From Setaria digitata (lineage: Eukaryota > Nematoda > Chromadorea > Rhabditida > Setariidae), in assembly GCA_003640385.1 (NCBI GenBank), contig RCAB01000032.1, forward strand, positions 124,001 through 188,000: DNA of 64,000 bases, in the 5' to 3' direction. Each line of letters opens with the position of its first letter. Within the stretch, counting starts at the first letter, position 1. This document shows, piece by piece, positions 1 through 64,000 of the stretch. The position numbers were made by a program, and so were the translations under genes. Under the pieces are notes generated by a model. The model saw only the letters and a program-made list of their open reading frames with translations, made no database searches and was not told where the DNA came from.

Positions 1-554
1 TATCAAGCAATTAACTCACCTTAATAGCAGTTTTCGTTTGGGAATAGCTCCTAATTAATTTAAGAAAAATTTGAGTATTTCGGAAAACAGTTAATTTTTT
101 AGTTGGCAAAAGAAACTTTAAATGTTGCTTTTGTTCCAATTCCAAAGGTCGGTTGTGCGTAGAGCCATTTATGAGCATACATAATTAATTATTTAAGAAA
201 GTCAACAGAGGTAATGAAATTTGTTCACAAACGTAAAGGTAGCAGGAAAAAGAAATACGCGAGGAGAGAAATATTCGGTTCATACAAATTTCGAAAAACG
301 AAATGTCGGAGATTGGATTGCGTAGAACTGCGGCATACATTTGGACTGTGTGTAGTAATAAAGTGTAACAAGGTTTTGTGCTGATGAGAAATTTTGGGTA
401 GCTTCTCCGTTTCGGTATACTCAAGATTTCTGTTGCAGAGGTTCAAAATAGGGAATATTGATTTTCACTCGACAGTGGTGAAAATAAGTAACAAACAGTG
501 TTGACTTGGGTGTTCTGCGAAATCATCCCATATTTGTGCTAGTTTGCTTTACAG
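1..554. other. Probable intron of the SCY1-like gene
   Basis: No exon with a convincing frame and splice sites was found here. The first recognisable exon starts right after the acceptor TTGCTTTACAG at 544-554, so this stretch is most simply intronic. The short minus-strand open frames near 185-446 overlap each other, have no splice context and resemble nothing known. Confidence 0.4.
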
Positions 555-1862
555 GTAACGGCTGCTGAGACTAAAGCACAGAATGCTACGTCATTGCTGC
601 GGAAATCATCCGGAAGAGGTGGATTGAAATTGCAGCATGCTATTACAAAACCTACTGGTCTTTTTTTTAAAATTTTTTTTTTTTTTAATTTAAAAACGAA
701 TACAAATTAGTTATGTCGTCTGTGCAGTAGTAATTTAAGAAAATACGAATAAGCTCCTTAATTTTTCCGACAAATCTAGGTTTTAACTTGTTAGAAATGA
801 CATGTTTTGCAGCTGATAATGATTTGGATTATTTATTGGGTATTAAACCAGAAAATAATGCAGCTCATCGATCAGGAAGTAATGAAGCTGGAAGTAGGAA
901 CATACCTTCTGTAAAGAACAGCGGTAATACATTGACAGATATATACAGCCATAGCTCAGTTACTAGTGGATGGGATGATTTCGCTGTCAGTCCAGGTTCA
1001 TTATTGAATTTCTCGAACTATTTGTCGCAGTAATAAATATTTTTCGTATTTGTGTAAAAATGAAAAATTTGAAGTCTTTGGAAAGATTACTATAGATGTT
1101 GCGATTTGTACATCGATTTTCCTGTTTTTAAGAAATCTAATATAATGATATTTTCTGGTTGCTCCATCATTATTTTAGATGGAGCGTCTGTTGAAGTAGC
1201 AGAAGGTGAAGGGTGGGATATATCATGGAATGCTGATGAACACATGCAAAGTAAGTTGAAATCTCCATGTTTTTTAAATTAAACTCTCAAAATTTGCATT
1301 TTCTCAGAAGTCTTTTTAAATTCATCTCAGATCTTCATCGCTCGTGGCTTATTATTGAAGTGAAATCATATATGATTTTTTCATTTATCTGCATAAACTT
1401 GATCACTTTTCTTTGTATTTATCAATATTTTTACAAGGTAGCTTAACATATTGCAACTGGTGTTTGTCAGAAACACACATAATGCACATTTCAGCTGAAT
1501 GATAAGTTTTCCTCGTTATTCATCTGCTTTTTTAGGCTTTACTTTCCTAAAACCATATCTACAAAGATAGTGCGAAGCACTATAGTAAGAAGTTTTGAAA
1601 TCCGAGACAGGCATTAGAACCATAGCATTTTCTTTATGAACAGTATCTTAGCTGCTATTTCAGCATTATACTTCAGTATCTTACTCATCAACGAAGTTCG
1701 ATATATTTTTCAGTTTCCTCAGCAGTACAGGATAAAGAGACTCGTCGGGCAAAGATTGCAACGCGAAATGAGGAGCGTCGTAAGGAAATGGCTAGGAAAC
1801 GAATCACTAAAAGTATTACTGGCACACGAATCGTGTCTAGTAGTGATAAAAGCAATCAGTGA
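555..1862 (+). CDS. C-terminal part of a probable SCY1-like (SCYL1-type) pseudokinase
   Basis: Four phase-consistent exons are visible at 555-657, 813-995, 1179-1250 and 1714-1862, encoding the last 168 residues; earlier exons lie left of the window. The segment is polar and low-complexity, has acidic tryptophan motifs (SGWDDF, then EGWDISWNAD), and ends in a basic helix reading RRAKIATRNEERRKEMARKR. This order, Gly-Trp-Asp repeats followed by a charged Arg/Glu-rich helix, is that of SCYL1/N-terminal kinase-like proteins, which act in COPI-dependent Golgi-ER traffic. The kinase-like and HEAT parts are not in the window, so the name rests on the tail alone. The tail continues past the basic helix to SSSDKSNQ and lacks the short C-terminal COPI-binding basic motif known from vertebrate SCYL1. 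The stop is TGA at 1860-1862. The first donor (GTCTTT) is weak. Confidence 0.45.
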
Positions 1863-4603
1863 TTATCTCAAAAGAAAAGTCCACGTTACCAGATATGTCC
1901 TGACTTTTTAATTGTATTTCTTTCATTTTGATTTAAATAGTTGTCTGTTAATACTGCTTTGACTACATTCTAGTAGAAACTTTTCGTTTAGAATTTCCGG
2001 GAATAAAAGAACTGTGGTTTCGAAGTGATATCTTTTTCATTACAGTTGTTTTATGAATTGTAATGTGAGACGAAAACTCACTTTCTAAAGATTTCAAATG
2101 ACTTGGAACAAATATTGAATGGTAGAGGATTTGGGGGAATTTAATTCTTTATTTTTATTTACCAAATTTGTTTTATTTTCGTAATCGATTTATTCATTCC
2201 ATTTTTTATTAATTGATTTTAAAATATAACAACAGCTCAATAATTGGCATTCTTACGCTTTTATATTATATTTATTAGGAGTAAAAAGTATCTTGGATGA
2301 AGTGCATAGAATCGTTATCATGAAAACAAGTAAATTTCAGCCTTTCGTTTACTGGATTTGTGAGTATGATATGAATGCAAAAATTTTATTGTTCCACATA
2401 TCTAGATTTTTCTTCCGCCATAAATAGTACTACTTTCAAGCATTTATGAAATAAGTATAGAACAAAAATAAGGAGAGCTAAAACTCTGTGACGCATGGAG
2501 TTCAGTTTTGAAACTTCGAACTCTATGCTTTATTTAGTATGTTGCAAGTAGATTCGATCTTTTTCTGATTATTTTGGTTAATTTGGTAATTGTAATCGAA
2601 TGTTTATGGCAGTACCTGAATCAATCCTTTCTTCTTTTGTGTACTTGATTTTTTTCATTGAGAGGCTTGCAGATACTGTTAGATCTTCCTTATTTCTTGA
2701 TTAAAATACCAGAAATAAGGAAGATCTAATGCTTAGCTTGGAGTGATCTTCGAGGCTTGTTTATAAGCATTTAAATTGACTGAGAATCTTAACGTATGAT
2801 CAGAAGGATAACTATAAAAAGGAATATATTGCTTCTGTTAATACTTTTTCATCTGAACTAATGTTTCATATTAAACAATGATTTTAATGTATGATCAGTC
2901 AGCTAGCACAAAGTTCTGTAATGTGATCTGCTCATTCGAAAGTGAAGTTGTGTCAGCGTTTTTCTAATCACTGCTTATAAATTTCATCAAGTTCGAACTA
3001 GAGATTCTTAACATTCAACATTCTCTTTGTATTGCATCTACTAAAGTTCAGTAATTGATAATTCTTTTTTATTCAGTTTGCATTTATTTCATCATCCTAT
3101 CAGATCAGTTTTTGCTCAGCTAAGCTAGTCAAATAAGTAATTAGTCTTTCAAAAAAAGAAAAAAAAAAATTGAAAAATATATCCCTATTGTGGAAAAAAA
3201 AAAAAAAAAAAGAACTGAAAAAGAATTGGCTAGTAAATATCGAGTAAAAAAGTACCACCTAGTTTAAAATGGATTTCTCTTGTGGTCATGATAATAACCA
3301 TCTGATAGAGTACAATTATAAAACCTCTCAAAAATTTAGACAAAAGTAGTCCAAAATATACACAGTGACAATAACATAATGAGAAAAAAATTATTAAAAT
3401 GTCTACGGCAGTAGTATTATTGCTTGGATGTAGAAATATATTCTATCCTCTCAATTACAACAATACAACTCCAGCTTAGAATAGCGGATAAGCTATAGCT
3501 TCCCGTTAGACTTATTAGAAAGTTTTTTTTTTTTTTTTTTTTTTTTTTTCAAATTCAACAACTTCGAAGTGAGCGAAGTAAATTTAATAAATCAACAGTA
3601 GTATCAAGTGGAATCTGCAATATAACTAATTGGATGATCATTTCTTGAAGCCAGGATTTATTTGTGTTGAATCTACACAGATAGTAGTAACAGTTCAATT
3701 TAATTACTCTTAATGGAAATTTCATTACGTTTCACTTACGTTTCAATTTACAACGAAATTATAGAATCGGAATTCCGGTCTGTTGAGCACATTTTTCATT
3801 TTCAATGTTATTATTAAGGACAATCATTGCGCGATTGCAGAATACATGCCAGAAATGCCTAACAGTTGCTAAAGGCATGGACAAAGGTTTCAAGGAATTA
3901 GCTCATCAGAAAATGAAGCATTAGAGTTCGCTGTGTAATTAAATTATACTTAAAAATTTTTACAAATTCTGTTACTTCGGAATTTCATTTTGCTTTTTTT
4001 TTATTTTTTTACTTTTTTATTTTATTTTTTTTTTAAAAACTCTTGCTTCACAGATTCTAAATGGAAGTAGCTCAGTGGTTCTAACTAGAATACTTCTACG
4101 GTTGTGAATTAAATCAATAACTGATGAAAAATTTTACATTAGTTCGTTTAAATTTTATAACCGCGATAAGTGTGATTTCCCCTGCTCGGATAAATTATCA
4201 GGTATGATATAACATATAACTTTGATACCATCGCTGAGATAATCCAGAAGAGATGTTACCTTTGAGGATAACATGCAAAGAAACAACTATGTTCCCAGAT
4301 TGAATAAAAAGAGGAACTTAAATTAGCGGAAACAAATGATGACATTTGTTGCAAATGGTGGCAGATCGAACAATTAATATAAAATGAAATTCATTGTGAC
4401 TGTCAAACTAACAAATTTGAAATTTTAAAAACATTTGAATTTAAAGCAAGATGATTTATTTTTGATAATTTCGACTTTAAAGAATTAGCTTATCAGAAAA
4501 AGTGATTAATTATCATAAATTTAGAAAATACTTTCTCCATTCTTACAATGCAGAGCATCAAGTTTCTTTTCCTGATTTGATAAATATGTAAGCAAATATT
4601 AAA
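1863..4603. other. Gene-free AT-rich stretch
   Basis: No exon chain was recognised on either strand. It holds poly-T and poly-A runs (3523-3550, about 3194-3211) and a perfect hairpin at 2679-2729, listed separately. A possible polyadenylation signal for the upstream gene (AATAAA) is at about 2001. Confidence 0.5.
2679..2729. repeat. Perfect 19-bp inverted repeat with 13-nt loop
   Basis: TTAGATCTTCCTTATTTCT at 2679-2697 is followed after 13 bases by its exact reverse complement at 2711-2729. The arm has higher GC content than its surroundings and no mismatch. It could fold as an RNA hairpin or be a decayed terminal inverted repeat pair. The arm is short for a canonical microRNA precursor. 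Confidence 0.85.
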
Positions 4604-5349
4604 TCATTCTGCTGCTGATAATTTGACTGTAAATTCGCCATATAATTCAGTATGTTTAGCGCCTGGCTTAAATGGTTTCAAGTAATCCGTTTCATTTGCA
4701 TCTACCATATCAAACAGTATAATCAAACGATCTGCTTTCGGTTTTCCAGCCTGTTTATCAGAATTTTTTTAACTCATTTACTCGAAAATATAAATTTTGC
4801 TTCTTAAAAATGAGTTGCTAGGTTTAAATAACAGTTATCATAATTGAAGGAATGACACAGGTACTGCTAATCCACTTCTTAATATCTTCTTAATGAATGA
4901 AAAAAAATTCTAAAACTTACAATGCGTGTTATTTCCATATTCACTTTACAACCAATTTCAATGAAACCCATATTGGGGTTCACGGTATAATTTGAATTAT
5001 TTGTAGATTTTACCTATGGATGTGAAAATTTTATCATTTAATACTTGAAAAAAAATTTGCTACTTTACTGCCCGAAAAGAGCACCTCAGAAGTTAGCAAT
5101 GACAAAACTTCCAAAAAAAAAAAAAAAAATTAAATTAAATTAAAGGAAAATTTCCATCCTTTTTTTCCTCCTACAACAACCCTTGAATCGAAATTCTGAA
5201 AAAGAGACTTTTAAGAGCTGATAAGAGGAAAGACAAACTTTGAAAGCAAGTCTAGCTGCAGCCTGATTGATGAGCTGGTGCTGTGATTTACCACCTGCAG
5301 CCGAAATTGGACATGTCGGTGGTACTACAGCTAAAGCTTTCGTTGACAT
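4604..5349 (-). CDS. Sperm-specific family class P-like MSP-domain protein
   Basis: Three exons on the minus strand, 5239-5349, 4921-5013 and 4604-4750, give a 116-residue protein with unbroken phase 0 throughout. The N-terminus reads VVPPTCPISAAGGKSQHQL, then AFK joins VKSTNNSNYTVNPNMGFIE and a short ITRI strand, with a C-terminal FDMVDANETD segment and a GEFTVKLSAAE end. This is the major sperm protein fold as found in the small SSP proteins of nematodes (about 110 residues): a proline-rich first strand, the K(S/T)TNN..Y.VNP.xGF motif, and a final acidic/hydrophobic strand. SSP proteins are cytoplasmic in the nematode sperm lineage. Canonical MSP ends differently, so SSP is the better match. 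The start ATG at 5347-5349 is the only one that fits. Introns are 225 and 170 bp with good GTTTGT and GTAAGT donors. Confidence 0.88.
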
Positions 5350-6615
5350 TACTTTGTTAGTACAACCTTACCAATACGAATAAAAACTGTTGGAATGAAA
5401 GAAGTTAATTAAAACTTTATTTATGTTGGTATTCCTGGTATCGAACTTTTTTCTGAAGTTGGAAACTAAAAAAAAAAAAAAAAACTCATACATAATTTAT
5501 CACTTTATTAGTCAAAATTGATTGATTTTTGAAATAGTATGTTTTTATATTATTAGATAAAAAAAAAAAAAACTCATTCATATTTACATTTTAATTTGCT
5601 GTGATAATTGTTAAATATGCTTCATGTTGAATGAATCTTAATGAATTTATATTTATTTTTTCTGTTTTACCTTCTCATATTGATAAAAAAAACTTCCCAG
5701 GTGTAAAATGTTATTCTATCATTTCAATAATGCTTAATAACAGAAGATGATAATTGTTATATTCCTTTATCAATTTTAATCCATCATTTACAACACTGAT
5801 TTAAGGCTTTTCGAGTGCTTAATTTTAACGTTGAATGTGAAATATTATTTCACTTGCTATGTATACGCTTGGTTATCATTTTCCACAGAATCAAACACTT
5901 CGTTTTTTTTTTTTTTTTTTTTTTCACAAATCTCCATTTAGCAGTGTTTTAGGAAAATTGAATTCAGATGTTGATTGAGCACTGCAAAATTATAAATATT
6001 TCTAAAATAAGACTGGAATGTTGCTTGTACATCAAGAAATGCTAGAATGAAACGGTAGGTTAGAAATATGTTCATTGGAAATATCGAAATTAGTGAAATT
6101 GAAATCAGGCAAGAATCTGAACGACTGAAATTGTCAATTTGTTTGCCTTTCTTATCAATACATAAATTCAATTTCATTAACTGGAAGCCATTTTTTTTAA
6201 ACGGTTGCACGCTAAATGGCCTGCCCGCGTGAACTGTATTATTCGCTTACTCTTCTTTCTACGGTTTGCTTCAAGAGATGAATTATCTTGGAATTCAAGA
6301 TATGATGATGATGACTAGCTGAGATTTATACAACTAACCTATTACTGATTTGCGAGAAGCAGGAGATGAATGTGGGAAGAAATTTGCTACCTGAAAATCC
6401 CAAGAAATTGACTTGTCATAGTTTGGGTGAAATTATTGAATTGCAAGCGGACAGTTAATGAATCAGATTTTCTAATAAGGTTCAGTATGAATAACTAACT
6501 TTCTTTTATCATTGAGAAAAACTGCAATTAAGTGGAGTAGAAGGATGAAGCTTGGCTACCAGATATTATAATTTTAGAATCTAGCAATGTTGTAATTGGC
6601 ATTTCTCCGTTTCAG
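5350..6615. other. Gene-free stretch between SSP-like and membrane-protein genes
   Basis: AT-rich with several homopolymer runs (for example poly-T at about 5902-5924). A 90-codon minus-strand open frame at 5938-6210 has no splice context or recognisable motif and is within chance expectation. A missing first exon of the membrane protein to the right could lie here, but I could not find it. Confidence 0.4.
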
Positions 6616-7819
6616 TTATTGTTTTTCGTATCAGTAACTCTTATCATTTCTCGTTACGTATGGATAAGTAACATGAAATTGATCGTTGCATTTTCATTTA
6701 CTATAGTTGCCTTTATTTCTCAAATTTTCAATCTGATCTGTGAAACATTCAAGTGCTTGCGTACTCGGATCGCACCCATTGTTGTATGTTTTCTGATCAC
6801 TGCTTTATCAGTGCTTCTGTGCTTTACACTTCAACGACAGCAATTTTGGAAGATAATTATCAAATGATATTAGAATTTTGATCACTCTGTGTGATACAGC
6901 CATATCAAATGTTTTCAGTGTAGTTCAATTTTCCTGTTGCTTCTATAGTGTATATCCCTTTCTTTCTTCATCTCATTTCTCCATAATTAACTTTGATATT
7001 TGTCAAATTCATGACATGATAATTTAAAAAAATTTTAATCATGATTTTTTAGACAATCATATTTCACGGGATTTCAGTTCTCCTTGCATTGGTATCGTTG
7101 ATAGTACTCCTTATTGTAGTTTCAAAGCAAGAAAATTCGGAAACCCTGTGTGGACCTTTCAGATATTCAGAAGTGCTTATTGCTGCAGCGGTTGGTTTTT
7201 TCTCGCGATTGTTCCTAGTCAAAATTTATTAGCTTGAAATATTTCCAATCTCTTAGAAATATGAACACAAAATACTTTCGCTTTCAAATAAAAGCATCAT
7301 TGTTGAGGTGTCCACAGGATGACAGAATTTGATTATTCCAACGTTCATTTGCACCTCTCGAAATCAAATCTTTTTAAATTTGATTTCCACAGGAAGTGTC
7401 TATTGAATAATAACTGAAAATTAAAATTTCAGTGTTACACACTGGGATCAATGTTATCAGCCGGAATATTAATTTTGATTGTTTTGTTTTGTCCACCACC
7501 AATTGATTTCCTTTCATCCCTGGAAAAGGTGCAAAATTCGTTCATTAACACACTTTTTCATATTAAAATTAATTTTGTTCTACAACAACTTGGCTTCTTT
7601 TATTTATAATGCTATCCTTTTAGCTCCAAATCAATGCTTACAGCTGTTTAAAAACTTTGCAATTTTCTGACGGACAATAATAAATTTACAGCGAACTTGT
7701 TACTGATATCTTGAAATATGAATAAATCAATATTTTAGAATGCAAAACAGTTCGATAAAAGTCTTCGGGCCAAAAGAAGTGCTAATGATATTGGGAATCA
7801 AAATTACGACAAAGTCTAA
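6616..7819 (+). CDS. Multi-span membrane protein, claudin/Clc-like (partial model)
   Basis: Four exons are proposed: 6616-6783, 7053-7190, 7433-7528 and 7739-7819 (stop TAA). All junctions are phase 0. The first exon begins after TTTCAG and contains ATG at 6673 with a hydrophobic span (VAFSFTIVAFISQIFNLI) followed by a basic loop KCLRTR. Exon 2 encodes a second span (LLALVSLIVLLIVV) and a short loop with a Cys (ETLCGPF). Exon 3 encodes a third span (SAGILILIVLFCPPP), and exon 4 a polar, basic cytoplasmic tail (KSLRAKRSANDIGNQNYDKV). Short loops and a polar tail fit claudin-like tetraspan proteins of nematodes, but the first span with its large extracellular loop is missing from the model, so the 5' end is incomplete. 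The first exon can also be read through its donor to a stop at about 6867, giving a different third span. Confidence 0.5.
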
Positions 7820-8464
7820 AAAAACAATGAGATGAAAAAAAAGAAAAAAAAAAAACCAATATATCTTAAGTGATTTCATCAAGTGGGTTACATTTTTCAT
7901 TCCTGATAAATCAACATTTATCCAAAATTTATTTCCTATCGTTATTTCCGAATTACACCATGCATGAGAAAGAAAATTAATAAAAGCAAAATTTCATGCT
8001 TAAGAAAGTTAATAATAAAAAGTAAGTTAATCAACTAAACTTTATGAATTTTTAAAATTCTTATACCATATGTTACTTTTGTAGGAATACAACTCCGTAA
8101 TCTAGAAATCCGGAAATGTGACACCTTTTTATCATTGATAACTTTTACTTTTACCAATGCAATCGTACTATCCCTTTGATGCCGCTATAATGTTCATCAT
8201 GGAATTCTTTCCTCAATTACTTCATAAAATTTAGCTCTAATACCCAGTGTTACACCCTGCGAATATCGTCTATTGTAAAAATTTTTCAAAAGAAAAGAAC
8301 AAAAAAAAACATGGAAATACCATAGAGTCATTTTTGAATCAAAATAGCTTAACTTTGATAATTATTTTCTATAACTATAAGCAATTATCCATTTCCTTTT
8401 TTAATTCTCTAGATTAATAAATACCTATTTTTTTAATACCCATTTTTAAATATCTATTTTTTTC

Positions 8465-8496
<32 letters not shown>

Positions 8497-9240
8497 GTTT
8501 GAATTTATGCAAGCTTCTTTATAGAACAACAAGAATATAAATAAAATAATTTATTTGCTAGTTTAACATGACATAAAGAAATTATAAATGAAAATATCAA
8601 TTAATAGAGTATCTGTGAACTATCATCTCGTAAAGCTTTATCCTAATTATGTATATTTGCCTTCTATGCAAGACATCTTTTGACGCATAAATTATATTTT
8701 ATAAATATTAGCCTATAAGTATCACATAATGACTGATTCCGGAGAGTTTTTGTCGCAGAATGAATTTACAAGAAATGGAGCGAGAATAAGGCATTATAAA
8801 ATGATGCCACTTTAAGAAGAATCAGAAGGAAAATAAATTAAAATTATAAGTAAAAAATTTCGAATACATATTAATATTAGCTTAAAATGCCATATAGAAA
8901 GAGAAGAAAAAAGAAAAAAGAGAGAAAAAAAAAAAGAACACATCACTAAGATATCATTCAGAAAAAGTAATCAAAGCATACAGCCAGGTTCAAAAGTGTC
9001 AAACAAGTTCTTAAAGATCACAATAAACTTAACAAAACAAGAAAAATATCATTAGCAATTAAGCAAGAAAGAAAGTTGGATATTATTCAAGCGAAGAAAA
9101 TTAAAAATAATTGCGCAAAAGAAGCAGAAATTAAATTCTTCGAGAGAAGCTAAGAAAAGGATAAGCTGTTAGGAAGAAGTGATAATTTGATCAAAAAAAA
9201 AAACCGAACACCAATTCCCAAATAAATCAGTTCCTCCTAT
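7820..9240. other. Gene-free AT-rich stretch
   Basis: No supported exon. It contains long poly-T (about 8470-8497), A/G-rich runs around 8880-8940, and one arm (about 8245-8272) of a sequence shared in inverted orientation with about 17027-17061. Confidence 0.5.
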
Positions 9241-9655
9241 TGCAACATGCAACAAAAAGTGCAGCATACAAAGTGCGAGCTACCGAGCGTGTATCATGCA
9301 TGCATGCTATGTACGGCGCTGTTTGTAACATTTTTTGTATTAATGAATTGAAATGAAATGAAATTCATTGCCAAACAAACTGTAGCAGTAGTTCAAAATG
9401 AGGAAATGATGCATGCAGTGGCACATCTAACTACAGTCTCGTGTGTAGTAGCTTGCACACTTACAAAACTGCATGTAATGCATTATACCTTGCTTGTAGA
9501 TTGCGTGTACTGCATTACAGATATTAACAAAATGCATCAAATTGCACATAATGCATTAGAGCGCCCTTGTAAATTCAACTAAATTACACATACCGTGCTC
9601 AGTACATGCAATCACATGTAAGCATGCTTACTGCATGCAGTGCATTAAAGGATGC
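9241..9655. repeat. TGCA/GCATGC-rich patch
   Basis: About 20 TGCA tetramers fall in some 400 bases, many as overlapping ATGCATGCA or CTGCATGCAG (for example 9296-9308, 9409-9417, 9631-9645). At this base composition only one or two would be expected. A 74-codon plus-strand open frame (9358-9582) crosses the patch, but its residues simply repeat the motif. It may be a decayed short-period satellite or a cluster of protein or RNA binding sites. Confidence 0.75.
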
Positions 9656-9845
9656 TTTTGCAGTGATAATTTCATCGTTGTTATATTTCATATGACAGAT
9701 GAATTAATGATTTTCCAAGAAGATCTTCTCTATTTTCGATAACAGAGATCAAAATGTAATTAAAATATAATTTAAAAATATCGAAAGAAGCATATGTGGA
9801 TGCACTCAAACATATATTTGTTGCAATTTTATGCTTATTAAAGGT

Positions 9846-10990
9846 CAAAAAAAAAAGACTGGGCTTCTCGCCGGAAAGTGACGAAGATGAAGCCAGAAAT
9901 TGGCTGGCGTTGGCAAAGTTAGCCGCCTTTCTTCCAAAAGATGATGGCGAAGAGAATACTGAGATGCCGGCGGCACCAATGTAAATTGTAGAATCGAAAG
10001 GGAGATTTCGCGAACTAGTCCTGTAAGTTATTTCTTATAGTGCTTTATTTACAACTAAATAATTTAGTAAGAATTGAATTTTGTTAAACTCTGTGCTATA
10101 AAGTGGTTTGTATTATGGCAGATCGAGGACGATAATGATCTCGGTTCCAGCCACACGGAGAATGTTGTTTACGATATGACTGGAAGAATTCCATCTTGCA
10201 GAAATTCCGGATCAACTTCGAGTTGCAAGAGTTGCAAGCACCGGAACTACAGCCGTATACGATTGTTCGAGAAAATGAAGAAATCATAATTGATAAGCTT
10301 TAGTTCCATAAAAGAGTTTAATTTTCAAATTTGTTTTTAAAATTCTAGCTTTATCTCTTTGTCCAAATTTCAAATTGCAAATTTCCCATGTTCATAATAA
10401 TCATTCCAATTTTTACTGCGCGGCTTCTGCAGCAGGGTAATTCGGCCTTATAAAAGGGTAGCGAATCCTGGCAACAAACCTTTCTAAACAGGAAATACGA
10501 ACAAAATTTAACTTCTTTTCTCCTAAATGCCAATACTTGATGATATTTAATTAAAAATTAAGAAAATGTATTTCTGATATTTCAGGATTTTTGCATTCAT
10601 TGCGGTCATTACATGCTGACGCCACCTGAATGTACGGCTGAACAAAAACTTGCAGCAATTGAAACTCATGCTCTCGATTCGATGTCTGAGAGCATTTGCG
10701 GCTGTATTAAACAAAAGGCAGGTAAAGCGCTGCAAATTCGAACTTGTGGAAAGAATAGACAGTTCGGAGTATTTCATCATTTAAGGCAAGTATTATCTTT
10801 GAAGTATAGTTTTGTAGCAAAAGGTAAATTCAATTAGTTGAAAGAAATGAGATATTAATAAAGTTGCTCTCGGAGATTTACTGTTCGTTCTTTCAGGCCA
10901 ATCGAAATTTCTGCATTACATGGTCCTTCTAATGCTTCTAATCTGTCGATGCCCGTTTCAGCTACTTGTCATCTTCTCTCTATCCAATGA
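9846..10990 (+). CDS. Unrecognised gene, exons only partly resolved
   Basis: The base composition rises and several coding-like blocks appear. Block 1 (about 9846-9981) encodes GFSPESDEDEARNWLALAK followed by LAAFLPKDDGEENTEMPAAP. Block 2 (about 10125-10290) is open in two frames, one giving KFRINFELQELQAPELQPY and ending EEIIIDKL, the other giving ENVVYDMTGRIPSC. Blocks 3 and 4 are a clear exon pair: 10586-10785 (DFCIHCGHYMLTPPEC, then SICGCIKQKAGKALQIRTCG) and 10897-10990 (RPIEISALHGPSN to CHLLSIQ, stop TGA). Their intron appears to use a GC donor (AAG|GCAAGT). The C-x2-C and C-x-C pairs could bind metal. I do not recognise the protein, and I could not join blocks 1 and 2 to block 3 without breaking phase, so this may be one gene with a missed exon, two genes, or partly a pseudogene. 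Confidence 0.4.
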
Positions 10991-13900
10991 AAAGTGGCTC
11001 ATGAAAAAAAAAAAAAAAAAAAAAAAAACAAGTATTTATAAAAGAAGTAGCTCAGAAAAAAAAAAAAATTAAAAAAAAAAAAAAAACGAAAAAATAATAA
11101 AAAAGAAAAAAAAGAAAATCAAAAAATAGAAAACAAAAACAGAAAATGAAAACGAACAAAACGATTTTTTCTTTTTTTTTTAAATACTTTTTTTTTTCTG
11201 AACAGAAATGCGCAACTGCATTCTTGTTGTAGTGACCGACATTCGAGAAATTGAAATAGTTTATTGATTTTAGAATAGATTGTTTACGATATTTGATGCA
11301 ATACAAATAGGTGAAATTTAATCAGTTCTAAAATACCGTATGTTTAAACTCTTTTTTAGATTTATCAAAAACTTTTTTTTAACTCCCTTGATACTAAAAA
11401 AATAAATTTACTTCAGAATTCAGTTACACTCTATTTCTTTCTTTTCCATTTTTTCTTTTTTTTTTTAGCCATTAATGATTATTTAACCTTTGGAATTTTT
11501 TTTTTTTTCCTTTTGTTTCACTGTTAATTTTATGCAAAATGTTTTGCTTAAGGATGCTTCTTTTTTTTTTTTTTGTTAATATTGTCTTTCATGTTTTTTT
11601 CTGAACATTTTTTTTATTTTTTGAAATTCACAAATGTAAAATATGCTTTTCATTAATTTTATGTATATATTTATTGGAAATTTTTGAATTTGACTAAATT
11701 TTTTATCGATATATATCCACTAGAATTGCTTTCTCCTAGAAAAAAGACAAAAAAAAAAATTTTTTTTGAAAAAAAGACATAATGTTTAGTTATTTTTATT
11801 CACGATGATGATGAAAATGCAGTGAAAATGATAGTGATAGCAAATTCTGCTGTTTTCAACTAGATTACGATTTCTAGATTTCTCAAACTAAGATCAGCAA
11901 TCGACAATTATGATTTCTCAACTAGATTACGTATCAGCAATCGACAATGCATTAGAAGATAAGCAATATCATTACTATTAATAGCATTGAAAACATTACA
12001 TAATATTTTGCACTTCAGTGATATCAGTATAGATTTTCATTACTGATAATACCTGAATCATAATACATCATACTACGCTCTGCTAATTACACTAATAATA
12101 TCATCGATCACATTAGGGCATGACTGATTTGCAGAAAATTTGAGATAGTTGATTTGGATGCAGCAACAATGATCGGAAACTACAATAATATTCGTTGAAT
12201 ATGGCTCTGATTTTGCTCTTCAAATTACCCGTTCCATTTCAAATTTTAACGTGTAATTTATGCTCAAATTAACAGCAAATAAAAAAAAAAAAAGGTAAAT
12301 TCAAATTTGCTAATCTTTTGATAAGCGATCGTTTTTTTTTTTTTTTTAATAGTATCTCATGCAAGCAACTTTGCAAGTATCAACATTGATTTTACTTAGC
12401 ATTTTACCATTGGCAACAATATGCAAAGCATGTTTTAAAAGAGTTATTCTTATTATTTGCATTAGTAAGTTCACAATTACAATAATAAAAATTTCAATTA
12501 TATATTCAAAATTGTTGCATTTAGTAATTGGAAAATTGTAAATTGTAATTTTTCCTTTTTTGTAAGAATTGTAATTTTTTTTTTTTTTTTTGAGGATTGT
12601 AAACTTATTAAAAAAATAAAATAAATAAACAAATAAAATTTAATTGAAAGAAAAAAAATGATGAATTTATTTATATATGAAAGTATGCATGCGATTAGGA
12701 TTGCTTATTGTAGCTGGAACTTATAAATATATGAAAAAGGAATAACTGATGGTAACTTTTTTTTAGAAAATTTTTAATAAAGCAATTATTTATAGGTAAA
12801 ATATTCAAGCTGTTAAATTACTTTCTAGCGTGAATTTCGAATTAACTGATTGAAAATTCGAAATTTTCATTTTACTATGTATAATTGAATCCTGTATCAT
12901 TTGCACTGATTTTTCCTTACATTTTGAGAATATCATAAAAGATAGCGAAGTACGAACTCTTTGATTCATATTTTGTCGTTGAATTGAAATTGGTTGAATA
13001 TCTAGAAAATCGACCAGCAAAGCAGTAATGCCTCAATTTTTTTAGACAAAACTTGCTTCATTTTTCCTTTCTTTTTGAGAGAAAAAATTAACTTTTAAGT
13101 AAAATCCTGGTTGCAAAAATTTTCTTTTTAATTAGTGAGCAAAAAATTTCCTTTAATTTGCACGGCAGTAATTAAATTAATAATGTTTAAATGCAAATAG
13201 TGAAGTGGCAAAGTAGAGTTTAACCATTTCATATTTTAATATTTCTGCTTGTCTAATTCCGAATTTCTTTTTAATTCTTTACTTCCAAGTTTGCAAAAAA
13301 AAAAAAAAATTTGAAATAAAAACAAAGAATAAGGAACAATATCTTAAAATTGTCACAAATTATTTTTAAATTTTCTTTAGAAACGATCCATATATTGCTT
13401 AATAACTTTTTTGTCAAAAAAAGTATCAATATTTGATAACAATTCGACCACATAACACTTACTAATTATTATTCACTTGCTAATTAAAGAGATCATCCTT
13501 CTCTTTTATTCGTTTTTCCACATTTAATTTATAACATTCTCAAAAAAAAAGAAGGAAAAATTTCTTTTCACATTTAATTGAAATAATTTTTGATACATAA
13601 TTAATATTTTGACAATTATAATTGCAGACTTACCTCTCATTTAATAAGAATTTGCATGAATGATGAAAAAGATTTTATCTGTTACTGATCCGTTCCTTTA
13701 CGACATTTACAATTTTTATGCACTGTTTCTAAAATAATCATTCCTTTCAGAAATAGTTATTTATTTTAATTATAATTAATTCGATATGTTATAGGAAAAA
13801 GGATAGAGAGAAAATTTACTCTTGTTCCAAAATTTCGTTTTTTTTTTCACGAAAAAAACTTTTTAATTAAAACTTGGTCTTAATTTAAAATTTTTTGTAT

Positions 13901-14790
13901 TTGCACAGAAAGATACAAATGAGTCATGGACGTTGAGAAAAAAGTGACAAGAAGAGTGATAAAATGATAATTTCAATGGATAGGTTATAATAGTATCCCT
14001 GTGTTGCCATTTTCATTTCTTGATAAAACTGTTTTAAATCATAGTCAAATCATTTTAAATCACTTTTTTTTTTTTTTTTTTTTTTTGCAGCTATTGATCG
14101 AATTTAAAATCTTTGATAACTGCCGAAAATGATAAACTTCTTACTTATAACTTAAAAAAAAAAAAGAGGGGGTGCTGATAAATTGTAATTGATTTGCGAG
14201 ATTGGCTTATTAAAGAATTGCGAAGAACTAATTATCAATAATGAGCAAAACTTATCAATCATCAAAATGATTACTTTTAGAGAAAAAAAAAATTATTTTT
14301 ACAGGATACTGCAAACAAAGCATTGTTCAGCAAAAGAAAAAACGAACGAGTTCCTATCATAACTTTTCAGTTTCGATATTTGTTTAAGGCTAGTTAATTA
14401 TCCTTCAAATCTATCATACATTATTTAAATATTAGCAAGAAATAACAATAATTGGCATTTCATTGATTAGGAATTGGCTAATTTTTAGATAATAATTTTT
14501 ATCACATCAGCAAAATGGTGCACTGCAATTCGGTAGTTTGCAATTTCATCATATTGTATCTGATCATTGGAAAATTAATCTATTATTTGTCTTCTTTTTA
14601 CATCAGAGATCGGAGGAATCCAATAAGGTTAATTTATGACTTAGGAAGAAATTTAATTTAGATTTTGCTGACACTCTAAAATAAACTACGTTATGCAGTA
14701 TCTATTTAGGGTTAGCTGAACTTTGTGCAAATTTTTTTTTTAGCAGTTTTAGCATCATACAAATTTCAAAATAATCTGAACATCAAACAA
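10991..14790. other. Gene-free low-complexity stretch
   Basis: Extremely AT-rich with A/T homopolymers (11006-11180 is nearly all A on the plus strand). The open frames here (such as 11052-11306 minus and 12359-12541 plus) are homopolymer translations or chance hydrophobic runs without splice or start context. A small imperfect duplication (two copies of CTAGATTACG and ATCAGCAATCGACAAT) lies at about 11861-11949. Confidence 0.5.
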
Positions 14791-15159
14791 ATTTCAGTAT
14801 TGTTTATTTAGGGTTACAAAAAATGGCTAATATCAAAAACGGAAGCTGCCATTAATAATTACAATGTGAATTTAGTAGAAATTGTGTTAAAATTATGTAC
14901 ATAATGAAGATTAATTTCAGTTTTGTTTATTTAGGGTTACAAAAAATGGCTAATATCAAAAACGGAAGCTGCCATTAATAATTACAATGTGAATTTAGTA
15001 GAAATTGTGTTAAAATTATGTACATAATGAAGATTAATTTCAGTTTTGTTTATTTAGGGTTACAAAAAATGGCTAATATCAAAAACGGAAGCTGCCATTA
15101 ATAATTACAATGTGAATTTAGTAGAAACTGTGTTAAAATTATGTACATAATGAAAATTA
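14791..15159. repeat. Three-copy tandem repeat, 123-bp unit
   Basis: Units start at 14791, 14914 and 15037 (the GGGTTAC landmark is at 14811, 14934 and 15057). The copies are almost identical, with a single-base change in the TTTCAGTATTG/TTTCAGTTTTG segment of the first copy and a few changes near the end of the third. No gene or CRISPR-like spacer arrangement is associated; it reads as a recent local tandem amplification. Confidence 0.95.
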
Positions 15160-17291
15160 ATTTTTGGTAAGCTGTAAGCTTTTTGTCCTTCTTTTTACTT
15201 CCACTGATGTTCTAAAGTAAAAGTAAGAAAATTGGTGTGAATTGAATTGATAATTAGTTTTATAATAATTAAATTTGGGATTTAAATGTTAGGTGTAACT
15301 GCAAATTTTGTAATAATAGTTATCATGGTCGTTCATATTATTTTAACAAAGTTAATAATAGTAAATTTATCTCTTAATTGCAAAATATTATTTGTCACTC
15401 CCTCTCTCTTTCTTCTCTCTGTCAGACAAATGTTTCTCACTGATAACATTTCAGTGATAACAGTGATGGGAAGTTTGCATGAAATTCTCCAAAATACACC
15501 TTTAGAAAATCATAGTTTCCTTTGTAGAAAAATATAAAGAGGCAAATTAAGACCGAAGCTGAAAAGGAGAACAGTGTAGTTTGATGTTATGATCACGAAA
15601 ATCAGTGAATTCAGGAAATTATAGTACCGTAAATCAAGGAATCAAGAAATCATCATGCCGATAATCAATGAAACCATTATACCAAAATCGAAATTTAGTA
15701 ATTAAAAAGAAGTGATAAGAAGAAGAAATATGCATAACACAAATATTTCGGTGTCCTGTAATATAAAGCAAAGTAATCACGCTAATGAAATCAAAATTCA
15801 TGCATTAAAATCGGAATTAAAATTGAAATAATTAAATTTGAAAATTAATTTAAATCTTTTTTTTCATTATAGAACTAAAAGGTTGATGCAGCATTGGTTG
15901 ATTCATCAGATGAAGCATTATTAAAGCATTATACGATGTCAAATCAACTAGCTTAATGAATCTTTGCAAAGACATAATTGAACAGGAACATCCGAATTGT
16001 CAAACTGTCAATTTCATCGAAGCTAATTATTTCAATTCTATCGAAAAGTTTTAAAAAAAAAGCACGCTGCTATACATTATAAATCAAATGCATGTATGCT
16101 ATGCGACATGTATTAAGACAATTATAACATTTTGACATTTTAAGAGAACTTTTTGAAGATATAAAAATATTTGTGTGACATTATCAGTATCAATTAACTG
16201 ATGAATGTTGAATGATTAAATTAACACAACTCAGGCAATTAATTAAATTGTTGACTGTAAAATATTGATATGCTCTCTAAATGATGTAATTCATTCGAAT
16301 TTAGAGCTGATAAATGATCATTTGTAATCGAAGAAGGCATAAACTTCTAAGACTAATCTATAATGAAGCAGATGATGAATGTTACAGGAAACAAATTGAG
16401 AAATGAGGGAAGTGAAAATGATGTTAGTATATTAGATTTCGAATTACTTTCAAAAATAAAATTGAAAAATTGATGGAAGAATATTAGAATATTGATGCAA
16501 TCTAACAGCAAAAAAAACTCTCCAAACCAAATCACTCATAATCATACATAACTGTTATTGTTACTGTTAGAGTCGCAAAACATCCCATATCATTATCCTA
16601 ATTATATTTACTACTGAATAAATTTGTAAATAAAAAAAATTTAACTAGATATACAACACAAACAATAAGTAGCACAGTTTGGAATCGCTTAAGAAACGGA
16701 CTTTTCTTGAAGTTACAAAAATTCAAGCAAACTAAAAGCATTAATTAATTAGAATTTATTTACTCACTAAATTCAAAGTAACAAATAATTGCAATGTTTA
16801 AAATGTACTGGAAAAGAAAAATGCCATTCATAAGAAAATCAAGGCAAAAAACATCGACCTCCCTACATTTTACAAAACTTCCTGGAGAAATCATAGAAAT
16901 ACTTGTTTGATGGCAGCGTCATTTTATAAACATGACCTAAAAATAACTGCCTCAGAAATGAGACTCGTTGGTATTTTATTGTCTTTTTTTTTTTTTTTTT
17001 TTTTTAAATTTTAACAGCAGACGATATCCGCAGGGTGTAATGTCGGACACTGGTCAACAGAAAAACTTTTTGGTAAGCAAGACTGACTGTGTGAGATGTG
17101 TTGAGCTAAGCTTAATATCAGGGATATAGCAAGAAAGTAGGATTTCATTTCATAAGTGATAAAAATAATTTTTTTTTTTATTTTATATTCTATACAAAAT
17201 AAAATGGAGTTATGTGTTGTATAAGAAAAGCAGCAAACATTTTAAAATAAAAAGAAATGGTTAAAAGCAAACTATAAGCGTCAGTATTTTC

Positions 17292-17360
17292 TAATAATAA
17301 TAATAGCAATAATAATAATATTAATTAATAATATTAATAATAATAATAATAATAATAATA
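17292..17360. repeat. (TAA)n microsatellite
   Basis: Near-perfect TAA/AAT trinucleotide array of about 70 bases, interrupted by single GC-containing and TTAATTAA units. Confidence 0.95.
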
Positions 17361-19469
17361 GTAATGAGATAATTAAAGATCCTGAACAAATGGCAAGAAA
17401 ATATTTAGTACTGGAAATAGGAAAAGTTTGAATATATACAAAGCAAATAATAAATATGGCTTATCATAAATAAGGCATACTACTAATCATAGGAGATAAT
17501 GAAAGATATATAAAGTATAAAAGACACTAAAAAAAAAAAAATTAAAAAGTATTAGGCAGAATTGTAAAGATAGATAAAATTAAAAAGGAAAAAAAAAAAA
17601 GAAATATTAACAGAAACAGGATAAAGCAGTATTCTTCTAAATAGTAAATCAAATAACTGAATGACTTACAGGTAAATGTGAAGGAAGATAACACGAAAGA
17701 AATGACTTAAAATTACAAATGTTAAACATCTTGCTAGTGCTGAGAAGCAGATACGAACAAATTGAAATATCAAAAATTTCTGGAGAAATAAAAATGAAAA
17801 AACTCTGCTAGCGATCAACCTGTTGTCACACTTGTTGCAATTTGAGAAAAATCGAAAACGCCACTAAAACTTCTTGTTCTTCAAAAGAAATTGGATGAAT
17901 TTTCTAGCAATCTTACTTGTTTAATGCTAATTATTTATAAATGATATAAATTCATTGTCTAATTAGTTATTTTGAAATATTATTTACAATAACGTACTTT
18001 GAAAAAAAAAAAAAAAAAAAAAAACCGTACTGTTTAGTACTGATCTCGGTTATATTGTGCGAAAGCCTTCAAAAGCAATACTTAATTCATATCTGTATAT
18101 TGCTGAAGTTTCGACTACGGATTAGTAAAAAAAAAAAAAAGAAAAGAAAAGATGAATCTATTTCTAAAAATCTCTTTTCAAAAAATACAATTACTTCAAG
18201 CAAATTCAAACGAATTCAGAGATGAAATAAAAGTTTTGTTAAAAGTATTTTGCAATTATTGCAAAAATTTGTGATATGTGAAAGCGGTCATATCCTATTA
18301 TCGCTATGAAGTATTTATCAGATAATTGTGTTAATGGTTTCAGTATGAAAAACATGCATATTTTATTTCACCTTATAATCTTCTGAAGTTCTTGCAGTTA
18401 TTATTGAGTTTTGAAAATTTATGAAAGTGTCTAAATTAATGAAAATACTAACTGTTATATTATCAGTCAATTAACTAATAATATCAATCACTTGCACTCT
18501 TTTATTTTCTTTTTTTTTTTTTTTTTTTCAATATTCGTTAGATCATTAAGATTTCTAAATTGGTTAATTTTTTAGTATTATTTATCTTACTCAAAATTAG
18601 TGTTAAAAATGACTGTGGATAGTATTTAGTAATAACAACCATAAACTATAAATGAAATTATGGTGGAACATTTTTTATAAGTATTCATGATGCGAAGATA
18701 ATTTAATTCGAAGTGTTTAACAAAATATTTTTACAAAAAATAATTAGGCATAAATTCACTTATTGATCCAAATTCCCAAAATATTACGCTAACTGTAAGC
18801 GGTTAATGAGAATCTTGAGGCTATAATCTCTTAAGATTTCAGTAATTTTTGACATTAAGCTAGTTACTTAAATGTTTTCTTCTTTCAATAAATTCTGTAA
18901 AATCGACAGAAAATGTTAGCTCCATTCTTTATTTATTAAATTAACACAATTTTTTTAATGAAAGCAAATTAACGCAGTTTTTTTTTTTTTTTTTTGTAGA
19001 CAGGCAGAAATAAATTAGTTTAGAAGAGAGGAGACAATTTTCTAAAGTTTGAAGACTTTGGTATTAGAAAAAAACAGTAAAAATGCAATTAAAATTACTA
19101 TTGCAGAAGCATGATACTTTTGGTAATTATATCATTAATTATCATCAGAGAATCGTCAACAATGGTTAGAAAATGATAATTTTTTTTTTGTAGAATTAAG
19201 ATTATATAATTTAAATAATATTCAATCTTGATTCAAACAATGAGAAATGATCGTTTAGGCACGATTGCTTATAAGGAAGGTATCATATGTAACAAATTTT
19301 ATGCACATTATTTAATTGAATTATTGCTTAGCTATTAGCTCTTACTCTCATCTACTAGGTTCCAAATTTTATTTTGGGAGAGATTTTATTTCGGCAAGTT
19401 TGTATCATTCAATTTAAACAAACTTAAATTAATTAACCAATTGATGAATTTGCCACATTCAAAATCCAG

Positions 19470-19473
<4 letters not shown>

Positions 19474-19513
<40 letters not shown>
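19474..19513. repeat. 40-base poly-A tract
   Basis: An uninterrupted run of 40 A residues, the longest homopolymer in the window. Slippage in sequencing makes its exact length unreliable. Confidence 0.95.
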
Positions 19514-19516
<3 letters not shown>

Positions 19517-19587
19517 TAGGCCATTCCATGTCAAGAAAAATTTTTCAGTAATTATTTATAATTGAATTATTAAATATTACTTTTCAG

Positions 19588-22092
19588 TTCAAATATTACA
19601 AATATTTACTTGGGATGCGCAATGAACTGCTCCAACTTAATTCAAATATATTTTACATCATTGAAATTGATGCTTTATATCCATACGATACTAAACAGTG
19701 CGATGGGTTCGAAATTTTCATTTAGAAATTTCTGTGACTGATTAAAGGAGTCACTGTGTGCCAGTATTGTCACGAGTTAAAATGCTAACTTTTTTAAACT
19801 CATTGAATAAATTGAATTAACAATTGAAGTAGGAAGGATTTTTAAGCATAGAATATTGAAAGAAAAAAAAAAACTAGAATTGTTTTTAAATTAAAACTAT
19901 ATTTTAATTCTTTCAATATAACAAATGAAATCATTTTAAAATTATTAACAAAGATCCTTTTTTATTGCCGAAAAAAAATTAATGAATATTTTAGACTTCA
20001 AGTAACGATACTTGACAAACAGAGAAATAGTTCATATATATTTAAATTAGACAAAGAGGATCAAAAATGGCGAGCAATACTTTATAGCAAAAGTTTGAGC
20101 TATTTTTGCAACAATTATTTTAATTGCAATATTTTATTTTTGTTTCTCTGTCTTGTCTCTTATTTTAGGTGAAGCTCGACATATTGTTGGTGATTATCAG
20201 TATGAGCAGCAATTTAAATTGTCATTTGGTATCAACAATTGGAAAGTTAAAATCAAATGGAATGGCGAAGTAGTTACTTTTCTCAACATACATGGTATTA
20301 TATTCAAATGCATATTTGTTTCCTTAATTCAGTTAGTTATTTGAATGATAATTAAGCTGATACTGAGAAATAAAAAATAGAGAAAAAAAAAATCAGCAAC
20401 ATGAAGAAGTTATAAATTATTATTAAAAATTAAAAATATTAAATATTAAAAAGTTAAAAATAAATTAAATAAGCTAAATATTCTTACGTTACTACCTGTT
20501 ATGCAGTAGTTGAGTCTTATGAAGAGGAAAGGTGAATCAGAAGCAAATGAAATATAAGCAGTTATATGAATTTTTACACTATTCTTGCTTCTCATTCTGC
20601 AGATAAGGAAGAGCTTGCATTTGTGACAGTTCAGGAAAGTTGTAAACTTGATCGAATAGCAATCAACGAATATCTCGGTAATTTCTTCTTTCGTTTTCTT
20701 TTTTCAAGCAAACTTCGAATAAAAAGCCAATAGAAAAGAGAAAGAGAGAGCCAACAGAACTGCGAAAAAAAAAAAAAAAAAAAAGAAAAAAATTATTCAT
20801 CTTTCTTAGAAGAATTTGTAATCGAAACAAATGAAACTCATTTTTTAACAAAGCTGGATGGATCATTTGCCGAAGTGATATCCGATGAAACAGTACGACT
20901 TGCTGAAAGTACCAATGCTTCAATAAAAGAAATAAAAACAATTGCGCGATATTGTATATATATTACTATTACCTATACATTTGCCTCCTACCATTTCAGA
21001 CATGGCTGCTTTAACTGCCAATGGCATTTAGGACAAAATATTGTCAGAAATGGCACTGAAATTAGTCAATTTTGAAATTTTTGATCCGTTAAGAAGCTGA
21101 ACGGCTCTTCAAAATAACTTCTACTTAACATTTTCCTCTCCACTTTTAAATAATAATAAAATTACTAATCCATCATATTTTTCAGTGTTTTACAAGGATG
21201 ACGAGGAGCACATTCTATTACGAATACTCGGCAGAGTACGTTATTATGTTTTAAATTTTAAGTTGATCGTTTAACAACATTTCTTATTTTGTTGCACGCT
21301 GCAAGCACATTGAATTGATGGTACTTTTTGTGATGTGCAAATTAAACATCAAAATTCACTGCTGAAGTTTTATGCATGCTAGTTATCAACTGTTACCAAG
21401 AGTAATCTCAATAACTTCCAGCAATACTTTTACAGATTAATGGAATTTTGATTCCTGGAGCAGTACTTGCCATAGTTGTCAACTCTGTAATGACTGCAAT
21501 CGAAATTCGAAACTATGAGCTGTATCAGTTAGCAAAAATTAAGCCTCCAAAATTGGTCATAACTAGAGAATTCTTAGAAAGAATACGAATTGAGCGCTGC
21601 AACGCTAAGAAAAAAGGTTCAGTAATACAAGCATTAAAATATTCAGTTCGAATAAGTATTGTTATCAGTTTCGATCAACATGACCTATATTGAGATTCAT
21701 TTCAATAATTCAGCACAAAATTTGCTTGCAGAATTTTGATCAACCAACTGAAATCTTAAATGGCCTACTCAGTTAATTACTGTTTTATACAGTAGGTAGA
21801 AATAATCTATCAGAAAGGCATTTTTTTTTTTCCACAGGCTAACCGTTGTCAATAAGCGCTATTGTGAAATTGATCAAATATAAGCTTAGAGTAAATGAAT
21901 TCTCTAATCTTGTAAAAATAGGTATACCTGCTCAGCTTGTTACCTAGACTACTAATTTTATGCTTAGAAGATTTGCGTTGGAATATTTTTTTTGTTTATT
22001 TAATTTCAATTTTATCGCAATAAATAATGTTCGAAATTTTGATGTTCAATTTTTCAGTTCGAAAGAAGGGAGAACTTGAAAAAGCTTGCTAA
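19588..22092 (+). CDS. Unrecognised protein with one predicted membrane segment
   Basis: Phase-consistent exons are 20169-20294, 20603-20677, 20810-20908, 21186-21235, 21436-21616 and 22058-22092 (TAA). A further coding-looking block at 19588-19706 (GMRNELLQLNSNIFYIIEID) lies upstream but cannot be joined directly, so the 5' end is open. The first half is strand-rich with alternating hydrophobics (FKLSFGINNWKVKIKWNGEV, FVTVQESCKLDRI), faintly like a beta-sandwich lectin such as galectin, but without the galectin sugar-binding signature. A hydrophobic segment follows (ILIPGAVLAIVVNSV), then a basic tail (FLERIRIERCNAKKK) ending KKGELEKAC. I do not recognise the family. The final exon lies in a 167-bp tandem duplication, so two equivalent last exons are available. 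Confidence 0.5.
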
Positions 22093-22322
22093 AATGTTAT
22101 TGGAAGATGTTGATTATTTTGCAAAATTCTCGAAAATTGTTCGTAAATTTAAAATTTTCTGTTTATTTAATTTCAATTTTATCGCAATAAATAATGTTCG
22201 AAATTTTGATGTTCAATTTTTCAGTTCGAAAGAAGGGAGAACTTGAAAAAGCTTGCTAAAATGTTATTGGAAGATGTTGATTATTTTGCAAAATTCTCGA
22301 AAATTGTTCGTAAATTTAAAAA
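21994..22322. repeat. Two-copy tandem duplication, 167-bp unit
   Basis: Bases from 21994 recur from 22161 essentially unchanged. Each unit carries the whole last exon of the flanking gene with its TTTTTCAG acceptor (acceptors end at 22057 and 22224) and the start of the 3' UTR. Splicing to either copy gives the same C-terminus. Confidence 0.95.
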
Positions 22323-25300
22323 ATTTTCCATTTAGTGTAGAAAATTTCTCATTCAAACAATCAGCTAATATGAAGTACCCAAATTCACATTCATTCAATT
22401 AAACATTAATTATTGCTAAGGTTCACTTATCATTACCAATATTCTTTTCTACTTAAATCAATATTATATCATATTTTGAGACTAACTAAACATTATACGA
22501 TATCAATATGATGTCATTTTGAGCCTAGCTAAAGTAAGTAATACGATATTATATTGTTCGTCGCACTGACAAATGACTGCATCGGCAACCATATATTAAT
22601 GCTTTACATGCAATTTTGTAGGAATTTGTAACTTAATTTAATTGCTGCAATTTTAATTCTAACTTAATTACTAATCGAGAGTAGAGAGGACGGTCGAATT
22701 CGCTGATTATTTAGCAAATAAATAAAAAAATGCATGCAAGAAAAAACTAATTGCTACAGGTCTTGAAATAGATTAATTCTTGCTGCTCGATCATGCCTTA
22801 CTTCTCGACCTTACTTTCTCGAGGAAAGAAAAGCTTTCTTGGAACACAGTAACTCGATGTTGAATTGGTATGGAATGGCATTTTCTGATTGAAGCTTTTC
22901 GGATATTACTAACTTCTTTCTAAATTTTCTCCAAAGTGTAAAAAAGTTGCATGTGAACTAAAAATTTAAAGGTCATCCTTATTTTTCTTATGCTTAAAAA
23001 AAAAAATTCTTATCAATAAAATCTAAAAAGCTTCGACCAGAAATCAAACCTTTCAGAGTTTAATTTTTGAAGTAATCGACAAGAAGGGCTTAAAGTGAAC
23101 ATGAATAACAGTGGAATAAAAAAAACAACAGAAAAAAAAAAACACAAACAAAACAAAACTGACACAAAAATGAATTGGAATGATGCATATTCCAGTTCTA
23201 ACTTGATTTGGATTAAACTGGGCTACTGGATATTGTCATATTCAAGCAAAAGGTTAAAAGAGTTAAGACTGATCAATTAATCCTGTCATAAGCATTCCAA
23301 GTTCAGTTTTATTATTAAATAAAGTTCGAATTCAATACTGATTTGTAGATATATTACAACGCTGTTCATAACCAGGTCATCATCATTTACTTTCAGTTTT
23401 ATTATTCAGTTTGGTTTTCAGCTAATTCTCTCTTTTATAGCAGAGAGCAGAAAAAACAGGCTTAATTATGATTCCCAGAAATCAAGCTCACTTGTTGTAC
23501 GGAAATGGAAAAAAAAAAAAAAAAAATTAAACTTCATTAAACTTCTTTGAATCATTAAGAATTTTCATTACCTATTTCACTAAAACAGGAAATTATCCGC
23601 TCTCTTTTCTACCCTTTTTCGTGTTTGACAGATGGTTCTGTAAAAGATTGTAGTTAAAATTTAATATGATATAATATTTAATTGATCCTTTGAACGTCGA
23701 AGAAATGCAACCATAGCTGTATGGTTATCTATCCTTTACGGGCCTAAAATCTTTCCAATGCTTGGAGGCCATTTCAAAAATCAGTTCCCCTTCTAATTTT
23801 TACTTTTTCAAAAATTCAATGAAATTGGCGCTTCCTTCCCACATGACAATTTTATTGCCAAGTATCATTTTGAATCTGTACGAAAAAGCAGTCAACTTCT
23901 TACATTTCGTTAGTTTTTTTCTTCTGTGTCACGTAAATTTTCTAAATATTTTAATTCAATCATAAGAACTAAAAGGCCAAAATTTTCACATTAAGTCATC
24001 TTAATATGTTTGCAAACATTAGTTCTAAACGAAAGACGAAATTTTATCTTCATTTTTTTTTTTTTTTTAATTTTTTTCTTAATAACAAAAAGTGCAGAAT
24101 TTAAAAAGTTGAAAGAGAGGTTCCTTTACAAGGAAAAAAAAAAAAAAAAAATCCATGAAAAACAAAAAAAAAAAAATATTCCTCTCAACTTTCATATCCT
24201 TTTTTCCTGAAATTCAATAAAACTTCTTCTAACACTAAAGCATTTTATTGCAAAAATTTGCTTATGTGATTAAATGAAAATATTTTGCGCACAATATTGG
24301 AAATTTGAAAGTTTGTTCGACGAGAAAAACTGAAAAAAAAAAAATAAACGAAAAATTTAATAATTTGTCAGTTGAAAATAAAATCCTTTGTTTTATTCTA
24401 TTTTACTCATTCATACATCACATCTTATAATATGATTTATATTTGTAGTATCATCTACACTTAAGATTAGCATCAACAAAAAAAAAAAAATTCTCTTCTG
24501 ATTTGAACTTTCAAACCTGAAAGGAAAAATGTTAGCTGATTAAAAATGTTACACTTTTCGAATATTTTAATAATTATATCGTTTAACAATGTATAATGGA
24601 TATTAAGCAAGCGAAATATTTTCTTCTCAATTAGATATTAATTAGAATTAATGAAAGCATGAAGCGGATGTCGCAAATGTCGAACATGCTAGGATAACAC
24701 TTTAGAGGAGTGAATGTGCACTGTTAAGATGTCCTCAATTTTGATTTGATGATTCTTTTTACCTTTAGATGAATTTCGCATTAAATTAAATTTTTGAATT
24801 GAAAAAAATGAACTTACTTTACCTTTATTATCAGAATCCGTCTTTTCTGCTATTGCAACATGTCAAATTCTATCATTTGTGTGTGCTATTTGCAACTCAA
24901 CACACCTTGCCGTTATGGACAAGGATATTTTTACCTCATTTATCAGCAAATAATTTGAGCTTTTCTTTGGATTTTAGCACTTTTGCAATGATTTTAAGAA
25001 GAATTTAGTCTGATAGTCGAGCGCAATTCATTACAACAATGATTAGTAATGTATTGCTTAATGCAAAAACTGAAAAAGGAAGTTGATTATTTGGACGAAC
25101 GGTGCAACTATCATTGTCTTATTCTTGGCAAATTTCTTCAGAACTACAGATAAAATCATTTCTGGACAATTTCTCGAAGTTCAACTCGGAAAAACAGCTT
25201 AAAAAAAATCATTGATCAAATGAATATGACCTCTTATCAGCGTTGTTATAATGATTTTCCGCACATACCATTGCAATAATTACTTCTGTAATCAAATAAA

Positions 25301-25369
25301 CGAAAAAGAAATCACTGATAACAAAATAACTATATCACCAAGCACATCTGCAATTATTTTATTGCTGAC
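22323..25369. other. Gene-free AT-rich stretch upstream of the carboxypeptidase gene
   Basis: No exon chain was found. Several 60-70 codon open frames (23095-23280, 23762-23965, 24010-24210, 24799-25008) are lysine- or phenylalanine-rich translations of A/T runs or isolated frames without splice context. The promoter of the gene starting at 25370 should lie at the right end, but no core motif is evident. Confidence 0.45.
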
Positions 25370-28300
25370 ATGATTATGAGCCATCTCCGATTGCTCTTAA
25401 ACATATGCTGCGCAGTATTATCCTTCACTACAGTCCTAGGTGGTGGTAATTATGATGCTGAAGCTGATCGAATCATCAGCTTACCGGGACTAACTTATGA
25501 ATCTAATTTTGCACAGTATTCTGGCTTTCTACGCACAAAAGCAGGAAATTTCTTGCACTACTGGTATACTTATTTAAAATATTTTATTAAAACAAGAAGC
25601 TTTCACACAATTCCATCATTTTGCAATACGAAAGATGTGATTTATCAAGAAGTTTGCTACCACTGCAATAAGTACTTTTCAGGTTAATCGAATCTCAGAA
25701 CAAACCATCTAGTGATCCATTAGTCTTGTGGCTTAACGGTCAACCAGGCTGCAGCTCATTAGATGGCCTTTTTGCCCAAATTGGTCCATTTCGCGTTGCT
25801 CAGGACGGAGAAACATTGTTCGAGAATATTTACAGCTGGAATAAGGTCGTTTTATTCATTCATTCTCTTTCCATCACTCGACTTACGATTTTGAGCTTTC
25901 TTGATAAGTCTCAGTGCAACCAAAGTTGCAAATGTCTCACCACTAAGTGAAAAATTGAAAACTTTTATGGCAGTGTAGTAGAAAAATAAATTGAATTTAA
26001 GGCTGCCAATTTAATATTTTTGGAATCGTTTCGTGATGTCGGTTATTCGTACAGAAACGCTTCCGCACGCTCAGATATGCTATGGAATGATGATAAGGTT
26101 TATTTATTACCAGCTTTTCTTAAATTTCCGTTAATCCTTGTTTTTCTAATTTCATCATTTTCTTTTCCAGTTTTATTTTCCACCTTCACTAAATTACCTT
26201 GTTGTTGTTTTTTTTTTCTTTTCTTTTTCAATAGTCATTTTATAAATTTTTTATTGGAAAGTACCATTTCATTTATCAGTTAAGTATCAGTATTTAGTGC
26301 TTATAAGGGCAATAGTGAAAAACNGAAAGTACCATTCCATTTATCAGTTAAGTATCAGTATTTAGTGCTTATGAGGGCAATAGTGAAAAACATAGCATCA
26401 GATAAATAATTCGTCTTTTTTCATGTGTCTAGATAAAATAAAAAATAATCCTGAAAATTTTAAAATAATCCTGAAATATAATATCAAATTATGAGAAGCA
26501 AATTTAACTAAGTTTATTAACTGTGATAAAAACATGCAAATTAGATTGAAAAAAAAAAAATGAAATTTGAGTGATTTAAAACGATTCTAGCAATATTTCG
26601 CAGTTTTGATATGCCGAATATTTATTCTAATGAAAGATTTGGAAAAGATACTTTTAAAAATTAACCATAGCTGTAATCTTTCGTAAATGGCACTCATTCA
26701 CGTGGTAATAAAAAGAAAGATAATGAAATTATCTTTTTTAACTTATATAAGCGTTTTCCAAAACTTTCGGAAAATTGTGTAAGCTCAAGTTTTTCCACAT
26801 CCCGTAATGAATTTAAAATCCTCTCACGCCAAAAGTTCGAATAAATGATACTGGTAGTAATTAGCAATGATGGAAATAAAAGTGTGAATGACTTCTGTCA
26901 ACTGTGTCGCGATATGATATAATATACTTAAGCTCAAAGATAGTTGGGGCATAATGAACAACTGAGGAAGGGGAATTATTCATCTGAAAAGAACTTAGAA
27001 ACAAGACGAAACTAACCAGTAAGTTTTATTAGAATCTGCTGCTTAATTGAATCAATTTAAATAAGTTTGAGTCTTCAGATTTAGGAATTTATGGCCAAGT
27101 TATAACCTTTATTATAAAAAACTTATTCTAAATTCTTGCCTTTTGTCTTCCTAATTCATTTCAACATCAAATTTCTAAAAGAGAACGGCAATGATCTGAT
27201 GGTGATATAAATCAGATAGGCAAGCTGTAATTAGAATAAAATTCTCACCTCTATCAAGAAATCTTCAGTTTCTCCATCGCATACATTCAAGATATCTCTC
27301 TTAATCCTGTGCTACAAGCTAATTCTTTTCCAAACAATAAATTGATCAAGCCAGATGTAAATTCACTAAAATCTTCACTTTCCAACAGAATGAGCCAAGT
27401 ATACTAAAGTTATCAGAATATAATTCAAAAAAATTAAACTATGAAATGTATTAGATTTAAATTGCTGAGTGCAATTCACTTTTAAGATGAAATATCTTTC
27501 TTAAATGATGCCTTTAGACAGTTGAAGATAGTGCCGATGCATTGGAACAATTTTTTCAACGATTCAAAGAATACCAAAATCGAGACTTTTATATCACCGG
27601 TCAATCATACGTGGGTATTTATGGGCCTGCACTAATGGATCTCCTTATCAAGCGAATTCAGGCACTAATATTTCTCGTTTTGTACAGAGATAAACAGTAG
27701 CATATTTAGCAAAGCCTTTTTCTAAAAAGGATAAACTTCCAGAAAGAAAAGGGTTTCCAGAAAGATCTTATGGAATCTGTTACACTCTGGCTTAGTTCTG
27801 ATCATATTCTCGATAATTACTTTTATATTAACCTAGGAGCAGTGTTGAAACACTGGTACTTATTCAGCTAGTTCTTTCAATTTCTGCTCGTAGCTTGCTA
27901 TTCGATATATTTTAAATTAATTTTCTTTTTTCTTTTCAAAATTAATCTAAAATGATATAAAGACGCACAATATTTGTGTACACTCAATAACCACTGAGTC
28001 TAATTAAGAGAGAAAATCGGATAGATAATTATGATATAGAATATAAGCAGCTTCTTACTTCAGCAGAAAGGAAATCCTTATGGCATCAGATTGGCCGGTC
28101 TGGCTATTGGAAATGGTGCTTACAATGAAGTGGATCGAAGAAATTCGATCATTACTTTGCAATATTATAAAGGAATGCTTGATAAAGAGTCAGCTGCTTC
28201 ATTCAATTATTGCTGAGAGTCAATAGCACTGTTTCTCTGCTGAAATTTTGTTGAATAGATCAGTAATGTGTAGAAATAGTTATTTAAATTTAGGTTTCAA

Positions 28301-31300
28301 ATTCACAAATCTAAAAACTTTCAGCACTTGGCTTAGGCTTAGGATTTGGTTTTTCAGAAAATTTAACAGTCTTAGTGAGTGCTGTGCAACGACTCCTCCT
28401 GGCCCTTTATCATATTGCAACTTCTCACAGTACATAAATTGGACAACATATGAACCAATTGATAGCAGTGATTGTGCATCCAAAGTCGTGGACTTGGCAT
28501 TTAATATTCGATTGTATGGTATTCAATCATTTGCTCAACTACCACATTCTTATTGTTTCGCTTTTTAGGTTGAAACATAGTAATGAAATTTTTTTTTTTT
28601 TCTTCTTCTTCTTTTGCATCCTGGAGTTAAAAAAAAAAAAAAAAAAGAAGAAGGAATTGTTGCAAATTTTGCTATATTTAGATTTGAAAGTGTTCAGAAA
28701 TGAGTTGATTATTTATTTTCTTTAAATTTACCATGCGTCTTAGATGATCAAAGCTTCCGGAAACATCGAGAGGAAGGAGTATGAAGAGAAAAATAATTGC
28801 AAAAAATTCATTTTTTTTTTTTTTTTTTGTTGTCATTTCGAGAATCGATAATTATTATTATTATTATTGTTTAAAGCATAAGAAACCAATACTATTCAAA
28901 GCTTCTATGATTGAAAAGTTCAGCTAAACGAAAATCTAAAATATACCCGTATTATCCATTCTTCTTATTTCTGTCTTAATCAGAACATTAAAACGAAACA
29001 AGTTTTTTTTTTTTTTTTTTTTTTCGTTTAAAGAAACTCTTTGCAAGTATTATATCTGAGCATTCGAAATTTTTCAAGGAACAATTCCTTCAATAGCAAC
29101 CAGGATTGCTATATTGATACCTCATTCTTGGCCAAGAACAAAGTATTTGAGACAACACAGCGCCAAACAGAGTTGATGAAATTAAATGATCCAGAAACAG
29201 AATGGAGTGAAAGTTTCATTGACCAAGGTGTACGTCTTCTCAGTTTTCAAAACAACATTTTTGCTTTCTTTCCTTGGTCTAGACTATAAAAACTTTATTT
29301 TCGCTCGACGAAAACCTCCTAGAAACTTAGCAAACCAAAATAAACAGCAAAAAGAACAATAGCAGTTGATCAGTCAATTGATCGGGCCTGATTTTTATCC
29401 CATTTCAGTCCCTCATAAACATGGAATCAACTGATGCACAGTACACTTTCCCATGTTGGATGAAAAAAGCCATGGTAACTTATTTGAATTTACCAGCTGT
29501 TCGTAAAGTACTACATATCCCTGATAATCTCCCACCTTGGTCGATGTGCAGGTAATCGCAGGTTGCATTTTACTGTATCAGTTTAGAAACTTACTACAGA
29601 AAGACTTCTCACAGTTCGGGATAGCATACACTGAGACATTGTGCGACTCTAAATTAAACTCTAAAATGAGTTTAATTCAAGTGATATGTCATTTGCATTG
29701 GCAAGTTAAACGGACTGATAAGTTTAATAACAAAATAGCGAATAGAGAGAGAATAGATAATAGATTCAATTGATACTGCTTAAAAGTATGTCAACTTGCA
29801 ATGCATTTTAGCAAGAAAGTTCTTTCAAACTACAAGAGACAACATTTAGACATGACGCCAGTCTTCGAGTCTATCATTAACACATTGCCAAGTTTGCTTA
29901 TTTTCTCTTTTTCTGAATTCAAGCCCAAAATAAGTAAATTTGTCTTTGAAATTTAGTTAAGATTTTATAAAATCCAGAATGAAAATTTCTCGTTTTATTT
30001 TTATCTCCATGCTTTATTTACATAATGATTTTTACAAATATCAAAATTTACTAAATTTCTGATTACTTATTAACTATCTTGCAGAAAAAGTTTACATTCA
30101 TTTACTTTACTGTCTCAAAACATTTTATTTCAGGTTGTTTTTTTTTTTTTTTTTTTATTCATCCATTGTAAATATGTTACCGATGAAGGTATTTTTTATT
30201 ACAAAGTAATTAGATTAGTTACTATTAGCAATTTTATAACCATATTTTATTTCTTGATTATAATAACTGTCATTTCTACAGTATATCCGTTCAACAATGT
30301 TCGATTTTTGATTTATAATGGTGATGCTGATATGGAATATAACTTTCTGAGCAATGAATGGTTCGTTACAAGGCTTACAGACTACTATCCCAAATCAGAT
30401 CGTAGCCAATGGATCTTTCAAGAAAATCCTAGATTTTTGGGACAGCTGGCTGGTTACTTTCAGCAATTTTTTATCAATGATTTTGTGACAATTGATTTTC
30501 TCACCATAAAGGTGAGCAATTTTAGTATTGCAACAAATGTTCAAGAATTTAAGCTGAAATAATTTATATTTAGGAATTTAGATTATAATTTTTTTTAGTA
30601 TTATTATAATATGTAATTCTGTTGACATCTATTATAGAAATGTTTGTTGTAACTGGTTGGTGATTGACGTGTAGTAGGTATTTCAACTATCAGGCTAANT
30701 ATAAAGGTGAGCAATTTTAGTATTGCAACAAATTTTCAAGAATTTAAGCTGAAATAATTTATATTTAGGAATTTAGATTATATTTTTTTTTAGTATTATT
30801 ATAATATGTAATTCTGTTGACATCTATTATAGAAATGTTTGTTGTAACTGGTTGGTGATTGACGTGTAGTAGGTATTTCAACTATCAGGCTAAATGTTTG
30901 CTAACGAAATTACAATCACATAGATTGCTAGACTCAACGACTGGATAGATTTGAAAAAAAAAAAGTTGTAAGGAAGAGGAAAAGTTCAATTAAATTGCAT
31001 TAATTTTTCAAGGGTGGAGGACAATTTGCGCCGTTAGATCGTGCTGGTCCATCATTACATATGTTCACCAATTTCATTCAAAATCTTCATTACAACGTCA
31101 GCTTTCGTTGGGATACCACGGCGAAACCAATCCTTCCACAATATAGACATGCACCAAAGATAAATCGTAACTTTCATGTTACTTTTTTGTTTAAATCGTT
31201 TAGTTAATTATTTTGGAAAAGTCATTGATTTTTCTTGTTTCACTACAACACTTTACAGAATATTATACTTTTGTGCAACTTATTAGTTTATTTTTAATTA

Positions 31301-34300
31301 ATTCAATTTTGACTGTACTAAAATTTATTTTAGAAAATCTGAAAATATTAGGATTATTTTATTCTTAAAAATATTAAAAATTTACCACGTAGATTGGACA
31401 CAGTGTTGATTACTGTGCTTGAAAATTTGCCTAATTTCCATTTATATTCTCGTTAATGTTTGATGTTGTGCTGTCGAAGCATTTGAAGATCACAAAATTA
31501 CGACATCTAAAGAATTATTGAAAACACTGAACATTTAAGCTAAAAATAACTGTTAAGTAAAAATACTTCAAATTGATTAAGTGTAAATCGGCAATTTGCC
31601 GTATAATAAAAAAAAAAGCACCAATAGCAATTGACATCTTTGATTCATTTTTTTACAATAAAATATGAAATAATTTTTAGCAACTCGAAAGCAGCGTGAT
31701 CGTGTATGGAACCTTCCTGGATTGACCTTTGAACCAGAATTTAAACAATACTCTGGTTATCTCAATGGTGGTTTGGATATCCACTTGCACTACTGGTTGG
31801 TATCATTGACCTATTCCAAAGATGAACTGTTTCCTCGTTCCTGAAAAAATAATTTTTTCATTGACGAGCTTAGTGGTCGTTCATTTCTCAACCTTTCGTT
31901 TAGAGTTTGAAGGTTGATTCCAACTCTCCGATTATTTCTAACCGATCTGATTTCATTGCTGCTAGTGAGTTTTTAGAAACAATTTATCTCACATAGTACC
32001 TTACGAATACTCATATACTACTAACGTGATAAAATTTAATTGCCTACGAATTATAAACTGTAGCTGTTACGAATGATCTTAAGGCTTGTTGAATCACAGC
32101 GAAATCCGGCTGAAGATCCACTGATATTATGGCTGAATGGTGGAACTGGGTGCAGTTTGCTTCACAGTTTCTTTTCTGAAAATGGGCCATTTCGGCCAAA
32201 TCCAGACAATATGACATTGTCTGAAAATAATTATTCGTGGAACAAAGTAAGAAAAAGTATTCTTTGATTTGACTAGTAACTGCGAGGCATTAAATTATCA
32301 GGCTTTCATCATAACTTTCATTTCAATTTATTCTTTCGCATAAAATTGAAAGGACTAATACCTGAAACTGTTAGTGAGTCAAAATTTGGTTCTAGTAAAC
32401 TGCAAGTGAGAATCGAACATAAATTAGCAGCTAATAAAGTCTAGATCAATTTAATCCTTTTAGATAAGGAATATATTGAAATTTAAGAACCAAAAACTTT
32501 TTCATATTAATGACTGGTATTATATTTAAAAATTTCTTCAAACCAAAATGACCTGATAACATCACTGCGATGTTAATACTTCTCTTATGCTGGGAAATAT
32601 ATTACTCGTAAAAATTTGTTAGTAAAAGACCACTTATAATTTTCTCCACTATCAAAAAGAAAAGTAAAAAGTTTTGAGAATTATTTAAGAGTCATTCGTT
32701 TGGTTTGCTGGCTTCATCTCTCTACACTCAGTTACTTGTTCGGAACGAAATGTTCAAATAAAATGAAATGATAAAAAAGTCAAACAAAGGAGAAATGTTT
32801 CTGAGGGGAAATTTCAAAGCTTTCAAAATGATCTAATTTAGAATATCTAATAAATAATGCATTTTTTTTTTTTTGCGATTAAGGAATTAAATAGCTGATA
32901 AATTTCCTTATTGCTTGAAATCAATTATCGCAGTTTATTTCATTTCAGTCTCAAAAAAAAAAAAAAAAATCGTCCTGTTGACCAACTACTTAATAGATGC
33001 GTCTTTTGTTTTCAATTAACAAAATATTTCGATTAAATTAATATGTTAAAAACTTGGAACGACTATACTCAAACTGTTAGCAAAGCAAATAAAATGCAGT
33101 TGTAACGGAATAGTATAATATTTGTTATATTTTTAATTTTTTTTCCCGAACTTTTTATCTAATATTTTTCATATAAATCTATTTAATATTTTAATTTCTA
33201 AATAGTAAGAAAGATTCAAATTTTTGGGCAAAATGGTAGTTGTATTTTAGATAGCAAATATGCTTTTTCTTGAATCATCATTTGTTGGGTTTTCATGGCA
33301 GAATGATTCCTCCAGAAATGATGATTTTGATTTCAACAATGAAAAGGTAAGTATTTTAAGGATTCTAACAATGAGAATATTAAGCTTCCTCATTTTACAA
33401 AACAGGAGAGTGAGTGATAAAAAAAAAAAACTTTAGAAATATCGGATTTGGACCTGATTTCACTCGATCATTTGAGATAGAAGCTGATGAAACTTTTTGT
33501 ACTCTTTTCTTTTTTTTTCTAGACTACTGAAGGTGTTTTCCATGCTTTGATGGATTTCTTGACTGTATTCCCGGAATATATCAACCGGACAATTTATATA
33601 ACTGGCCAGTCTTATGCTGCTGTTCATATCTTAAATTTATCTGCTTTCATTATTGATCAAATCCAGGTAATAATGTGATTGTATTTTGTTAACGTAAGAT
33701 ATATCTTGGCTACAACTGTTGAGTACAAATCTGTCGAGTACAGTCCTAAATTATTGTTAATTATGAAACATTCTATACCACTTCCTTGAGAGTATTCGAA
33801 ATGTAAGCATGTTTTATAATAATAAAAACAAAATTAATTGAAATTTATTCAGATCGGGAATAGTAAAGAGTTGAATCTTGCCGGTATTGCCATTGGAAAT
33901 GGTATGCTAAGCAGAAAGGAACAGTTCAACTCCTTGATGACAATGTTATTCTACCGAGGAATTCATGGCTACGAGTTCGTCTTCTATTAAATGTTCCTTG
34001 TTGAATTCTTAATTTAACCAAAGCTCCATAGCAAAAAAGTTTCCTCTCTTCCACTTCTTCCTCACTTCCTCTTTTTAATATATCACGTTTCAGTCGTCAT
34101 TTGAAGCTTATGGAATGCTGCAAGAATCGCAACATCTCTCAGCCTATAGCGTATTGTGACTTCTCACAGTATGTTAAATTTGATAAGTATGGAAATGTCA
34201 CACCGGTCGAGAACAATACTTGTGCCAGCTATATAGTTTCGTCTGCTTACGATTATATGTGGCAAAATCAGAAAATGTTAATTTTTATTTTCTTCTCGCT

Positions 34301-37300
34301 AAAAATAATATTTTGATCCGAAAAGTAAAAAGTAATTAATTCATCTTAGGGATACGCCGGTTTTTGCTTCAAAGAATTATTGCCGAAAAAAAAAAAAAAA
34401 AAAAAAAACAACTAGCCAAAGGAAAAGGATTGGAAAAGAGCGGTTCTTAATACTAACAACAATATATCAATGATTTTCAATTACTGATATATTACTGATA
34501 GCAATTTCTGGGAAGAGATAAGCGGATAGTTGATTTCAAGAATAGTGAAGGAATCAGAAAATGCAGCCTAGAAATGCTTGCTTCAAATTTCAGGCAGAAT
34601 GTTTACAATTTGTACGAAAATTACTATCATCAAAATGGACTGCTAGGAAGAAAGAGATTTAGTTTAGTTGTTCCAGCAACCTACTTGTCAGTGCATGCAA
34701 ATCAAAGGGTAAGCTATATTTACGAAGGAAAGTTTCAATTGATACAGTAAATACCTGTGGCTTATGCGGTGACACCTGCGACTTCCGCACTGATATCTTG
34801 CAAATTCTAGATGAGGTGTCTCTCTCAAATATCGTCTGATAAATAAATTTTTATCGTGCATCATTTCGTAAACAGGGTTTAATTTTGATTCCCTATAATC
34901 ATTAGTCATCTTCACCAATGACAGATGTTTATATTACCAAGAAGCGATGAATTCTTCTGTAAAATGCCACAACGTAAATTTGTCTTATCACATTTCTAAG
35001 TTTCCGGAAAAATAATTCGGTCGACTTTTATGCGTCAAAATAAGCAGTTGAAAGATTAACAGGTCTAGCTGAAATTTTTCTTTGATAAATGATAATATAT
35101 TTAGTCTAAAATCAATTATAACTCAATTGATGGAAAAGGGAATTTGTATTGGCATGAGTCGTTATTGGCCACAACAGAATATCTAAATCATCCCGACGTA
35201 CGTACTGCACTGCATATTTTGCCTGCAGCTGACAAGTGGACAGCATGCAAGTAAGTTTTAGAATTTTCTAGCTGCTTCTTTTAATGAAACTATCTTGGCG
35301 TAAAGTTTACAAAAGCAATCAGCTGAGTGACCGGTTAGAACACTGGTAATTTAAACGATTTAACTTCAATTTAACGATCTTTTTGTTTTTCCTGAAACTT
35401 TGATTGAGAAATAAAATAAGCTTATCTAATGAGATCATCATAAATTGACATTTTTGGTCAAGTATAAAGTCAATGTAATTTGAGTTGCTTTCCTCTCTCA
35501 TTTCTCAGTTTTTATACGCTGATGAAGTTTATGCAATTTTTTTTTTTTTTTTTTCTTTTTTTGTAAGTACTGGAAGAGAACAGGTGAGATATTTGTTAAA
35601 GTTCTTCATAAAGCTTGATCTTCGCAAGGTGATGAAAAATGAAAATGATGCTGTCACATAATTTTAATTTCTGTAAACAATGAACAGCGTTGCAATATTG
35701 ATGTGTGTGATGTTAGCAAAAAGAGAAATTATCAAAGCAGTCGAAGATGGTTATTGAAAATGTAAAAAGAAAAAAAAAAAAAAAAAAAAGAGAAAGATTT
35801 GAGTTAATACGGGTATTGTTCAAAGCTTGATAAAGAAGCAATTACTAATTAATATCTCTTGCAAGCTAATTAGCAGAAACGATAATATTGAATAGGTTCA
35901 TTGATATATTCAAATGAATGATTATCATTTCACTTTTAATTCATGTCACTTAACAGTTCCTCTATAAATCCCGTGCAGCAGTACAAGTACAACGATACAT
36001 CGTTGATTTTTCAACGCATACTTAATTCGAGTCATCCTTTAAATATTATGATTTATAATGGTGATGTTGATCCAATTTGCCAGTTTCTCGGAGGTTATTT
36101 TTCTTTTCTGTTGTAAATTTCTTCTTCATCTTACTATAATCAGTCTATGTTTTGATGCTAAAGTCTCATTCTGCAAAGTATCAGAGCTGAACAGGCCTAG
36201 ATATTATGGCAACTCAAAAAATGTGTCCCACAAATCACTTGCAGATGAATGGTTTATCGAAAACACAGCCAAAATGCATTCAATGAATACAATTCAACAA
36301 CGAGCACCGTGGACTTATCGTTCACAAATTGTTGGCTATGAAAAAACGTTTCAGTCACCTTCAGGAACTCTTCAGTTTGTAACAGTCAAGGTGGGTTTGC
36401 AGGTTGAACTACTTTATTTGCTACTACTTTTAAGTCTCTACCTTATTAGTGATCTTAGAATAATTTTTTCTGTTGTGAGATGAAGGTATTAGTAGATGAT
36501 AACTTCAAAGAAATCAATGAGATTGATACTTTAAAACACTGAAAATAGACATGGATTAGATAAAATGGCCTAAATTTTGGTATTTGTTCAGATCTCGTAG
36601 TGTCATTCCAAAATCCGATACAAAATGACATGCTGTTTCTCGGCTAACCGTTTTTCTTTTGTCAAATTTAGTAGGGCTCAAAAATAGTTTTGTTACCTGA
36701 CTTCAGGATGCCGGACATTTCGTTTCGCTCGATCATCCTGGACCGGCACTTCAAATGATGAACAATTTTTTGGAACAAACAAATCTCTCAATTCCGATTC
36801 CTGTTAGCACCAAACCGAGTCCATTAAAAAAGCAATACCGAATAATGGATCCGGTCTGTTCTTTTTGTGTTGTTCGTCAAAGCATATTAGAGCTAGCAAG
36901 TAAATCGAAAACACGTCAATGTACCATTCTTAAATAATAAGAAAGAGTCTGTGTGTCAGCTGTATATAAAACGGAATATTTATTTAAATTTTAATTACTT
37001 GCCACAAAAAAAATCTGTCCTTTTCAAAAAAATTGTTGTCAACTACAATTTCATCAAGAACAATTTCAGAATCTCTAGGCTCTTTTTTTGTATATCAATC
37101 CTTACAATATTATATGGATTTATTAGAAGTAATAAATGAAAAAAAAAATACGCAAAATATTAAAATTACTTTTGAATAAGAGAATATATTGTTTAAGAGT
37201 TTTAGTTGAAATTTCAAATATGCTACAGATTACTGCTGGAATTGGTACATCTCATAATAGCACAAAGCAATTTAACAGAGAAGATGAAGCAGATGATAAC

Positions 37301-40300
37301 ATGGAGATGCCAGGACGAACTTTCATGTATGACCTGAAAACCGAGACTGGATATCTGGAGGATGGCCAAGGCAACAATCTTTTTTTCTGGTGGGGAATTT
37401 GTTATGCAAGTGTAACAAGGAATTAGTACAGTGTAGCTTGGCATTTTTGAGCCATAACAGTTCTTCTCAATTAATTAACTGCTGATACCAGTAAAAACAT
37501 CGGAGAGATTTCCTTGGATTTTCAGTTTAGTTTCCTGGCTCAGATTCGCCTGAGTGAAAGCTACGCATTACCAGTTCCTTGCTGCCATTTTATTTGAAAA
37601 TTAGTACAGAATCTTTCGTTCGGACACTTTCACCAAACAATAAATTAAATCGAATAAATATGCATGTGACATTATCAGAAGGATTTGGCATGCTTTTTGG
37701 CAGTCATATTTGAGATCCAGTGGTAAATAGAGATTGCAGATTGTGCCTTGAATGATCGGATATTTTTGTAGTGAGTCTGATCAAATAAACAATGAAATTC
37801 AGGTGGATTCCATCAGCAAATCAGTCAGCTCCACTGATCATATGGCTTGGTGATGGACCAGGCTGCAGCGTGTTATACGACGTTTTCAGCAATATTGGCT
37901 TGTATCGTGTTGGTGCATCCGGAGAAGTGCTATATGAAAATCCATTTTCATGGGATAGAGTAAGTTTTCAGTTTTCTTGCTTTTCCAATTCAATTGAATT
38001 TCATAAATCCAGAAAATTTCTCTTAGACTATGTGAATTGGACAATTCAGACTACTTATGACAGGTAATTCTCTCCTACTCCTTGGGAATTGACTGGATCG
38101 GAATACGGATCATAATGTTCATCAGCGATGCTTGTTGTTATTCCATAAATTATTATATCAATTAATAGATTATCAGTGATAAGCATGTAGTATTATTGCA
38201 GGTTGCCAATATGCTATTTCTGGAAGCGATGACAGGGACTGGCTATTCACCAAAAGTGAATATTGAGTATAGCGATGATCAGGTAAATAAGTTTTTTCTT
38301 TTTTTCTTTTTCAAAGCTTTTATTATGCTAAAAACTATTAGAGAAATTATAAAGAAGACTATTATTTAGGTTGTCAGTGGATTACTTAATGCCATCGAAA
38401 ACTTTTACAAAATAGGTATCGGCTTTAATTTCCGGAGAAACCCTCTATATATATTTGGTCAGGGGTATGGTGGTCGTTACGCTCTATTTTTGGCTCGGAA
38501 ATTAGCTGACGTAAGTTTAAGATTTGTAAACTTTTGCAAAATAACAAATTTTCAAGATCACTGTTCTCAATTTTGATCAAAATGGTTTTGATAAAGTAAG
38601 AGTGTTAGTGTTTGAGTACAGTGAAAAATTGAACTTCAGCATTCATACGTTACATGCCGAGATGCAAAAATATTCCTAACTAAATTAGACTCTCAGATTA
38701 TTCTTACGTTCCATCTGTCATTTAAGATGCCAAAACTGTTATTCACAAAGGAGCTCTAAACTATCCAACTTAATCTATCTTTAGTACACGTCGAACTGGA
38801 AGACTGGAAGAGTAAAACTCTGAAGATGTTGCTTTCTTATTGCTTTGATAACATATTTTAAAAATGTTATATGTGAGAGATATTGAAGCCACTTTCTTTG
38901 AAAAGGATCTTATTGTTGTAAAAGAGAATGAGAATTTAAGCTTAACTAATAATTTTAATTTTTCAGTCAGTATTTGAAATTCCCTTATTGAGAGGTATAG
39001 GTTTGGGCAATTCATTGTTGGATTATGAAACGCTTATTAATATTATGCCAAATCAACTATACTACAACAACCTGCTTGGCAAAGAGTACGGTTCATTTTC
39101 ATTTATAATTCTATTTTTGCCTGTGCTACTTTTCATGATCTATCTTTCTAATTGTTGTATGAGCTCACTAAATGGACATTTAAATAGTTCAGAGTAATAT
39201 TTCAGTGAGTGGGATCAGTTGATACCTTGCTGTCAGGATGAGAATGGAATCTACCAGGAATCATGTCATCTCTTGAAATATGTTTCTATCGATGGCCATG
39301 GTGTTGTAACACCAAAAACTGATTCCAAATGTGCTCAATTTGTTGCTCATTATGCGAACAAAAGGATGTCGAGATTAGCGTATCTTCAAACTACCAATTC
39401 ATTCATTTCTTTACTTATAAAACTGAACTGTTACTTAGCTTTAGGCTAGGTTTAGTGATAGAAAAAAAGATTCGAAATGATGAAGAATTGAGCAGCAGAT
39501 TTTTCACGAAAAAAATCTTCCATTTTATGATTTCAAAGAAACCGTATATACCTATTGTTATTTATTACTGTAACGGGATGTGAATAAACGAGATAGTTAG
39601 CGAAATATCTCAGAAAATTTTCAAAATTTTAAATTCAACATAATATTTTCTAAACTGCAGGAATCTATCGCTGAATATGTATCAAAATTGTTACGAAGGC
39701 AAAATTTCGGTCGATTATAATAACAACCAAGCAGGAGAAGTTAAACGACAAGTTTCACATTTTGGACCACAACCACTGACAAATAATTTCTCTTTCATTA
39801 ATCAACAGGTTAATACAAATTTGAAAAAGTTGCACTTTCTTTCACTGTCTTTAAATATGTGTTTTATGTTATCTGTTTTTTCACTGACTAGCATCTTTAA
39901 CGGGCAATTTTTTAATCTCTTCCATCAAGTCAATAGAGACTTTTCAATCTTCCAAATTTCTCTGGTGCTCTTAATTCGGAATAATATTAATTACTAGTTG
40001 ACGGAAGCCTATCCTTGCTACATGGATAGTGCAATTAGCACATATCTCCGGTTGGATGCTGTACAAAAGTGGTTTAATATTTCTGATAACACACCGGAAT
40101 GGCAAATATGCAAGTAAGCTTTTAACCAAGATCCATTCGAAAATTTCCGAATTTTATTTTTTGAATTTAATTTCCTGAATCTCTGTAACTTCATAATGGC
40201 ATTTATTACACGTGCAATATTAACTTATATTCCTTTTTTCACGGAAAAATGTCTAATGTCTAACGATGATTGAAGAGCTAAGTTTCAAATTTGATAAATC

Positions 40301-42234
40301 AGACCTTCCTTACTGGTAAGAAGGTAAGAGAAAGAATTGCCAGGAATCAACTAATAAAGGAATATTAATTAATTCAATGAAACAATTACTTTTTAGTCCA
40401 TCGTTGTCTTACAATATACAATTTACCACCGATATGTCAAAGACAATTAAAGCAATTATTGAGCAATATAATAAAATTGATATTCTTGTATTCGATGGTG
40501 ATAGCTATTTGGGTAGCAATTTCCTTTCAAGTTAGTACCTTTCTGTGTCCTGTTGTATCAGTTTGCTCTCTGGAATATATATATCTCTTCAGCTTATTCT
40601 TATCTTTTTCAAATTTCTTCAGAAATGCAACTTTTAACTGTTGCTAAAGATAAGATAACACGCTCCACTCATAGCAGACAGGAAATGTTGACAATGAATA
40701 AAAATTTTTAAGATGCAATTTTCCTTGAAACACTTGCCAAGGAGATGGAAATGAGAGTAACAGAACAAAATCCTTTTACTTATCAAGAGCGAAATGCCGG
40801 CTTTGTAAGATCATTTACGCATAATCTTACTGAAACAACCATTCATCTTCTAGCATTAAAGGTTTTTTTTTTTTTTATTCTGCTTACTTTTGAACATAAC
40901 TAAAACTTCTCAGTATAGTCTGTGTGATTAGCTTAAGTGGTCCAAATGATATGATAAGGCTTAGACGGTAGAGTGCCATAAGATTGCTCGAAGTGGTGAA
41001 ATGAGATGAATGTATTATTAACCTTTAGGCATTAATCTTTTTGATGGTTTAAATCTTAAAAGAACCTTTTCGTAACAAGACTAACTATGAGATATTTTAT
41101 AGTAATGAATTCAGGGTGCTGGCTATCACATAGGTTTGGATCAGCCAGCAGTGGCTCTACAAATGATTGCCAACTTCCTAGGTCATCCAGGCAATGAAAC
41201 GCAAGAAACTCCACAACTACGTCAAATACTTCCACAATATGAGCCAGAAGAACCACAACAAGGTAAGGCCATCAGCTTTCATTTATAAGTTTTGATTTGT
41301 TGTTCGGAATCTGAAACATTTCTGTCAAAACATGTTCTATCTGTTATAATTTCTCAAATTTCAATAAAAATTTGTAAAAATTCAGGAGAGGAAAGTCATT
41401 TACTTTTCGATTTACATTGCTTAGAATTAAATTAGCGTTTAATACAAAAATGGCTTTCTTTTCAATTTCTATCTCTCAAAAAATGCTAAAATTAATCAGT
41501 CCTAAAGGTAGGATTTTTGAAACGCTATACGTATCAATTTCAATTCTATTCTATCTGTTCTTCACTTTTAAAATCTAATTAATTTTTTGGGTTTACTTTT
41601 TTCAGTTTCTTAGTTTTAGTGTCAAGACGGGAAGCTGATGAGATATTTGACTTACCTGGTCTAACATATGCCATCAATTTCAGACAATATTCAGGATTTT
41701 TGAAAGCTACAGAAGGAAATTATCTTCATTACTGGTGAAAAGCTTTTATTTTTTATCTTATAAACATTGAGAAACTACATTGCTGATTTTTTTTTTTTTT
41801 TTTGATAATTTTTGTTAATGATTTGATTAGGTTCGTGGAATCACAAAATGATCCCAGTAATGATCCAGTTATAATTTGGTTTAACGGTGGTCCAGGATGC
41901 AGTTCGATGGCTGGTTTATTGATGGAAAATGGTCCATTCCATACAAATCCTGATGGAATAACTTTATTCGAAAATGTATTCTCTTGGAATAAGGTAACAA
42001 TTGCAGAAGAATTTGTTCATGTGAATTATTTCGCGAAACTGTGAAGGAAGTTAATAAAATAGCAAAATTTCCAGATGGCAAACGTTTTATACATCGATTC
42101 ACCACGGCAAGTTGGATTTTCTTATCAGAACCATACCATTAATCCAAGCTCCACATTCAATGACGCACTGGTATTTTCATTCTTTTTTTACTAATCTGAA
42201 TCTGAATTTTCTTGAAGCTCTAACGATTAAACCG

Positions 42235-42266
<32 letters not shown>

Positions 42267-45200
42267 CCAATATTGATATTTATATAGCAATTCTTGATTT
42301 CTTCACGGTCTTTTCCAATTTCAAAAATAACCATCTGTATATTGCTGGGGAATCGTATGCTTCTGTTTATGTTTTGAGACTTGCAACGCATATAATTCGT
42401 GAAATTCAGGTAATATTTTAATCAGCTAGGGGAAAAATTAAATTGATCATAACAACTCAGTTAAGTTTCATGTATTATTCAAAATCAAATGTATTAAAAA
42501 ATTTTACACTTTATACACCCCGGTGTAATGCAAAACCAGTGTGCTAGATAATTCTTAGCTGACATATTGTTTCATCAATGAGCTGATAGTTCAAGAAGAA
42601 CTAAATCGAAAATATAGTGCAAGTAATGATCACTGTTATAGCCATCGATATGCCGCCGATCATTTTATAACATATCACATAGAAATTTGAATTTGCATTA
42701 AAGTATTTCATCAAATTTAGTAGAATTGCAATATTATGAACCTTTCCACAAATGCGTGTTTCAGATAAACAATGTAGAACTAAGCTTGAAAGGAATAGTT
42801 GTTGGTAATGGCTATTTTAGCACCATTACGGATGTTAGTTATTATGTTTATATGATTAACTTCTTCTTTTAACTTCTTTAAATTTTTCACTGAAAAACAT
42901 AATCGAGTAAAAATTGCATGTTTCAAAATTATAGCTTATAGAGCTTAAAATAAAACAAAACATTCTCAAAACTAACTGTTTAAGAAAGAAGCAAATTTCG
43001 GAGTAATTCATACTAAAATTTGTTTTAATTTAGGTTCGATCAATATCTGATTACCTCCACTTCCACGCTATATACGGAAAAGAGTATGTCTACATACGTT
43101 TGTTTTTTTGAAAGTTGCTCCAAGTAGAGATTTTCCACAATATATGCTACTTATTTGGAAGATAACAGGAACATTTTGCTTCTTTTTAGAGTTTGGGATC
43201 AGTTGCAGCAGTGTTGTCCACAACGATACGAAGGCAAACCAACAGTGGAATGCTCATTTGAGGACTACATTCTGATCACAGATAAGAGAGATATTGTGCC
43301 AAGACCGGAAGCAAATCAAACTTGTGCTCATCTTGTTGTCAGTCTTGCTACTACAGAATTCCTAGAGACAGTGTTCGTCTTTTATTTTTTTGGAGTCATC
43401 TTTATGTGCATCGGCTTTTATGCTACAAAATATGCTGCCAGGAGTTATTTGAACGAAGAAACTTCTGAAAAGAAACTTGAAAGAACTACTCTGCATTTTT
43501 GGCTACGATTTATGGCTTAGATTGCAAAAGATCTAAGCTGCTTTGAAAGTTTGGAAATAGATCATTATCAATACTTTCAGGGAAGACCCATACAACATAT
43601 ATCAAGACTGTTATCAAGAGACAGAGCCTATCTTACCGTTTCGTTATCATCATCACAAACATATCTTGCGTAGTGGAAAGCGTCAAAACAAAGCGCAAAC
43701 ATTACGAGCTGATGCTAACACTGCATACAGAAAGGTGAACGATTCTCTTGCTGTTTTTGCAAGAGAAATTTTACTTCTTGAGCTGATCTGCTTACATATG
43801 TCTAAAAAAATTCGAAAAAAAAAAAAAAAAACTGATATTGGAGTTCATTCTCGAATTCATCATTGATGAAAAAAATCACTTCCTCTCTTTTAGCCATGGC
43901 CTATTCACACACGTTCAACTGATGCACTTGGCGGTTTTCCGTGCTACATGTACCGGACCACAACTAATTATCTGAACCAGGCTTACGTTCGGAATGCTCT
44001 TCATATACCTGCTTACATCCAACCATATGAACTTTGCAGGTAAGCGCCATCTTATACTAAATGCTTCTGAACTGGAAACATCTCATTAATTAAAATCAGT
44101 GCTTATTTCGAATGATAATTTAGCAGCGCCATAAACGCCGTCTACAGCAGTTTGGACAGTGATACAACACCACTGTTGCAACAGTTGCTTGATAGCAATT
44201 ATCCATTACGGGCACTATTTTACAATGGTGATGCTGATACGGCTTGTAATTTTCTGGGAGTTGAATGGTTCGTGGAACAGTTTTCAAAGTCAAACAATAT
44301 GGTAAGTGTGACTAGGAAGAGTAGAAGAATTAAAAGATCAGCAATGCAATAGTGTTTGAATTGTGCACTGATTACGATAGAGGCACAGAAACAGGAAAAA
44401 TAAATGAAACAGCAGTTAACTGTCAATTATTGAAATTCATAATCTTTATAAGTCTATCGTAAGTTTGCAGAAAATCAAAATTTTTACTGCTATCGAAATA
44501 GATGAGAGAAAGAAAATCTGAAATATCTGTTGAACAGGGTAGATTCTACAACCAATCCTTCTCAACTCCATGTTCAGTTGGTTGATTTTTTTGAGTTATA
44601 AAAATATTTTAGAATACGAGTGAGAAAGATACTTGGCTTTACCGATTAGGAACGCAGCGATCGACACAGATTGCTGGTTACAAAAAGATTTTTGAGAAAA
44701 ACGAACTAAAAATCGATTTTGCTACTGTTAAGGTTCTATTATTACATTGATTATCGGTTTATAAAATTGATTTTTGAAAATTAAATTCGCATTTGATGTG
44801 CAAGAACATATCGAAGCTTCGGTAATAAAGAATTATTCAGAAAAAGAAAAAAAAAGACCTGCAAAAGAAAGATTGCAATAGATTAGCCTTATTCTCTAAA
44901 ATGAAATCAGCCTTTAAAATCTTACAACAATATTCTCTAATTTAGGAACTATTCTTTAAATTTCAGTTACTTCTGCAAAATTTCAGCCATTCCATTAATA
45001 GCCAGAGGTGTCGACAGTTCTGCGAAGCAAATAATAATAAATAATTCTTTCAACAAATTTATAGGGTGCCGGCCATATGGTCCCAATTACTCGTTCTGGT
45101 CCTGTGCTCCAACTGTTAACAAACTTTGTACGTCAGAACGATTACGATGATGCGCTACTGTTTAGTTTGAATCGACAGCCTCTTCTGTCACAGTTCAACG

Positions 45201-45475
45201 TATGTATGTCTAATTCGCATTTGGAAACTTTTGAAAATTTGAATCATTGCAGCTTTCAATTTGAGCATTTATCCGATGAATATAATAAATCATAGGTATA
45301 AGTTAATGCTGAGGACTACAAACTAGACAGTTCAGATCACTGATGAACCAGTAGCTAAAGAACTGCTCTTGCCAGCCTCATTCGTCTTTCGTCCTTTAAT
45401 TGTTTTAGTCCTTAATTAATTTGCGCATTTTAGCGAACCACCGATATCTCTCGCAAAATCGAGCTCAGCATGTAA
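25370..45475 (+). CDS. Four-module serine carboxypeptidase (S10) polyprotein
   Basis: Forty-six exons (11+11+11+13) join without a phase break into 6,327 bases, about 2,108 residues. Residues 1 to about 25 form a signal peptide ([17 protein letters not shown]), so the product should be secreted or lysosomal. Four S10 modules of about 520 residues follow, each with a start like [17 protein letters not shown], a GGPGCS-type loop, a GxSY-type serine motif, an NGDxD-type aspartate motif and a GAGH-type histidine motif. Equivalent exons have the same lengths and phases (for example 163, 96, 144 and 122 bases). The three introns between modules are all phase 1 (31167-31680, 36900-37205, 41263-41619), which argues for one gene. 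Module 4 is canonical; 1 and 3 are degenerate. C. elegans K10C2.1, as I recall, is a similar large protein. S10 enzymes remove C-terminal residues at acid pH. One donor (27662, GC) and five AAG acceptors are unusual. Confidence 0.9.
26257..26391. repeat. 67-bp direct repeat split by a single N
   Basis: 26257-26323 and 26325-26391 differ at two bases and are separated only by an N at 26324. It lies in an intron of carboxypeptidase module 1. It looks like an unmerged contig overlap rather than a biological repeat. Confidence 0.9.
30506..30895. repeat. About 190-bp direct repeat split by a single N
   Basis: Sequence from 30506 recurs from 30701 with only a few changes; an N at 30699 lies at the join. 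The first copy starts inside the end of the tenth exon of module 1 (ATAAAG|GTGAGC), so the donor itself is duplicated. Probably an assembly artefact or two unmerged alleles. Confidence 0.9.
31681..36899 (+). other. Carboxypeptidase module 2: triad present, atypical loop
   Basis: Exons: 31681-31795, 32084-32246, 33251-33346, 33523-33666, 33853-33974, 34094-34276, 34594-34708, 35105-35250, 35957-36093, 36245-36390, 36707-36899. It has Ser (ITGQSYAA, about S699), Asp ([11 protein letters not shown], about D944) and His (DAGHFVSLD, about H1004). The oxyanion loop is NGGTGCSLL instead of NGGPGCSS. One carboxylate-site glutamate is kept (FFSENGPF) and the other is Gln (GQS). Activity is possible but probably altered. 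An in-frame stop at 36935-36937 lies just past the end. I read past it by splicing at A|GTAAAT (36899/36900) to TTTTAG (37205), both phase 1 like the other module joints. Confidence 0.85.
37206..41262 (+). other. Carboxypeptidase module 3: pseudoenzyme lacking all three catalytic residues
   Basis: Exons: 37206-37389, 37803-37959, 38202-38282, 38370-38510, 38967-39085, 39206-39367, 39661-39808, 39998-40113, 40397-40530, 40713-40861, 41115-41262. The serine motif is IFGQGYGG (Gly at about 1237), the aspartate motif is [11 protein letters not shown] (Tyr at about 1471), and the histidine motif is GAGYHIGLD (Tyr at about 1532). The loop is GDGPGCSVL. The fold signature residues around these sites remain, and the frame is open through eleven exons, so the module is under constraint for something other than catalysis. 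It has an N-terminal acidic linker ([11 protein letters not shown]). The tenth exon follows TTTTTAAG rather than CAG. Confidence 0.88.
41620..45475 (+). other. Carboxypeptidase module 4: canonical S10 catalytic domain
   Basis: Exons: 41620-41734, 41831-41993, 42075-42170, 42266-42409, 42765-42833, 43034-43083, 43190-43372, 43581-43734, 43894-44039, 44124-44301, 44613-44732, 45065-45199, 45434-45475. All diagnostic motifs are intact: [28 protein letters not shown] (about S1732), [13 protein letters not shown] (about D1989) and GAGHMVPI (about H2054). Both carboxylate-site glutamates are present (ENGPF and GES). This is the only module predicted to be fully active. It has one intron the others lack, splitting the exon after the GNG motif (42834-43033), and a short C-terminal tail ([13 protein letters not shown]). 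The expected conserved acidic residue after GHMVP is Thr. Confidence 0.92.
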
Positions 45476-47419
45476 GTATTTTCATTAGTTTACGTTATAA
45501 GTACCTTCTCATTATCCACGCAGTGGCTCAAAATCAAATTCCATAGTCTAGTCAAATTTTGGTTCAAACTGCCTTTCTCCATACTTCCGTTAATCAATCA
45601 TGTCGTACCATATTGACAAAATCAGTCAATACTATCTTCCTTTTTTTTTTCTTCTTTTTTTTTTGGCACTACTGGTTTTATTTACGAAAACATGAAACAC
45701 CCATTTAAGATTGAAATTTCTAAATTTTTTTTTACTTCACTGAATTCCAGTCTTATATACTACATGTATTGTAACTGCTTGTTAAAAAAAATTATATGTC
45801 GAGAATATTGCATGAGAAATATTGATAGCACTTTCAGGGGAACTCCACAGATTTCAACCTCAACGTTAGTCGTAAATGCTAAATACAGAAGTGAATGGGA
45901 GTAACTCTAAACAACCACTATCCCAGTTTAAAAACTTGGGAATTGGAATCAAATTCTTCATTTCTGTGATTTACTTTATAATAACTAAAAGTTTTAATTC
46001 ATGTAAGAGACTTCAGTACAATATTTTTATTGGAATCATATTTTATACACTTTTTTGTAGACTGAAACTGGATATAGCACTTGAAAAAAAAAATATATAT
46101 ATATATATATATAATCGATAGTTGGTATTTATCTTTTTAATGTAAACTTGAAAATTCCAATAATAAAAGTTTTTATTTTAAAATTTTGATGGTAATACAA
46201 AGGTAGTAAAAAATATTACGTGACACTTTCAAAGCCTTTTATGATGCATGATTCTTCTTGAAAAGGCTCATAATTATCAACTGAATAATGTTATTAAAAT
46301 TACTGCCTGAAGTTAACAATATCCGCTTAATAAAAAAAAACGTTCCTGCCCACAGATTTTTAGCAAGCTAAACAGTGNCATAATGTTATCAAAATTACTG
46401 CCTGAAATCGTTCGCTTAATAAAAAAAAACGTTCCTGCCCACAGATTTTTAGCAAGCTAAACAGTGNCTTTCAAAGCCTTTTATGATGCATGATTCTTCT
46501 TGAAAAGGCTCATAATTATCAACTGCATAATGTTATCAAAATTACTGCCTGAAATCGTTCGCTTAATAAAAAAAAACGTTCCTGCCCACAGATTTTTAGC
46601 AAGCTAAACAGTGAGTTGAGGTAAGTTTTGAAATTTGTGAAGGATACTTCATTATAAATACAAGAAAACTTCTTCGATCCATTCCGTATATTCTCGCTTG
46701 ACTTTCACGCTGTATTTCACTTCATATTTTGTGTGAGGCAGCTAGGCATCTTATGTAGTGTAATGAAATGGGCAAACGTTAGTATATCTTAGCTCTCAAA
46801 TTAAATACCAATTTTCGGCACCAATGGTAGCAATTTTTTCATTTAAAAAACATAAACTTTGGTAGAATGTCGAACTTGATGTTCAAGTAACGTGGAGAAC
46901 CGATCTATGTATATTACTGGAACAGTAAAGTCTGAGAATAAAATATTTACTTTGCAATAAAATACCCATTTTCTATTTCACAGAAACTGAAGATGTTCAA
47001 AATACATAAACCTTTATGGGGTATTTTTTATAATGTCATCCAAGTTCATACCTCATATATTTTTGTACATAAAAATACCAAACATGATTGTAACAAAGCT
47101 GCCGCTAGTGCTCAGAAAAATTAATTATTCGAAAAAAAATCCTCATATTTTAAATATAAATTACTACTTGTCCGAGATTATTTTACCACAACAACTTTAT
47201 TATAAAATGACTATATAAAGCGAAAATAAAAAAGACATAAAAGGATATGAAGTAGCAACAACAACCTCTGGCTAATGCAAAGAAATCAAAACTGAAAAAT
47301 AAAGTCATAACATTAACAAAGGAAATTAACAAACAAAATAGACTTTAGAAGTGCGTAAAACGAAAAATTTTCGATGCTCCTAATTTCTGGATTAAACGAA
47401 ATCCTAAAAATTATATCGG
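45476..47419. other. Intergenic stretch between convergent genes
   Basis: It lies between the 3' ends of the carboxypeptidase gene (+) and the DCAF15-like gene (-). It contains an (AT)n run at 46092-46113 and a three-part near-identical repeat with two single Ns (46378, 46467), listed separately. No gene was found; the plus-strand frames at 45692-46121 and 47033-47218 look like chance. Confidence 0.5.
46230..46613. repeat. Three overlapping near-identical copies joined by Ns
   Basis: The segment from TTTCAAAGCC through GCAAGCTAAACAGTG occurs fully at the left and the right, and partially in the middle, with an N at 46378 and 46467 at the two joins. A few bases differ between copies (for example AAGTTAACAATATCCGC versus AAATCGTTCGC). 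The pattern is that of failed overlap merging. Confidence 0.85.
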
Positions 47420-50400
47420 CTAAGTAATTTTGGGTCGAGTAAATTCTTTCCAAATCGTGATTCCTGAAGAGGCAGATGCCAAAAATTCTAAACTTTCACC
47501 TGCAACAATGCTTGATATTACTAGTGATTTCAGGGAACAAGTGAACATAGTAGATGAAAAACAACTTGAATTCCAATCCAAGAAAAATTTGATGGAACGG
47601 TAGTAAAATTTAGACTGTTTTCAGGAAGTTCAAGAACGGAGAATGTTGCTGTGGTTATTAACCTAAACTTTTTTCGGGAAAAAATGTTGAACGACGAGAG
47701 TAGCCATGTTTTTTTTCATATGCACAAAAAAAGAGAGGGAGAGAGGAAAAAAAAAAACCATTCAGAAATGGAAGATTGGATATCACTCGTTCATCATGAG
47801 TAAATTCGCCCTTTGCAACGTTTTTAAATGGATACCACTGATCTGGACGATGTGCAACCGTCCAAGGAACTAAACGCATGCCTCTAAAAGAAGATATCTG
47901 ACGTGTTCCTGAAAGATGAAAATTTTCCCATTCTTTGTAGAAAAAAAGTTATAAAATGAAAGGACTCGAAGAAAAGTTTAGAACTGCTGAAATTTCATAT
48001 TCTTTGGAAATCATAAGATAAAGTAGATTTTAAATAAGCAGTACGATAGCTCAATAAAAGCTAAAAAAGATCAAGTTTTACAGCTATCAAAACAACAAAC
48101 AGTCAGATGAAGCAGTATGATGGTTTACTACAGAAAACGAAAAATTAGGCAATGAAATTAACCTTCGAAAGTATTCCATACAATATAAAGTACAACAATG
48201 TAAGCAGAATTCCTACCCGCCTCACCAGGTCCTTTAGCTTCAACAACTGCAGTCACCACAATATTAGCTATATACTGCTCACAATCCAATAGATCTACCT
48301 GCAGTAGAAAAAAAAGAACTTTAGCGTTTATTCAGTCATAGTAAATGATAATTATTCGTGTATTTTTAGCTTTATAACATGAAAAATAAAATCTTAAGCA
48401 CGCAGTGTAGTTACATAGACTTCCAATACTTTAAACTACGTAATTTAATATTAAAACTACAACTGACCAGTGAAATCATCTACTGAGGGACTCAAGTAAT
48501 TCATTACATTATAGGAACATCTGAGTATAAAAATAACATATGTTTAAAAGTTTAAATATTCATAAGTGCTCACAAACTCCACCACCTACTAATTCAAATC
48601 GAGTGGAAGAAGTCACTAGTATCCTGATCAAGGAAATCACTATATATATGTTAGAAAATGGCAAAAATAAACAGCAGATGAATTAAGGAAAAAAGAGGAA
48701 ATAAAGGGTAGGAAAAATTAAATATCCACATAAATCGAGAACTCATCCAGGCTGAAAATTACACGAAAAAAAAACAGAATAGGTATACCTCGTAATCGAT
48801 TATACCTTCATACTTATAATTTCCATACATACGGGAAACGACTACAGGCATGATTTCGTACAGCAAACGTTCAATGTCCATCACAGTTTCGGTGATGAAA
48901 AGCGGCTCTATTAAGCCCGCTGGTGAAGGTGAGGCATCTAAGTATATAATGTTATTTATAAAAATAATGAAAATTAGCTGAAAGTTGAAAACGACTTAAT
49001 CTATATGGAAAAAAAATGAAAATAGTCACTTACTTTAGGACTTTCAAAGTATATTAAGTTCCTCATGTCAGCCAGTATTCACTGCACCTATCAAGTAAAT
49101 GTACATAGACAAAAAAGAAGAATAAACCTTCAATAATGACTCGTTTTAAATAGTACTCTCGAGGGATGTTTCCGTAATATGAGGTTGCGTCGTCAACTCT
49201 AATATCCTGCGAATTACACCCTTGAAATATTTCTGGTTCACCACCGCCTTCTATCCCAGGATCAACTACTTGCATTATCTGGAACAAACGAGAAAATCAA
49301 AAATCTCAAAACTTCACAAAATTTCAACTGGAGACAAACAAAATTAGAATCAACCAGAAAGACTTATACAAGCACTAATTTTCACGGTGCATTAATCGCC
49401 AGTATTATACTGATAAAAGAAGCATACTTTATTAAAATGCCTAGATAAGATTCTCGATACTAACCATTAGCACTGCAATCTTGTATCATTTTAACGATGG
49501 CTTTCAAATTTAACAGGAATCAGCAAAGATTATCAAACATAACATTTTATAAAATATCTTTTAAGAAAATTTGCGAAAAAAACTGATTCTACAACATACC
49601 ATTCGAGACATGCGCCGTGCTTTAAGAGGTGGACAGTTTTTTGTAAACAGGTATGAAATTAATGCAGTCCCGCCATTTATTATACCACCATGATCCGTTG
49701 AGCGCAGAACTGTTCTGAAATTTTTTTTCAGATCAAAACTGAGCTCCCAACAGCGGTATATTAAGACTCGGATGAGTTGTTTGCAGCACCTTATAACGAG
49801 TCAAAGTAACTAAGATTGAACAAATAAGGAAAGCATATGCACCATTATTACTTTTTTTTTAACCCATTATTAGAATGAGGATAAAAAATTATACAAGCAA
49901 TCATAGAGTAGAATTAAAGAAACCTCGACATTTTTAAGCCATTCCAGCGATAAGACATCACAAGACACGTAGTTAAAGAAACGGTGATGCGAAAACGAAA
50001 TAGTATGAATTTAACTTTAGCAATGACCGAGAAAGGCTCCAAGTCCAATCTCGATGTAGCTGCATTTGTTGGCTCATTATTTTGCTTTCTGAAATCATTA
50101 AGTATAACAACTTTGAAGACAACTTTCTTATATCTCATTTAGGATATAAAGAAAAAATATCGAGTATATGAATATACTGGTCCAAGGTAGTATTTAGTGA
50201 GTATAACAGTTTACCTCTTCAAAGCTTCAAATAAATAAAAAAGCATGTAGCTTTTGGACATATATGTGCACTGAAATTAAAATCATTACTTAAAATTATA
50301 TTTCGAACTCTGTTAGTCTGCAGCGAGGTTTGCAAATTATCGACACCACAAAAGATAACAGCATTTTTACATTTTTTCTGTTTAAAAAGAAAAAAAAAAA

Positions 50401-52223
50401 CTAACGCAAGGCCGACGATTGAAATATGTGAAGAACTGTATGGGAATGTTGCGTAAACTTTCGCAGTGCTCGGCCAGAATGCAAAAGTTGCAATGAAAGC
50501 CTATTAAAATATAAATGAAATATTGCAAAATATGTATATGCCCATGAAAAAGTTATTCAGTCCTCGGAATTATACGAATGTACCAGATTTTAACAAAATA
50601 TAAAATTTTTACAGGTCTAAGTAGTGTTGCTGATAATTCAAATATAATAACATTGAGTTCTGTTTCGTCCTCATCTTGTCCCGCTGAAATGTTTTAAAAT
50701 AAAATCGTACTTAAAATCAAAAATAACATGAGGATAGATTCAATTACTCAAGCATAGTTTAACAAAAATATAAGTTTGCACTACAGTCTTGAAAGAATAA
50801 AAACAATAAACCTGAGTGATATGAATCAGGAAACGAATATATCAAACCAACTGCATAGCGAGAATCATTCGAAAGACCTATGAAAAGGCACCTGAAATCT
50901 ATGCTTATGTTCTTATGTTTATGCTTATGTTCTTTGAAATCTTTTTTTTTTTTTCTTTTCTTATGTTCTCACTTTCACACCTGAAAGTTCAAACTAGAAA
51001 AGGCTTTTGAAGCTCCATTTTTTACTGAAGGTAAAAAATATACAGCACCTCCTCATTTTGAATTTTAGCATATAAGTGAGAACATAACCCATCCAAACTA
51101 GAAAAGGCTTTTGAAGCTCCCCATAAACTGACTTTGCATATTAAAATAAATCGTCGTAGGCTTCAGTTAAGGTTATTTTGATGAGGTCAGGTTAGCAAAT
51201 ACGTTTGTTCTAATATTTAATATACACATCAATCACTCAAAACAAAAAAGAAAAAACAAACAAATGATGTTGAAGGAACTTACTCCCGAGCAATATTCAG
51301 GAAACGTTTCACACCTGAAAGTTCAACTAAATATGGACAATTCAGTTGGTCCAGCCGGACTCGACAAGCCATTCGATTCAGCCGTCTTGCTTTTCCATAT
51401 AACTAGAAATACAACTAGAATAAATATTCATGAATAATTTGAAATAATGCATAATTACAAGTAGTCAAAATTTTAAGCTCTCACTTTATATTCAAAAATG
51501 GAACTTCGCGCTTGCAGTAGTTTCATAAAATTTCGACAAATATGTTGATTTCTTTTTTGAATGGGAACATAGATACATGAGAAATTCGATCTAAATCTTA
51601 TACTTGGTTTAGTTAGATATGCTTAGCATTATATTCCGCTCGAAATCTCGAATAAGAAAAAGTCACTCGCTTGCTAGATATGTAGAGGAATTTATTTTAT
51701 GAATAAACAACATTGATATTTTCATCTCTCATTAAAGTAATGGTGAAATAAATGCCATTATGTAGTTATTTTGTTATCGCTGATAAAGACACTGATCGAA
51801 CTACTTAGATTAACTATCAGCAGCTGGATCATTTGGTTTATATGAATCTTACGAACAGTTTCGTCATTATGCTTCCACCAATAAATAACGGAGAGAGAAA
51901 TGACCAAATTATCAGCAAAAAACATAAACATTTTAAACATAAGTCACAGGTTAAAAAAAGAAAAAAAAAAAAAAAAGATTAGACAAAGAAAAGGAGCTAA
52001 GTGACAGTGAATACGAAACAACAATTAAAGTAACAAACAAAATGAGGATAACCTCACGATGGTGGATAATTCTGGGTAATGATGAACTTCCTGATTTCTT
52101 TCGCATCAAAAGCTGTACCAAGTGATGTGATCCCATTAGCTTCTGATCATGCTGATGATTAGAGTATCTGCTGACCGCTGATGAAGATGCCATTTGATCA
52201 ACCAAGCTTTTCTCCATTATCAT
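47420..52223 (-). CDS. DCAF15-like protein (candidate CUL4-DDB1 substrate receptor)
   Basis: Twelve minus-strand exons: 52053-52223, 51284-51402, 50812-50891, 50613-50683, 50406-50500, 49969-50088, 49600-49714, 49128-49278, 48789-48937, 48217-48298, 47759-47908, 47420-47499. They keep phase and give 460 residues. An N-terminal polar segment is followed by ARRLNRMACRVRLDQL, then ECLFIGLSNDSRYAVGLIYS and FIATFAFWPSTAKVYATFPY. The C-terminal half has MDIERLLYEIMPVVVSRMYG, IIDYEVDLLDCEQYIANIVV and an end like FLNGESLEFLASASSGITIW. The order 'RVCxxL - linker - FxGxSxxxRYxxxY - strand - WPSxAxxV', an acidic middle, and a late 'D-Y-D...LDCE...' strand pair match DCAF15, a DDB1/CUL4-associated receptor of about 600 residues. 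Similarity is remote and judged by eye, so the name is tentative although the gene is well supported. The first ATG (52221-52223) and the third codon are both usable. Confidence 0.55.
50961..51120. repeat. Mosaic of short duplications in an intron
   Basis: A 20-bp piece (50973-50992) is identical to part of the neighbouring exon (51307-51326). A 27-bp piece at 50990-51016 recurs at 51094-51120, and a 14-bp inverted pair lies at 50961-50974 and 51074-51087. It suggests local template-switch rearrangement involving exon 2 of the DCAF15-like gene. Confidence 0.8.
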
Positions 52224-52809
52224 TTACTTCTCTGCAGAAATGTGTTTAGTACCATTTGAATCACTGGGCACAGAACTGCCTCAGCCTTCATCTCCCACCT
52301 TAAATGAACCATCATCACAGCATCATGGCAATTCGCACACGGACCTCTAAAGTCATCCTTTTTAATTCCACATGCTATCAAGGGATATTCACCTGCTAAT
52401 CTCATTCTCTCTTACCTCCGCTTACCTGCATACTCTCTGTACTTTTGCTCCTCTCTTCACAGGAAAAGTTTCCTACAACTTGATATTTCTTGACATCGTT
52501 CATCAGTGACCTCACGAATCCACAATATCTCTCACATTAGGCTGCATGTAAAATCAAGCAAAACATTGACCTCTCTGTGACGTGTCTCCTTGCCACGCAA
52601 AGCCTATGATTTCTGCAACACAAGGCACATTCATAATACACGTGCGGTGACGTCCGTCCTAATTTGCCTGATATTGGCGGTAAATAATCAAGCGTGATAT
52701 ACAGACAAACGAGAGATGACATTTGAATTTAGGACACTTGTTGCAGCATTAAATCAGAACTTGAAAAGACAGACAATTCAGGAGCAGTTCCTGAACGGCC
52801 ACCTGGCAT
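52224..52809. other. 5' flank of the DCAF15-like gene and of the tRNA
   Basis: Less AT-rich than most intergenic DNA here. Two minus-strand 61-codon frames (52220-52405 and 52537-52722) have no splice or family support. The stretch is expected to hold the promoter or 5' UTR of the minus-strand gene; no motif is evident. Confidence 0.4.
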
Positions 52810-52891
52810 GCAGCGGTGTCCGAGTGGTTAAGGAGTTTGACTAGAAATCAAATGGGCTCTGCCCGCGTAGGTTCGAATCCTGCCCGTTGCG
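52810..52891 (+). tRNA. tRNA-Ser(AGA)
   Basis: Cloverleaf with acceptor stem GCAGCGG/CCGTTGC (52810-52816 with 52884-52890, one G-T pair) and discriminator G. The A box is TGTCCGAGTGGTTA (52817-52830). The anticodon loop CTAGAAA is closed by TTTGA/TCAAA, with AGA at 52843-52845. A long variable arm (GGGCTCTGCCC) as in class II serine tRNAs is present, and the B box is GGTTCGAATCC (52870-52880). A TTTT pol III terminator follows at 52898-52901. There is no intron. CCA is not encoded, as expected for a eukaryote. Confidence 0.97.
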
Positions 52892-53406
52892 GCGCTCTTT
52901 TGTTCAAGCATACTCTCAAATAAGACTTAAGTTCCACTTTGAAGTGAATTGGTAAAGTTCTACGTTTCCACGGTGGTTCCGTGATTCACCCAACGTGATC
53001 TGTAGAAATAGGCGATGGTTGCAGACGTGAGAGAGTATATAGATGATCCCGATCAGTCCTTGTTTATTCGAGGTAACTTGTTGCAATGATTTTGTTGTGA
53101 AACAATGTTAATTCAATTATGTCTTTATCAAAATAATGCTGATCAAAAATAATGTTAAAATTGTGAAGATGAAGGAAAATATGACATGACTTTGTTATAT
53201 AGCAGTACTGTTTTAAATAAATGAAAATTATTAAGAAATACCAAAAAGAAACGATAGCGAAATATAATCATCTGATTTCATTGAAACATTCATTGACTTT
53301 TCTAAAGTTCGGAAATTTTAGAAACTAACAAAGTTAGCGTAGATGAGTAGAAGAAACATTCTAGAAAGTTAGTAGTTCTGAGAAATATGAAAAGAAATAG
53401 AAAACA
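52892..53406. other. Spacer between tRNA-Ser and the GNAT gene
   Basis: Apart from the pol III terminator, nothing recognisable; it is expected to contain the 3' UTR of the minus-strand acetyltransferase gene. Confidence 0.45.
52898..52901 (+). terminator. RNA polymerase III T-run terminator
   Basis: Four Ts seven bases after the tRNA-Ser end, in CGCTCTTTTGTTC. Confidence 0.7.
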
Positions 53407-55520
53407 TTATATAAACATTGTTACATCTGTGATGCAATAGATTTTGCCGATCTCGTGGTCCGGTATTGTTTCTGTGAATTGAGGAATATGTTGGTCCCTC
53501 TGAAGTGACAACAATCATGTGAAATAGATTCGGGGGGGGGAGGAAAAAAAAAAAGAATTATGTTATGAGAAGTTTGTTCTACTGAAGGACGATTTTTTCT
53601 CGACATTGCGTTCTCAAGAATTCATATTCTGTCTTTTGTTAATGAGGATTGAAAAACTTACCGTTTCCAAATTAGCGACACCATGAAGGATTTGCTGAAT
53701 TGTACTCGATTTTGTCGTTGGTACACGCAGGCTGATCACATTCCGTTCCTTTAATTCTTCATCGAAGCAGGAAAGCAAGGCATGAAAGAGAAGTTTGAAT
53801 CCATCATCGGAATCACAGTACATAGGTCCAAATCCAGGAAAACCAACAATGGATAATAGGCGACCACAGCCATAGCCGACAATTTCACCCTCTGAGTTCA
53901 CCAATACCTAAGTGTAAGCTTTGTTCATTTCTATTTCGGCTTGAATCATTTGAATATGTATGCAGAATCAGTAAAAATCCCATTTTATCTTACAACTTTG
54001 ATTCCGGTTTATAAGAGGTGTAGGTGAGAACTTGAACCTAAGAAAGTTCAGTCTAAATGGCAATAAATTAACATTTCAGGAAATTTCAACTGATAGCTTT
54101 AGTTTAAACCTGCAGACCTTACAGACGGCATCGATGCGCTCTACAGCCCATTGTCTGACGAAATCTTCACGTCGACACTTGGCAACTTTGGCATCATAAT
54201 CAACAATATGTTGTAGGTTTACTTCTTTGCCATCTTTCACGACCAAAGGAATGTCGCCGACTTTAATTGAATTTTAGCTTACAATCTGCGATGGAAATGT
54301 TAGCCTATAGTCATTGAGTGTTGCTTAGGTAACAAAAAATTGCTTCATTCTGAGCTCCCTATGGTAAGTGGCACTAATTAATATTAGGATTTAGCCTCCT
54401 ATTACATTCTATTATCTCTCCCACGTACTGCATTTACTGAATTACTTTTACAATTCACAAATGATTTACTAAACTTCAGATACCAATAATTTTTCGTTTA
54501 TCGGCATTTTTCACTCGGATGGCATCAACCATCCAAGACGTCCGTTTGTTGAAGCCAAGCTTCTCATCATAAATCTGTGCCATAGCTTTCGCTAAAATAC
54601 GATTCATTAAAACTTCTCAAGTGCTTTCCTGTTTAGAAATTTTACTCAACTAAATTCTATTCAAAGCTAAATTTGAAAGCAATCCCACCAACCAGCGTGT
54701 AGTCCAATATTCTTCCGTAACTTATCATTGACAACACGCTTGAATAGTTCAGTCCCCACACCTCTCTTTCGATATTCAGGACGTACGTAGTACAACGATA
54801 CAAATGCGTAACTATCGAATTCCAAACATATACATGACCCGATATAATCGCCAACTATAATTCATATCTCATTTTGAACTCGATTATACGACAGTTATTT
54901 AACATGGAATTTGACAAACTGTCTCTCCTCCTCACTTTAAAGATTTGAAAATAGTCATGGAAGCTTTAAAAGACATAAGGGAAGGAGGAAATTTCAGCCT
55001 AGACTATTTCAGTTATCCCTAGACTGAGAGAGAGAGAGAGAGAAAGACTGACTAGCTGGAATTAAAATTAAAATAGCTTCGATTGCAACAGGTACGGAAA
55101 AATTCACTACAAGCTGAAGGATTTCTCGGGACAGTGCGATAATATACCTCAGTAATAAATCCCAATAGATATAAACTCAATTCACTTTAATTTTTTTTTT
55201 TTTTTTAACTTCATTTGCTCCTTCTTCTTTTATTCTATTCATTGTGAAAAGAAAATATAAAAATAAGCAAAGAGACTTTTTGTCCTTGCAGCGACGTCGT
55301 GCAACTTTTTTGGGCCCAACATCTTCCTGTAGCAATCGTAATCCCGATATTTCCGTATCCATCCATTAGTTTCATTGCTAGCATTGATTAAACTTACGAA
55401 ATCTTCCTTCCCACCCGGAATATATAGTACAGTTTCCGGAAGTGTTGTTTCCTCATTATCATTATCATTCTCTACTGAACCCTCCTTATTCAGCTTTTGA
55501 CACTCCTCTTCGCTCGTCAT
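53407..55520 (-). CDS. GNAT-family N-acetyltransferase with C-terminal DUF1248-type half
   Basis: Six minus-strand exons, 55277-55520, 54693-54854, 54484-54591, 54118-54260, 53662-53907 and 53407-53499, give 331 residues without a phase break. The N-terminal GNAT part has the hallmark FVSLYYVRPEYRKRGVGTEL: a beta-4 strand, then the acetyl-CoA pyrophosphate loop R-K-R-G-V-G at about 110-115. KAMAQIYDEKLGF follows. The second half (VNSEGEIVGYGCGRLL, GPMYCDSDDGFKLLFHALL, LKERNVISLRVPT, end KIYCITDVTMFI) is the repeated GNAT-like half seen in YitH/DUF1248 proteins, which are common in nematodes. The substrate is unknown. The start ATG at 55518-55520 opens an acidic, probably disordered stretch. 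The fourth exon follows an AAG acceptor (CAATTAAAG). The first donor (GTCTCT) is weak, so a small missed exon between residues 81 and 82 is possible. Confidence 0.88.
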
Positions 55521-55950
55521 TTCGAATTATTTCTGCTCAGGACAACATGGGTCTCATTTTCCTTAAAACACACATTCACCTGATATGATAAGGATGAAAG
55601 TGTTCGCGAGGAGTCACAGCAGACATTTTTTTCAAGTACTGTCTAAATTTCAGTCGAGATTTCCATTAATAAAAACACATTTCGATAGTTTTAGATATCC
55701 AAATATATGGACAGGTTGTTTCGGACTAACTAATTATATATGGACTAACTAATTTTGATACTTCAATAATTTGAATACACTCAAAATGCAAAACATCCGG
55801 AACACGTGATTTAAAGTGAAAAGAATTAAAAGTGTCGTATAGTTCTAACTCCTTTCGACATAACAGCAAATGAAAATTGCTCTCAAATTTGAACATAACG
55901 GAAAAACTAATTTGCTAATTACATTCTTGAAGACAAATCACTTTTCCTAG

Positions 55951-56063
55951 TGTTGATGATGTACAAGAACGTTAATACCTTTTACTGGAAATTCTGTCCG
56001 CTATTTGTGTTGATGATGTACAAGAGCGTTAAAACTTTTTACTGGAAATTCTATCCGCTATTT
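55951..56063. repeat. Two-copy tandem repeat, 57-bp unit
   Basis: TGTTGATGATGTACAAGA starts at 55951 and again at 56008. The copies differ at about five positions, so the duplication is older than the 123- and 167-bp ones. Confidence 0.9.
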
Positions 56064-57458
56064 TTTGCTTCCATTTATTTGCCTCATAAAAAAAAAAAAA
56101 AAAAAAAAAAATAAGAAAGAAAAAAAAAGATTAAAAGTTTAAAAGAAGTCGATTATTTCTCAGGAGACATAAAAGACTGTTCTATTCAATCGACGTTCTC
56201 GAAACGCATTTTATATTCATTAAAAAAAAAAAAAAAAATATGCCAAGAACTGGAAACTTGAGTAAAAACAAAAGTATAAAAATATTCGAAAAGATTATAA
56301 AAATTGTCAAAACCTTATTAATGAAAATTAAAGAACGCTGAAGTCATTTTAATTTGGTAAATGATTCACAAAAGGGATAAAAATCTTCAGCGTCTCGCAT
56401 TCCTACAAAATAAAACAAAACGAAATATCTGGAATTGCAAATTAATTGTCGAATTCATCAATCAATTTTTCCATCACTTGTCGATATCGATGATGAAATT
56501 ATTGCATTAGCAGTGTAAAAAGTAGCATTATCTGTCCTAAATACTGATTGCTGTTAATCGTTACTTCAATTAACTACCGTCAGCAAATAAGGTGTTTAAT
56601 TTATGTTTTATTTATTATTATTAACAAGTAATTACCAGCTATACAGAATTATCATTTATGAGGGTAGTTTCAACAAAAGAAAAAAAAAAAAAAATACAAC
56701 TGAAAATTAGAAAGAGAGAACCTTGTTCTCTCTATTTCAACTCATTTGACGAGGATGTGAACTGTTCAGAAAACTTCCTAAAAACTGCGCTCTTAAAGGT
56801 AGAAAGCTGAACAACAGTTACTGCCTCATAATGCCTTTTCTTTGTCATAAAAAACAGAAATGAATCATTTTTCGAAAATTCCACCAAGCAGCCATTCCCC
56901 ATACTGAACATATTGAAAACATCGACGACTATTTGAAAAATATTTAAACTTGAAAAGCAATAAAATTGAAATCGAGAATGTGAAACAAAAAAGGTTAGAG
57001 TGAGTGGATGGCTGTAGAAGTATGGAAAACGGGATATTTTAAAACATGGGTAAACAATGAGTTTATAAATTGATCCCTAGAAATGATTCCTAAAAACCTA
57101 ACTTCACTGAATCAATATTATCCAAAAAGGCACATCCGTTAAGGCATTATTTAATTGAATATACGAATATGTTTGCGTTTATATAACCACCCATGCAGAA
57201 TCAATAAAAGAGTTAAACATCAATAGCCTTATAAAATGTTTATCAAGTGAAAGGAATTATTTTAAAAGGAATTTAGCATTTGATCTAATTAGACTAATTG
57301 CGAAATATACTATCAGCGAAATATAAATTAAAATATACTATCGACATGTGACAAATATGTACATCACCCGTTGTGTTTACATAAATGAAAAGGTTTTAAT
57401 CATAGCGTGTATTAACGTTAGTGTATCGACACAATACGCCAGATTTTATTTTTCTGTC

Positions 57459-57509
57459 AAGTTGTTATCAAATCAATAACNGTTTTGAAGTTGTTATCAA
57501 ATCAATAAC
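57459..57509. repeat. 22-bp direct repeat around a single N
   Basis: AAGTTGTTATCAAATCAATA followed by AC occurs on both sides of the N at 57481. Same pattern as the other N-marked joins; probably an assembly artefact. Confidence 0.8.
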
Positions 57510-57804
57510 TATCTAATCCTAAAATCCGTTTGAAAAATTAAAGTGAAATCTATAATATCAACTTTGGTGAGAGAAAAGTAGAATGGGAAATGTTTGAGCT
57601 CTTAAACACATAGTCAGCGAGCAGAAAAACTAGTTCTCGTTGTTATGGATGTTGAAAAATGTAAAAATTAGCCAACACAAACAGCAAAAAGGAAGCTAAA
57701 CAAGTGTACACAACCGCTGCTAGAATAAACTTCCGCTCGTTGATAATGTTATTAATAAAATAATCATTAAATTTCATTAAAGAGATATCAAAATCAATAT
57801 ATAT

Positions 57805-57834
57805 AATTAGTTGTATATATATATACAACTAATT
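57805..57834. repeat. 30-bp perfect AT-rich palindrome
   Basis: AATTAGTTGT, then an alternating AT core, then ACAACTAATT; the whole 30 bases equal their own reverse complement. It could extrude as a cruciform or be a simple-sequence accident. Confidence 0.85.
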
Positions 57835-59400
57835 CGAAATAAAAAGCAATTGTAGTTACTTCGTGAAGAACAAAAACGTATCAAAAGTGAAAACTAATCT
57901 TTCATCTTTTAAACATCTCGTTACTATTTTCCACTTCAACATCAATACTAACCAAGAATAAAACAATACTTCTTAAAAATGACTCGATTTCATCAAATGG
58001 AAGTAAATTAACCAAACTATCATATTTTAAATCTCTAGCACAGTATTTATCGCCAGCACAAAATAGCAATCCTTGTCGATTTGAAAAGAAATTTGAATTC
58101 TTTTCAAATTAGAAAATAAAACAAATTTAAAGGCAGAAAATCTCGCACTGTTGTTCAGCCAATTGCTGAGACTTCTAAAGAGAAGAAAAAAGATTCCTAT
58201 CAGCAAGCTCTCATTTCATTTTCAGCACTACTTAGTTAACAACAGTAGCCTGTTGCAGAACACTGTCTAACCGTACCCAAAAGTGAAGAATTTAAAGAGA
58301 AGCGAAATCAACAACAAGATAAATTAAGACTACAGGGCAATTTCAGGAAATGATTCGCCGCCTCTTCATGTAAATTATTTCCTTAAATTCGATACATCAA
58401 AATATCAAAACATTTGTAAAGCAAAATGAAAAATTTATGATCGGAAGTCTTACATATGGGATCTGTGAACAATGAGAATTGTAATCCAAGGTTCTGTCTC
58501 ACTAGCTCGCTTATCGATTTCCTCTATAAATACATTTTCTATTACAATAAGTCTGATTTAAATGAGTCGCAAAAGCAATCATCATTTGCGGACCATTCTG
58601 ATCACAGCAAGATACATTTTAAGCACAAACTACGCTTAAATGAAAGCAGTAGATAGCAAGCAAAATTACAGGGACCGGACAAACATTGTATTTTACAACA
58701 GATGGATAACTTTTAACAAATATTCTGCAAATCGGGAGCAAAAAATTATGTTTTTTGAGAAACTAAAGGAATTCAGGAAAATATTCCAATGAAGAAAAGT
58801 TAAGTAGCAATTAAAGTCGAAATATATGGGACAAAAAAAAACAGCACAGTATTTTTAACAATGGAATTCTGCAAAAGCAGGCGATATATATCAAAGCCTC
58901 CAAATCCCTTTAATTATAATTAACCAATCAATTTCAACAATTAGTCATTAGATTCCATCGAAAATCCCAAACTTGTTAAGATTCATTAAAAACTGTAACG
59001 ATTATATCATATCCAACATGCAAATTTATTCCATTTTCAATCCTTCTAAAATTTTTGCAACTTCGGGATCCTAATACCAATACTGTAAGACATAGAGCAC
59101 ATAACGGAATAATAATACTAAAGCGATCATTGAGGTTATTCATTATAAAAAAAAAAAAAAACCCTACACAGCTACTTCAGGAATCTTACATATCGGCTTA
59201 TATATCATGCGTTTTTCTTTTATTCATCAATATCACTTCCACCATCTTCTGCTTGGCTTTATAATATTAAAAAGAAAATTGAGCTGAGAAATGAAGCTAT
59301 ATGGCTTTCACTTCTATTCCACATTCAATAGAAAACAAATGAGTTACAGTTACATCAAAAAAAATTTATCAAACCAAGATATTAGAGACTGAATGTTCCA

Positions 59401-62171
59401 CTAATGTTTCATAGAATTCTCATTTTGATGCCTATGATAGATTTCCATGAATGATGCAGCAAAACCTTCTAGATGGAAAATTGCCTTGCTACCTCGAGTA
59501 AGTCGATACTCATATTCAGCTGCCGCAGCAATCATCTCGCCTTTGATCTTATCATCGCAAAATTTCAGAAGTTCTTGTAGTAATTTCTGTAAACATTTTA
59601 TTTTTAAAACTAAACTACTAATTTCTTTATAACTATAACAGGAAATGAGTAAGTGAGATATTATTTAAAAATGTAATCTACATTAAGTGAAGTGCACGGA
59701 AAATAGAGATCATAAAAACATACTATAAAAATGATATTTGGAGGTATGCAGTGTCCAATACATTCGTAAAATCTATTACGCACTTTCAGGAGGCTGCAAA
59801 AACGCAAATCATAGCAAATTTACTTAGAAAAAAAGTTATCAAACACACTGGGATTTTAATATACTTTAAAATCCACTGGATAAAAGTGCAAACTTCTCAG
59901 GGCTTTGTTGCTGCATCATCATTTTAGCTGTTTCCCGTAGGTAAACTTCCCACTCTGGATCCGGAATCTCCTGGTTCTCCTTGAACGGATAACTGGAATC
60001 AGAAAAGTCTGATTCATTTCTTAGTCATAATCATTTTTTTTTTTTCAAGAGCAAATATTAAAAGTTTAAATTAGCAGTATTGTAAATTCAATTTTTTACA
60101 AATGATAACGCCTATGGGAAAATAAAAAAACAAGAACTGAGAATTTTGAACTTTAGAAATTTAACATCTAGAACTGAAAGCAAAATGCAAATATTTTTCA
60201 TAAAAATTTAGCATAATACAACGCATAATTAGTAAATTATAACTTACTTCTGTACTTTCGCTGCCTCAATCATCAGTAAAGCTCGCCGCATGTTACCATT
60301 CGCTTTTTGTACAACAGCAGCAATGATGCTTTCAGGAACAAAGACATTTTCCTGCTTGCATACGAACCTGAGAGCTTCAGTCACCTTAAAGAGATAATAA
60401 AAAAAAAATGCAGACTGCAATTTCAAAGTCAATGAAGTGTCAAATACTGATCATTCTTTAATCTGAGGTTTTCTGAGCGATGCTCACATCATCATCCGAG
60501 GGCGCAGCTACACGCACTGCTAAGCATCGGCTCCTCAAAGGGTCAATAATTTTACTGACAGAATCACAACAAAGTATAAGTCGGCATGTTTGAGCATATT
60601 TTTCCATCGTGCGACGCAATGCGTTTTGTGCATCGCGGGTTAGTTGATCTGCTTCCATCAAAACAACTACTGAAAAGAAAATGAACCTGGATTTATATAG
60701 TGTGCTTGATCTTTTTTTCTAGGATATTAAAATTAATAGAAAAGAACACAAATTTTAAAAAATTTTTTGTAACAAAAAAAAGAGAAAATCTAAACTCTAA
60801 TTCACTAAAAAACAGGAAAGAAATAAAAACAATAATTTCATAACACCTAAAAAACTGTTTGATTTTGTCAAGCTGCAGATAACGCTTACCAATTTCATTC
60901 ATAACAATATTCAACAGTGGCAATATACCCCAACAATGGATGAAATAAGTCTCATGGTAGTAAGAAAAATAATAGTGTTCAACAATTCAATATCGACCTT
61001 TGAAATTTCTTTGTGAAGTAGCATCAATCTGGTGCATTTGTGCCATTTGTTTGATAATTTCCTGGACAACGACACGGTCGTAGATACCAACTTCTCTAAA
61101 ATTCAAAAATTAAAAGATATCCATTGCAACCGAACTCTTCATTCATTTTTGATAATTCTTTATTTTTTTTCTTTTATTTTTCTATTTCATATTGCAAATA
61201 CTTTAGTACTTTACCCAGGACTAAGCTGAATATGATAATTACTGCTGAATGCTTGAATTTCTAGTTTTTTGCCTGAAGGAGCCTGAAAACTTCGTGCATC
61301 CATTCGTAACTTTTCCACACCACTGCCATAAAGTTCTCGCAAAATACAAAAAATTCTAGTCATTTTCCCTGCACCACTCGGACCATATATGAGGAGATGC
61401 GGAAAGTCACCCGCCTGAAAGAATCTGGTATTTTAAAATTGAAGTTTAAAATCAATTGGAAACATTCCCATTCGCTGCCATTAACGAACATATTCTAATG
61501 ATCCACTTTTAGAAATAATATCAAAAATTTACTTATTTCCCAACTGATAATTCTGATTTCGTCCTTTCCTACTAGTTTTGATTTTCTTAAATTCATAGCT
61601 CCGACAATTTTAGACTTACTATCAATGAACTTATTTTTCAAAACAGCAACTCGGTCGCTGAAGCCTAATAAACCATTAGTACACAGCCACGTTAGCCCAA
61701 AGCAGTAGTAGTTCGTCTCTCGCAAGAAGAACAAAACTGAGATTTTAAAAATAACCTGCCTTCATCCTCCTCCTTCTCCCTTTGACAAATCGTGTAGAAG
61801 AAGTAAAGAAAATTTAAATATAACAATCTATTACTTATATTCAGAACTTCCCCACACCCAAGAATAATGGAGGAGAAGAGTGCGAGAGCATACCGAAAAT
61901 TTTAAGTTGACATTTTTCTCAAAATAAATTAATCCAAATAAACCCTGATTATTAATATATGTGCAGCAGTAGAAAATCACAATTTACAGCTCCTGACGTT
62001 AACAATAAAACTTCCTTTTGTAAGCGCCTCCATTTTTAAGCACATTGATAAAAGATACAGCAACGGAAAAAGCCTTACCTTAACAATTTCAGTAAGTTCT
62101 CTAGCCTGTTTGATATGATAAGTTAAAGCAGAAAGATCGCGTGGCCTATATTTATCTACCCATAAAGCCAT
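59401..62171 (-). CDS. rfc-3: Replication factor C subunit 3
   Basis: Eight minus-strand exons: 62079-62171, 61215-61414, 60998-61095, 60488-60669, 60248-60384, 59894-59992, 59724-59793 and 59401-59586. They give 354 residues, nearly the length of human RFC3 (356). The start [13 protein letters not shown] is the RFC box of this subunit. Walker A is [14 protein letters not shown] (about 38-51), and the Walker B region is [20 protein letters not shown] (about 131-150), with the altered DEAD box typical of this small subunit. The SRC motif is [10 protein letters not shown] at 177-179. The C-terminal collar domain contains [23 protein letters not shown] and [14 protein letters not shown]3 is part of the nuclear clamp loader that places PCNA on primed DNA. 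The fifth exon follows CTCTTTAAG rather than CAG. Confidence 0.97.
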
Positions 62172-63119
62172 TATTTCTGAAAATATTTTACTTCGCTCTA
62201 TTTATAGGCTGAAACAGAATACAACATCTGGTTTGGAAGCAACTGATAAGAACAGTAGCATTTCAACAAATTGACTGAATTGAAATTAGGCGCAATGACA
62301 CTAAATTTAGTTCAAAATTACGAAGGCAAGAAATGAAACCTCAAAAACCACATGCTGGAACAGTAAAGGATAAGACCCAGACATTCTTGTAGTGCTAGTC
62401 ATAACGAGGAGAGATGCACTCAGCAGAGGAACCAAAGAGTCCAGATAACTGATAGCAGGAGAGTGACATGTGACACAGAGCTCCACCTGACTGACTACTT
62501 GGGGTTGCACCTGAAGTAACTCACGCGACCTCTAACCCCACCACCAGTCCTGCTGACCACTCCCCCAGTCAACAATTCCCCTTTTCGTCCATTAACTTCG
62601 CTAAATTCACCAATCTCTGTCACTCACGACATTCTACGTTGTTTTATTTCTCTCCAATTTCTTTTGCACATTCTCTTCATCTCCTATATATCAAACACAG
62701 GAACAATCACTTTTTTTTTTGCAAATCGGTTTTCGGCCGGCTGGTTGGGAAGACTTCGAGATCGTGTTGCGATGGAATGTAGAGATTGAAATGTAGTGCT
62801 ACTGTGTGGGAATGTTACTGAGTTATGTTAATGTCGAGATTAGCTTGTGTCTTCAGCTTCTCAGAAATTTTATTTTTAACTCCTTCAGTTCTCTTAATTA
62901 TAATTAGTTGCTTTGTACTGATCATCTTTCAGTAATTGTTCTTTATTTGGATTGAAAATCAACAAAAATCATACATTATTCTTTGAAGGCTTGCTCTGAG
63001 GTCTTTCGATAGCATGTTCTTTGACTTTCGATGAATCGGCGTAAATGTCTTTACTACTTTCAGAACGGTTTATAATGTTGTTCGTGTGTTGAGCTCCTAA
63101 TAGTTCATCATTGCAGAAT
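62172..63119. promoter_or_regulatory. Divergent promoter interval between rfc-3 and rpb-8
   Basis: The two housekeeping genes start 948 bases apart on opposite strands. Around 62460-62600 it is less AT-rich than the intergenic average, with CCACC/CCAGTC-rich sequence. No TATA box is evident. The minus-strand frames at 62307-62510 and 62969-63241 have no support; the latter is largely antisense to rpb-8 exon 1. Confidence 0.5.
63113..63116 (+). other. Probable spliced-leader trans-splice acceptor of rpb-8
   Basis: TTCATCATTGCAG ends at 63116, three bases before the rpb-8 ATG, with no upstream coding exon. A 3' splice site this close to the start is the usual signature of SL trans-splicing in nematodes. 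Confidence 0.6.
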
Positions 63120-63990
63120 ATGGCGACAGGTATACTATTCGATGATATGTTCCTTGTGAAGGACGTTGATCCAGAAGGAAAAAAATTCGATCGAGTTTCG
63201 CGTTTATTCTGTGACAGTGAATCTTTTAAAATGGAGCTCATTCTAGATGTGAATACTCAACTGTAAGGATCTTTCTTCCTTATGATTGTAGGATTTAGAC
63301 TGTCTGGATATAAATGTCGAATAAAGCAACGACAAATATAAGAGAGGAATAGAAGATGCCTTATGGCTGAATTTTTTTTGCAGATATCCGATGAATCTAA
63401 ACGATAAATTCCGTTTGTTGCTAGCGACAACATTGCGTGATGATGGTTTACCAGATGAACGAGAATATGACAGTCAGGTAACAAATTTTTACTTGATGAA
63501 ATCATTTATGTGTTGTGGTTTCATAGACCTTTTCCTTTTGGAAATTAATATTGGTTATGTCAGGTGTGACCCGTATGGTCTTAAACAACAAACTACTAAG
63601 ATTAAATGACTTCAGTGGTTCGTTGCAACCCTTTTTGGCAATTTGTAGCCTATCCATTATTTTATGATCTATTTCAATATAAAGCAAAACACGCTATTCA
63701 TCTAGTCTATTTTTCTGTTGAGGCTAGAAAATTGCTTCAGTGACTATGCATTCGTGGGTTACCAGTTTAAGTTCCAGACTCATTATCCTCGACTGGATCC
63801 ATTTGAATATGTAATGTTTGGAAAAGTATATCGAATCGAAGGAGAAGAATCGAATTCTGAGACAAACACATTAGCAGCTTATGCGTCATTTGGTGGCCTT
63901 CTGATGCGGTTGAAAGGTGATGCAAATAATTTGCATGGCTTCGAACTTGATTCTAGCATTTATTTGTTAATGAAGAAAGTTGTATTTTAG
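63120..63990 (+). CDS. rpb-8: RNA polymerases I, II and III subunit RPABC3 (RPB8)
   Basis: Three exons, 63120-63262, 63384-63477 and 63778-63990 (TAG), encode 149 residues; human RPB8 has 150. Visible signatures are [63 protein letters not shown] and the C-terminal [23 protein letters not shown]8 is an OB-fold subunit shared by all three nuclear RNA polymerases. The ATG at 63120-63122 starts the family motif GILF(E/D)D immediately and is preceded by a probable SL acceptor. Both introns have good GTAAGG/GTAACA donors and TTTGCAG/TTCCAG acceptors. The gene is complete and ends ten bases before the window edge. Confidence 0.98.
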
Positions 63991-64000
63991 TTTATTTCTC

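Follow-up and report, generated by a model that had tools for sequence, protein, structure and literature searches.

The closest solved relative of the protein described here is cathepsin A, or lysosomal protective protein (CTSA, PDB 1ivy and 4ci9), both by sequence, compared through pieces of module 4 and through module 3, and by structure, comparing the model of the Dirofilaria immitis relative P0018. CTSA differs from the four-module protein in being a single, active module. The protective protein is a dimer and forms a complex with beta-galactosidase and neuraminidase. Carboxypeptidase D, a metallocarboxypeptidase, has tandem domains, one of which is inactive yet conserved; the likeness to the present protein is one of outline, the M14 fold of carboxypeptidase D being unrelated to S10.

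Fifty-eight related proteins were found, 36 of which have four modules (34 from nematodes, one from an oomycete, and P0028). The sequence-only reading of the window (the whole stretch of 64,000 nucleotides of Setaria digitata DNA analysed here) had described a polyprotein of four S10 modules as an unusual architecture, which does not hold, since both free-living and parasitic nematodes have such proteins. By sequence comparison the architecture is the already known nematode K10C2.1/ctsa-4 type (hereafter A-type), found for example in Nippostrongylus (P0001), Ascaris (P0012) and Steinernema (P0002), with four S10 modules joined, as in the window protein, by a short (modules 1-2), a long (central) and a short (modules 3-4) linker. 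The related single-chain nematode records are mostly gene predictions. Each module of the window protein clusters with its positional counterparts from other nematodes in a quick tree of 41 rows (SH-aLRT 87, 97, 99 and 99 for modules 1 to 4); in a tree built under a simpler model with more divergent rows, module 3 falls outside its positional group on a long branch. The genome also carries a separate, single-module, canonical CTSA-like copy on C194.

The window gene was modelled on the forward strand as 45 exons, with exon placement guided by homologous proteins. Splicing gave a single frame of 2131 amino acids (positions 25370-45295) with a stop only at the last codon, thus bearing out the proposal of four open S10 modules in one frame. 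A signal-peptide-like start is followed by four complete Peptidase_S10 modules, which match Pfam PF00450 over nearly the full profile length with 360, 344, 220 and 378 bits (cut-off 21.9 bits). Module 1 comprises exons 1-11 (25370..31166), module 2 together with the first part of the central linker exons 12-22 (31681..36899), module 3 with the last part of that linker exons 23-33 (37206..41262), and module 4 exons 34-45 (41620..45295), up to the read-through stop. The matched exon phases noted earlier stand for modules 1 to 3, which have 11 exons each and identical end phases (2,0,0,0,2,2,0,2,1,0,1), but not for module 4, which has 12 exons and differs. Likewise, the start proposed at 25370 was retained, whereas the end at 45475 would require an extra putative exon, the read-through frame stopping at 45295; the 3' end is thus uncertain. 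Exon 4 has either a weak GC donor (27661|GCACTA) or a weak GT donor 15 bases further, and both keep the frame. Many A-type relatives bear a Thr/Ser-rich tail and a hydrophobic C-terminus, the latter presumably a membrane or GPI signal; no such tail was found after module 4 of the window protein, where a further 3' exon is possible.

One question is whether the four modules belong to one protein. The three junction introns (31167..31680, 36900..37205 and 41263..41619) agree to about 1 base with the positions given before, and all have GT-AG ends and phase 1. The joint between modules 1 and 2 (PKIN-P-TRKQRDR) resembles the D. immitis linker PAPKTITTRKQHDRI, and the 17-residue joint between modules 3 and 4 resembles PEKPQLVSRQLADQIFD of the same species, so that at two of the three junctions the linker matches that of a fused Dirofilaria protein, which favours a single fused product. 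Chance or mis-spliced frames were ruled out by the profile scores, the exon phases and the matching linkers. At least two separate genes or operon members (modules 1-2 and 3-4, or single modules) would be suggested instead by the central junction, where reading past the end of module 2's exon runs into a stop at 36937, with an in-frame ATG following at 37136, by an AATAAA in each of the three junction introns (a motif that may arise by chance in this A+T-rich sequence), and by the existence of two-module paralogues in D. immitis. This arrangement appears quite improbable, because the stop-to-stop frames opening modules 2 and 4 have no in-frame ATG, because the phase 1 GT-AG introns rebuild D. 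immitis-like linkers at the two short junctions, and because relatives from many nematodes stand as single chains in the records, if mostly as gene predictions. Confidence is lowest for the central junction, where a gene boundary between the two halves could lie.

Reading of the codons upheld the residues listed earlier for the triad (Ser/Asp/His: S,D,Q; S,D,H; G,Y,Y; S,D,H in modules 1 to 4) and for the carboxylate pair (Q,Q; E,Q; N,Q; E,E), with E,E in module 4 only. The triad is complete in module 2 (TCT Ser 33610, GAT Asp 36069, CAT His 36716), in which the Glu preceding the Ser is replaced by Gln, and in module 4 (TCG Ser 42353, GAT Asp 44236, CAT His 45074). Module 1 keeps Ser (TCA, 27605) and Asp (GAT, 30329), and its catalytic-His column holds a CAA Gln (31022..31024), a single codon read in one assembly. 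In module 3 all three columns have changed, to GGG Gly (38463..38465), TAT Tyr (40506..40508) and TAT Tyr (41124..41126). Modules 1 and 3 are S10 members by sequence family but not as active enzymes. The proposal that they keep hydrolase activity by another mechanism or on a different substrate could draw on the Ser and Asp still present in module 1 and on the course of module 3, fast on its stem and then slower, as after the gain of a new function. We regard it as very improbable, given a module 3 triad without Ser, Asp or His and the changed carboxylate residues.

The A-type relatives differ in this respect, with nearly all triads intact. In 22 chosen non-filarial A-type proteins the triad is intact in 83 of the 86 covered modules (19/20, 22/22, 22/22 and 20/22 at positions 1 to 4); the 17 remaining nematode-like proteins, mostly partial and counted apart, have it in 30 of 37. 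Another four-module family, belonging to clade V (B-type; Caenorhabditis, Nippostrongylus, Necator and Haemonchus), resembles the window protein in being a tandem S10 protein with one dead module, the Ser of module 1 being Gly in 12/12 members, P0028 among them. It differs in that modules 2-4 are intact wherever covered (35/35), both Glu residues are retained in module 1 of 11 of the 12, and its modules form separate groups in a tree that used four of the 12. Single cases of dead S10 modules were also seen in Steinernema glaseri, Mesorhabditis, Panagrellus and others. A literature search, in a collection without most subscription journals, gave no report of dead S10 modules in nematodes among the titles listed. 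In the filarial copy, as far as sequences tell, two modules are dead but preserved, the four-module design itself being ancient and common in roundworms.

The S10 proteins of D. immitis share part of the losses. They are 60-69% identical over whole modules and include P0011, a partial four-module protein whose coverage leaves out the N-terminal half of module 1 (with the Ser) and most of module 4, and P0018 and P0024, two-module paralogues of positions 1 and 4; such additional two-module genes set D. immitis apart from the window. Among records of about 555-1766 amino acids, a search scored on module 3 matched only P0011 and one insect protein. Module 3 of D. immitis shares E65N, E145Q, S146G and the loss of D338 with that of the window, but has His in the H397 column, where the window has Tyr; the residue before the Ser of module 2 is His in P0011 and Gln in the window. 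P0018 shares E65Q, E145Q and C341Y with module 1 of the window, whereas the triad was broken differently, by loss of His in S. digitata and of Ser in P0018, where the His is kept. This suggests that in module 1 the carboxylate site was likely lost first and the triad later, through different residues. In Thelazia the covered parts, namely the C-terminal half of module 1 (D,C,H) and module 2 (E,E,S,D,C), are canonical. On this comparison the catalytic losses are mostly confined to the filarial branch.

The lack of catalytic residues does not appear to be accompanied by general decay. Whole-module identity to D. immitis is 69% for module 1 and 61% for module 3, as against 60-64% between module 4 and its paralogues, and module 3 is 75% identical in columns conserved elsewhere and 44% in variable ones (p 5e-8). 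Eight of nine conserved cysteines are kept in each of the two modules, and 60, 55, 45 and 63 of 68 conserved columns are kept in modules 1 to 4, respectively. The losses fall on the active site (5/9 columns there versus 3/59 other conserved columns in module 1, p 0.0006; 7/9 versus 16/59 in module 3, p 0.005), the nine columns having been picked from established S10 biology after the losses were already known; the corresponding values for P0011_2 of D. immitis are 4/9 and 15/59. In a neutral simulation, none of 300 runs was stop-free for module 1 and none of 300 for module 3. An active module downstream would, however, suffice to explain the missing stops and frameshifts, modules 1 and 3 then being decaying passengers under relaxed selection, open only because a stop or frameshift would cost module 4. 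Such decay would fit the lineage-specific losses of module 1 (His in S. digitata, Ser in the D. immitis paralogues), and also the very long stem of module 3, its low number of conserved columns and its identity of 70% to D. immitis, compared with 79% for module 4 and 77% for module 1 (to a paralogue), these three values being taken over the 113 N-terminal columns for which module 4 has a known orthologue in the four-module protein of D. immitis. Hence, module 3 may be somewhat less constrained. Nevertheless, we hold the passenger explanation to be unlikely, since staying in frame needs less than the identities seen, which equal those of module 4 to its paralogues, since substitutions avoid the columns conserved in active modules, and since the cysteines are retained. 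In the tree, the long stem of module 3 is followed by ordinary rates. The earlier suggestion that the inactive modules are kept thus finds support in folded-looking sequence that does not seem to evolve neutrally, and the dead modules appear to be under purifying selection.

AlphaFold2 predicted the Ser-less module 1 of P0018 with mostly high confidence, and the best PDB matches of that predicted structure were cathepsin A. No confident packing between modules was obtained in runs on two two-module relatives (pTM 0.56 and 0.55), so that rigid pairs of a dead and a live module resembling the cathepsin A dimer were left unsupported. Regulation of the active module, or its inhibition or scaffolding by the inactive ones, would be a conjectural role. 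For release of the modules by processing, also proposed earlier, the central linker of the window protein offers no good site, having neither a dibasic nor an RxxR motif; one RKQR lies at the module 1-2 junction. Convertase cleavage of the central linker was likewise discarded as a general rule: RxKR occurs in the central linker of 10 of 35 proteins (34 nematode proteins and P0028) and in the short linkers of none, the central linker being several times longer.

Taken together, we consider it probable, with some reserve, that the locus encodes a single secreted four-module serine carboxypeptidase of the cathepsin A type, an ancient digestive polyprotein of nematodes in which two modules turned non-catalytic yet remained folded. 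All four modules would derive from active enzymes. On the branch to S. digitata and Dirofilaria, modules 1 and 3 would have lost catalysis and module 2 the Glu before its Ser, module 4 staying canonical; for modules 1 and 2 this would have happened after the split from Thelazia. Because the fold is kept and purifying selection is apparent, modules 1 and 3 probably serve some purpose independent of hydrolysis, perhaps as structural or peptide-binding partners, while module 4 would still cleave C-terminal residues, as might module 2 with altered specificity. A bolder version, which we put forward tentatively and rate below even, is that in filariae an ancient gut carboxypeptidase polyprotein became a mostly non-catalytic secreted protein. 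In this version the burst in module 3, which exchanged its entire active site before rates fell back to those of the other modules, would mark the gain of a binding function, module 1 would have been switched off through different residues in two lines, and dead modules would have arisen repeatedly in nematodes and been retained, often with Gly replacing the nucleophile.

The protein offers a tractable case of pseudoenzyme formation within one polypeptide, since its four positions have orthologues that are active in Ascaris, in Thelazia (for the covered parts of modules 1-2) and in Caenorhabditis, and inactive ones among filariae. The findings also suggest that much of a protein carrying a carboxypeptidase annotation probably lacks that activity, which bears on its choice as an inhibitor target and on the reading of activity data. 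If the bolder version is true, dead modules would represent a recurrent route to pseudoenzyme modules in tandem S10 proteins.

Exons were placed by a spliced-alignment script with homologous proteins as guide. In the window (contig C246, 124001-188000; genome of 75.6 Mb in 976 contigs), 45 exons spanning 25370-45295 of the forward strand join into 2131 residues with no internal stop, which bears out the long open reading over many exons claimed by the sequence-only reading. The protein begins with a stretch resembling a signal peptide by eye and contains four Peptidase_S10 modules. Exon-end phases (11 per module) were identical in modules 1 to 3, as had been proposed for all modules, but module 4 has 12 exons and a different pattern. 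The G+C content was 0.39 in exons versus 0.29 in introns, and codon-position G+C peaked at the first position in every module. Single Ns at window positions 26324 and 30699, both within module 1 introns and leaving the coding sequence untouched, are bordered by almost identical repeats, about 70 and 190 bases long (by eye), and look like contig joins with a duplicated overlap. Exon 4 ends at a weak GC splice donor (GCACTA, window position 27661); 15 bases further on lies a weak GT donor that keeps the frame. Only one further S10 locus was found by profile search of the genome, a single-module cathepsin A (L009; G000:C194:47778-52855, minus strand; last two small exons doubtful) with canonical motifs GESYGG, GDTDMAC and GAGHMAP.

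Residue numbers and roles are those of yeast carboxypeptidase Y. The triad S146/D338/H397 reads S,D,Q in module 1, S,D,H in module 2, G,Y,Y in module 3 and S,D,H in module 4, and the carboxylate pair E65/E145 reads Q,Q, E,Q, N,Q and E,E, respectively. Every residue of the earlier table was correct on re-reading, confirming four modules with graded catalytic loss.

The draft polyprotein, used as query, returned 58 homologous proteins (P0001 and so on, with suffixes _1 to _4 for modules). Four modules were present in 36, namely 34 from named nematodes of several clades, P0028 from an unnamed organism and P0050 from the oomycete Achlya hypogyna. The architecture, initially regarded as unusual, was thus already known, and the earlier interpretation stands only in part. 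P0050 has all its triads intact and groups apart from the nematode proteins; as judged from its sequence, it is a separate tandem amplification. Among the source names are 'Protein K10C2.1' for an Aphelenchus protein and 'ctsa-4.1' for one from Dirofilaria; C. elegans K10C2.1 is presumably a four-module protein of about 2300 residues. RNAi of C. elegans K10C2.1 reportedly left the aggregate clearance tested unblocked.

Among 22 non-filarial proteins of the K10C2.1/ctsa-4 family (A-type), the triad was intact in 19/20, 22/22, 22/22 and 20/22 covered modules at positions 1 to 4, two modules lying outside coverage. The exceptions were P0025_1, P0017_4 and P0023_4; the first and last look like gene models broken at the triad site. 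In the second four-module family (B-type; P0026-P0034, P0036, P0041 and P0042), to which we take C. elegans Y16B4A.2 to belong, Ser was replaced by Gly in module 1 of all 12 proteins, and the remaining covered modules were intact (35/35). A further 17 nematode-like proteins outside both sets, mostly partial, had 30 of 37 covered modules intact; the broken ones were P0038_2 (Steinernema glaseri), P0044_4, P0047_4 and P0056_2 (Mesorhabditis), P0049_2 (Ditylenchus), P0054_2 (Aphelenchus) and P0055_2 (Panagrolaimus), and faulty gene models may account for some of them. Together with P0017_4 these are possible further independent dead modules, again perhaps with some model errors; three of the eight carry Gly for Ser. 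Dead S10 modules therefore extend beyond filariae. Loss of two modules with alteration of a third was absent from the complete four-module proteins outside filariae in the homologue set, the nearest being Mesorhabditis P0044 and P0047, in which module 1 is also aberrant. The filarial loss pattern is new, although the four-module architecture itself is not.

In a 41-row tree (mixture model, quick search) each window module joined the same position of other nematodes, with SH-aLRT values of 87, 97, 99 and 99 for positions 1 to 4; in an 86-row tree under a simpler model, module 3 and its D. immitis partner fell outside their position group on a long branch. The nearest relative of every window module was from D. 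immitis, with whole-module identities of 60-69%, against 48-51% for Thelazia; judged by these values, the window species is probably filarial. Module 3 of the partial D. immitis P0011 shares E65N, E145Q, S146G and loss of D338 with the window, with Asn in the D338 column where the window has Tyr, and retains His in the H397 column. E65Q, E145Q and C341Y are common to window module 1 and that of the two-module D. immitis paralogue P0018, which differs in having lost Ser and kept His; the four-module P0011 record is without the module 1 Ser region. In the partial Thelazia P0067, D, C and H are all present in the half of module 1 that the record covers; its module 2 has E65, E145, S146, D338 and C341, coverage stopping short of the module 2 His and of modules 3 and 4. 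Since P0018 and the window share the carboxylate changes but differ in triad loss, and Thelazia module 1 keeps D, C and H, the carboxylate site of module 1 was likely lost first, and the triad later and by different residues. The two-module D. immitis proteins P0018, P0024 (placed by the tree), P0060 and P0061 (by identities) combine positions 1 and 4; Gln-Gly replaces the usual Glu-Ser in all four first modules, and likewise in P0037, whose position is unplaced.

The main rival to retention of modules 1 and 3 in a folded role is that they are decaying passengers. A set of 81 reference modules defined 68 conserved columns, of which modules 1 to 4 keep 60, 55, 45 and 63. Losses were enriched in the nine active-site columns in module 1 (5/9 vs 3/59 others, p 0.0006) and module 3 (7/9 vs 16/59, p 0.005), with no such enrichment in module 2 (1/9 vs 12/59) or module 4 (0/9 vs 5/59). 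Between window and D. immitis, module 3 was identical in 92/123 columns conserved elsewhere and 80/183 variable ones (p 5e-8), a contrast seen in 7/7 pairs tested. Identity to D. immitis was 69% (P0018_1), 67.5% (P0024_1) and 61% (P0011_1, half only) for module 1, 61% for both modules 2 and 3, and 60% (P0018_2), 64% (P0024_2) and 79% (P0011_4, 113 columns) for module 4. Neutral simulation (300 runs each) always produced stops, at least 6 in module 1 and 9 in module 3; such an outcome is expected both if each module is itself constrained and if only the frame of module 4 must be preserved, two cases that the identity comparisons can tell apart. Over the same 113 N-terminal columns, identity was 77% and 76% for module 1, 74% for module 2, 70% for module 3, the lowest, and 79% to the orthologue and 74-84% to paralogues for module 4. 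This slightly raised the odds of decay, which we still regard as unlikely, and slightly lowered those of the folded role. The module 3 stem measured ~2.3 changes per column in the 41-row tree (2.0 + 0.28 across the drawn root) and 0.93 under the simpler model of the 86-row tree, followed in the former by two branches of 0.34 each. The three remaining filarial stems (0.39, 0.56 and 0.63; window end branches 0.25, 0.26 and 0.36; 41-row tree) are not strictly comparable because those of modules 3 and 4 start before Thelazia, in which neither module was found.

Structures were predicted with AlphaFold2 for two relatives of the window protein. D. immitis P0018, with its Ser-less module 1 and intact position-4 module, gave a mean pLDDT of 79.7 and pTM of 0.56, with well-predicted module cores and cathepsin A as top PDB matches; P0048 gave 79.0 and 0.55. 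Ascaris intestinal lumen and apical membrane fractions contain S10 peptidases (PMC4287503, PMC6669237, PMC4046973), and Y16B4A.2 is listed as a carboxypeptidase among C. elegans intestinal proteases (PMC8705817). Module 4 would most likely trim C-terminal residues off peptides, in the gut lumen or an acidic compartment; module 2 might do the same while recognising the carboxylate differently, or might lack this activity altogether; modules 1 and 3 would supply folding, stability or peptide capture. This division of labour is our reading of the observed anatomy, losses and conservation. The protein is probably an ancient digestive polyprotein, in part turned to a non-catalytic, folded role.
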